39,525 bases of DNA. Origin: Candidatus Melainabacteria bacterium. GTDB lineage: Bacteria > Cyanobacteriota > Vampirovibrionia > Obscuribacterales > Obscuribacteraceae. The notes under the pieces are model-generated. The model did not search any database, was not told where the DNA came from, and was given only the letters and a program-made list of their open reading frames with translations. The first letter of the stretch is position 1. Every line of letters begins with the position of its first letter. Below, one piece after another: positions 1 through 39,525 of the stretch. The stretch is taken from the NCBI GenBank assembly GCA_027451745.1, contig DAIDIP010000023.1:1-39525 (forward strand), read 5' to 3'. A program made the position numbers and the translations under genes.

Positions 1-93
1 TTATTCCCTGAGGCATTCGCCGCTCACAGACAGAATATTGGTCTGGTATGGTGCTAAAAAGTGTTAAAGTCCCATTAGTGGAAATCTTTTGCG

Positions 94-118
94 ACCACCT
101 GCTAAACCAGCAGGTGGT
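94..118 (-). terminator. Hairpin downstream of tRNA-Asp
   Basis: A perfect 10-bp inverted repeat (ACCACCTGCT / AGCAGGTGGT) with a 5-nt loop lies 24 nt beyond the 3' end of the tRNA gene on the minus strand. It could end the tRNA transcript. No clear U run follows it, so a role as intrinsic terminator is uncertain; it may only be a processing or protective hairpin. Confidence 0.3.
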
Positions 119-142
119 TAGCTGTCTGGTAAGGCTTTTAAA

Positions 143-219
143 TGGCGGGACCGACGGGGCTCGAACCCGCGACCTCCTGCGTGACAGGCAGGCGCTCTAA
201 CCAACTGAGCTACGATCCC
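143..219 (-). tRNA. tRNA-Asp (GTC)
   Basis: The reverse complement folds as a complete cloverleaf of 77 nt. The 7-bp acceptor stem is GGGATCG/CGGTCCC, the D arm contains AGTTGGTTA, the anticodon stem CCTGC/GCAGG encloses loop CTGTCAC with anticodon GTC, and the T arm carries TTCGAGC. The 3' CCA is encoded in the DNA. The GTC anticodon reads aspartate codons. Confidence 0.96.
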
Positions 220-352
220 AACGCTTATCAGGCTTAAGTGAAATATATCCACTAGATTGACAAGTATAACACAGGCAATTATCTCTACAAGCTAATTGTT
301 CACCGAATTTGACAATAGAAAGTAAAGCGGTGTCGCTTGTCTTTGCTTTGAG

Positions 353-1609
353 CTATTCGCCTGTTTTAAGTTGCACTGGCATAAGAAGGTATTTATAGCT
401 TTCACTACCAACTTCTTTAACTATTAATGGCTGTAGAGTGCCTGTCATTTCAATTTGTATCTGAGGTGAATTCAAACAACGCAATACATCTATTAAATAG
501 CGAGCATTAACAGCTACGTCCAAAACTTGTCCTTCAAATTTCATTGGTACTTCGTCTTGAGCACCGCCAAAATCTGGGGTATTAGCAGTTATTTGCATTA
601 AATCACCTTCAAAATGAAGCCTAATTAGATGCTTTTTTTCATCAGCCATGACAGATGCTCTATCCAGAGAGGCAATCAATTCTTCTCTATCAATAGTAGC
701 GATGTATTTATATTGAGATGGAAATAATTCTTTAAAAGCCGGGAATTCACCGCTGATAATTCTGCTGGATAAAACGTTTGTGTCGGTTTGAAATGAAATT
801 ACACCGTTGTTGATGGATAGCCGAATGTCTCTAGTTGAATCATTGCCTTCTCCTTGATTGCCCCTTTTAGCACGGTTATATAAAGCATCAATTATCATGA
901 TTACTTCATTTGATGCTCTAGAAGGAACAATGGCTTTAAATGAAATTGGTTTTTCTAGAGTAGCTGTTGACACTTCACCTTTGCTGCTCTGTTTTGATTT
1001 ATCATCAATAGATGTTGAAGTTTTGGCAGAATTATTTGGAAAATAAGTACTTACACTAAGAGTATTACTCTTATAAGCTAGTCTATTTCCATCAGTTGCG
1101 ACACATTCAAACTGGCCATCGTTGATGGCAATATAAACGCCACCAATAACACTACCAGTATCAAATCCGGCTGCAGCAAAAGCTGTTTGGGCAATAGATC
1201 TGCGCACTATGTCAGCAGGCATCAATACACCATCTGTTACTGAACCACCTAGATTTGGGAAATCTTCCCCAGCCATTCCAGCTAAAGAAATTTTTGTTCT
1301 ACCGCATTGAATTGATGTTTCAAAAGTGTCTTTATTGGTTTTGAAAGTAACAAGGTCATCTGACAATTTGGATACTATTTCAAGCAGTTTTTTGCCTGGT
1401 AAAGATACTAAACCTGGAGTATATACAACAGCGCTGCCTTTACTTTCAATGAGCAGGTCTAGATCTGTTGCTTTAAATAATACTGTTGTCTCGTCAAGAG
1501 TTTGAATGAAAATATGACTGAGTATTGGTTGTACACTACGTCCAGCTAATGCACTACTGACTTCTTTTAAACATTGGACTAAAACTTCTTTTTGAATGGC
1601 AAAATTCAT
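353..1609 (-). CDS. dnaN: DNA polymerase III sliding clamp (beta subunit)
   Basis: Ring-shaped processivity clamp that tethers DNA polymerase III to DNA. The protein (418 aa from the ATG at 1609) starts MNFAIQKEVL and shows the three-domain clamp pattern, including LPGKKLLEIVSKL, GEFPAFKELFP and a C-terminal YLLMPVQL. It is longer than the usual ~370 aa because of a Ser/Thr/Lys-rich insert near residues 185-220 and a second insert around NRAKRGNQGEGN. A GTG four codons upstream is possible, but GAGG lies six bases before the ATG, which favours 1609. It follows dnaA on the same strand across a 480-bp gap that probably holds the origin. Confidence 0.95.
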   Translation of the reverse strand: MNFAIQKEVLVQCLKEVSSALAGRSVQPILSHIFIQTLDETTVLFKATDLDLLIESKGSAVVYTPGLVSLPGKKLLEIVSKLSDDLVTFKTNKDTFETSIQCGRTKISLAGMAGEDFPNLGGSVTDGVLMPADIVRRSIAQTAFAAAGFDTGSVIGGVYIAINDGQFECVATDGNRLAYKSNTLSVSTYFPNNSAKTSTSIDDKSKQSSKGEVSTATLEKPISFKAIVPSRASNEVIMIIDALYNRAKRGNQGEGNDSTRDIRLSINNGVISFQTDTNVLSSRIISGEFPAFKELFPSQYKYIATIDREELIASLDRASVMADEKKHLIRLHFEGDLMQITANTPDFGGAQDEVPMKFEGQVLDVAVNARYLIDVLRCLNSPQIQIEMTGTLQPLIVKEVGSESYKYLLMPVQLKTGE

Positions 1610-1621
1610 GCTCTGCCTCAC

Positions 1622-2090
1622 AGATTGCGCAGCGAAATGTATGTTAAATAGCTTGCTCTAAGAGCAATGTCGTTAAAGCTTAGCGAGATAAGTGTGCTTT
1701 TTCAAGGGAAGTTTTGTCATCAATTTCTAATTAACTGCTTCTGTTAGCTTATTAGTATCTATATTTAAATAGTAATAGTAGTGAAAACTTTTTCTGTAGA
1801 AAAGGATAAAAAATAAGACTATCTGGCACTTACACTTGTAAGTTTCCTGTTTGTCATGTGTTTAGGTATGGAATCAATTATCTTTTTGCAAGCTAGATAT
1901 GAACAAACAATTGAATATAAACAAACACATTTTAAACAACTTTTCTACATAGAGTTTTTAGACATATAAACGATAATGCGTTGATACTAAAAAGCAATTG
2001 CCAGAACATAATATCTGCTTGGTATAGCAATATCGATACTGTGTTGATTAGTTTGCAGTAAGCTAATTTTAGTAGTTTGATTAAAGTAAA
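1622..2090. other. Candidate oriC in the dnaA-dnaN gap
   Basis: This AT-rich gap lacks a convincing ORF. It holds two exact copies of TTTTCTACA in opposite orientation, at 1941-1949 (plus) and 1795-1803 (minus), one base-class away from the relaxed DnaA box TTTTCCACA. Next to the minus-strand copy the plus strand reads TAG TAA TAG TAG (1770-1781), matching the DnaA-trio repeats described for bacterial unwinding elements, followed by the AT stretch at 1750-1769. The order box, trios, AT-rich tract resembles the Bacillus subtilis dnaA-dnaN origin, although the 13-nt spacer is longer and not GC-rich. Origin function is inference. Confidence 0.55.
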
Positions 2091-3569
2091 TTACGAATTC
2101 AACTTGCGTATAATTTGGCTTACAGCTTGGTTAATAGCCGGATCATCTATCAAAGCTTGCTTTATGCGTGAATGGGCATAAAGAGCAGATGTATGTTTGC
2201 GATTAGCAAAAGCCTGTCCAATTCTTGGAAAACTGAGCTGTATAAGATCATGCGCTAAATACATTGCTACATGCCTTGGTAAAGCTAAATCTTGTGAGCG
2301 CTTAATTGATTTCATTTCACTAGGCTCAACGCAATAGTGCTGTGATACAGTCTCAATAATCGTTTCTAAAGTGATATTCACTGGGGAGGATACTGGTCCC
2401 ACCGGGGCTAGAATATTTGCTAAAGAACGAGCTGTCAGCTCAATCCCAGTCATATTGCTATAAGCGTAGGCCCTGAGTAAGGCGCCTTCTAGTTCACGAA
2501 TGTTATTTGTAAAAGTAGAAGCAATGTATTCAATGACATCATCTGGGATATTCATTTTTTCTAGTTCGCTTTTTTTACGCAATATAGCTACACGTGTTTC
2601 TAAGTCTGGTGCTTGAATATCGGCAATTAATCCCCATTCAAAACGACTTTTTAACCGTTCTTCGAGTAGTGAGATTGCTTTTGGGGGCCTATCACTGGAA
2701 AGAACTATTTGTCTCTCACCGTCTCGAAGAGCGTTAAATGTATGGAAAAACTCTTCCTGGGTAGATTCCTTTCCTTGAATAAACTGGATGTCATCCATAA
2801 GTAAAACGTCAACCTGACGATAACGTTTGCGAAAATCGACCATTCTGTCGTCACGAATGGAGTTGATCAATTCGTTAGTAAAGCGCTCACATGTTATATA
2901 ACGAACAGAAAGCTGAGGCGATCTTCTTAAGACCTCATGTCCAATAGCTTGCATAATATGAGTTTTGCCTAAGCCAACCCCGCCATATAGAAAAAGAGGG
3001 TTGTACGAGCGTCCAGGATTTTCTGATACAGCCAGAGCTGCTGAATGACAAAAGCGATTATGAGAACCGACCACGAAAGTACTAAAGGAATATTTTAGAT
3101 TTAAGCCGGCTTTTGGGTTGACTGTCGACTGTGCAGCAAAAGTGTTACGACTGGACTTGGTATTAAATGTGGTATCTGATATTTTGGGATCGCTCTTGCC
3201 TCCCGCATTTCCGTCATTTTTATCTTCTGGATAAATTGAGACATTAGCTATACCTATTTTTGAATCAACATTGGGCAAAGAAGGATCAACAGCAATCACG
3301 ACTTTGGTTGTTTGGTGCAAAATTTTTGAAAAAGCCTCTTTAATAGCGACTAAATAATGACTAGACACCATGCCACGCATAAATTCATTTTTTACTAATA
3401 AAGTGATCTCGCCATTTTCAAGAGATCCAAAATGAAGTGGTTTGATCCAGCTTTCGAAGCGGGGATGGCTCATTTTATTCTTTAATAATACTTTTGCTTC
3501 AGACCACAATTCGTCGTTGGACTTAACGAGGCGTATGTCTTGTCCTGTTGATTTGTCGTCTGTAGACAT
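2091..3569 (-). CDS. dnaA: Chromosomal replication initiator DnaA
   Basis: ATP-dependent initiator that binds DnaA boxes and opens the origin. The 492-aa protein has an N-terminal helicase-loading domain, a linker near residues 100-155, an AAA+ domain with Walker A GGVGLGKTH, Walker B VLLMDDIQF and sensor-like LSSDRPPKAI, and a C-terminal helix-turn-helix domain. In domain IV the usual G-x-R/K-D-H-T-T motif reads ANRKHTSALYAH, so the aspartate before the conserved His-Thr is lysine. The ATG at 3569 is preceded by GGAG. It is divergent from rpmH and upstream of dnaN on the same strand. Confidence 0.96.
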   Translation of the reverse strand: MSTDDKSTGQDIRLVKSNDELWSEAKVLLKNKMSHPRFESWIKPLHFGSLENGEITLLVKNEFMRGMVSSHYLVAIKEAFSKILHQTTKVVIAVDPSLPNVDSKIGIANVSIYPEDKNDGNAGGKSDPKISDTTFNTKSSRNTFAAQSTVNPKAGLNLKYSFSTFVVGSHNRFCHSAALAVSENPGRSYNPLFLYGGVGLGKTHIMQAIGHEVLRRSPQLSVRYITCERFTNELINSIRDDRMVDFRKRYRQVDVLLMDDIQFIQGKESTQEEFFHTFNALRDGERQIVLSSDRPPKAISLLEERLKSRFEWGLIADIQAPDLETRVAILRKKSELEKMNIPDDVIEYIASTFTNNIRELEGALLRAYAYSNMTGIELTARSLANILAPVGPVSSPVNITLETIIETVSQHYCVEPSEMKSIKRSQDLALPRHVAMYLAHDLIQLSFPRIGQAFANRKHTSALYAHSRIKQALIDDPAINQAVSQIIRKLNS

Positions 3570-3780
3570 GCAAAATCTCCGGATGGTTTGCTTAATTGTC
3601 TATCAAAGGAAAGACAATTTTGATTTAGAGAAAAAATTTAATCGTAAATTTTGGCCCGCTTGGGACCTCTTACGAGTTTAATAGTATGTCCGAGATGATA
3701 GCATAGCTACCTATTTACGCTAGCAAAGAAATTTTTATTTTGCAGTTTTATTGTTTGCTCTGTTGGGAGTTATTTGGTTT

Positions 3781-3915
3781 ATGAAAAGGACTTTACGTGG
3801 TTCGAAATCTAAGGCGAAAAAAGGAAGCGGGTTTCTTAGCCGCATGTCTTCTAAAGCCGGTAAAAGAGTTATTAAGGCTAGAAGGGCCAAGGGCCGCTAC
3901 AAGCTAGCTATCTAA
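3781..3915 (+). CDS. rpmH: 50S ribosomal protein bL34
   Basis: A 44-residue very basic protein of the large ribosomal subunit. The reading frame from the ATG at 3781 gives MKRTLRGSKSKAKKGSGFLS and ends GRYKLAI. The central SGF-x-x-RM and RVIKARRAKGR segments match L34, and the MKRTL start and LAI end are closer to cyanobacterial L34 than to the MKRTYQPS form. It opens a rpmH-rnpA-yidD-yidC-khpB cluster and is divergent from dnaA, the classic gene order at bacterial origins. Confidence 0.93.
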   Translation: MKRTLRGSKSKAKKGSGFLSRMSSKAGKRVIKARRAKGRYKLAI

Positions 3916-3922
3916 TTGCTCA

Positions 3923-4300
3923 ATGTTGCCGTTAGCGGAAAGACTCAAGCGCTCCCATCTCTTTACAAAGGCCTATAGCGTCAGAAAATCGGTTAATAGC
4001 CAATTTTTCACTCTGTATATCTTGCCAAGATTGAACAAAGCAAAGCCAGTCGATAATATTTTGCCAATGACTGGATTTGTAGTATCCAAAAAAGTCAGCA
4101 AAAGCGCTTGTCAAAGAAACAGAATCAAGCGACGAGTGAGAGAAGCCTATAGGCGGCTAGATAAAAAATCATTAGATCAATGGTATGTAATGGTTTTAGT
4201 TATTAAAGAAAGTGTGCTTAAAGCCCCTTGGGAAGATATTTGTAGGACAATGGAAACGGCTTTTAGTGAGGCAATACAAAAATATGGACGCCGTAACTAA
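3923..4300 (+). CDS. rnpA: Ribonuclease P protein component
   Basis: Small basic protein subunit of RNase P, which matures tRNA 5' ends together with the RNA encoded at 11865-12307 in this same window. The 125-aa protein has the N-terminal RLKRSHLFTKAY, the FVVSKKVSKSACQRN segment and the signature RNRIKRRVREAYRR, the conserved RNR RNA-binding motif. It begins 7 nt after the rpmH stop, so the two are very likely co-transcribed. Translation of the next gene, yidD, starts just beyond or within its 3' end. Confidence 0.95.
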   Translation: MLPLAERLKRSHLFTKAYSVRKSVNSQFFTLYILPRLNKAKPVDNILPMTGFVVSKKVSKSACQRNRIKRRVREAYRRLDKKSLDQWYVMVLVIKESVLKAPWEDICRTMETAFSEAIQKYGRRN

Positions 4301-4319
4301 GGGCAATCAAGCCGATAAA

Positions 4320-4556
4320 ATGATAAAAAAAATTACGAACGCTATAAAAAAAGGAAGCCTATTTCTGATAAAGGCATATCAACTGACAAGAAGCATGCGA
4401 TCATCTTGTTGTCGCTTTTATCCTTCTTGTTCGGATTATTGTGCCCAAGCCATACAAAGCCATGGCTTGATAACAGGAATTGGGCTGGGCATAAAGCGCT
4501 TGTTGAAATGTCACCCATGGCATCAGGGAGGAATAGATTTAGTTGAACTTTCCTGA
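4320..4556 (+). CDS. yidD: Membrane protein insertion efficiency factor YidD
   Basis: Small protein (78 aa) that assists YidC-dependent insertion of inner-membrane proteins. It shows an amphipathic N-terminus (KKGSLFLIKAYQ), the cysteine motif CRFYPSCSDYC and CHPWHQGGID near the end, all typical of the family. The ATG at 4320 gives the usual family length; an in-frame ATG at 4284, overlapping the end of rnpA, would add 12 residues. Its stop overlaps the start of yidC by 14 nt, indicating translational coupling. Confidence 0.9.
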   Translation: MIKKITNAIKKGSLFLIKAYQLTRSMRSSCCRFYPSCSDYCAQAIQSHGLITGIGLGIKRLLKCHPWHQGGIDLVELS

Positions 4557-5766
4557 TATTACTTATCATTTAATTTTGCCCGCTTTGCAAAAAATTGCTG
4601 AGCTTACCCATAGCTATGGCTGGGGAATTATTCTGCTAACAATTATTTTTAGAGTACTGGTGTCGCCCCTGGTGGCGCAGACGACTATTTCTATGCGTCG
4701 AATGTCCAAGCTTCAGCCGCAAATGAAAATGATTCAAGAGCGCTATAAAAGTAATCCCGAACAATTACAAAAGAAGCTAGTTGAGTTTTATGCCAAAAAC
4801 AAAGTAAATCCGTTAGGTGGTTGCTTGCCAACATTGGTGCAATTGCCTATTTTGTTTGCTCTTTATGCGGCATTCGCCGGACCCCCTTTTACTGACAAAT
4901 TAATTGATGTGAAAGTAAATGTTGTAAAAGCAGAGAATGCCCAATCTGTTAAAAGAGAAGAAGAGTCAGGATCTAACAGCATTTATGTATCTAAGGATGG
5001 TAAGCCAGCCAAAGTAGTTGTATTCCCTGGAAACTCCACTTTTATTGCTGGAACAGATGTTGATTTTGGTGTACGAGCAGTTGAGGGCAAGCTTCCTCCT
5101 GACTTTGCCCCACAATGGCATATGACTTACAAAGACACTGAAGGTAAAGATCACAAAGTAAACATCACCCCTGCTGGTCATGTTACTTTTGCTAATCCAG
5201 GCGAATATCACATTCAGGCATCTATTCCAGGCATTGCTAAAAATGAATCATTTGCCTTTGTATCAGGCTTAGGAAAAGTGGCTACTGGTGCAAGTTTGCT
5301 CAAGCCAGCTAATTTTGACGTAGTATTTTTGATCTTGCTATTTGGCATTACTATGTATTTGTCGCAGAAACTAACCGTTCCAACCCCTAAGCCGGCTAAT
5401 GGACAAGAGCTTGACGAGCAGCAGATTATTCAACAACAAACAATGAAGACCATGCCATTGGTGACGACGGCTATGTTCTTCTTCTTTCCTATACCAGCCG
5501 GGGTTTACTTATATTTAGTAGTATCCAATGTGATTCAAACTTTTCAGACTTGGCTGGTGGCGCGTATGCCTGAGCCTGAATTTGTTAGCGACGATGACAA
5601 TGTTATAGAAGCTGAAACAGGTAATAACGGTGGGCAAAAATCGTTAATTAAACCAAACAAGAAGCCAGCGAATAACAATAATGGAAAAGCAGAAAATACA
5701 CAAAACAAAAATGTGAATGAGACTAGCAACAAGCAACAAAAGAAAAAATCCAAGCGGAAGAAATAA
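4543..5766 (+). CDS. yidC: Membrane protein insertase YidC/OxaI
   Basis: Inserts and folds inner-membrane proteins. The 407-aa protein has a first hydrophobic segment at about 25-45 containing the conserved arginine (LTIIFRVLVSP), a cytoplasmic loop, a second segment with LGGCLPTLVQLPILFALY, then further hydrophobic segments near 260-280 (FDVVFLILLFG) and 305-340. Between the second and third lies an insert of about 130 residues, with beta-rich Ig-like character near GHVTFANPGEYHIQ. The C-terminus is an Asn/Lys-rich basic tail that could contact ribosomes. The start appears to be TTG at 4543, downstream of GGGAGG and overlapping yidD. Confidence 0.93.
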   Translation: MNFPDITYHLILPALQKIAELTHSYGWGIILLTIIFRVLVSPLVAQTTISMRRMSKLQPQMKMIQERYKSNPEQLQKKLVEFYAKNKVNPLGGCLPTLVQLPILFALYAAFAGPPFTDKLIDVKVNVVKAENAQSVKREEESGSNSIYVSKDGKPAKVVVFPGNSTFIAGTDVDFGVRAVEGKLPPDFAPQWHMTYKDTEGKDHKVNITPAGHVTFANPGEYHIQASIPGIAKNESFAFVSGLGKVATGASLLKPANFDVVFLILLFGITMYLSQKLTVPTPKPANGQELDEQQIIQQQTMKTMPLVTTAMFFFFPIPAGVYLYLVVSNVIQTFQTWLVARMPEPEFVSDDDNVIEAETGNNGGQKSLIKPNKKPANNNNGKAENTQNKNVNETSNKQQKKKSKRKK

Positions 5767-5786
5767 ACTTATAGAGAATAAAAACT

Positions 5787-6338
5787 ATGACTCACTCTGA
5801 TTTTAGTGATAATGCCAAATCATATTTAGAAAAGATCCTAGCCATCCTCGACATAGAAGCAAGCGTACTTGAGGAAGGGCTGGATGAAAATACAGTTTGT
5901 TATCGTATAAATTGCAAGGCCGACGATGCGCGCATATTAATAGGACGCAATGGTCAAACTTTGGAATCATTGCAGTTTGTAGTAAGACAAATGTGCCGCA
6001 GCGGCGGAAGCGAAAGTCAAAAACCATTTTTGATTGACATTCTTGATTACCGCGACAGACGCAAAAGAAACATTGAAGAACAAGCTAAAAAAGCAGCCGT
6101 TGCGGTTTTGAATGGCGAGTCGGAGAAAGTGCATCTAAACCCAATGAATCCTTTTGAGCGAAGAATTGTACATCAATACTTACAGATAGATTTTTCTGAT
6201 CTTGTCTCACATAGTGAAGGCGAAGGTCCAGATAGACATATTGTTATTAGTTATGGTGGTATGCCTGAAGATGAGCATAGCCAAAAGAGTCACAAAGATA
6301 GCAGCGAGCTAGGCGAAGTCTTAGGCCCTGCTGAGTAA
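5787..6338 (+). CDS. khpB: RNA-binding protein KhpB/Jag (KH and R3H domains)
   Basis: RNA-binding regulator commonly encoded next to yidC; relatives act in sRNA/mRNA control and cell elongation. The 183-aa protein has a type-II KH domain with the GxxG-containing LIGRNGQTLESLQ (about residues 50-62) and an R3H domain with NPMNPFERRIVHQYL and SEGEGPDRHIVIS (about 110-150). The N-terminal Jag_N domain found in some relatives is absent. It starts 20 nt after the yidC stop and closes the cluster. Confidence 0.9.
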   Translation: MTHSDFSDNAKSYLEKILAILDIEASVLEEGLDENTVCYRINCKADDARILIGRNGQTLESLQFVVRQMCRSGGSESQKPFLIDILDYRDRRKRNIEEQAKKAAVAVLNGESEKVHLNPMNPFERRIVHQYLQIDFSDLVSHSEGEGPDRHIVISYGGMPEDEHSQKSHKDSSELGEVLGPAE

Positions 6339-6343
6339 AATAA

Positions 6344-6383
6344 GCGCGGAGGAGGCGAAGAATGAAGCCAACGGAGCGCTTAT
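6344..6383. repeat. 40-bp direct repeat, copy 1
   Basis: A 40-nt GC-rich block beginning GCGCGGAGGAGGCGAAG and ending GGAGCGCTTAT, identical to 6459-6498. It lies just after khpB. The ends GCGC...GCGC are short inverted complements. The sequence between the copies resembles a third element near 11225-11290. It looks like a dispersed intergenic repeat rather than a gene. Confidence 0.85.
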
Positions 6384-6409
6384 TTAAGACATGGGCATAG
6401 ATATAGTGT

Positions 6410-6475
6410 AGCGAAGGGCGCCGAAAAGCACTAGGCGTCCAAAGCGAAACGTCTGTACGCGCGGAGGAGGCGAAG
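6410..6475. repeat. Intergenic repeat module shared with 11225-11292
   Basis: Between and into the second 40-bp repeat, the plus strand reads TAGCGAA...GGCGTCC-AAGCGAA...ACGCGCG. The reverse complement of 11225-11292 carries the same blocks in the same order with similar spacing. This indicates a dispersed repeat family present in both orientations. Mobility and function are unknown. Confidence 0.6.
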
Positions 6476-6498
6476 AATGAAGCCAACGGAGCGCTTAT
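6459..6498. repeat. 40-bp direct repeat, copy 2
   Basis: Exact second copy of the block at 6344-6383, 75 nt downstream. Its last bases supply the stop codon region of the minus-strand membrane protein gene that ends at 6495, so the repeat abuts or slightly overlaps coding sequence. Confidence 0.85.
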
Positions 6499-6935
6499 AA
6501 AGGTCTTGAGAAGAAATACATTACTAAGAGCATTATTAGCATAGAGCTAGTAACACCAAGCCAGAAGCCGGCTACCAAAATTTGCCAAACAATTAAAGCC
6601 TGGCGATGAGTCAGGCTGACCATAATGCCTAGACGGTTGATTATGTAAAAAACAACAGCACCAATCGTCAATAAAAGTGGCAATAAGCGTACGCCTGTAG
6701 GTACCTGGATTGATACAGCAGCCAGCAGGCTCAAAATACACAAAATAACCAGACCGATGGTGACATAGTCAGAAAAACGTTGACGGACATTTTCCGAAAC
6801 AGAAGCATCATTTATGTGTTTAAGAGCCAGAAAGAAATTGGCCATGGTGGCACGTTTAGGATGCCCACCTTTTTCTGAGTCGAATACGCCTTCTTTCTCA
6901 GCTGGTTTGTCAGCTGGGTTATTTGCCTCTGTCAC
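6495..6935 (-). CDS. Small membrane protein of unknown function
   Basis: Not assigned to a family. From the GTG at 6935 the product is 146 aa: a polar, acidic/basic N-terminal half (about 50 aa) followed by three predicted membrane segments (TIGLVILCILSLLAAVSI, LLPLLLTIGAVVFYII and ILVAGFWLGVTSSMLIMLLV). The GTG is chosen because GGAGGAAGG lies directly upstream; an upstream ATG at 7001 would add 22 residues but lacks such a site. The 3' end abuts the second 40-bp repeat. Confidence 0.65.
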   Translation of the reverse strand: MTEANNPADKPAEKEGVFDSEKGGHPKRATMANFFLALKHINDASVSENVRQRFSDYVTIGLVILCILSLLAAVSIQVPTGVRLLPLLLTIGAVVFYIINRLGIMVSLTHRQALIVWQILVAGFWLGVTSSMLIMLLVMYFFSRPL

Positions 6936-7035
6936 AGTCCTTCCTCCGGTGCTTTTCCCGATTATTAACAGCGTACCCAAAATCGTTCTAAATGAAAACA
7001 TTATACAGCCGCCAGGACAAGCTTTGTTTTTTGCC

Positions 7036-7062
7036 TAGCCAAACAGTGCAACTGTTTGGCTA
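7036..7062 (-). terminator. Strong hairpin between two minus-strand genes
   Basis: A perfect 12-bp inverted repeat (TAGCCAAACAGT / ACTGTTTGGCTA) with a 3-nt loop lies between the gene ending at 7185 and the gene starting at 6935. A second weaker hairpin (AGAGCC / GGCTCT arms, about 7076-7101) lies just before it. Neither has a good U run, so termination is only suggested by position. Confidence 0.4.
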
Positions 7063-7184
7063 CTGACAAACAGAAGAGCCCAGTCTATTGACCAGGCTCT
7101 GTCTGATAATTTATTTGGCTACTTCAAACCAAACCAACACGTCTTTCCAAAGAAAGGACGAGCAATAACTAAAGACGAATTAGT

Positions 7185-7445
7185 TTACTTGGCTGTAGTA
7201 GTTTTTGTTTCGGAAGTCACGCTAATGCCTTGAATGTTTGATTCTGGGCAAATTAATGGACTGCCAAGGTGTTCTCTGTACCAACGTAAAGCTTCTGCTT
7301 TCTTATGAACAGCGTGCTTACGAGCCGAAGCTACTGAGTAAGAAGGTGGTTTTAAATGGAAGTAACGGCCTTCGTCACCACAGGCTTGAGAAAAAGCTGG
7401 TAAAGAAAATGATAATGCTGATAAAACAATCAGAGTTGCTCTCAT
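7185..7445 (-). CDS. Small secreted protein of unknown function
   Basis: No family recognised. The 86-aa product begins with a clear Sec signal peptide (MRATLIVLSALSFSLPAFSQ) with a likely cleavage after AFS-Q or SQA. The mature part is about 66 aa, with two cysteines (CGDEGRYFH and LICPES) that could form a disulfide, and a Thr/Lys-rich end. GGAGAGG stands upstream of the ATG at the right distance. Probably envelope or exported. Confidence 0.7.
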   Translation of the reverse strand: MRATLIVLSALSFSLPAFSQACGDEGRYFHLKPPSYSVASARKHAVHKKAEALRWYREHLGSPLICPESNIQGISVTSETKTTTAK

Positions 7446-7825
7446 TTGAAATGTCCTCTCCTTTGGAAACTGAAGCGCTAACGAATACGCCCCAGGTGTT
7501 TTGTTGTGATATAGACCAAAGTCTAAGTCACTTTAGTCATTATACTGGTTACATACCCAGATATGTAATGTCAAGATCGATTTTTATTAACTGCCGGAAA
7601 AAAGTAAAAGACAATACTATAGGCAATAAATAGTAATGAGCCCTGGTGTAGCCGAAAATTGTTGATATGGTAGCCTCAAAGAAATTTTTGGCATTTTCAC
7701 AAATATTAAAAAGTTTTGTTTCCTCTTGGCTGATAATGTGAATGACAACCTGGGGTTTTAACAATCTGGGTAGAGAAAATATAGACAGTTATATATAAGC
7801 TGCGGATTGAAAATGGGAATTAATT
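7446..7825. other. Intergenic region without a convincing gene
   Basis: This 380-bp AT-rich gap separates the minus-strand secreted protein from the plus-strand helicase. It must contain the promoters of both. The only open frame of note (minus, 7549-7764) would need a TTG start without a ribosome site and looks non-coding. No RNA or repeat was recognised. Confidence 0.5.
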
Positions 7826-10800
7826 TTGGCGAAGAGCTCTAAGGCAAAAATAAAAATTGAGAATCAAGCAATCTCAAATGGGGATTGCCGCCAGGCTATT
7901 CATTGGTATACCAATTGGTTAGGAGAACAATTGCAAGCCGGACATTCTTGTGGCCGCGGCCTTTTTGCCACTAACTTTGAAGAAGATGACCAATTATTGC
8001 TCGACACAGCTCTGAGCAATTTAGAAAACAAGGGAATAGCACCCCTAATTATCACCGGCAGCGATTTATATAAGCAGGCAGATTATTTGTGGGGCTTGGC
8101 TTGCCAGCAAGCAAAATACGGACAGCCAGCATTTAGCAAATTCGAGTCCCAAGTTCGGGACTGCCAATTTTTGATTCTAAGCAATTTGGATACACCCCTG
8201 TCAGGACAACAACTTTGGTATCTCTACCACTATGTTTTGTATCCGGTTGCTTTCATGGAAAAACCAATATTGATTTCTACTCCATTGGGATACGAAGAAT
8301 TCGTTATGTATGGAGCAGGTTGCAACGACTTTGAATACTTAGGTCATCGTATAACTTGGGAAAAGATAATTGCATTGCTCAATGCCACTGTAATTAATTT
8401 GTCTCTAGCTAAACAGTTGCAGCAAGATAATTTGCCAGCCTTGTTGTTGCCAGAGTACAGATTTTATAAAGCCTTGCAAGGCAGGCACCTGAGCGCATCG
8501 CTACAACATGATGTTAAAGGAACCACGCTTGATTTTGCTCTTATAGATGAAAAGGTGCGGCAAAAGCTAAATATAGAATGTGACTTTATTCATCGGCTAA
8601 GTACCATAAACAATGTTTCCTCAAATTTGTATGCCAGGCAAAAAGAACGAGATACAAAACTAATCAAAGAAGGCTGGCAAGTTTTACGCTTTAGCTTTAA
8701 AGAAATAGCAGGATCGCTAGATAGTTGTATTGATGCTGTTGAAGAGTTGTGCAGAAACAATAATAAAAAGTCGAGCGTAGGCCGTTGTATTAGCCTGCCC
8801 ATGCTCAGCGCCAAAATAAATCTGCCTGTTCCTGACAGTGATGAACTAGAAGCCATAGCACACCCAGGTGGTCCAGCAGCAATTGTTGGAGGAGCTGGAA
8901 GTGGCAAAACTACATGTATTGCAGAAAGAGTAGCTTTTCTTCTTGGACAAGGAGCTAGTCCTGAACGAATTCTTGTATTAAGCCAGTCGGTAGAAACAGT
9001 GCGCTCAATCAAGCAAGCAGCCGAAAAAATAATGCCAGGACAATTGTTGGACAAAGTCAATTTTTATGCGTGGCACGAATTGGGAATGCGTATCCTAAAA
9101 GAAAATGTATCGGCAATTAAAAGAAAATTGCCATTAAAATTAGAAAACAGCTCGCTAAAAATATTGCAAAAGCTAATAGCAAAACACAAAAAAGAGGTTG
9201 ATCCTACTAAGCTTGAATTGCATGGTGACTTGGATGAGCAAACAGCCTTATCCATGATCTCAGGCTATAAAGCCAATCTCATAACACCGCAAATGATAAA
9301 AGATCGAGGTGGAAATGAGGCAGAACAGCTGCTAGCCAAAGTTTATTTGTCTTATGAAGAACAAATGCAAAAAGCTAATAAAATTGATAGCGATGACATG
9401 GTTAGTCTGGCCGCCCAATTACTAGGACAAGATACGGACCTGCGGTCACGTTACGAAAATCTTTTTGAGCATATTATTGCTGACGAATACCAAGACGTTA
9501 CACCGGCTTGCGATTTTTTGGCACGGGTATTGGCTTGCCCAAACGACAATATAATTATAGTTGGCAATGATGATGAGTCCCTTTATGAAATGCGGGGAGC
9601 AAATACACGACTTCTATCAGAAACATCGATACGACTACCAAATGCTAGTTGCTATTTACTAAAACACAATTGGCGATCGCACCCACAAATTACAAAACAC
9701 ATTGAACAATTTGTGACACATATGGTAATTGGTGTTGGTGAGAAAGAAAGAATCGAAAAATCGACAGTTACTGGCTGGGGAGAAGTTCCCACAGAATCAA
9801 TAGTTGGTCCCTACGAATTCTATGATGAAAGAAAACAAAACAATTGGATAATCGAGAATATTCAAGAGCTTCTTGAGCAAGGACGTCGACCCGAAGAAAT
9901 TTCTATTATTTGCCGATCGAAAGAACAGCTTACTGTTTTTGAACAATTACTTGCGCCTTATGGGCTGGTTGTGAATACCGATAACCCAGATGTAAACCTG
10001 TTGCCTGACGAAGCAACAGATGTGCTTACATTCTTGCGACTGGTGGCAGATCCCGACGGGCCCAAGGCTAAAGAACAGTTTGAGCGAGTGTGTCAATTAC
10101 GCTCACGCACTATAGATAGTAAACTGTCAGCCACAATAGCCAGTTTTGCTGAAACAAATAATCTTTCTTATTTGAAAGCACTAGAAATATATTCTGAGAT
10201 AGCAGCCGATCCATTTTGTACACAATTGGAACAGCTAGTAAAACGCATTCGCGACATGCATCAGCAAAAATTGTCGCCGGCAGAAATTATAAATCTTTTG
10301 AAGAAGCCTCAGTGGCTTGGGGATTATTACAAGTCAATAAAATTACCACCCAGAGTTGTTTATGAACCTTTGAAGGCGATGACCCAAATGCAAGATCAAG
10401 CAAGAGGAATAAAGACAGTTGTCGAATTTATAAAGAGTTATTCGCCTGCTACCGGCGTTCAGCAGACTAACGAAGAAGCACCCGCATCTCTTACATTGCT
10501 TACCATTGAGGAAGCAAAAGGAAGAGAGTTTAAAGTTGTCTTTTTGCCATATCTGGTTGATGGTATTTTGCCTGATAAAAACCAGAGTAATGTAAAACAA
10601 GAAGAAAGAATGTTTTATGTGGCTGCTACAAGAGCGCGTGAAATTTTATATCTTTCGACGGTGAAGAAAATTGACAATCGGTCTCGCCAACCATCGCCAT
10701 TTCTTAGGCAAGCTAATTTGCAAGTTCTTTCTTATGGAAAGGGAGACGACGAGACAGAAACTAAAACTCTAGAAGAATTTGCTGAGTCAAATAAAGAAGT

Positions 10801-11206
10801 TAAGGGCCCCGATGTCGCCAAATTTGCTATAGGGCAAAGCGAGGCATCTCCGGTAGACAAACCGGTTGTACCACCCAGAAAATCCGAAGCGCCACCTGCT
10901 AAAATAACTAATATTTTTGCTTTGTTAGACCAGCCTACGTCAAGCGAAACTGTAGAAGAGAAAATGCCTGCTGAAGAAGTGAAAAAGACAACAGATCTGA
11001 GCGAAGCAGTTAGTAAAGTGCGTGAAGCCAGAGCCCGTAAAAGCAAATGCATAAATTGTCATGCAGCATTGGAGACAGGGGCTCGTTTTTGCGGGGAGTG
11101 CGGTGCTGTGCAACAAGTGACTCAACAAAGAAAATGCAAAGCATGTGGGGAATTATTGGGCGATTCCGAGAAATTTTGTGGACAATGCGGTGGCGCTTGT
11201 CAATAA
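7826..11206 (+). CDS. UvrD/PcrA-type helicase with nuclease-like and zinc-ribbon domains
   Basis: Large SF1A DNA helicase fusion, 1126 aa. Residues 1-200 resemble a degenerate P-loop/IstB-like region (FLILSNLDTP, then KPILISTPLGYEEF). Residues ~207-310 look like a DUF559/Vsr-like PD-(D/E)XK nuclease: E210, D236 in TTLDFALID, E251-x-D253, then RDTKLIKEGWQVLRFS. Residues ~345-960 carry the helicase: Walker A GGAGSGKTT (355-363), DEYQD (553-557), NWRS (615-618), a late EEAKGREFKVVFLP and FYVAATRARE. The end holds two zinc ribbons (CINC...CGEC and CKAC...CGQC, from ~1074). The start must be TTG at 7826, since no ATG occurs in frame nearby. It probably acts in DNA repair or in defence against foreign DNA; the substrate is unknown. 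Confidence 0.85.
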   Translation: MAKSSKAKIKIENQAISNGDCRQAIHWYTNWLGEQLQAGHSCGRGLFATNFEEDDQLLLDTALSNLENKGIAPLIITGSDLYKQADYLWGLACQQAKYGQPAFSKFESQVRDCQFLILSNLDTPLSGQQLWYLYHYVLYPVAFMEKPILISTPLGYEEFVMYGAGCNDFEYLGHRITWEKIIALLNATVINLSLAKQLQQDNLPALLLPEYRFYKALQGRHLSASLQHDVKGTTLDFALIDEKVRQKLNIECDFIHRLSTINNVSSNLYARQKERDTKLIKEGWQVLRFSFKEIAGSLDSCIDAVEELCRNNNKKSSVGRCISLPMLSAKINLPVPDSDELEAIAHPGGPAAIVGGAGSGKTTCIAERVAFLLGQGASPERILVLSQSVETVRSIKQAAEKIMPGQLLDKVNFYAWHELGMRILKENVSAIKRKLPLKLENSSLKILQKLIAKHKKEVDPTKLELHGDLDEQTALSMISGYKANLITPQMIKDRGGNEAEQLLAKVYLSYEEQMQKANKIDSDDMVSLAAQLLGQDTDLRSRYENLFEHIIADEYQDVTPACDFLARVLACPNDNIIIVGNDDESLYEMRGANTRLLSETSIRLPNASCYLLKHNWRSHPQITKHIEQFVTHMVIGVGEKERIEKSTVTGWGEVPTESIVGPYEFYDERKQNNWIIENIQELLEQGRRPEEISIICRSKEQLTVFEQLLAPYGLVVNTDNPDVNLLPDEATDVLTFLRLVADPDGPKAKEQFERVCQLRSRTIDSKLSATIASFAETNNLSYLKALEIYSEIAADPFCTQLEQLVKRIRDMHQQKLSPAEIINLLKKPQWLGDYYKSIKLPPRVVYEPLKAMTQMQDQARGIKTVVEFIKSYSPATGVQQTNEEAPASLTLLTIEEAKGREFKVVFLPYLVDGILPDKNQSNVKQEERMFYVAATRAREILYLSTVKKIDNRSRQPSPFLRQANLQVLSYGKGDDETETKTLEEFAESNKEVKGPDVAKFAIGQSEASPVDKPVVPPRKSEAPPAKITNIFALLDQPTSSETVEEKMPAEEVKKTTDLSEAVSKVREARARKSKCINCHAALETGARFCGECGAVQQVTQQRKCKACGELLGDSEKFCGQCGGACQ

Positions 11207-11224
11207 GTGCTGTATCGCCTTCGT

Positions 11225-11292
11225 ACCTCGGCTCAACGCGCGTATCCACACTTCGCTTCGGACGCCGAAATGATCGCCTTTCGATTCGCTAA
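11225..11292. repeat. Dispersed GC-rich intergenic repeat, inverted copy
   Basis: Read on the minus strand, this stretch contains TAGCGAA, GGCGTCCGAAGCGAA and TACGCGCG in the same order as 6410-6475. It lies in the 260-bp gap between the helicase gene and the small secreted protein gene. The rest of the gap contains the promoter region of the latter and no other recognisable gene. Confidence 0.6.
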
Positions 11293-11468
11293 AGTTTGTA
11301 TTAACGAGTAAGCGCTGCATGGGCGGCGCCCCTCTTTACTAGCCTGTATTGCAAATTTTTAACCACTTATCATCTAAAAGTCACAGCTACTACACATATT
11401 CGTGTTACTGTCTCCACTATCGAATTTTTCAGTCGAAGTTCGTAATAAGAAAAGGAGAGTTCATTAAT

Positions 11469-11693
11469 ATGAAGCAAGCCGTAAGAACATACTTGTTGGC
11501 CGGTTGTTTAGTTGCCAACCTAGGTGTAGCCGCTTTCGCTCAAACCGAAAGCGCCACAACAACAAGCTCAACAAGCAGCGAACAAACTGCTACTACAAAA
11601 AAAGGCAAACATTGCCATAAGCGTCAATGCCGTTTGAAAAAGTTGTTCCACAAGAAAACAACTACAACAGAGCCGGCTACAACAACTAAGTAA
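11469..11693 (+). CDS. Small secreted Thr-rich basic protein
   Basis: Unknown family. The 74-aa product has a Sec signal peptide (MKQAVRTYLLAGCLVANLGV, probable cleavage at AFA-Q). The mature part is Thr/Ser-rich at both ends, around a His/Cys/Lys-rich core (HCHKRQCRLKKLFHKK). The core could bind metal, nucleic acid or cell-surface polymers; this is inference from composition. AAGGAGAG lies upstream of the ATG, so this start is preferred to the longer open frame. A strong terminator follows. Confidence 0.7.
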   Translation: MKQAVRTYLLAGCLVANLGVAAFAQTESATTTSSTSSEQTATTKKGKHCHKRQCRLKKLFHKKTTTTEPATTTK

Positions 11694-11733
11694 ACCGTGG
11701 CGGTCTTATAGACTGCGAAAATAGACGAAAGTC

Positions 11734-11773
11734 AAATTTAAAGGAGGGGCTTGTCAGCCCCTCCTTTAAATTT
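11734..11773 (+). terminator. Strong intrinsic terminator
   Basis: A perfect 18-bp stem with a TGTC loop: AAATTTAAAGGAGGGGCT pairs with its complement. The A- and T-rich outer ends provide poly-U character on both strands. It closes the secreted-protein gene and separates it from the RNase P RNA. Confidence 0.8.
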
Positions 11774-11827
11774 GTTTGGAATAGGGGCTTTTGGTCTAAG
11801 ATTTAACGCTTTTCTATTGCACCAGCC

Positions 11828-11857
11828 TTGGTATCCCCAGACAAATTGATTTATAAT
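11828..11857 (+). promoter_or_regulatory. Promoter of the RNase P RNA gene
   Basis: A consensus TATAAT (11852-11857) is preceded by TTGGTA (11828-11833) with an 18-nt spacer. The expected start point, 7-8 nt after the -10 box, coincides with the 5' end deduced for the RNA from its P1 helix. Confidence 0.75.
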
Positions 11858-11864
11858 CTAGGTG

Positions 11865-12307
11865 GAAGTAGTGCAGGCCATCGCGTTAGTGTTAAACATT
11901 AATGAGGAAAGTCCGGGCACCATAGGGCTGGTTGCTGGGTAATTCCCAGTGCGCGTGAGCGTGAGGATAGTGCCACAGAAATGAAAACCGCCATACTTAA
12001 TACGGATAAACGCGGGCGAGGCGACATGTGCGTCGAGCCCAAGTGAGAATGGTACGCGCGTAGGAGGCGAGGGCAACCGAGCTGATGCAGCGCATAAGTA
12101 TGGTAAGGGTGCAACGGTGCGGTAAGAGCGCACCAGCGAAGTCGAGAGGCTTCGGCTAGGTAAACCCCGCTAAAGGTGCAAGGCAAAGGTATACGTCGAG
12201 GTCATAGTGGCCCGCTATCTCGAAGTGCCGAAGCTGCTTGAGGGTTTAGGTAACTAAACCCCTAGAGAGATGATAGCTAAAACAGAACCCGGCTTATGCA
12301 TTACTTC
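11865..12307 (+). ncRNA. rnpB: RNase P RNA (type A)
   Basis: Catalytic RNA of RNase P, partner of the rnpA product. The hallmark GAGGAAAGTCCGGGCACC occurs near the 5' end; ACAGAAA, GGTAAACCCC, and the terminal GATGATAGCT and ACAGAACCCGGCTTA follow in the canonical order. The ends were set by the P1 helix: GAAGTAGTGCA (11865-11875) pairs with TGCATTACTTC (12297-12307) with one G-U. A U-rich stretch follows. Length is about 443 nt. Confidence 0.95.
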
Positions 12308-12403
12308 TTTCTTTTTCAATTTGTCTATAATTTATAGAGCACGACTCTTATAGATGAAGCGTTATAATCAAAATCTAGCTTAGAAAAAGGGCTATTAGTA
12401 TTT

Positions 12404-13360
12404 ATGTCCGAACTGTATCCAGAAATAGAACCATATCAAAACGGGCTTTTGAAAGTCTCTGATTTGCATGAACTCTACTATGAACAGATCGGGAATCCAC
12501 AAGGTAAGCCGGCTTTGTATTTGCATGGTGGACCGGGAAGCGGAGCTAATCCTTTTTATAGACGGTATTTTAATCCGCAGAAATACAGACTAATCATGTT
12601 CGATCAACGTGGCTGCGGTAGAAGTACACCGCACAATGAATTAAGAGAAAATACAACTCAATTGCTGGTTTCTGATATTGAAAAATTGAGAGAACATCTA
12701 GGAATTAAAAAATGGCTTGTGTATGGAGGCTCTTGGGGAAGTACTTTAGCACTAGCATATGCTCAAGAATTTCCAGATAAAGTGACTGAGATGGTAATGT
12801 CTGGAATTTTTCTTGGCACGAAAGAAGAATCAGACTGGATGTATCAAAAGGGAGCCAATATGATTTTTCCAGATCACTGGAGTGATTTTATTGCTGTGAT
12901 TCCACCAGAAAAACGACACGATATGCTCGGTGCCTATAGTGACATCTTTATGAACGGAAAGAAAGACGAACAACTAAAAGCAGCAAAAGCATGGGGTTTA
13001 TGGGAAGCAAGAATGCTAAAGCTCAATATTGATCTGGCGCTTGAAGCAGAATTTGTAGCAGATGATTTTGCCATAGCTCATGCAAGAGTTGAATGTCATT
13101 ATTTTATGAATGATTGTTTTTTGCAGCCAGGGCAATTGCTAAATGGTGTTGATAAAATAAAACATATTCCTGGAGTAATAGTGAATGGACGTTATGACAT
13201 TGTTTGTCCGCCAAAGGCAGCATGGCAATTGCATGAGAGATGGTCAGGGTCTAAACTAGTGATAACGCAAGCCGCTGGGCACTCAGGAAGAGATCTGCCG
13301 AACCAACTGGTCTTAATTGAAGCAACTGATCAATTTGCTAGTAGTCAAACAAAAGTCTAA
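12404..13360 (+). CDS. pip: Prolyl iminopeptidase (alpha/beta hydrolase)
   Basis: Serine peptidase releasing N-terminal proline from peptides, cytoplasmic. The 318-aa protein has the oxyanion motif LHGGPGSG, FDQRGCGRSTPH, the nucleophile elbow GGSWGSTLALAYAQ, the acid in NGRYDIVCPP and the catalytic His in AGHS, matching the S33 family at the usual length. It stands alone, 97 nt after the RNase P RNA, and is convergent with the next gene. Confidence 0.93.
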   Translation: MSELYPEIEPYQNGLLKVSDLHELYYEQIGNPQGKPALYLHGGPGSGANPFYRRYFNPQKYRLIMFDQRGCGRSTPHNELRENTTQLLVSDIEKLREHLGIKKWLVYGGSWGSTLALAYAQEFPDKVTEMVMSGIFLGTKEESDWMYQKGANMIFPDHWSDFIAVIPPEKRHDMLGAYSDIFMNGKKDEQLKAAKAWGLWEARMLKLNIDLALEAEFVADDFAIAHARVECHYFMNDCFLQPGQLLNGVDKIKHIPGVIVNGRYDIVCPPKAAWQLHERWSGSKLVITQAAGHSGRDLPNQLVLIEATDQFASSQTKV

Positions 13361-13371
13361 TCGATTTTTAC

Positions 13372-13779
13372 CTAGCGACCGAGTAATGTTCGGACCTGCT
13401 CTAAATGTAACGGATCGGCTTTCAGCCACATTGCTATGTCGGAGGGTAAACGAATAACTTGAGTATCTGTTTTTTTTGTTCCGACGGGTCTTCCCGCTCC
13501 GGGACGTTTACCACCACGACCTTTGGTCATCTTCTCTACCCACGGAGCAAGAGTGCCTTTCAATCTGTGTTCAATGAAACCCCGTATGTACAAAGGATGG
13601 CGTTTAATCACTTCTTGTTTTGTATCACCGCCATATGACTCTGGATAAAGTTCATGTTCAAAGACCCATGCTTGAACTTCTTTGTTATACCAGGGTTTGA
13701 TAGGACCAATTTCTTTTAAAGCAATTTCAAGATGTTCGTCGACCAGTTTATCGAATTTTGTTTTTTTCGATCTTTTCAT
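13372..13779 (-). CDS. Conserved-type hypothetical with GRPxGTKK motif
   Basis: Function unknown. From the ATG at 13779 (GAGG six bases upstream) the product is 135 aa, highly basic. The C-terminal part reads GKRPGAGRPVGTKK followed by TQVIRLPSDIAMWLKADP. This pattern occurs in small, often cyanobacterial, proteins with an AT-hook-like GRP motif and a short ribbon-helix-helix-like segment. DNA binding is a reasonable inference. An ORF of 69 codons ends 16 nt upstream and may be its operon partner. Confidence 0.6.
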   Translation of the reverse strand: MKRSKKTKFDKLVDEHLEIALKEIGPIKPWYNKEVQAWVFEHELYPESYGGDTKQEVIKRHPLYIRGFIEHRLKGTLAPWVEKMTKGRGGKRPGAGRPVGTKKTDTQVIRLPSDIAMWLKADPLHLEQVRTLLGR

Positions 13780-13795
13780 AACAATCCTCGGTCTT

Positions 13796-14005
13796 TTAGT
13801 TTTTGCTCGGTTTTTTGGACTGACGGAGCAACAACTTCCTTTGGTCCTGGGTGCTGGACTTTGATATAACAAAATTTCCACTATGATCAAAAAGGTTCCA
13901 GTCGATTCCGCCTTTACGCGAAGACCAGTCATATTGACGAAGCCATTTTTGATATTTGTGTAATTTAAGCAGCTTGTACACGTTATTATAGATTATCCGT
14001 AACAT
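13796..14005 (-). CDS. Possible small protein upstream of the GRP-motif gene
   Basis: Open frame of 69 codons starting at the ATG at 14005, rich in Lys, Tyr and Trp (for example KYQKWLRQYDWSSRKGGIDW). It ends 16 nt before the next gene and could form a two-gene unit with it. No Shine-Dalgarno site is evident and no family was recognised, so it may not be translated. Confidence 0.35.
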   Translation of the reverse strand: MLRIIYNNVYKLLKLHKYQKWLRQYDWSSRKGGIDWNLFDHSGNFVISKSSTQDQRKLLLRQSKKPSKN

Positions 14006-14047
14006 GAGATCAAATAGAAGTCTTTATCCAAAATAATCTAAAAATAG

Positions 14048-14203
14048 TTAGCGTTGCCAGCGCGAAGCTTTATGATGCGCCCAAGATAAGCTTTCAAGAA
14101 AATGCCTGTCTTCTTTTGAAAGATGTGCTTTTTCGAGCAAATTAGGACGGCGTTGATATGTAATACGCAACGCTTCCTGGCGTCGCCAGTTATTCCTCGT
14201 CAA
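14048..14203 (-). pseudogene. TrmD C-terminal fragment (duplicated)
   Basis: Just after hisB, in another frame, the minus strand encodes NWRRQEALRITYQRRPNLLE and LSKEDRHF before a stop at 14048. This matches the C-terminus of the full TrmD in this window (KWRRQEALRVTYQRRPDLLD, LSKEDNLF). The DNA blocks 14144-14188 and 21245-21289 differ at one of 45 positions, while the flanking 35 nt match at only 24. The frame is open only back to 14218, with no ATG. It lacks the methyltransferase domain, so it cannot be a tRNA methylase; it is probably a duplication remnant. Confidence 0.75.
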
Positions 14204-14849
14204 AGATGCCTTTTGTACTTAAAATAAGTGGATCATGAAGAGGTGCTATTGCTTCTCGCAATGATCTAGCAAAGCTTTTGAATATTGCCTCGATTACATG
14301 GTGATCGTTGTCTCCATATAAAAGATTGACGTGTATAGTACTGCGCAAACCATCCACCAATCCTTTAAAAAATTCTTTAAATAATTTCGGATCGAGAGTA
14401 CCGACAGCTTGGCTCGTTAACTGAACATTCCAAACAAGATTGCTACGGCCACATATATCTAAGGCGATTACAGCCAGGCTACCGTCCATGGGAAATGAGA
14501 AACAACCAGCGCGCTGAATTCCAGTTAGGCCTCCTAAAGCCTTGAATATGCATTGCCCTAAGACAATACCAACATCTTCCATTAAGTGATGAGGATCTAC
14601 TTCTGTATCACCAGTGGCTTTAATATTAAGTCCGATTTTGCTATGACAAGCAAAAGTATCAAGCATGTGTGTAAAAAATGGCAGTGGGGTTTTGATATCA
14701 TTTATGCCTGACTGATCGAGATTTATCTCGACCAATATTTGTGTTTCTTTTGACTTACGCTCTATAGAGGCTGTTCGGGACTGCTTATTGACCATGTGTT
14801 CAGTTGTGTTGATGCTTTGTATGATTTCGTCTGTTTTGTTTTTAATCAT
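14190..14849 (-). CDS. hisB: Imidazoleglycerol-phosphate dehydratase
   Basis: Converts imidazole glycerol phosphate to imidazole acetol phosphate in histidine synthesis. The 219-aa protein contains the metal-binding HHLMEDVGI, the first histidine region FFTHMLDTFACHSKIGL and the second DNDHHVIEAIFKSFARSL, all diagnostic of IGPD. It is monofunctional: there is no histidinol-phosphatase domain. An N-terminal tail of ~25 residues extends beyond the usual start. The ATG at 14849 follows CGGAG; a GTG at 14864 overlapping hisC is the alternative. Last gene of the operon. Confidence 0.94.
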   Translation of the reverse strand: MIKNKTDEIIQSINTTEHMVNKQSRTASIERKSKETQILVEINLDQSGINDIKTPLPFFTHMLDTFACHSKIGLNIKATGDTEVDPHHLMEDVGIVLGQCIFKALGGLTGIQRAGCFSFPMDGSLAVIALDICGRSNLVWNVQLTSQAVGTLDPKLFKEFFKGLVDGLRSTIHVNLLYGDNDHHVIEAIFKSFARSLREAIAPLHDPLILSTKGIFDEE

Positions 14850-14853
14850 GCTT

Positions 14854-15930
14854 TTACTCCGCACAGATAAGTGTTTTTAATTCTTGGAGCAGCTTGTCAT
14901 TTTGCTCCTGAGTACCGACAGTGATACGGATTTTATTAGTTAAATGAGGGAGATCCCACCAGCGCACCAGAATATTTTTTTCTTTCAATGATTGATAGAT
15001 ATGTCTTCCAGATAATTGCTGCTTAGTTGAGGCAGGGATTTGAGCTAGAACAAAATTGGCATGTGAGTCAGGCAGTACAAAACCCAGGGACCGCAGCGCA
15101 CAGGATAAGCGTGCTCGTTCAGATTTGATTTTTTGCCAGGTTGATCGGGCATAAGCCTGATCTTTAAGAGCTGCTGTGGCAGCGGCAATAGCAATCGTGT
15201 CACACGGATATGAATCACGAACCTTTTCTATTTCTTTAAGGATAGACGCTTGACCAATGGCGTAACCAAAACGAAGTCCAGCTAAAGAATAGCCCTTAGA
15301 CATAGTACGCAGAAGAATAACGTTTTTATATTTATGAACGAGAGCAAGAGCTGATTCGTCAGCAAAATCTACATAGGCTTCATCAATTACCACCACGCCC
15401 AGAAAATTCTTAGCAATCTGTTCCAGTCTAGCAATAGGTTCAAAGTGACCAGAGGGAGCATTAGGATTACAAATTAACAGCAACGATGCCTCTATAGTTT
15501 CAAGATTATCTGGCAGGGACCAATTTGTATCATTTATTTTGTATTGCTGGACAATTTTATCTGCGCCTTGTATCTCGGCAAGTACCGGATAAAGGGAATA
15601 AGAAGGTTCCAAGAAAAGTATAGAATCTTTTTCGGAGGCGCAAGCGCGAACCATTGCCGCCAGTAACTCATCACCGCCATTGAAAGTCATAATGCAGTCA
15701 GGGTCTACACCGTGAAGCGAGGCGGCCGCTTGACGAAAAAGATCGGCGCGCGGATTAGGGTAGCGACGCAATTGCTCAAAAGTAATAGCGCGAATCGCTT
15801 CTAAAGCCAGCGGCGACGGGCTATAAGGATTTTCATTGGTATTGAGCTTAATGGTTGTGGTATCTGTTGGTTGCTCACCGGGACTATATCCAGAAGACTG
15901 CGCAATGTTGGGGCGCACTAAATTAGTCAT
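14854..15930 (-). CDS. hisC: Histidinol-phosphate aminotransferase
   Basis: PLP-dependent class I/II aminotransferase making histidinol phosphate. The 358-aa protein shows KLNTNENPYSPSP, RYPNPRADLFRQAAA, CNPNAPSGH, VIDEAYVDF and the PLP-lysine segment LLRTMSKGYSLAGLRFGYAIG, all canonical. The ATG overlaps the hisD stop in an ATGA, so the two are translationally coupled, and it ends 5 nt before or 11 nt inside hisB depending on the hisB start. Confidence 0.94.
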   Translation of the reverse strand: MTNLVRPNIAQSSGYSPGEQPTDTTTIKLNTNENPYSPSPLALEAIRAITFEQLRRYPNPRADLFRQAAASLHGVDPDCIMTFNGGDELLAAMVRACASEKDSILFLEPSYSLYPVLAEIQGADKIVQQYKINDTNWSLPDNLETIEASLLLICNPNAPSGHFEPIARLEQIAKNFLGVVVIDEAYVDFADESALALVHKYKNVILLRTMSKGYSLAGLRFGYAIGQASILKEIEKVRDSYPCDTIAIAAATAALKDQAYARSTWQKIKSERARLSCALRSLGFVLPDSHANFVLAQIPASTKQQLSGRHIYQSLKEKNILVRWWDLPHLTNKIRITVGTQEQNDKLLQELKTLICAE

Positions 15931-17258
15931 GATACGTGCACCTTTTCCTTCTCAAAGCGCAGATCAACACTGCGTTGGTGCGCATCAAGTCCCTCCACTT
16001 GAGAAATGGTTTTTACGATTGGCTGTAAACGGTTTAACCCGGACTGGTTTATATGGGAATATTGAACACGTTTCATGAATGTCCATGTACCAACTGGAGA
16101 AGACCGGCGGGCCCAGCCACAAGTAGGTAAGCAATGATTGATGCCTGTAGCATAGTCGCCAACGGCGACTGGATTATAATGACCAAGAAAAACAGAGCCG
16201 GCATTATTAATAAGTTTTAGAATTGTTTTTGGGTTTTCTGTCAAGATTTCCAAATGCTCGGGCGCATAGTCATTTATGAAATCAATAGACTCTGTCAATG
16301 AAGGGGCAATTAGAATGGCACTATAGGTGCTTATAGCTGCTTTCACATAATTCTGCCTAGATAACCTTTGAAATTGTTTTTCGATCTCAGATTTAATTAA
16401 TTGAGCAAGATCTTTTGAGTCGGTAAGGACGATTCCGGCCGAATCCGGACCATGCTCTACTTGAGCGAGAAGATCGGCAGCACAATATTTGGCCTTTGTA
16501 TTTAAGTCAAAGCCAGAAGAGGTGGAAGCATCTGCCAGAATTACTATTTCGCTTGGTCCAGCGGGCATATCGATTGCTACTTTTGCTTGACACAATATTT
16601 TTGCTGCAGTCACATACGGATTGCCTGGTCCAGCGATGAGATCTACTGCAGAAATAGTTTCGGTACCATAAGCCATCGCTGCAATGGCTTGAGCACCGCT
16701 AACCCTGTATATTTCTTCGATGCCGCATTCATTGGCGGCGATCAGTACCTCGTAATTTTTTCCTTTGGGAGATATACAAGAAATTATTCGGTTACAGCCG
16801 GCAGTTTTAGCCGCGACAGCCAGGATTTGTTGCACAGTAGGAAAAGGATTCTTGCCGCCGGGAACATAGAGCCCGACTTTGTCAACAGCTGTCCATTTTT
16901 CGCCAACTATAATGCCCCTTTCTGTTTCTTTTTCCCAATCGCGAATTTGTTGTCTTTGAGTTTCGTGGAATGTTCGCGCTAGTGAAATTTGTTCTTTGAC
17001 TTTTTCAATTATTTCTTTCCCCGTATTGTTATAGGCTTCCCTAATGTCAGCCTTAGTAACTGTTAGCCTTGGAAAAGAAAATTCAGGATCGTCCCATTCT
17101 TTTGTAAATTGAACGAGTGCGCTGTCTCCCTTCGTTCTTATAGACGTGATAATTTCTTCGACTTTGGATTTTACTTTGTCGATATCATTTTGGGATCGGT
17201 TCTTTATTCGGTCAAGGGCTGGCTTAGATATTTTGTTTAATTCATAAATATTGATCAT
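15927..17258 (-). CDS. hisD: Histidinol dehydrogenase
   Basis: NAD- and zinc-dependent enzyme carrying out the last two steps, histidinol to histidine. The 443-aa protein has the family motifs VGLYVPGGKNPFPTVQ, VSGAQAIAAMAYGTE, VDLIAGPGNPYVTAAK, PAGPSEIVILAD, LLAQVEHGPDS and the C-terminal NDYAPEHLEI. The start at ATG 17258 follows TTGGAG by six bases; a TTG at 17276 is less likely. It begins 27 nt after the hisA/I/E fusion and overlaps hisC by 4 nt. Confidence 0.94.
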   Translation of the reverse strand: MINIYELNKISKPALDRIKNRSQNDIDKVKSKVEEIITSIRTKGDSALVQFTKEWDDPEFSFPRLTVTKADIREAYNNTGKEIIEKVKEQISLARTFHETQRQQIRDWEKETERGIIVGEKWTAVDKVGLYVPGGKNPFPTVQQILAVAAKTAGCNRIISCISPKGKNYEVLIAANECGIEEIYRVSGAQAIAAMAYGTETISAVDLIAGPGNPYVTAAKILCQAKVAIDMPAGPSEIVILADASTSSGFDLNTKAKYCAADLLAQVEHGPDSAGIVLTDSKDLAQLIKSEIEKQFQRLSRQNYVKAAISTYSAILIAPSLTESIDFINDYAPEHLEILTENPKTILKLINNAGSVFLGHYNPVAVGDYATGINHCLPTCGWARRSSPVGTWTFMKRVQYSHINQSGLNRLQPIVKTISQVEGLDAHQRSVDLRFEKEKVHVS

Positions 17259-17285
17259 TCTGTACTCCAATTTCAAACAGTCATA

Positions 17286-18518
17286 TTAGTAACGGCGCCC
17301 GGCCAATTGGGACTCTATATCCTTCCATCCAATCCCTTCATCTACGGAAAGTAAACTCAAAAAGTAGAGACTGTCTGCTATCTCCCAACAAAGATTTTCT
17401 TTTGACGAAAAATTTATTACTTCAGAGATTTCTTCTAAAATTTTCTCTTTTAGTAATTGTCTATTTTTAAATAGAGTGGCTGAATAGGAATTTTTTGGCA
17501 AGAATTTTAGACGAGTAATGAGCGTCTCAAAAAGTTGGTTCATAGAAAACTTGGGCGAAGAGCTGTTATCGAAACAGCTATAGTTGCTATTATGACAAGC
17601 AGCATTTTTTTGTTTGACTGTAAAGAGCAGACTGTCGCGATCGCAGTCAAGACGACAAGAAATTAATTGTTGATAATTGCCAGACGTCAATCCTTTTTCC
17701 CAGATAGATTGCCGCGAGCGACTAAAATAAATGCCCTTGCTTTCTATCAGTGCTCGTTTAAGGGAGGCGGGTGAACTGTACGCCAACATCAATACTTGGC
17801 CGTATTGATCTTGTACAATCGTGGGACAGAGCCCATCCTTGTTGAAATTCACACTGCCAATCACTGAATCTGCTAAGTCTATTTTTCCAGTATAAATGGC
17901 CATACCCACTTGGACATCAACATCCAATTTGGAAATTTCAAGTACTTCCTGTGTGGTGGCTGTACCACCTGCTACAGTAAGGGGCTTCTCTAACTGGTCC
18001 TTCAGCTGTTTGATAAGCTCTACTGGCAGCCCACCTAATCCGCCTTCTGCTTCAATAAAAGTAGTGAGAAAACTGTTGCAGTAGGGGGACAAGCGTTGTG
18101 CTCTGGTGAGTACAGACTCCCCAGTAGAATTTTGCCAGCCTTTGTCAAACACAGTACCATTGCGTTGGTCTAAGGCCACCATGATTGAATCGCTAGGGAA
18201 ACAGGACAATAATTCTGGAGTAGCCGCGGTGCCAAAGATGAGTCGCTTAGCACCACTTCCAAGAAGTTCGCGGCCCCTTTCAAAATCTCTAATGCCACCG
18301 CCTACACGCACATCAGCTGTCCGACAGAGTTGTTTTAAAAGATCTAAATTGTCTCCGGTGCCCATGGCTGCGTCTAAATCTATTACGGCAATTTCTCCAA
18401 ATTTGTTGAACTCTTTAGCCAATTCAATGGGGTCGCGATTGCTTTCTAAGATAAGATCCTTACCTTGTCTCAATTGAACGACTTTGCCATTTTGAATATC
18501 TATACTTGGTACTAACAT
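17286..18518 (-). CDS. hisA/hisI/hisE: HisA-HisI-HisE trifunctional fusion
   Basis: One 410-aa chain appears to carry three histidine enzymes. Residues 1-~222 are ProFAR isomerase HisA (PSIDIQNGKVVQL, VIDLDAAMG, VRVGGGIR, TVAGGTATT). Residues ~228-318 are phosphoribosyl-AMP cyclohydrolase HisI (GIYFSRSRQSIWEKGLTSG, the LDCDRDS metal site, AACHNSNYSCF). Residues ~326-408 are phosphoribosyl-ATP pyrophosphohydrolase HisE (KEKILEEISEVI, WEIADSLYFLSLL). HisIE fusions are common; HisA joined in front is unusual. In HisA, the usual T-D-I-x-x-D-G reads TFIEAEG. It overlaps hisF by 7 nt. Confidence 0.9.
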   Translation of the reverse strand: MLVPSIDIQNGKVVQLRQGKDLILESNRDPIELAKEFNKFGEIAVIDLDAAMGTGDNLDLLKQLCRTADVRVGGGIRDFERGRELLGSGAKRLIFGTAATPELLSCFPSDSIMVALDQRNGTVFDKGWQNSTGESVLTRAQRLSPYCNSFLTTFIEAEGGLGGLPVELIKQLKDQLEKPLTVAGGTATTQEVLEISKLDVDVQVGMAIYTGKIDLADSVIGSVNFNKDGLCPTIVQDQYGQVLMLAYSSPASLKRALIESKGIYFSRSRQSIWEKGLTSGNYQQLISCRLDCDRDSLLFTVKQKNAACHNSNYSCFDNSSSPKFSMNQLFETLITRLKFLPKNSYSATLFKNRQLLKEKILEEISEVINFSSKENLCWEIADSLYFLSLLSVDEGIGWKDIESQLAGRRY

Positions 18519-19306
18519 GTTCTAATGGGGACCCCCCTCTTTTCAATTTCTTTTTTTAGTGCTCGCACTGTCCAGATACTGTCATGAAATATAGTTGCAG
18601 CTAGGGCGGCATCGGCACTTCCTAAGGTAAATGCGTCAACGAAACAATCTGGACCCTTGGCGCCTCCTGAGGCAATGATCGGGACTGAAAGCATTGTGGA
18701 AAAATGTTTTACCTGGGGAATATCAAAGCCCGAAAGGGTGCCATCTTTATCCCAGGACGTAAGCAGAATTTCACCCGCGCCAAGTTCTATGGCTTGCTGT
18801 GCCCAGAGAAAAGCGTCAATACCAGTTGAATATTTTCCACCGTGTGTTAGTACTTCCCAATTACTATGGTTATTGCCACTTTGAGGAGATTGCAACTTAC
18901 GGGCGTCAATGGCTAAAACGCAACATTGCGAACCGAAAATATTGGCAATTTCGGGAATTAGTGTGGGTCTTTCTACAGCTGCAGTATTAATTGAAACTTT
19001 ATCGGCACCATTTGCTAGCAGCCGGTGTGCATCATCAAGCGATGTAATACCTCCGCCTACGGTGAAGGGGATTGATAGATGTTCGGAAATTTTTGCAACA
19101 AGTTCGACTGTAGTTCGCTTGCCCTCAACAGAAGCCATTATGTCTAGAAACATGAGCTCATCAGCTCCCTGGGCTTGATATTTAAGTGCCTGTGAAACAG
19201 GATCGCCAACATCTCTTTGTCCAGTAAAGTTGACGCCTTTAACTATTCGTCCATTGGCGATATCCATACAGGGAATGATACGTTTGCGTAGATTATTAAC
19301 TGACAT
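18512..19306 (-). CDS. hisF: Imidazole glycerol phosphate synthase, cyclase subunit
   Basis: Beta/alpha barrel that uses ammonia from HisH to make imidazole glycerol phosphate and AICAR. From the ATG at 19306 it is 264 aa. Motifs are RIIPCMDIANGRIVKGVNF, GADELMFLDI, PFTVGGGI, NGADKVSINTAA, LAIDAR and LTSWDKDGTLSGFD, with both catalytic aspartates (CMDIANG and SWDKDG) present. A short Ser/Asn/His-rich stretch (QSPQSGNNHS) follows LAIDARK. The start overlaps the hisH stop by 11 nt, and GGGGGTGG stands upstream. Confidence 0.95.
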   Translation of the reverse strand: MSVNNLRKRIIPCMDIANGRIVKGVNFTGQRDVGDPVSQALKYQAQGADELMFLDIMASVEGKRTTVELVAKISEHLSIPFTVGGGITSLDDAHRLLANGADKVSINTAAVERPTLIPEIANIFGSQCCVLAIDARKLQSPQSGNNHSNWEVLTHGGKYSTGIDAFLWAQQAIELGAGEILLTSWDKDGTLSGFDIPQVKHFSTMLSVPIIASGGAKGPDCFVDAFTLGSADAALAATIFHDSIWTVRALKKEIEKRGVPIRTC

Positions 19307-19886
19307 TGTGCAACCACCCCCTGAGGAATTCAGCACCATACTGTGCACTTTTTTCTGGATGAAACTGCACCGCAGTTATATTGTTGAATTGCAAGGCAGC
19401 GCAAAACTCAACATGATAATTGGCTGTGTGACTAACAATTGCTTGTGTCTGTGGTTCGGCATAAAATGAGTTGACAAAATAAGCATATTCAGTCGCGGTA
19501 GAAGTACCATTCAAGGGCTTGATAAGATTCCAGCCAATTTGAGGAATTTTTCCCTGCCGAAAACGAACGATTTTTCCTTTCAATAATCCTAAGCCGGATA
19601 CATTTTTTGATTCTTCACTGCTGTCGAATAGAATTTGCAAGCCAACACAAATACCTAAGTATGGTGTTCCGGCGAGAATTAAATTATGCAAGCACAAATC
19701 AAAATCACTTTGTTTTAAAGCTTGCATGATTGCTCCGAATTGACCAACTCCTGGCAAAATAAGAGGATGCTTGCCATTAGGAGGATTGCCAGGTCCAACG
19801 ATGTGATACTTGACGCCGAGACGGTCTAGGCAGCGTTTAATACTTCCTACATTGCCAATGCCGATTTCTACTAGATCAATTTTCAT
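19296..19886 (-). CDS. hisH: Imidazole glycerol phosphate synthase, glutaminase subunit
   Basis: Class-I glutamine amidotransferase that feeds ammonia to HisF. The 196-aa protein has GIGNVGSIKRCLDRLG, LPGVGQFGAIM, the nucleophile in YLGICVGLQILFD and the His-Glu pair in VQFHPEKSA. The ATG at 19886 gives the typical MKIDLVEIG start; a GTG at 19901 is an alternative, only 3 nt beyond the hisG stop. It overlaps hisF, consistent with production of a 1:1 complex. Confidence 0.94.
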   Translation of the reverse strand: MKIDLVEIGIGNVGSIKRCLDRLGVKYHIVGPGNPPNGKHPLILPGVGQFGAIMQALKQSDFDLCLHNLILAGTPYLGICVGLQILFDSSEESKNVSGLGLLKGKIVRFRQGKIPQIGWNLIKPLNGTSTATEYAYFVNSFYAEPQTQAIVSHTANYHVEFCAALQFNNITAVQFHPEKSAQYGAEFLRGWLHNVS

Positions 19887-19904
19887 GTTCACTTTAGCCA
19901 CACG

Positions 19905-20840
19905 TTAAGCGATAATTTTTTGTAATTTGTATTGGAAAATATCTGTTGCCCCTAGTGTCACGAGTTGCGGCAAGAGAGCAGGTATTAGGTCTACTGAAAC
20001 AGCTGCTTTTATTACATAGCCCTTGCCATCAAACAGTGCTGAGATTGTGGGTGCCAGCATGGAGGGCAAATTATTTACTACTTGCTGAAAAGCCTCATTT
20101 GAAACATTCATTTCTAAAAGTACTTTTGTTTGCGCTTGAATGGTGCTTTTCATAAGCATGGCTAATTCATCAAGCCGAGAGCGTTTAACCGGATCTTCAT
20201 ATGCCTGTTTGTTGCAGATAAAACGAGTAGTAGATTTCATTAACTCATCAACAATTACAAGCCGATTGTGATGCAAGGTTGTGCCGGAGGATGTATTATC
20301 AATAACAATGTCAGCGTCTTCTGGCGGCAAAGCCTCGGTTGCTCCATATGTTTGTACGAAAATTGCGTCTAAGCCAGATCGCTGTATGAAATTATTAGAC
20401 AGGCGGCAATATTCTGATGCAACAACTACTGACCGATTGGAGACTCTGTTGTGTAATTCAAATAAATTGCCGAGCTCTTCAGGCATAGCGACAACGATTC
20501 TAACTGGATCAAACTCTAAGTCCAATAATTCAATAACATCTGCGTTTTGTTCGACAACCCAGTCATGTCCTGTGAAGCCGCAATCGTGTCTGCCCAATGC
20601 GACCAATCGAGGAATATTTTGCGCTTTGAGAATTTTGGCATCAATCTGTAAATCAGTGCAAACAGGGCGATAGGAACGTCCATTGGATAAAAATTTCAAG
20701 CCGATTTCCTCAAGAAGTTTAAGGACTTTATCCTGGATGCGTCCTGTGGGTAAAGTCATCTTTAATTTGTCGACTGAAAAAATCGGTGGTAAACACGTTT
20801 TTGTTTCTGGAGATATTTCGGGGCAAGATTGGATTAACAT
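19905..20840 (-). CDS. hisG: ATP phosphoribosyltransferase, long form
   Basis: First and usually histidine-inhibited enzyme of the pathway, joining ATP and PRPP. The 311-aa protein contains LKMTLPTGRIQDKVLKLLEE, GRHDCGFTGHDW and DIVIDNTSSGTTL. The ~100-residue C-terminal part (from MLMKSTIQAQTKVLLEMNV to GATDIFQYKLQKI) is the PII-like regulatory domain of long HisG, so no HisZ is needed. GAGG lies 4-5 nt before the ATG. It is the first structural gene after the leader and attenuator. Confidence 0.94.
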   Translation of the reverse strand: MLIQSCPEISPETKTCLPPIFSVDKLKMTLPTGRIQDKVLKLLEEIGLKFLSNGRSYRPVCTDLQIDAKILKAQNIPRLVALGRHDCGFTGHDWVVEQNADVIELLDLEFDPVRIVVAMPEELGNLFELHNRVSNRSVVVASEYCRLSNNFIQRSGLDAIFVQTYGATEALPPEDADIVIDNTSSGTTLHHNRLVIVDELMKSTTRFICNKQAYEDPVKRSRLDELAMLMKSTIQAQTKVLLEMNVSNEAFQQVVNNLPSMLAPTISALFDGKGYVIKAAVSVDLIPALLPQLVTLGATDIFQYKLQKIIA

Positions 20841-20869
20841 AAAACCTCAATTCAATTTATAGACAACAA

Positions 20870-20892
20870 AAAGCCCGCCTAAAGCGGGCTTT
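20870..20892 (-). terminator. his attenuator terminator (C:D stem)
   Basis: On the minus strand AAAGCCCGC pairs with GCGGGCTTT across a 5-nt loop, a perfect 9-bp stem followed by a run of U (CTTTTTG). It lies between the leader peptide and hisG, 30 nt before the hisG start codon, and so would stop transcription before the structural genes. The C arm (20883-20890) can instead pair with the B segment at 20933-20943. Confidence 0.88.
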
Positions 20893-20931
20893 GAAAAACT
20901 ATTACAAGTGCAATTATTGCCAGGTAACTAT

Positions 20932-21018
20932 TCAGCCCGCTCCTTCATAGAAATGATGATGATGTCTATGGGAAGACACATCATTGAATAAAGAGGAGTG
21001 GGCGGAATTAAATTTCAT
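20932..21018 (-). CDS. hisL: his operon leader peptide
   Basis: A 28-codon frame from the ATG at 21018 ends at TGA 20932-20934. The peptide contains HRHHHHFYEGAG, with six histidines in total (positions 7, 17 and 19-22). Such a cluster is the histidine sensor of ribosome-mediated attenuation. No good Shine-Dalgarno site is visible, so the exact start is less certain than the His block. The last three sense codons and the stop form segment B (GGAGCGGGC), which can pair with A (GCCCACTCC at 20995-21003, one mismatch) or with C (AGCCCGCT at 20883-20890, 8 bp plus two G-U). Confidence 0.82.
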   Translation of the reverse strand: MKFNSAHSSLFNDVSSHRHHHHFYEGAG

Positions 21019-21035
21019 AATTAGTGGATGGGCAA

Positions 21036-21067
21036 TTTATACGTTCTACTTGAGACAGCTGTGTCAA
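21036..21067 (-). promoter_or_regulatory. Probable his operon promoter
   Basis: On the minus strand a consensus TTGACA (21062-21067) is followed by TATAAA (21036-21041). The 20-nt spacer is longer than the ideal 17, so the pair may not be exact. The predicted start would lie about 10 nt before the leader peptide ATG. Confidence 0.5.
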
Positions 21068-21175
21068 GGTTTTATAAAAATATATCTTGACTGAGGCAAT
21101 ATAACAAAATAAAAAACCTAAGGCAAGAATAAATAGCAATTGTAAACAAAAGATTATTTTGGATAAAGCAGAGAG

Positions 21176-21919
21176 CTATTTGGTTTTTAAAGTCTCAATG
21201 AACAAATTATCTTCCTTAGAAAGATCGGTTTTGTCTAATAGATCAGGACGGCGTTGATATGTAACACGCAACGCTTCCTGGCGTCGCCATTTTTCTATTG
21301 CTTTGTGATCACCATTTCGTAAAACATCAGGAACTGACATACCTCTAAATTCGGGAGGCTTTGTATATTGAGGGGCTTCTAAAATACCTTGAAATAAACC
21401 TGTGCCAAAAGATTCATCAATTATGGAGTCTGCTTGTCCAAGGACCCCAGGAATAAGTCTGCTAACGGCGTCTATTATTGTTAGAGCAGGTAATTCGCCG
21501 CCTGTAAGAACAAAATCTCCTAAAGAAATTTCGTGAGTGGACAGAGTGGCAACTCGTTCATCAATACCTTCATAACGCCCACAAATAATTGTAATTTCTT
21601 GTGATTTATTATCAGCAAAATCATGGGCAAGTTTTTGTGAGAATATTTGACCGCGGGGCGAAGTTAAAAGTACAGGGCTATTAGGATGCCGCTGGATTGA
21701 TTCAAATGCGGCAAATAAAGGTTCTGGTTTCATAACCATACCAGCACCGCCGCCATAAGGGGTATCGTCTACACGCCTATACTTATCGGTGCAAAAGTCT
21801 CGAGGGTTATAGGCCTGCACCTTGATAGACCCGTTTTCACAGCCTCGACCTATGATACTAGTTGTACAGTACGTATCGAAAATTTCTGGGAACAAGCTAA
21901 TAATATGAAAATTGAACAT
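21176..21919 (-). CDS. trmD: tRNA (guanine37-N1)-methyltransferase
   Basis: SPOUT-family enzyme making m1G37 in tRNAs and preventing frameshifts; cytoplasmic and essential in many bacteria. The 247-aa protein has ISLFPEIFDTY, DDTPYGGGAGMVMKPEPLF, ICGRYEGIDERV, the knot segment SLGDFVLTGGELPALTIIDA and the C-terminal tRNA-binding EKWRRQEALRVTYQRRPDLL. It follows a toxin-antitoxin pair with only 5 nt between. Part of its 3' end (21245-21289) is duplicated next to hisB. Confidence 0.95.
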   Translation of the reverse strand: MFNFHIISLFPEIFDTYCTTSIIGRGCENGSIKVQAYNPRDFCTDKYRRVDDTPYGGGAGMVMKPEPLFAAFESIQRHPNSPVLLTSPRGQIFSQKLAHDFADNKSQEITIICGRYEGIDERVATLSTHEISLGDFVLTGGELPALTIIDAVSRLIPGVLGQADSIIDESFGTGLFQGILEAPQYTKPPEFRGMSVPDVLRNGDHKAIEKWRRQEALRVTYQRRPDLLDKTDLSKEDNLFIETLKTK

Positions 21920-21924
21920 TTGGT

Positions 21925-22209
21925 TTACTGCTCGTAAACATCTTTGCGATGTTTGATTGCAACAATTAATACTGTATGACTGGTTGGAACAATTCTGTAT
22001 ACAATGCGATAATCACTTACCCTTAATCTACGATGTCCCTTTAAACTGTAACGCAATGGTTTGCCGAAGCCAATAGGGTCTGCAGTTAACCTCTCTTCGA
22101 TAACTTTTTTAATCAGGTTCTTTGCTGAAGCACCTAAGGCTGAAATGTCTTTTTTGACTACTGTATCAAGATATTCAATACTATATAACTTATTTCCAGG
22201 CGTCTGCAT
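21925..22209 (-). CDS. RelE/ParE-family toxin
   Basis: Probable type II toxin; relatives cleave mRNA at the ribosome or inhibit gyrase. From the ATG at 22209 it is 94 aa, with YSIEYLDTVVKKDISAL, PLRYSLKGHRRLRVSDYRIVYRI and VLIVAIKHRKDVYEQ, the usual RelE-like pattern with its basic core. AAAGGG stands upstream of the ATG. The gene overlaps the upstream antitoxin by 20 nt. Its stop is 5 nt from trmD, so trmD could be co-expressed with it. Confidence 0.85.
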   Translation of the reverse strand: MQTPGNKLYSIEYLDTVVKKDISALGASAKNLIKKVIEERLTADPIGFGKPLRYSLKGHRRLRVSDYRIVYRIVPTSHTVLIVAIKHRKDVYEQ

Positions 22210-22411
22210 GCCGAACCCTTTTGGCACCTGGAGTATCACGTGATTCGGCAATAGCTGATAAAAACATATCTTCTCTTCTTTCAAGAGCTTCTAAAATAAG
22301 TTCTTTGGCTATGCCTGAAACCGATCTATGCTCCTGCCGTGCTAGCACGGCAATTAGCTTGGCGGTGTTTTCATCAAAGGTGATGTTGATCCTCGGATTA
22401 TTGGTAGGCAT
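22190..22411 (-). CDS. Ribbon-helix-helix antitoxin
   Basis: A 73-aa partner of the RelE-type toxin. The N-terminal RINITFDENTAKLIAVLARQ followed by SVSGIAKELILEALERRED fits a ribbon-helix-helix DNA-binding domain; the C-terminal tail would wrap the toxin. Such antitoxins neutralise the toxin and repress their own promoter. The antitoxin-first order with a 20-nt overlap is typical. Confidence 0.82.
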   Translation of the reverse strand: MPTNNPRINITFDENTAKLIAVLARQEHRSVSGIAKELILEALERREDMFLSAIAESRDTPGAKRVRHADAWK

Positions 22412-22481
22412 ATGGGTTCTCTAATTCAGGAAAGATATAACAAGTGTAACACTTTTGCATCTCCAAGAAAAGTGCCAAAGT

Positions 22482-22513
22482 GAAAGACGAAGGTTATATT
22501 GCCTTCGCCTTTC
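22482..22513 (-). terminator. Probable terminator of the HU gene
   Basis: On the minus strand GAAAGGCGAAGG pairs with CCTTCGTCTTTC, a 12-bp stem with one G-U and an 8-nt AT loop, followed by a T-rich but interrupted stretch. It lies between the end of the HU gene and the antitoxin gene. Confidence 0.65.
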
Positions 22514-22569
22514 GAGTGGATTGAACTGTACTGTTATTAACTAGTCCGAATTATCGGAAAAGTAATTAC

Positions 22570-22977
22570 CTATCTCTTTTTCTTTTTAACAGCTTTTTTA
22601 GCTGGTTTGTGGGCAGCTTTTTTAGCTGGTTTGTGGGCAGCTTTTTTAGCAGCTGGTTTGGAAGCTTTTGGTTTAGCCAATACCAAAGATGGTTGTTTGG
22701 CGCGGCCATTTACGATATCTTTAAGCTCTTTACCGGCGCGAAAAGCAGGAACTTTAGCGGCAGCTATTTTTAGCGGAGCCAATGTTCTTGGGTTACGACC
22801 TGTACGTGCCTTACGATTGCGACGTTCAAATGTGCCAAAGCCTACGAGAGTTACTTTATCTCCCTTTGCTAAAGCAGCAGTTACTGTATGAACTAATCCA
22901 GATAGTGTACGAGTCACTTCTGTTTTTGGTTGTCCGGTAGCTTGGGCTACGGAGTCAACGAGCTCAGCTCGATTCAT
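22570..22977 (-). CDS. hup: HU-family DNA-binding protein with H1-like tail
   Basis: Nucleoid protein that bends and compacts DNA. Residues 1-~90 are a full HU domain (MNRAELVDSVAQATG, VTLVGFGTFERRNRKARTGRNPRT, the DNA-clasping arm, and VPAFRAGKELKDIVNG). A 40-residue Lys/Ala/Pro-rich tail follows, made of PAKKAAHK-type repeats like those of histone H1 and mycobacterial HupB. AAGGAGG precedes the ATG. The total of 135 aa compares with ~90 for plain HU. Confidence 0.93.
   Translation of the reverse strand: MNRAELVDSVAQATGQPKTEVTRTLSGLVHTVTAALAKGDKVTLVGFGTFERRNRKARTGRNPRTLAPLKIAAAKVPAFRAGKELKDIVNGRAKQPSLVLAKPKASKPAAKKAAHKPAKKAAHKPAKKAVKKKKR
22600..22647. repeat. 24-bp tandem repeat inside the HU gene
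   Basis: Two exact 24-nt units (22600-22623 and 22624-22647) encode two copies of an 8-residue Lys/Ala/His/Pro unit in the HU tail. Being a multiple of three, the repeat can vary in number without breaking the frame. Confidence 0.9.
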
Positions 22978-23178
22978 TCGATTTCCTCCTTATTGGAAAT
23001 GCTTACTCAACCCACAGCGACGGATGATAGCATCAGCTTTTCAAATAGACAAGCCCCTCGAGCTCTTTTTTGGAAAATTTCTTTGGTCCAATCAAAAACC
23101 TGATATCCTGGGCGTTGTAATAAGCTATGCTGAAAGCGATATGATCTACCAAAATAGAAATGAGGACGGGCAATCATC

Positions 23179-24429
23179 ATGACAACAAGAGCTGGGGCTG
23201 TTTTCAAAGCGTGGGCCTGTATATCCTTTCTTTTGCTAACTTGTGGAAATGCTGTCTGGAGCGACGAAAAACTGGCATTCTCAGCGGACAAAGGCAAAAT
23301 CGATGCTCGTAAAGCAGCCCCGCTAGTGGGCAAAGTAAATTTTGCCAATATAAGCTCTGCTGAATATCATTTGTGTGTTAAAGCTTATGATGGTGCTTGG
23401 CGCACTTTCTTACAAAATGCCTGCCATACAGGAATGGCTTCGGTCAATCCAAACAAATTACCATCAGGAAAAAAATATTGGACATTTCCTGCTGCAGGAG
23501 GAATAGACTCCTCTCCAGCCAATTACATGGGGACAATATATGTTGGCAGCGACGATCATAATGTATATGCGGTCGACGAAAATACAGGAAAAATGATCTG
23601 GCATAAAGAGCTGGGCGACAAAATCAAATCGTCCCCAACGGTTGGTGATGATTATATTTTAATTGGCTGCGAAGACAAAAAGCTCTACAAGCTGAATCGT
23701 AAAACAGGAAATATTGAATGGACTTATGCTGCTGAAGACCGCATTTCTGCTCCGCCAGTCGTTTTTGATGAGGATGTATATGCCGGTAGTTGGGACGGAA
23801 ATTTATATAAGATCAACAAAAATAATGGACAGTTGATCTGGAAATTTAAAACCAATGGACGAATTACAAGTGCTGTAGCAGTGTTGCCAACGGTGGTTGT
23901 GCTAACCTCGCATGACGGTTTTGTTTATGCCCTGGCGCCAAGTGATGGACATGAATTATGGCAATTTAAAACAGGAAACAAAGTTTATTCTTCACCGCTA
24001 ATTATAGAAACCACCGTTTATTTAGGGAGTTGGGATAGAAATTTTTATGCTATTGATCTAACCAGCGGTAAAGCAAAATGGAAATTTGCTTGTAGCGAAA
24101 GTTTTTCAATTTCTCCAGTGGGCGATGGTAACCATATTTATATAGGCAATGATGATCTCAAAATTTATTGCTTAAGTGCTGCTAGCGGTGGGGTAATCTG
24201 GAAAACCAAATTGAACAGCCCAGTACCATTATTAGCCTCGTCGCCAGCATTGGCGCAAGGAATGCTTTATGTGGGGGCTCCTGATACCAACCTTTATGCC
24301 ATTGACACCCGTAATGGAGCGGTGAAATGGAAATTTAAAACACAACGACCGATTATTGGTTCTCCAGCAGTCACTCGTATGGGAATATGTGTGGGCAGTC
24401 AGGATGGCAATCTATACATGGTCAATTAA
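23179..24429 (+). CDS. Exported PQQ-type beta-propeller protein
   Basis: A 416-aa exported protein with an N-terminal signal peptide (AWACISFLLLTCGNAVWS, about residues 11-28) and, from about residue 100, eight consecutive repeats of the pattern VYxGSxDxNLYAIDxxTGxxxWxF. This is the PQQ/BamB-like propeller. The repeats need not bind PQQ; relatives serve as scaffolds (BamB) or dehydrogenase domains, and no catalytic domain is visible here. A role in the envelope is likely, but the partner is unknown. GAGG lies 13 nt before the ATG. Confidence 0.85.
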   Translation: MTTRAGAVFKAWACISFLLLTCGNAVWSDEKLAFSADKGKIDARKAAPLVGKVNFANISSAEYHLCVKAYDGAWRTFLQNACHTGMASVNPNKLPSGKKYWTFPAAGGIDSSPANYMGTIYVGSDDHNVYAVDENTGKMIWHKELGDKIKSSPTVGDDYILIGCEDKKLYKLNRKTGNIEWTYAAEDRISAPPVVFDEDVYAGSWDGNLYKINKNNGQLIWKFKTNGRITSAVAVLPTVVVLTSHDGFVYALAPSDGHELWQFKTGNKVYSSPLIIETTVYLGSWDRNFYAIDLTSGKAKWKFACSESFSISPVGDGNHIYIGNDDLKIYCLSAASGGVIWKTKLNSPVPLLASSPALAQGMLYVGAPDTNLYAIDTRNGAVKWKFKTQRPIIGSPAVTRMGICVGSQDGNLYMVN

Positions 24430-24495
24430 CAGCGTTATCAAGCCCTAGCGCCAGCCGCGCTAGCTAGGAAAAGCGCTTAATAAATTAATAGTTAA

Positions 24496-24713
24496 TCATA
24501 GCTGTAATGCTTGTCCGTTCAAAAGTTTCGAATCGCTCGGATAAATAGCCCCGAATGCATAATACAGAGATAGAGTGAGCATTTGAGTGTCCTGACTGGC
24601 TTCTTGAGAACAATTGATTTCAGCCCCAAAGATCTGCCATAAAGAAGTTGCGTATTTACTTCTTTGATGATTGTTCGGACGTAGCAGGGACCCATTTTTT
24701 GAAACAATTTTAG
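24496..24713 (-). pseudogene. C-terminal remnant of an AT-rich gene
   Basis: The minus strand is open through about 70 residues, ending ASQDTQMLTLSLYYAFG and LLNGQALQL. It has native composition up to about 24713, where GC-richer DNA begins. No start codon or ribosome site lies in the native part, so it looks like the tail of a gene cut at the island border. The family was not recognised. Confidence 0.4.
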
Positions 24714-24803
24714 TGTCACAACTTCCGGCTTTGGTTGGGGGTTGTAGCATACGGGTTCGTTTCAGACGATGATGTCGCCATGTTCGGACAATCGGCACCT
24801 TGA
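24714..24803 (+). pseudogene. Truncated ORF at the left edge of GC-rich island 1
   Basis: The plus frame ending at TGA 24801-24803 reads FRLWLGVVAYGFVSDDDVAM and continues to GQSAP. It has no start and begins abruptly at the compositional border, so it looks like the 3' end of a gene whose remainder is missing. The next ORF starts 19 nt later. Confidence 0.35.
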
Positions 24804-24822
24804 GCGATGGAGGATCTTGATC

Positions 24823-25008
24823 GTGAATGATACTTTACGGCGGACCGTGGTTGCATTCGATCTGCCATGTGATGAGACGAAACGAGCGTTTGAGCTTGGT
24901 CGTGCGCACAGGCCTTGGGTGGATGAGAAGGCATGTCCTGGTGGCGCCCCCAGGCCAATCTTTGTGGAGCTCCCGCGGCGGCCTCTGGTCGGATCAGTAG
25001 ATCGCTGA
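24823..25008 (+). CDS. Small hypothetical protein, island 1
   Basis: A 61-aa frame from the GTG at 24823, preceded by GGAGG at nine bases. The product is arginine- and proline-rich (FDLPCDETKRAFELGRAHRP, then PRPIFVELPRRP), without a recognised domain. Codon use is GC-richer than the surrounding genome. It is the first complete ORF of the island. Confidence 0.5.
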   Translation: MNDTLRRTVVAFDLPCDETKRAFELGRAHRPWVDEKACPGGAPRPIFVELPRRPLVGSVDR

Positions 25009-25131
25009 TGGCTGCCGGGGGAGGTGCTTGCTTAGCGCCAGAGAGTTCTCCGACTTCGAGAGCTGAACACCGTGCGACCCGATTGGCGATTTCGGGACGC
25101 ACGCCGTTCTTTACAGTTTGAGGAGATCAGT

Positions 25132-25278
25132 ATGAAGGAGAAGCTACAGAACATTTTTGTGGCAATCGCATCGCTTATCCGGTACGTGGTGCTACTCATT
25201 GCGGTAGCAGGGATGAGGCGTAAACGTACCCAGGAAGAGTATGTGCCTGACTGGCACCCGGGACAAATGTTTCCCTAG
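25132..25278 (+). CDS. Small membrane protein, island 1
   Basis: A 48-aa frame starting MKEKLQNIFVAIASLIRYVV with one hydrophobic segment, then basic MRRKRTQEEY and a DWHPGQMFP end. GAGGAG stands eight bases before the ATG. It is probably a single-pass inner-membrane peptide; no family was recognised. Confidence 0.55.
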   Translation: MKEKLQNIFVAIASLIRYVVLLIAVAGMRRKRTQEEYVPDWHPGQMFP

Positions 25279-25359
25279 CCCCATGTGGAGGGATCATGCC
25301 TGTATTATCCCGACAAAGGAGGACCCAAAGAACATGAAGCATACAGCCTGGTAGGACGA

Positions 25360-25382
25360 CCAACTTCCATGGTGGAAGTTGG
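25360..25382 (+). terminator. Hairpin in island 1
   Basis: A perfect 10-bp inverted repeat (CCAACTTCCA / TGGAAGTTGG) with a 3-nt loop between two island ORFs. There is no U run, so it may act on RNA stability or be a site for a protein rather than a true terminator. Confidence 0.35.
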
Positions 25383-25419
25383 TGACACAACCCCCTTATG
25401 ATGAGGGAAGGGAGGGAAA

Positions 25420-25878
25420 GTGAATCAGGATCAAAGGCGGACAGGGGTGTCTGCAGAAGAATCGAGTCCAGTGAAACATACTAACAATGCGGAGGGCAAT
25501 GGCTCCGGCGAGTTGACAATTATCACCAAAGCAGGCGTTGACTGCGCTTGCACTGGCGCCTGCGGTTCCCGCTCCACATCGCAGCCTGAAGAACCGATGT
25601 GGACGGCACCCCCGACGGGCTACCAAGGTTATTTCGTTGGAACGCAGCATGCGAGGAGGCAAAAGCTTTGGCAAATGGGCGTTCCTCGCCGCGCGGGTTT
25701 CGACAAGCACGTTCCCACTGAAGAAGATCGTGAGCGTCGCAAGATTCTCCGGACGATGAAGATTGCCACAAAGCAACGTCGTCCCTACAAGAAGCTACTC
25801 ATCGCTGCCAAACAGAACCCAGAGATGCTCTCGATGTTGATTATCCTGCTCAAGACTGGTCGAACGATCATCGTTTGA
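25420..25878 (+). CDS. Hypothetical protein, island 1
   Basis: A 152-aa frame from a GTG at 25420 after GGGAGGG. The N-terminal half is polar, with a Cys cluster (GVDCACTGACGS). The second half is strongly basic (EEDRERRKILRTMKIATKQR, then RPYKKLLIAAK) and ends in a hydrophobic stretch LSMLIILLKTGRTIIV. No family was recognised. The basic helix suggests nucleic-acid or membrane contact. Codon use differs from flanking genes. Confidence 0.55.
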   Translation: MNQDQRRTGVSAEESSPVKHTNNAEGNGSGELTIITKAGVDCACTGACGSRSTSQPEEPMWTAPPTGYQGYFVGTQHARRQKLWQMGVPRRAGFDKHVPTEEDRERRKILRTMKIATKQRRPYKKLLIAAKQNPEMLSMLIILLKTGRTIIV

Positions 25879-25918
25879 CCAAGAACAACACCATTCAAGA
25901 AAGAAGGAGTTTCTCAAA

Positions 25919-26107
25919 ATGACCCCGCACGTCAACAACGGCAAACACAACAGTAACAGAGGTCCACCAGAAGAAAGAGAGCTTTCGGGGGAAACGAGAA
26001 AAAGGCTATACATCATAGGCCTTTTGCAGCGAGCGCCGGATTGTTTTCCAGCGCTCGCTGCAGAGGTAAGGGGAGTTATCGAGAAAGGATGTTTTCCGTT
26101 CTTATGA
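25919..26107 (+). CDS. Small hypothetical protein, island 1
   Basis: A 62-aa frame beginning MTPHVNNGKHNSNRGPPEER with AAGGAG upstream. An exact 12-bp inverted repeat (26025-26036 with 26051-26062) lies inside it, so this stretch may be a structured RNA or terminator instead of, or as well as, coding. The C-terminal part reads LLQRAPDCFPALAAEVRGVI. Family unknown. Confidence 0.45.
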   Translation: MTPHVNNGKHNSNRGPPEERELSGETRKRLYIIGLLQRAPDCFPALAAEVRGVIEKGCFPFL

Positions 26108-26149
26108 AGAATGTTTGGATAAGAGACATCATCCAAGAGGAGTACCACT

Positions 26150-26218
26150 ATGACTTTGCCTGGACTTGCGCCCGCCCTTGCATCGGTAAGTGCATTTACC
26201 TATTTTTGTTTTTGCTGA
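26150..26218 (+). pseudogene. Truncated ORF at the right edge of island 1
   Basis: An ATG at 26150 follows AGAGGAG and reads MTLPGLAPALASVSAF, then runs into AT-rich native sequence and stops at 26218 after 22 codons. The good ribosome site and the abrupt switch in composition near 26190 indicate the 5' end of a gene whose body is missing. Confidence 0.45.
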
Positions 26219-26269
26219 AGAATTACTCTTATTCTGCTAAATTACTGTAGGCGTAATTTAGAGGCGTCT

Positions 26270-27355
26270 ATGTCATTAGCAGTTGGTAATCTATCTTTTG
26301 CGGTAATAAAAGAGAAGCTTGTAGCTCAGCAAAGGCTTGAGCGACACGATGCAAAATGGCTTTGGCAAAATGCTACAAATGAAGAATTGATAGATTTGGC
26401 GGGACTGGTTCGAGGGCGCTACCATAAACCAGACGAAGCAACATACTTGCTTATGCGTATTATTAATTACACAAATATTTGTGTGGCAAAATGCGATTAT
26501 TGTTCTTTTTATAGATTGCCAATGGCAAAAGATGGCTATGTGCGCGATAAAGAATGGATATTTGCCAAAATTGATGAATTAGCAGCTTTGGGTGGAGAAT
26601 TATTTGCTTTCAATGGCGGCTTTAATCCGCAATTAAAAATTGACTTTTATGTTGATCTATTTGGTTCAATAAGACAAAAATATGGCGATACTATTGAATT
26701 TTATGCTCTTACTGTAGTTGAGCTTATTTACATAGCCCGACTAAGCAAATTGAGCCTAGAACAAGCACTAAAAATGTTGAAAGAGGCTGGCGTGCGCTGG
26801 ATAACTGGAGGCGGTGCCGAGATTCTTGCTGATAGTTTTAGATTAAGACATAGTCCGCTTAAATATACAGTGCAAGAATATATGGATGCACAAAAAGAAA
26901 TTTTAAAAGCCGGACTAAAAACTACGGCTACTATGGTTATTGGTTTTGATGAAAGTTTAGACGAACGCCTTGATCATTTAGAGACAATACGTCAATTTCA
27001 AGATCAAAATCCCAATGGTCTTTTTAGCTTTTTGTCTTGGACTTATAAACCATATAATAATGAATTGGGTGGTAATGAAGTTAGCGCAGAAGAATACTTG
27101 CGTCACTTAGCGCTATGTCGTATTTATCTCGATAATTTTAAACATATTCGTGCTTCTGTATTAACGCAAAATGCTAATGCTTTACGTGGGCTAAAATATG
27201 GCGCCAACGATTTTGATATTCCTTGGGAAGATGAAGTAACTGAAATGGCTGGCGCTGTAATTGAACGCGATGTAGAGCGTATTTTAGGATATGCACAAGC
27301 TGAAGGCTTTAAAACAATAGCTAGACATGTAGTGCCTAGTAAGGATTGTCAGTGA
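26270..27355 (+). CDS. mqnC: Radical SAM enzyme, MqnC-like
   Basis: Probable cyclic dehypoxanthinyl futalosine synthase of the futalosine menaquinone route. The 361-aa protein has the SAM-cluster motif in INYTNICVAKCDYCSFYRL (CxxxCxxC), then ITGGGAEILADSFR, LKTTATMVIGFDESLDERLD and FLSWTYKPYNNELGG, which follow the MqnC pattern more closely than MqnE. The family's G-H-x-E segment reads GFDES, a deviation, so a related reaction is possible. GAGG lies five bases before the ATG. It is convergent with folC, overlapping by 7 nt. Confidence 0.75.
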   Translation: MSLAVGNLSFAVIKEKLVAQQRLERHDAKWLWQNATNEELIDLAGLVRGRYHKPDEATYLLMRIINYTNICVAKCDYCSFYRLPMAKDGYVRDKEWIFAKIDELAALGGELFAFNGGFNPQLKIDFYVDLFGSIRQKYGDTIEFYALTVVELIYIARLSKLSLEQALKMLKEAGVRWITGGGAEILADSFRLRHSPLKYTVQEYMDAQKEILKAGLKTTATMVIGFDESLDERLDHLETIRQFQDQNPNGLFSFLSWTYKPYNNELGGNEVSAEEYLRHLALCRIYLDNFKHIRASVLTQNANALRGLKYGANDFDIPWEDEVTEMAGAVIERDVERILGYAQAEGFKTIARHVVPSKDCQ

Positions 27356-28674
27356 CTTGAAATAGTTTTCTTTGCCAATAATTTTTCTCGGGCTTCGGCT
27401 ACTAAGTAGAGTGATCCGCAGATGCAAATTATGGTGCCACTATTATTGATCGTGAGCAAATAATTTTTGGCTGTTTCCAAAGCTTCATTAATAGTACTAG
27501 TGCAAGTTATTTGAGCGGCAGGATCACAGGCTAATAAGCGTTCTTTGATTTCTTGTGAAGGAATAGCTCTATAATTATCTGAGCGAGTGGCGATAATTCC
27601 GCAGGCTTTATCTTTTAGCTCTAGCCAAATGTCTTCTAAATTTTTGTCTTGATTAGTGCCAAGAATAAATAATACAGGTCTGTTTGGAAAGACTGCCTGT
27701 AAGGTGTTTGCTAAAGCATGAGCTGAATCATTATTGTGGGCGCCGTCAAAGACAATGGGGGTATTGATACCAAAACCTGATTCAATGACTTCAAAACGAC
27801 CTGCTAAATAGGCAGAGGATAAGCCGTCTTTAATTACTTGCTCGGTAAACTTATGGTCTTTTTTAGCTAAGGCATTAGCAAGTGTCGTAGCTGTAAGAGC
27901 ATTAGTAATTTGATGAGCGCCGGGCATTTTTAGTGATGGCAATGTTTGTTTGGTGGGGGGGCTGCTATCAACAATAAATAATTCTGCGTTTTTTTTTGCA
28001 CAGATTGTTTTCATTACTTCAATAACGTTAATATCTTGTTGGGGGGCTAAAACAACAATGGAGCCAGGTGTGATAATGCCTGCTTTGTTTTGAGCAATAT
28101 CTTTTTTGGTTGGTCCAAGAATAGCGGTGTGTTCTAGGCTTATCGGTGTGATTACGGCCGCCTCTTTTTTAGTAAATACATTGGTAAGATCGTCTTTGCC
28201 ACCCAAACCCACTTCTACTATTTGCCAATTAATGGGTGGATTAACCTTGTTTACCAGATGAAAAAACAAAGCAGTTAAAATGCCAAAGGTAGAAATTGTA
28301 TGACCGTTTTTATCAAAGTCTTCTATGTAGGGTTTAATCTCCGTGATTCCTTCAGCAAAAAGATTTTCAGAAATAGGCTTGAGATCAAAAGCAATTCGCT
28401 CACAATAAGAATGTAGATGCGGGCTGGTAAAAAGAGCTGTTTTATAGCCAGCTTTGTTTAATATAGAGGTTATAAAAGTAGCGGTACTGCCTTTGCCCTT
28501 GGAACCAGTAATATGTATAGTCTTAGTATTATTTTGGGGATTCCCCATGGATTTTAAAAGTGCCACCATGGTCGACAAGGGCATTTTTAAAAAGCGTGAA
28601 GGTTTTGTTCCTGGTAAACCTCTTTCTAAATCTGGAAAAGATTGTAAAAAGCTTATCGCCTGTGAATAGTTCAT
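27349..28674 (-). CDS. folC: Folylpolyglutamate/dihydrofolate synthase
   Basis: Mur-ligase-family enzyme that adds glutamate to folates, and often to dihydropteroate. The 441-aa protein shows HITGSKGKGSTATFITSIL (P-loop), FTSPHLHSYCERI, the metal/Mur motif IVEVGLGGKDDLTN, ITPISLEHTAILG and FDGAHNNDSA, all FolC hallmarks. Length fits the family. It is divergent from the following hypothetical gene. Confidence 0.93.
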   Translation of the reverse strand: MNYSQAISFLQSFPDLERGLPGTKPSRFLKMPLSTMVALLKSMGNPQNNTKTIHITGSKGKGSTATFITSILNKAGYKTALFTSPHLHSYCERIAFDLKPISENLFAEGITEIKPYIEDFDKNGHTISTFGILTALFFHLVNKVNPPINWQIVEVGLGGKDDLTNVFTKKEAAVITPISLEHTAILGPTKKDIAQNKAGIITPGSIVVLAPQQDINVIEVMKTICAKKNAELFIVDSSPPTKQTLPSLKMPGAHQITNALTATTLANALAKKDHKFTEQVIKDGLSSAYLAGRFEVIESGFGINTPIVFDGAHNNDSAHALANTLQAVFPNRPVLFILGTNQDKNLEDIWLELKDKACGIIATRSDNYRAIPSQEIKERLLACDPAAQITCTSTINEALETAKNYLLTINNSGTIICICGSLYLVAEAREKLLAKKTISSH

Positions 28675-28753
28675 TTTTATTTTAAAAGAAAGCGTATTAT
28701 GTTAATTACAATGGCTTTGAAGTAGAAGCAGCAATTTAAGCGAGTCGAGCTAG

Positions 28754-29215
28754 ATGCGAATAGAATTTAAGCAGAATCAAATAGTAATAGAATTCAGCGA
28801 AAAAGAAAGCAATTATATCGCTGCAAAATCTGGTTTAAATAAAGCCGAAGAGATTAGTGAGTACATTAAAAGCAAAGTAATTAAAGCGTTGGCACTAGAG
28901 AAGCTTGAAAGTGTTGCTATGTCTAGTGTAGGCAGTGATTTTAATTTAGACAAAATCAAAAATGTTAGTAACGAATTAAAGAAAAGACAAAAAACACCGT
29001 CCCAAATTTCAATAAAAGAAGTGCGAACTACAGTAATTAGTCAAAATATTGGCCTTAATGATAATGAAGCATCGTTAAACATTGAGGTTGAAGACATCGA
29101 AGACATAGTAGATGTTGATCCCGAAACCGAAGATGAAATTCTGGCTGAATTATTGGACAAAAATCTTCTTAAAACTCGCCGTAAAGCCCCAAAAGGTGGC
29201 AAGAAAGCCGATTAG
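28754..29215 (+). CDS. Hypothetical acidic protein
   Basis: A 153-aa protein of unknown family. Residues 1-55 form a short structured part (FKQNQIVIEFSEKESNYIAA, then GLNKAEEISEYIKSKVIKAL), the middle is lysine-rich, and residues 115-140 are strongly acidic (VEDIEDIVDVDPETEDEIL) before a basic tail RRKAPKGGKKAD. There is no signal peptide or membrane segment. It is probably cytoplasmic. Confidence 0.6.
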   Translation: MRIEFKQNQIVIEFSEKESNYIAAKSGLNKAEEISEYIKSKVIKALALEKLESVAMSSVGSDFNLDKIKNVSNELKKRQKTPSQISIKEVRTTVISQNIGLNDNEASLNIEVEDIEDIVDVDPETEDEILAELLDKNLLKTRRKAPKGGKKAD

Positions 29216-29412
29216 GGCAAAAAATAGAGAACAAAAGATTAAATTAGGTACCGGGAGTGGGAATTCCACCATGCTTTCTAGTTGATTACTTGGGTAAGTA
29301 GTTCTAGGATAAGCAACATAGGTAGTAGGCATATAACCTACATACAATTTAACTTAATAGTTCCCACAATAACCGTCCTTTATGGCGGATCCTAGTAAGA
29401 GGCGAGAGGATA

Positions 29413-29862
29413 ATGGCTGATTTTTTAAGAGAAGTCCCAAAGCAACAAAAGGTTGACGACAATATAGCTGCCAAGCTAAGTCAAGACACAACAGGCAAAG
29501 TGGGCGACCCTTCTGTTCTAAAAGGCGACAAAGGTACTCCAGGTGCTGATAACAGTGCCGCTAGCCTTCCTAAAATGGCAATCGATACAGTTAAAGGTGG
29601 GGGTAATGAAACTGTTAAAGCTGCTCAACAATTTATGCCTGATCTTCGCAATGAAAATGCAGTAACAGATTCACAACGAGCCCTTGGCGAAATGGTCAAT
29701 AAAGCAGTTGCCCAGGCCAAACAAGGTGATAGAAAGCCGGCAGAAGATTTGTCTAAAGCTATTACAGTGGCTTCGGCTTCAACAGAAGCTCATATTGGCG
29801 ATCTAAGTAAGAGAGTTGATGCTGTCAAAGCTTCGATGACTAAAAATACAAGTATGTCTTGA
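29413..29862 (+). CDS. Hypothetical soluble protein
   Basis: A 149-aa protein, Ala/Lys/Asp-rich and without cysteine or signal peptide, starting MADFLREVPKQQKVDDNIAA. The C-terminal half is likely alpha-helical (EDLSKAITVASASTEAHIGD, then LSKRVDAVKASM). AGAGG stands before the ATG. No family was recognised. A terminator follows. Confidence 0.6.
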   Translation: MADFLREVPKQQKVDDNIAAKLSQDTTGKVGDPSVLKGDKGTPGADNSAASLPKMAIDTVKGGGNETVKAAQQFMPDLRNENAVTDSQRALGEMVNKAVAQAKQGDRKPAEDLSKAITVASASTEAHIGDLSKRVDAVKASMTKNTSMS

Positions 29863-29931
29863 TCTTCTTAGCTAAATCTTATCGGTAGAAAATCACTGCC
29901 CGTAATTAACTAAGGGACAAGTACAGATTAT

Positions 29932-29974
29932 CAACAGAGAAAGTTACTCCAGCGACAAGTAATTTTCTCTGTTG
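29932..29974 (+). terminator. Terminator between convergent genes
   Basis: CAACAGAGAAAGTTAC pairs with GTAATTTTCTCTGTTG, a 16-bp stem with one G-U and an 11-nt loop, followed by CTTTATT. It ends the plus-strand hypothetical gene and could also serve the minus-strand gene ending at 30000. Confidence 0.75.
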
Positions 29975-29999
29975 CTTTATTGGTAATTGAGTCAGCTTT

Positions 30000-31157
30000 T
30001 TAATTTCCTGAATTAGGGATATTTGGTTGAGAGATGCCCGGATGTTTTTGTAATTCTTGCATAATTTTAGCTTGCTTGCGGAGTTTTGCCCTTAACTCTT
30101 CGAGGTCGGTATTATAAGCAGGCTTGGTCATTGTCAGGCGTATGCCCCCGTATAAGCGAAAGTCATAGCCGCTTTGTCCAACAACAAAATGCGAACGCCA
30201 GTTCCAAATTGGTTCTGCGCGCATAAAAGCTAATACGCCAGGTATACGTTTTGAGATTGGATGAGATACCTCAAAATCAGCAACCATGCTCACATTGCCT
30301 TCTGGAGGAATAGCGGTGTGATTTCTGAAATTTGTCACGTAAGTGTCAGTGATAACGAAATTCCAATTGTTATAACTGGCGGCTAAACCGACATTGTAAA
30401 AAGGATCTATTTCGCGAGTGGGTCCTTGAAAGAGTTCGCGACTACGCATTTGTAAAAGTAAGCTGCTAAAGAAAATAATATGGGGATTGATTATTCTCGT
30501 TAAGTTAATTGCTGGCAATAAATCGGCTTGATGCAAATGTACCGTTTCCCATAATTCACGGGCCTGTATATCAAATTGCAAAACGGTCTTATCTCCTATA
30601 GGAAAATCACGGCGGGCGCCCATAGAAAGAGACATAGTGGTGGGAAATGTCAGCGAGCCATGAGCAGCATATATGTCTTTTATAACAAAATAATTGGTGT
30701 AAATATTAGTATGTTCGCCAAGAGCCCAACCAGCAGTAATATTGGGCAATGAACGAAAAACAAAATCTTGCACGCCATGATTAGGGGCTTGAAAAACATT
30801 TGTTTCCCAGCGACCGGTTTCTTCTGTTACTGCAGTAAACCAAAATGGTGCTGGCAATTTTTTATAAAGACGGAATTTAAAATTTGAGCCAACAGCTTCG
30901 CGCGGTCTTATTACTTGGAATGGAGTAACATCGGTCGGCAGTAGGCTAGGAGTTTGTCCAATTAATTGCTGTCCAGCAAATGGCGGTGTTATTAGTTGTA
31001 AGGGAGCTAATTGATTATGGACTGCACTTAATTGGGCCTGAGCAGACGATGTTGCGGCTAAGCAAACAAAAATGACCAGCAAAAAGCTGGCCAACAAAAA
31101 TCGGAAAGTCAAATACTTAGCAATTTGCTGAGGCTTCGCATCACACACGAGATACAA
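30000..31157 (-). CDS. Probable outer-membrane beta-barrel protein
   Basis: A 385-aa exported protein: hydrophobic signal (FLLASFLLVIFVCLAATSSA, with AQA cleavage), a proline-rich segment, then about 250 residues of alternating short amphipathic strands rich in aromatic residues (NIYTNYFVIKDIY, VLQFDIQARELW, NWNFVITDTYV, YDFRLYGGIRLTM). The last 40 residues form a Lys-rich coil. An outer-membrane barrel is inferred from this pattern. It starts 7 nt after the gene upstream, so the two probably form an operon. Confidence 0.6.
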   Translation of the reverse strand: MYLVCDAKPQQIAKYLTFRFLLASFLLVIFVCLAATSSAQAQLSAVHNQLAPLQLITPPFAGQQLIGQTPSLLPTDVTPFQVIRPREAVGSNFKFRLYKKLPAPFWFTAVTEETGRWETNVFQAPNHGVQDFVFRSLPNITAGWALGEHTNIYTNYFVIKDIYAAHGSLTFPTTMSLSMGARRDFPIGDKTVLQFDIQARELWETVHLHQADLLPAINLTRIINPHIIFFSSLLLQMRSRELFQGPTREIDPFYNVGLAASYNNWNFVITDTYVTNFRNHTAIPPEGNVSMVADFEVSHPISKRIPGVLAFMRAEPIWNWRSHFVVGQSGYDFRLYGGIRLTMTKPAYNTDLEELRAKLRKQAKIMQELQKHPGISQPNIPNSGN

Positions 31158-31164
31158 TCTATGT

Positions 31165-32166
31165 TCAATTTAGGTTAGTTGATATTTTAACGGGCGCTAC
31201 AATACTAGCAGGCATTTTATATGGCTCGGTACCGCCAAAAACATCTTCTAAAATAACAAAGTTTTTCAGTATCCGACTAGTCAATTTTCGATCTTCCTTG
31301 TCATCAGACAATAATATATTTTGTAAGGGCTTTATATGCAGAACAGCGGATGATATAGAGAATTCTGTTGTATATACATGAATGCCATCCGGCAGAGTTT
31401 TGTGCTCCAGTCGGCGATAAGCAATGCGATGAGCAGGATTAACTTTCTCGAATTCATCCACTTGTTTAGATAAAACCATATGCTTGCCGGGAGACAAAGT
31501 TAGCAATTCATTGTCCACTTTTATACTAACTTTTTTTCCGCCACCGTCTTCTAAATCGTATATTGAAACAATGTCTGGTGCTGGCTTTAAGATCCCCACA
31601 ATTGAGCCGGCGCTTATATGAATTTCTCCTAAATCAGTTAATACAATAATGTCTCTTTTGGGCAAAAAGAGTGCATTACCACTGCTTAAGTGAAAGATAT
31701 TATCTTTTGTTAGATTGCCTAATACAATGTGTCCTTCATTAATGTCTTCAATATCTGCCATTTGATCGAGATCAAATTTATCTTTTCTAATTAAGCTAGC
31801 AGTCATAGTTTCATTAATGTCCAGATTGAGTTCTGCAGCGGTCCTCTGTTGAGCATCGGGATTGCTGTCAGGACTGTCGGCACCAACAGCTTGTCTTAGA
31901 AGATGCCTAAATAAAGAATCAGATTTTAAATCGGTTACTTTAGTATAAACGTGTAAAGTAGCTATGCCGATAGAGGCGCGGTGGACTGTATGTCCTCTTT
32001 CTACAGGTGTATGACGAATAGGGGTTCTAGTAGGAGCTGTAGAGCGTATTGTAATTGATTTGTTGTCGGCAAAAGCTTTTTGACATAACAAGTTCTGAGA
32101 TGCTAAGACTAATGATGCGCTAGCTAACACAATAAGAAAACTTTTTTTGATAAATATTGCCGACAT
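31165..32166 (-). CDS. Exported FecR-like domain protein
   Basis: A 333-aa protein with a signal peptide (FLIVLASASLVLASQNLLCQ) and a mature part mostly of beta strands. A central region (GNALFLPKRDIIVLTDLGEI, then HISAGSIVGI and LLTLSPGKHMVLS) recalls FecR-type domains, which often sense or bind in the periplasm. There is no membrane anchor besides the signal and no sigma/anti-sigma partner nearby. It is the first gene of a pair with the barrel protein at 30000-31157, which suggests a shared envelope role. Confidence 0.5.
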   Translation of the reverse strand: MSAIFIKKSFLIVLASASLVLASQNLLCQKAFADNKSITIRSTAPTRTPIRHTPVERGHTVHRASIGIATLHVYTKVTDLKSDSLFRHLLRQAVGADSPDSNPDAQQRTAAELNLDINETMTASLIRKDKFDLDQMADIEDINEGHIVLGNLTKDNIFHLSSGNALFLPKRDIIVLTDLGEIHISAGSIVGILKPAPDIVSIYDLEDGGGKKVSIKVDNELLTLSPGKHMVLSKQVDEFEKVNPAHRIAYRRLEHKTLPDGIHVYTTEFSISSAVLHIKPLQNILLSDDKEDRKLTSRILKNFVILEDVFGGTEPYKMPASIVAPVKISTNLN

Positions 32167-32299
32167 TGGATTTATACACCTGTGAGATAAGAATATTTTA
32201 TCAAAAAGATTGTGTAGTCGTTGTGTAATGCTCTATCACTCGCTAGTGTGAATGAAGTAATCCATTCAGTTGAATGTTATTATCTTAGATTAACGCTTG

Positions 32300-33940
32300 T
32301 TAAATATAGCCAATTTTTTGATTGCTGGAAGGCGGCAGTATACGTAAACGACGCATCGGCTCGTCACCCACGCTACGACTGCTTAAATTGAAGCGCTCTA
32401 CTAATTGATGTTGTAAGCGACGAATATAAGAACGTCTAGGGGAAAGCTCAATTGGCTCTTGTCTGTCAACAACATTTACTATTGCCTGTCGTGCTTCTTC
32501 TAATGCTACTTCTGTTTCGTCAACATCGTTTTCAATGTCTACAGAACCGAAGTCACTGTCCATATGTAAGGCTTCACGCAAAACTTTTTGCAATTGCGGC
32601 ATACTATTGCTCTTCACCATATAAATGGGCAATTGTCTGGCTTCAGCTAAAGAAAATATTTTTGCTCCGGCACGAGCATAACTACGTAAAGCCAAAATAG
32701 CATCTGCTTCATCGATCGTTTTTACGACTTCAGCAGGTAATTGCATGGTTTTTACCACACGCTCAAGTAATCCTTTGCTTACAGCATAAGGGTAGATTTT
32801 TAAAAGATTTTCGGCAGTAGATGGAGCAGCCCATTCTGTGCCAATAGGAGGAACGCCTTCTCTTTTGGCGGTGGAAGCGTCTGTTGATTGGACAACAGAA
32901 AATTGGCCGGTGGCATCATCGCGCCGTCTAATTTCGGGATGAATTTTCCAGCCGCGTAATAATTGATCTACTGCTTCGCCAACATTGCGATGGACAGCCA
33001 AAGTTTGACGGTCGAGAATTTCTATACAAACCTCAAAAGTGGGTTGATTAGCGCGTTCAAGCACGGTCTTTTGTGTGCCACGTCGGCGGGCTTCATCATC
33101 GCCCAGCGTGACTGTCTGAATGCCGCCTACTAAATCAACTAAAGTGGGATTTTTTAATAAATTATCTAATGCATTACCGTGAGCTGTGCCAACAAGCATG
33201 ACACCGCGTTCGTTAATAGTACGAGCTGCGGCTGATTCTTGTTCGGTTCCAATTTCATCAATGATTACAACTTCAGGAGTATGATTTTCAACTGCTTCAA
33301 TCATTACAGCATGTTGTAATTCTGGCCTAGCTACTTGCATTCTGCGAGCGCGGCCAATGGCCGGATGTGGCACATCGCCATCGCCAGCAATTTCATTAGA
33401 AGTGTCAATGACTATGACACGCTTACCCATTTCATCAGCTAGTACGCGAGCTATTTCTCTAAGTTTAGTGGTTTTTCCAACCCCAGGCGGTCCTAAAAGT
33501 AAAATTGATTTGCCTAATTCAACTAGATCTCTAATTACTGTAATTGTGCCGGAAACAGCTCTTCCTACACGGCAAGTAAGACCGATAATGCGCCCGGCGC
33601 GATTACGCAAAGCAGAAATTCTATGCAATGTGCGTTCAATACCGGCTCTATTGTCGTCGGTAAAAGTACCCACTCTTTCTATGATATATTCCAGATGCCC
33701 TTCTGTAATAGGAGTATCTAATAAGTATGCACAGTGGCGATCTAAGTACCGAGCTTCCGGCTGACGGCCTAAATCAAGCACTATTTCATATAAAGCGTCG
33801 GTTTGGCCATTTAGATGCTCACGAATATCTTGGGGCAAGCATGCCAAAAGAGACGACAAATCATCAGCTGGCGGACAACTAGGCGGTGAACCAGTTTCGC
33901 TGGAATTAACCTTGTCTTTATTGGAGCGATTTGGAGCCAT
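32300..33940 (-). CDS. Ycf45-like AAA ATPase with R3H domain
   Basis: A 546-aa ATPase related to cyanobacterial/plastid Ycf45 and to SpoIIIAA-type secretion ATPases. Residues ~150-300 hold Walker A LLGPPGVGKTTKLREIAR, IVIDTSNEIAGDGDVPHPAI, Walker B EVVIIDEIGTEQE and MLVGTAHGN. The C-terminal ~60 residues form an R3H single-stranded nucleic-acid binding domain (QHQLVERFNLSSRSVGDEPM, then RRLRI). The function is not established; binding of RNA or DNA is likely. It is a useful marker of the cyanobacterial side of the tree. Confidence 0.85.
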   Translation of the reverse strand: MAPNRSNKDKVNSSETGSPPSCPPADDLSSLLACLPQDIREHLNGQTDALYEIVLDLGRQPEARYLDRHCAYLLDTPITEGHLEYIIERVGTFTDDNRAGIERTLHRISALRNRAGRIIGLTCRVGRAVSGTITVIRDLVELGKSILLLGPPGVGKTTKLREIARVLADEMGKRVIVIDTSNEIAGDGDVPHPAIGRARRMQVARPELQHAVMIEAVENHTPEVVIIDEIGTEQESAAARTINERGVMLVGTAHGNALDNLLKNPTLVDLVGGIQTVTLGDDEARRRGTQKTVLERANQPTFEVCIEILDRQTLAVHRNVGEAVDQLLRGWKIHPEIRRRDDATGQFSVVQSTDASTAKREGVPPIGTEWAAPSTAENLLKIYPYAVSKGLLERVVKTMQLPAEVVKTIDEADAILALRSYARAGAKIFSLAEARQLPIYMVKSNSMPQLQKVLREALHMDSDFGSVDIENDVDETEVALEEARQAIVNVVDRQEPIELSPRRSYIRRLQHQLVERFNLSSRSVGDEPMRRLRILPPSSNQKIGYI

Positions 33941-33961
33941 GACTATAGTTTACCTCAAGGT

Positions 33962-35434
33962 TTAGCCGTTTATACTATTAGATTTTATGATTCGAACTGA
34001 TTTTATATTTTTAAAGGACAAAAGCTCTTCGGTAATCTTTTGACCAGGAACTAACGCTGGCCAGCCTGGCGGACAAGGGGCGTAAACATCGGCAGCAATT
34101 TCACCAATTGCAGTTGCTGGCGATACTACATGCGATGGCATAAAAAAGGCTTCGCGAGGACTGATAATTTGTTCGATAGGGTGAGGTTTTTTTGTTAAAT
34201 TTGCGTTACCGTTATAGGCAACCGCTTTTATGGGAGAATCATTGTTTGTCAGACAATATTCGTCTAGTGCTGTTAATAAAAGATCTATATCTTTTTGCTG
34301 AGAGCCAATCCCAAGAAAGAAAAGCAATCCTTGTCCGAGTATAGATTCAGTAAAAATGCCTTTCTCGGCCAGTAAATCATGCAGCTTCTGGGCATTAATT
34401 TCTTTGTGTTTGATAAGAAAATCGGTTGACACATTGCCGTAATCTGACTGATACAATTCAAATTGCTTTTGTCTTTTTATGAATTGTTGTATTCTTTCAC
34501 CCAGCTTTTCAACTAATTGAATGCGCTCTTGTGCCCTACCCGAATTTAGCGCTGTTACCAATTTATCAACTGAGCTCATAAAAAAATAATTGGGACTTGA
34601 ACTCATGACCAGACTTAAGCAGCTTCGCAATTCGTCTGCAGTGAACCCATACTGTTTATGGCCTTTGTGGCTAATGTGAACAATGCCGATTTGAGTAGGA
34701 CAAGACAAGGTTTTGTGTAAAGTGTGTATGACTATATCAGCCCCAGCTACCAGCGCTGCTTGTGTACGTTGTTGTGTCCATTGCAAATGTGCACCATGAG
34801 CCTCGTCTACTACTAAAGGAAATCTGTATTTCTCAAGCAGCTTTGAAAGAGAACCAATATTTGCTAGAGCCCCAGCATAAGTAGGGCTCGTAATGATAAT
34901 GCCGGCCACATTTATTTTGTCTCCGGTCTTTGTTTTTTCATTTGAGTTATGGATTTTTTCTAAAAGATCACCCAATTGAGATATATTGGGCGGTCCCCAA
35001 AATCCCCAACCATCTTCCCAGCTAGTATCAAACCAAATTGGTTTTAACCCAGAAAGAATAAGTCCGTAAATTACAGAACGATGACAATTGCGTGGAACCA
35101 ATAAATGAGTGCCGCGCTTTGCTAATAAAAGGATTGAAGCTATTATTCCAGCGGTGGCGCCATTGACTGACAGAAGAGAGCAGTTTGAGTCCCAGGCACG
35201 GGCAGCGCCCGTTTCTACATCGGCAATAATGCCTGCAGGATATGCCAGCTCGTCCATTCCTGGAACCGACTCACTTACATCTTCCTTTAAAAAGCAGTCA
35301 AACGCAAAAGAACCATCGGCCTGCCAGCTCAGTCCTTTATGTCCAGGTGTATGAAAAGAAGCCTTAGTTTTGAGAGCATGTGCAGAAATTGCATTGCTCA
35401 ATGATAAGGATGAAGATTTTACTGATGATGGCAA
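33962..35434 (-). CDS. Orn/Lys/Arg decarboxylase-family PLP enzyme
   Basis: Fold-type I PLP enzyme of the basic-amino-acid decarboxylase family, short form (490 aa). It has SFHTPGHKG, VNGATAGIIASILLLAKRG, VPRNCHRSVIYGLIL, the PLP-contacting VVDEAHGAHLQW and the Schiff-base lysine in HTLHKTLSCPTQIG. The C-terminal domain has PCPPGWPALVPGQKI. It probably makes a polyamine precursor (agmatine, cadaverine or putrescine); the substrate cannot be told from sequence. The start seems to be TTG at 35434, since no ATG is available in frame. Confidence 0.85.
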   Translation of the reverse strand: MPSSVKSSSLSLSNAISAHALKTKASFHTPGHKGLSWQADGSFAFDCFLKEDVSESVPGMDELAYPAGIIADVETGAARAWDSNCSLLSVNGATAGIIASILLLAKRGTHLLVPRNCHRSVIYGLILSGLKPIWFDTSWEDGWGFWGPPNISQLGDLLEKIHNSNEKTKTGDKINVAGIIITSPTYAGALANIGSLSKLLEKYRFPLVVDEAHGAHLQWTQQRTQAALVAGADIVIHTLHKTLSCPTQIGIVHISHKGHKQYGFTADELRSCLSLVMSSSPNYFFMSSVDKLVTALNSGRAQERIQLVEKLGERIQQFIKRQKQFELYQSDYGNVSTDFLIKHKEINAQKLHDLLAEKGIFTESILGQGLLFFLGIGSQQKDIDLLLTALDEYCLTNNDSPIKAVAYNGNANLTKKPHPIEQIISPREAFFMPSHVVSPATAIGEIAADVYAPCPPGWPALVPGQKITEELLSFKNIKSVRIIKSNSING

Positions 35435-35700
35435 CTTTTTTAAAAGCAGCTCGCTTTGACAATTTCAGATGTGAAAAATTCGCAGTCGCAATCAATAATC
35501 CGCGCCATAGTATAACATGACTGTACTGATAGATAAGTTTTATTATTAATAGCTTTTATTGACAGAATGATATGCAGATGCTTGCCTTTGTTGGGTAATA
35601 AAGCATATAAAACAAAGCAAAAGAGATATTCTTTGTTTGTTTTGAAATAGAATTAAATTGGTTATAGTGATCTTCTAACTTACTTTCAAAATGGCAAGGT

Positions 35701-36251
35701 ATGACTAAAGACTTTGGTACCCAATTAATGGTTCGGTCGGCGACTGTTGAGGATATTCCTGCGGCAGCCAAAGTGCATGAACTTGCTTTTCCGCGGCAAA
35801 CATTTTCACGTAAATGGTTGGAATGTGTATTTAAAAGTTTTCCCAAAAGTCAGCTTTTTGCTGCTGAGCAGGATGGCGAAATTGTGGGGATTATTTTTGG
35901 ACAGAAAAAAGTGGTTTTCGAAAAGAAGCGGTTGTGGAATTAGAGCAAATTGCTGTTCATCCAAATGCCCGAAGTACTGGTATTAGTAGTATTGGCACGC
36001 AAATGATTCTACGCTCAATTGTTTTAGTGGCAGAAAAGATTGCCGAAAGAGGGGCAAAACTAGGACATGTTTTAGGCAGTACTCGTGTAGATAATAGATC
36101 GCTTAAGTTATACCAAAAATTTGGGGCGCAGAAAATTCTTGCTGTACCAGGTCTTTTTACTGCCGACGAAGTATTTTTGGTGGTGCATAAAGTGGATGAA
36201 AGCATTGCTAATTACAAAAAGAAAAAGTTAAGCAAAAAAGACCATCGGTGA
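35701..36251 (+). pseudogene. GNAT acetyltransferase split by a frameshift
   Basis: Two overlapping frames together make one N-acetyltransferase. The first (35701-35943) gives MVRSATVEDIPAAAKVHELA and ends in EIVGIIFGQKK. The second, reached by a -1 shift at the A6 run 35905-35910, continues SGFRKEAVVELEQIAVHPNA, then the acetyl-CoA part and LYQKFGAQKI. One missing A would restore the frame, so this may be a recent mutation, a sequencing error or slippage in the run. The 3' end overlaps the convergent higA by 24 nt. Confidence 0.7.
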
Positions 36252-36671
36252 CACTTTGAAGTATTTACTTAGAGCCTCTATTTGACGCTTATTGAGTTTG
36301 CGTTTGCCACTTAAAATCTCACAAACAATACTGGCTGTACCAAGAACGGGTGCTAAGTCGATTTGCTTTAGTCCGTTTTGTTCGATCAAAAAGCGTAATA
36401 CGTCTACATCAGAAGCTTTTCTTGTTGGAAAGTGTTCTTTTTCATATGTTTCAATGGACCTGCCAAGTAAAATCATAAAATCATGATACGGATTGTCCTC
36501 TGTATCCGGGGCGTTGAGCATTAAGTGTTCCATAACAGCAAGAGCAGTTTTATAGCTGCTTTTATTTTTTATAACAAGCAAATGCATTATGTTGTGTGCC
36601 GCCTTGCTTTGCGCATCTTTAATGGTAGATGCGATATTTGTCTTTCCATTTGTTTTTGTCATACTCAACAT
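36228..36671 (-). CDS. higA: HigA-type antitoxin
   Basis: A 147-aa antitoxin. The C-terminal HTH-XRE domain reads FLIEQNGLKQIDLAPVLGTA, then ILSGKRKLNKRQIEALSKYF and KVSPMVFF. It follows an N-terminal region for toxin contact (residues ~30-90). A very strong ribosome site, GGAGGTGA, precedes the ATG at 36671 inside the end of the toxin gene, so the antitoxin can be translated well from the same message. The toxin-first order is characteristic of HigBA. Confidence 0.88.
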   Translation of the reverse strand: MLSMTKTNGKTNIASTIKDAQSKAAHNIMHLLVIKNKSSYKTALAVMEHLMLNAPDTEDNPYHDFMILLGRSIETYEKEHFPTRKASDVDVLRFLIEQNGLKQIDLAPVLGTASIVCEILSGKRKLNKRQIEALSKYFKVSPMVFFA

Positions 36672-36924
36672 GTGTCATCACCTCCAGAATGTATACAATT
36701 TTTATGTTGTAATGTATTGCTGCGATTAAACGATAATGATTACCCTTTATGTTAAAAACCACTACCCTGCCTATGCTGTCAGCGGTTTTAAATACCTGCT
36801 TAAGTTCGGCAAAATTACTGAATTGCATGCCGGACATAATTTTATACCAGCTTTTTAAAGCTGTTCTAGCATCAGGGTATTTTTCACAAGTATGCTTTAT
36901 ATGAGCTTTGGTTATTATCCTCAT
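36619..36924 (-). CDS. higB: HigB-type mRNA interferase toxin
   Basis: RelE-superfamily toxin of 101 aa that cleaves ribosome-bound mRNA. It shows MRIITKAHIKHTCEKYPDAR, LKSWYKIM, VVFNIKGNHYRLIAAIHY and the C-terminal VMTHVEYDKNKWK, all typical of HigB. There are two adjacent ATG codons (36927 and 36924), no Shine-Dalgarno site, and a TATAAT ending 4 nt before the first ATG; the mRNA may start at or next to the ATG (leaderless). It overlaps higA by 53 nt. Confidence 0.88.
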   Translation of the reverse strand: MRIITKAHIKHTCEKYPDARTALKSWYKIMSGMQFSNFAELKQVFKTADSIGRVVVFNIKGNHYRLIAAIHYNIKIVYILEVMTHVEYDKNKWKDKYRIYH

Positions 36925-36930
36925 CATAAT

Positions 36931-36996
36931 ATTATATTCGCAAAATGCGAAGGGGCAAAGTAAAAATTTTACAAATAGAGATTCGCTAAATGCGAA
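36931..36996 (-). promoter_or_regulatory. higBA promoter with paired palindromic operators
   Basis: TATAAT (minus, 36931-36936) stands just before higB. Two near-identical 15-bp palindromes, TTCGCAAAATGCGAA (36937-36951) and TTCGCTAAATGCGAA (36982-36996), lie 45 bp apart. The first fills the spacer between the -10 box and the -35 region. This layout suggests binding by HigA, or the HigBA complex, to shut down the promoter. Confidence 0.65.
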
Positions 36997-37036
36997 TTTA
37001 GCAAAATTGAAGGTGAGCACGTCGATTTTTGAAGAA

Positions 37037-37064
37037 CGCCGAGAGGACCTGTCTCCTCTCGGCG
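37037..37064 (-). terminator. Terminator after the island-2 acetyltransferase
   Basis: A perfect 11-bp GC-rich stem (CGCCGAGAGGA / TCCTCTCGGCG) with a 6-nt loop; on the minus strand TTCTTC follows. It lies 30 nt after the stop of the acetyltransferase gene and marks the left end of GC-rich island 2. Confidence 0.7.
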
Positions 37065-37093
37065 TAGAGCGACGATGGATTAAGGATGGCACC

Positions 37094-37669
37094 TCAACCT
37101 TGCGGATCGAGCTGCAGGCGGAAGAGCCATTCGTCTTTCCTCGACCACTTGATGTAGCGGTTCCCCAGTTTTTTGAATCCGACGCGCTCGAGATTGCGTC
37201 CGGACGTCGGGTTGACGAAGAAGGTGTAGAGCGCCTGAGGTGTGCCAGTGGCGTTGGCATGTCCCTGGGCGGACTCGATACGCCGCTGAAGCATGAACGT
37301 GCCGAGCCCTTGTCCGCGGAAGTCGGGATGCACGTTGTGTCCACCAAAGAAGCCCAGATAGTACTTATCCTCCTTGGCGAGTCCCTCGTCCATGGCGACG
37401 CCGCGATCGTCTGGGACCAGCCCAGCCAAATCCAGGAGCTGGTTGGTGCCGACGAGCCAGATGAGGTAGATCTGATGCGGTGGCTTGTACAGCGTGGAGG
37501 GGTGTTGGAAGTAGCCGTGTTCGAAGACCCAGGCCGCAAATGAGACCGGCTCTTCGTCATCGCGTTTCGGGTTAAGGGTCTTGATGTGGTCGAAGACGAT
37601 GCGTTGTCGCGAAGCAGTTTCGTTGGACAACGTAGTGAACTCGAGATCGTTGAGAGTGAATCTTGGCAT
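37094..37669 (-). CDS. GNAT-family acetyltransferase, island 2
   Basis: A 191-aa protein with the acetyl-CoA motif A in VHPDFRGQGLGTFMLQRRIE (the R/Q-x-x-G-x-G/A loop) and a C-terminal SGRNLERVGFKKLG typical of GNAT enzymes. The substrate is unknown. GGAG stands eight bases before the ATG. Codon use is GC-rich, unlike the surrounding AT-rich genes, which suggests transfer or a foreign contig piece. Confidence 0.75.
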   Translation of the reverse strand: MPRFTLNDLEFTTLSNETASRQRIVFDHIKTLNPKRDDEEPVSFAAWVFEHGYFQHPSTLYKPPHQIYLIWLVGTNQLLDLAGLVPDDRGVAMDEGLAKEDKYYLGFFGGHNVHPDFRGQGLGTFMLQRRIESAQGHANATGTPQALYTFFVNPTSGRNLERVGFKKLGNRYIKWSRKDEWLFRLQLDPQG

Positions 37670-37704
37670 TGGGATTTCTCCACTGAAGGACCCAGGGAAA
37701 GGAA

Positions 37705-37735
37705 GTCCTACCCGCTCTGGTCTAGCAGGTAGGAC
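37705..37735 (-). terminator. Probable terminator in island 2
   Basis: On the minus strand GTCCTACC pairs with GGTAGGAC around a 15-nt loop, followed by TTCCTTTCC. It sits between the broken acetyltransferase gene and the intact one. Confidence 0.5.
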
Positions 37736-37813
37736 ACGAGGTTGATTTGTTCGCGCATGGACAGGGACGATTCTGACCAGCGCTATTGGTAGTGTCTGTG
37801 ACTAATTCTTTAA

Positions 37814-38196
37814 CTACTGCGGACGGGGTTGGAAATTGATCACGTAGAGCTGTGCCTCGCCGTAGGACGGAGTTTGCGTGCGTGATCCAACTGGGCGAAA
37901 GCCGAGTTTCTTGAGACCAACGGTTTGGGCGAAAGTGTCTTTACCCACCCAGAACCCATCTCCCAAGAAGCGACTTGAGCTGCTTCTTGCCCGTGCCGGG
38001 TGATGTCAGCGAGCAGCATGGGAACGAAGGTTGAATGGTCTGCGTTTCTGGCGACAAGAAGATTCGCCAGATAGAAGTTAGGATTGGCCGGATCCTGGGT
38101 CTGATTGTCGAGGATGATGCCATAGGACGCCATCATCTGTCCGGTCGCCCTTTCTCTAATGAGGCGCGTGCCGAAGGGGATATGGGTTAATGACAA
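37814..38196 (-). pseudogene. Truncated, frameshifted GNAT acetyltransferase
   Basis: The minus strand encodes an acetyltransferase-like part (LIRERATGQMMASYGIILDN, then FYLANLLVARNADHSTFVPM). It loses frame after MGSGWV; a neighbouring frame then gives KDTFAQTVGLKKLGFRPVGS and ends YVINFQPRPQ at 37814. A one-base change would rejoin them. The 5' end has no ATG or ribosome site and meets AT-rich DNA near 38196, so the N-terminus is missing as well. Confidence 0.7.
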
Positions 38197-38277
38197 GCAA
38201 TCAAAATACGACTATTAAACAGCAAAAGAGAAACTAGCGTAGCTAGCGCAATCTTTTACTTTCCCTATGCACTTAAT

Positions 38278-38328
38278 GCGGCCGTGTTGCGGCGTGCGTG
38301 CGGCCGTGTTGCATCGTGTTGCGGGGTT
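38278..38328. repeat. Imperfect GC-rich short repeat
   Basis: GCGGCCGTGTTGC occurs at 38278-38290 and again at 38300-38312, with a partial third copy (CGTGTTGCGG) directly after. It lies in the gap between island 2 and the hydrolase gene. Its function is unknown. Confidence 0.6.
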
Positions 38329-38343
38329 AAAACTAAAGCGGGG

Positions 38344-39282
38344 TTATACCCCTGACGCTTCTTTCTCTGCCAGAGCAGCATTTTGAGAAGCGACCTTGCA
38401 AACAAATTCTGCATAATAATAAGCTACTTCTTCTTTTTTCAGATCCATAGTTAAAACGTGATCACAGCCTTCTAAGTACGTGATCTTTTTGTCTTTTGAT
38501 CCTAACCATCTCTGTAATTCTTCAGCGTTCCATTTCGTAGTGATGGTATCTTCCACACTTTGCATAATTAAGGCGGGACAGGTCACTTGTGGTGCAAGCT
38601 GTTTAATTACTTTGATGAACTTTTGTAATTCTCTAATTGAGCCAGCATAAGTACGAAACTGTTCTGGATTGAAGTCATTGGCAGAATGATCTTTTTTGCC
38701 AGAGGCTTTGGATTTTTCATATGCTTCTATTTGTTTGATAATTGCTTGTTGCATACGCTCGTCTTTTAAGCCAAAAGGAGGTTCTTCTGTCCAATAGCAC
38801 CATCTTCCCAAAAATGGCAACAAATCAACCAAAGGCAAAAATACTTGCATAGGATTAGAAGAGTTAGCGCTATCGTATTTTATTGTTGGTGACATTGAAA
38901 CAATGCCTTTTACTTTTGAGCTTTCTAAAGCGAGTGGTATAGGTAATAATCCGCCCATTGACAATCCGCCAATTACAACTACATCACATGTTCCAGATAA
39001 TTCAGCAAGCGCATCGCGGCCAGTTTGTAACCAGTCTTTCCAGCCGGAATCTAATAATTCTTTTTGCCCCGCGCCGTGTCCAGCAAGCATTGGAACGCTT
39101 ACCTGACAGCCAAGCTCTTCTAAAACTCTTTCTATAGGCTTCATTTCATTGGGCATACCAGTAAGCCCATGCAAAAGCAATGCCCCCACTTTTATGTTAC
39201 CTGGCAGCTTAAGTCCTGCAGTTTTTTCAATAAACTCTTTTCTGTTTGCTCGAATTTGTTCTTTTAGTGTTGGTGACGCCAA
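38344..39282 (-). CDS. Alpha/beta hydrolase (esterase/lipase-like)
   Basis: A 312-aa serine hydrolase of the carboxylesterase/monoglyceride-lipase type. It shows the oxyanion strand ALLLHGLTGMPNEM, VSVPMLAGHG, the nucleophile elbow VVIGGLSMGGLLPIPLAL, the acid in QSVEDTITT and the catalytic His in EGCDHVLTMD. There is no signal peptide, so it is cytoplasmic. The substrate is unknown. After its start, the last 240 bp of the window contain only a short open frame without a ribosome site. Confidence 0.85.
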   Translation of the reverse strand: MASPTLKEQIRANRKEFIEKTAGLKLPGNIKVGALLLHGLTGMPNEMKPIERVLEELGCQVSVPMLAGHGAGQKELLDSGWKDWLQTGRDALAELSGTCDVVVIGGLSMGGLLPIPLALESSKVKGIVSMSPTIKYDSANSSNPMQVFLPLVDLLPFLGRWCYWTEEPPFGLKDERMQQAIIKQIEAYEKSKASGKKDHSANDFNPEQFRTYAGSIRELQKFIKVIKQLAPQVTCPALIMQSVEDTITTKWNAEELQRWLGSKDKKITYLEGCDHVLTMDLKKEEVAYYYAEFVCKVASQNAALAEKEASGV

Positions 39283-39525
39283 TATGACTCTCCTTGATGT
39301 GGATTATGGATAGGCACAAAATTTATCGGGAGAGACAAACTCTACCAAAATGTATGCTGAAGCATTTGAACATATCTTTAGTATATTAGTGCTGGGCAGC
39401 TTTTATCTGAGCGGTGTGTAATATTTGCTAGATATAAGAAATTTCGACTTTAAACTGAACTTTGGCAGATCTAGACCTATCCAATTGTCCTGATGGCCAT
39501 TTTTAAACGCCTGTGCTATTCTCCA

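Follow-up and report, generated by a model that had tools for sequence, protein, structure and literature searches.

The histidine biosynthetic operon of a Candidatus Melainabacteria bacterium, a relative of the cyanobacteria that is not photosynthetic, is very probably preceded by a ribosome-mediated transcription attenuator, which is predicted here from the leader of hisG and from its counterparts in related genomes. In the window, i.e., the whole stretch of 39,525 nucleotides that was analysed, the anatomical features of the his attenuator class occur together: a leader frame, a terminator, a covarying antiterminator, an A:B helix, and a leader stop codon situated at arm B. This anatomy strongly supports attenuation governed by the charging of His-tRNA. 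The earlier note on this DNA had guessed a Melainabacteria-type genome and was right, because the source belongs to the Obscuribacteraceae (Melainabacteria, Cyanobacteriota).

The operon lies on the minus strand in the order hisG-H-F-A::IE-D-C-B, and all of its genes are named by curated models. The first gene is a long-form hisG (19905..20840; TIGR00070, TIGR03455), followed by hisH (19296..19901; TIGR01855), hisF (18512..19348; TIGR00735), hisA fused to hisIE (17286..18518), hisD (15927..17276; TIGR00069), hisC (14854..15930; TIGR01141), and hisB (14190..14864; NF002111). The true start of hisF is probably approx. 50 bases inside the listed frame, since the profile match begins only at residue 20. 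In the fusion, HisA (residues 3-216) and HisIE (residues 220-409) share one frame of 410 amino acids, and a fused match of full length is found in 13 relatives; five his fusions are listed in PMC1963479, and hisA::hisIE is not one of them. Upstream of the leader, trmD is encoded on the same strand. Elsewhere in the window, an ordinary RNase P RNA of bacterial class A occupies 11865-12311 of the plus strand (250 bits) and offers a clear anchor by which the contig can be placed.

The leader peptide frame (MKFNSAHSSLFNDVSSHRHHHHFYEGAG, then stop; 20932..21018, minus strand) comprises 28 codons and runs from ATG at 21018 to TGA at 20932, the stop codon being 20934-20932. Direct reading bore out the earlier description of a 28-codon minus-strand frame with HRHHHH. 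This block, which spans codons 17-22 (20953..20970), would provide the sensing codons, and its His run is kept across the family; a further His is located outside it, at codon 7. A homologous frame is present in a congener (G001), with substitutions distributed 3/3/9 by codon position over 20 codons. No clear Shine-Dalgarno sequence was seen at the leader start on the minus strand of the window.

Four arms, all on the minus strand, make up the pairing scheme. Arm A (GCCCACTCC, 21003-20995) is complementary to GGAGCGGGC of arm B (20943-20935) with a single mismatch, as had been claimed, and the A:B helix has an energy of -18.0 kcal/mol in the window (p 0.005). Arm B as a whole (GGAGCGGGCU, 20943-20934), which is assigned by pairing and covariation as the 5' strand of the antiterminator, extends up to and includes the initial base of the leader's stop codon. 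It pairs with AGCCCGCUUU of arm C (20890-20881) through eight Watson-Crick pairs and two G-U pairs, exactly as the earlier note had stated. Arm C (20881..20892), assigned on the same grounds, is common to the antiterminator (B:C) and the terminator (C:D). Arm D (20870..20879), supported by a terminator scan and by covariation, forms the 3' strand of the terminator and is followed by a U-rich tail; the C:D helix had been described as 9 bp with a U run, and the scan gives a stem of 10 pairs (20892-20870) that lies approx. 30 nt upstream of the hisG start (20840). The 221-nt leader as a whole folds at -64.6 kcal/mol compared with a shuffle mean of -39.7 kcal/mol (z -6.6). The best-supported candidate for the leader promoter is TTGCCT-17-TATATT (21126-21098), in which TG precedes the second hexamer; it comes from a consensus scan that yielded two sites vs. 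1.5 expected by chance, and the congener has an almost identical sequence there. TTGACA at 21067 was rejected as a promoter, as 20 nt separate it from TATAAA and the site is not kept in the congener.

Within this arrangement, a ribosome supplied with charged His-tRNA would reach the stop codon (20934-20932) and cover arm B; C would then pair with D, and transcription would end upstream of hisG. Under conditions that leave His-tRNA uncharged, the ribosome would halt in the His block (20970-20953), open A:B, and leave B free, whereupon B would take C and RNA polymerase would read into the his operon. Without translation, A:B would form and termination would follow by default. We infer this protector role for A:B, i.e., that it restores termination when the leader is not translated.

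Selection on the RNA pairing was assessed on an alignment of 23 sequences. The antiterminator helix 19-24:114-119 is paired in 90.6% of cells, and at pair 23-115 a G-C is exchanged for A-U in three sequences. In a second antiterminator helix, CUGA:UCAG, all four pairs have changed on both sides. Shifting the antiterminator partner by one to three columns reduces pairing from 82.6% to 28-52%. Terminator pairs are retained in 97.8% of cells, with covariation that exceeds all 500 shuffles. The mean B:C energy is -18.4 vs. -11.1 (sd 0.6) for shuffled B, a comparison flattered by the fact that the B segment was chosen for its pairing with C. Two tests are not tied to this choice in the same way: native combinations of B and C pair more strongly than swapped ones (p 0.004), and with full-spacer shuffles p does not exceed 0.22 for any sequence. 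Relative to the end of the stop codon, arm B begins at a position ranging from 24 nt upstream to 4 nt downstream in 22 of 23 sequences, the distance being 36 nt in the remaining one (L050).

Comparison of the window with its congener offers the best single argument for selection on the RNA. The frame near B differs between the two (HHHHFYEGAG stop vs. HHPFLKERAE stop), although the 23 nucleotides around B are identical; AAGGAGCGGGCTGAATAGTTACC is unchanged in the congener despite the shifted reading frame there. Thus, it is the RNA, and not the end of the peptide, that is conserved. Judged from the compensatory changes, the advantage of native over swapped pairs, and this unchanged B in a frame-shifted congener, the B:C pairing is selected. 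Summed over the family, A:B gives z -5.2, and -3.0 after thinning of near copies; it is uneven between species and not significant in many single sequences.

The check proposed in the earlier note, an alignment of hisG upstream regions of relatives, was carried out and revealed conserved His codons and covarying arms. Relatives were found by searching with a HisG alignment, a single HisG query having given none. Nearly all relatives with 56-64% HisG identity have a His-run frame upstream of hisG, with runs such as HHHHHH, HAHHHH, HHVHHHHH, and HGHHHHHH; beyond the run, their leader peptides have little in common and vary in length. When a leader was counted as four His in seven residues followed by a downstream terminator, the combination preceded hisG at 24 of 31 Melainabacteria loci, with none in eight shuffle rounds, on reversed strands, or in 62 control upstreams of serS, trpE, and leuA. 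A covariance model built on the B-to-terminator region found 26 sites with E below 1e-5 among 50 genomes of Obscuribacteraceae, 25 of them before hisG and one before hisD in the congener G001. In one locus truncated by a contig end (L048), the B-to-terminator part is still present. Weaker matches to the model R1 (L138-L143) showed no His frame on individual reading and were judged to be chance terminators; another weak match (L137) was rejected as a his leader and proved to be a Ser leader before an extra serS.

In the HisG tree, the window belongs to a supported group that comprises 24 rows, and leaders are present in 21 of these. Two species of one genus (L040, L041) keep the operon with no leader before it and have lost the attenuator. 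No His-run frame was found at 30 hisG loci sampled within the phylum, of which 27 lie outside the class, and the element was absent from the photosynthetic cyanobacteria sampled. In G001 (L136:4531-4622, 4737-6047), the attenuator precedes hisD alone and adjoins trmD, and close by, the opposite strand carries a short, divergent hisG. The leader in this congener has outlived a rearrangement of the operon.

Leaders with runs of other amino acids also occur in the family. In all nine of the extra (second-type) serS genes examined, a short Ser-run frame lies upstream (G000:C2:134000-134202 (L137, L174), G000:C47 (L175), and L176-L182), and for eight of the nine a terminator accompanied by a candidate B arm is shown; the window's own genome contributes MNQANKFQFASSSSSNRRCGLTMA (then stop), with the run SSSSS. 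Main serS copies are without a Ser-run leader. A putative attenuator of Ser type on a duplicate synthetase appears to be undescribed. Before trpE, Trp leader frames were found at eight loci (L219, L208, L211, L212, L216, L220, L222, L223); they contain WW runs, often end in PGK.(L/M)PGW, and in most cases are accompanied by GC-rich terminators. For example, the window's own genome has NWWRNLQQPGKRMPGW and a GC-rich terminator before trpE (L219, G000:C15). Upstream of leuA, four relatives (L192, L193, L197, L198) have Leu-run frames with GGCTCTGT...ACAGAGCC-type terminators and strong B:C pairing (z -7.4); in the window's own genome, the leuA-like gene has no Leu-run leader. It should be noted that a simple terminator finder misses bulged stems, which makes some B:C values of the Ser and Trp leaders unreliable; the Ser terminators were reanalysed.

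Three other explanations of the his leader have to be considered. The His-rich frame might encode a small functional protein, such as a metal-binding peptide, with the hairpin ending transcription of that gene or of trmD in the ordinary way. His runs can indeed bind metals, and trmD, encoded on the same strand, does lie upstream of the hairpin. However, the peptides are alike in little but the His run and are variable in length, the nucleotides of B are kept even where the frame shifts or a stop precedes them, and B covaries with C. In addition, the gap of approx. 30 nt between hairpin and hisG is too short for a separate hisG promoter. This explanation is considered very improbable. A coincidence, in which a frame with clustered His codons happens to stand beside a terminator, could appeal to the 20 occurrences of CAYCAYCAYCAY in the 3.0 Mb genome, a number not much higher than the 14 of the backward control; however, chance would have to account for the recurrence of frame and terminator before 24 of 31 hisG loci and in none of the controls, and its probability is negligible. 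On this comparison of loci, it can be regarded as already refuted.

It is also conceivable, if hardly likely, that the leader terminator responds to another signal, such as a protein or the general rate of translation, and that the His codons play a minor role. The unevenness of A:B across species would fit such a scheme, and a choice between B:C and C:D could by itself serve any sensor. However, the codon run matches its cognate each time (His with his, Trp with trpE, Leu with leuA, and Ser with the extra serS), and the leader contains no T-box or other Rfam family; in particular, the T-box riboswitch (RF00230) gave no match in the window or in eight related loci. Sensing of His-tRNA charging by a translating ribosome thus remains the preferred reading of the element.

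His leaders are not confined to the Melainabacteria. Under the same rule of four His in seven residues, other phyla have a His-run frame and terminator before hisG at 16 of 37 loci (L053, L058, L060, L065, L073, L085, L086, L090, L091, L095, L097-L099, L101-L103). The 16 loci belong to Zixiibacteriota, Planctomycetota, Fermentibacterota, Calditrichota, Spirochaetota, and Gemmatimonadota, with the reservation that the bins may be misnamed. At one locus (L060), the B/C sequence is common with that of Obscuribacteraceae, and outside the class B:C pairing gives z -8.7 for a set of 18 loci that includes two from Vampirovibrionales. The HisG tree requires about eleven changes of the leader label, so loss, transfer, and repeated origin of the leader are all possible.

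It is probable that Obscuribacteraceae use ribosome-sensing attenuators of His, Trp, Leu, and Ser type (the last on an extra serS) and that His leaders before related long-form hisG genes extend across Planctomycetota, Spirochaetota, Zixiibacteriota, Fermentibacterota, Gemmatimonadota, and Calditrichota. A comparative study from 2013 suggests a gammaproteobacterial origin of amino acid attenuator motifs with very few transfers (PMC3766115), and a survey of leader genes from 2016 states that reliable data on attenuation are lacking for cyanobacteria (PMC4833913). A covarying his attenuator in Obscuribacterales, together with the Trp, Leu, and Ser leaders, would change the known distribution of attenuation; if this is true, the view of amino acid attenuation as mainly gammaproteobacterial would be a sampling effect. 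It would also imply that in uncultured Obscuribacterales transcription and translation are coupled closely enough for the ribosome to steer RNA polymerase. Moreover, the set of natural variants lends itself to the question of whether these switches are spread by transfer or have evolved several times.

In enteric bacteria, his attenuators are a classical mechanism, and the E. coli his leader is 16 codons long and includes seven consecutive His. The element described here resembles enteric hisL (E. coli/Salmonella; RF00514) in its short frame with a His run, its mutually exclusive antiterminator and terminator, its protector arm A, and its position before hisG. In contrast to hisL, it has four consecutive His codons and two more in a leader of 28 codons, and unlike in the enteric system, the operon order is hisG-H-F-A::IE-D-C-B. 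The His_leader family (RF00514) gave no match in the window even at E up to 10, and none in eight related loci. The window terminator (GCCCGC...GCGGGC with a U tail) scores weakly against Trp_leader (RF00513), with 23.8 bits vs. a gathering score of 41, which reflects resemblance of the terminators only. The earlier note had regarded the occurrence of such an attenuator in a likely Cyanobacteria/Melainabacteria-type genome as new. The novelty holds for the phylum and does not extend to non-enteric bacteria in general, since his attenuators have been predicted in other Proteobacteria and in Firmicutes, namely in the Bacillus cereus group, Peptostreptococcaceae, and Erysipelotrichales (PMC9413887). 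A literature search, which was not exhaustive, found no earlier paper on attenuation in Melainabacteria. The kind of element is known; its occurrence in the phylum is new as far as could be ascertained. The predicted Firmicutes attenuators, which belong to a different phylum and were compared by description, likewise have consecutive His codons (three to five) and a terminator and antiterminator before his operons (PMC9413887). Leader peptides with His are also found before hisS/hisZ in Bacilli (PMC2965389). These provide another example of a His-run leader with a terminator outside Proteobacteria; however, they control synthetase-type genes, whereas the leader described here precedes a biosynthetic operon.
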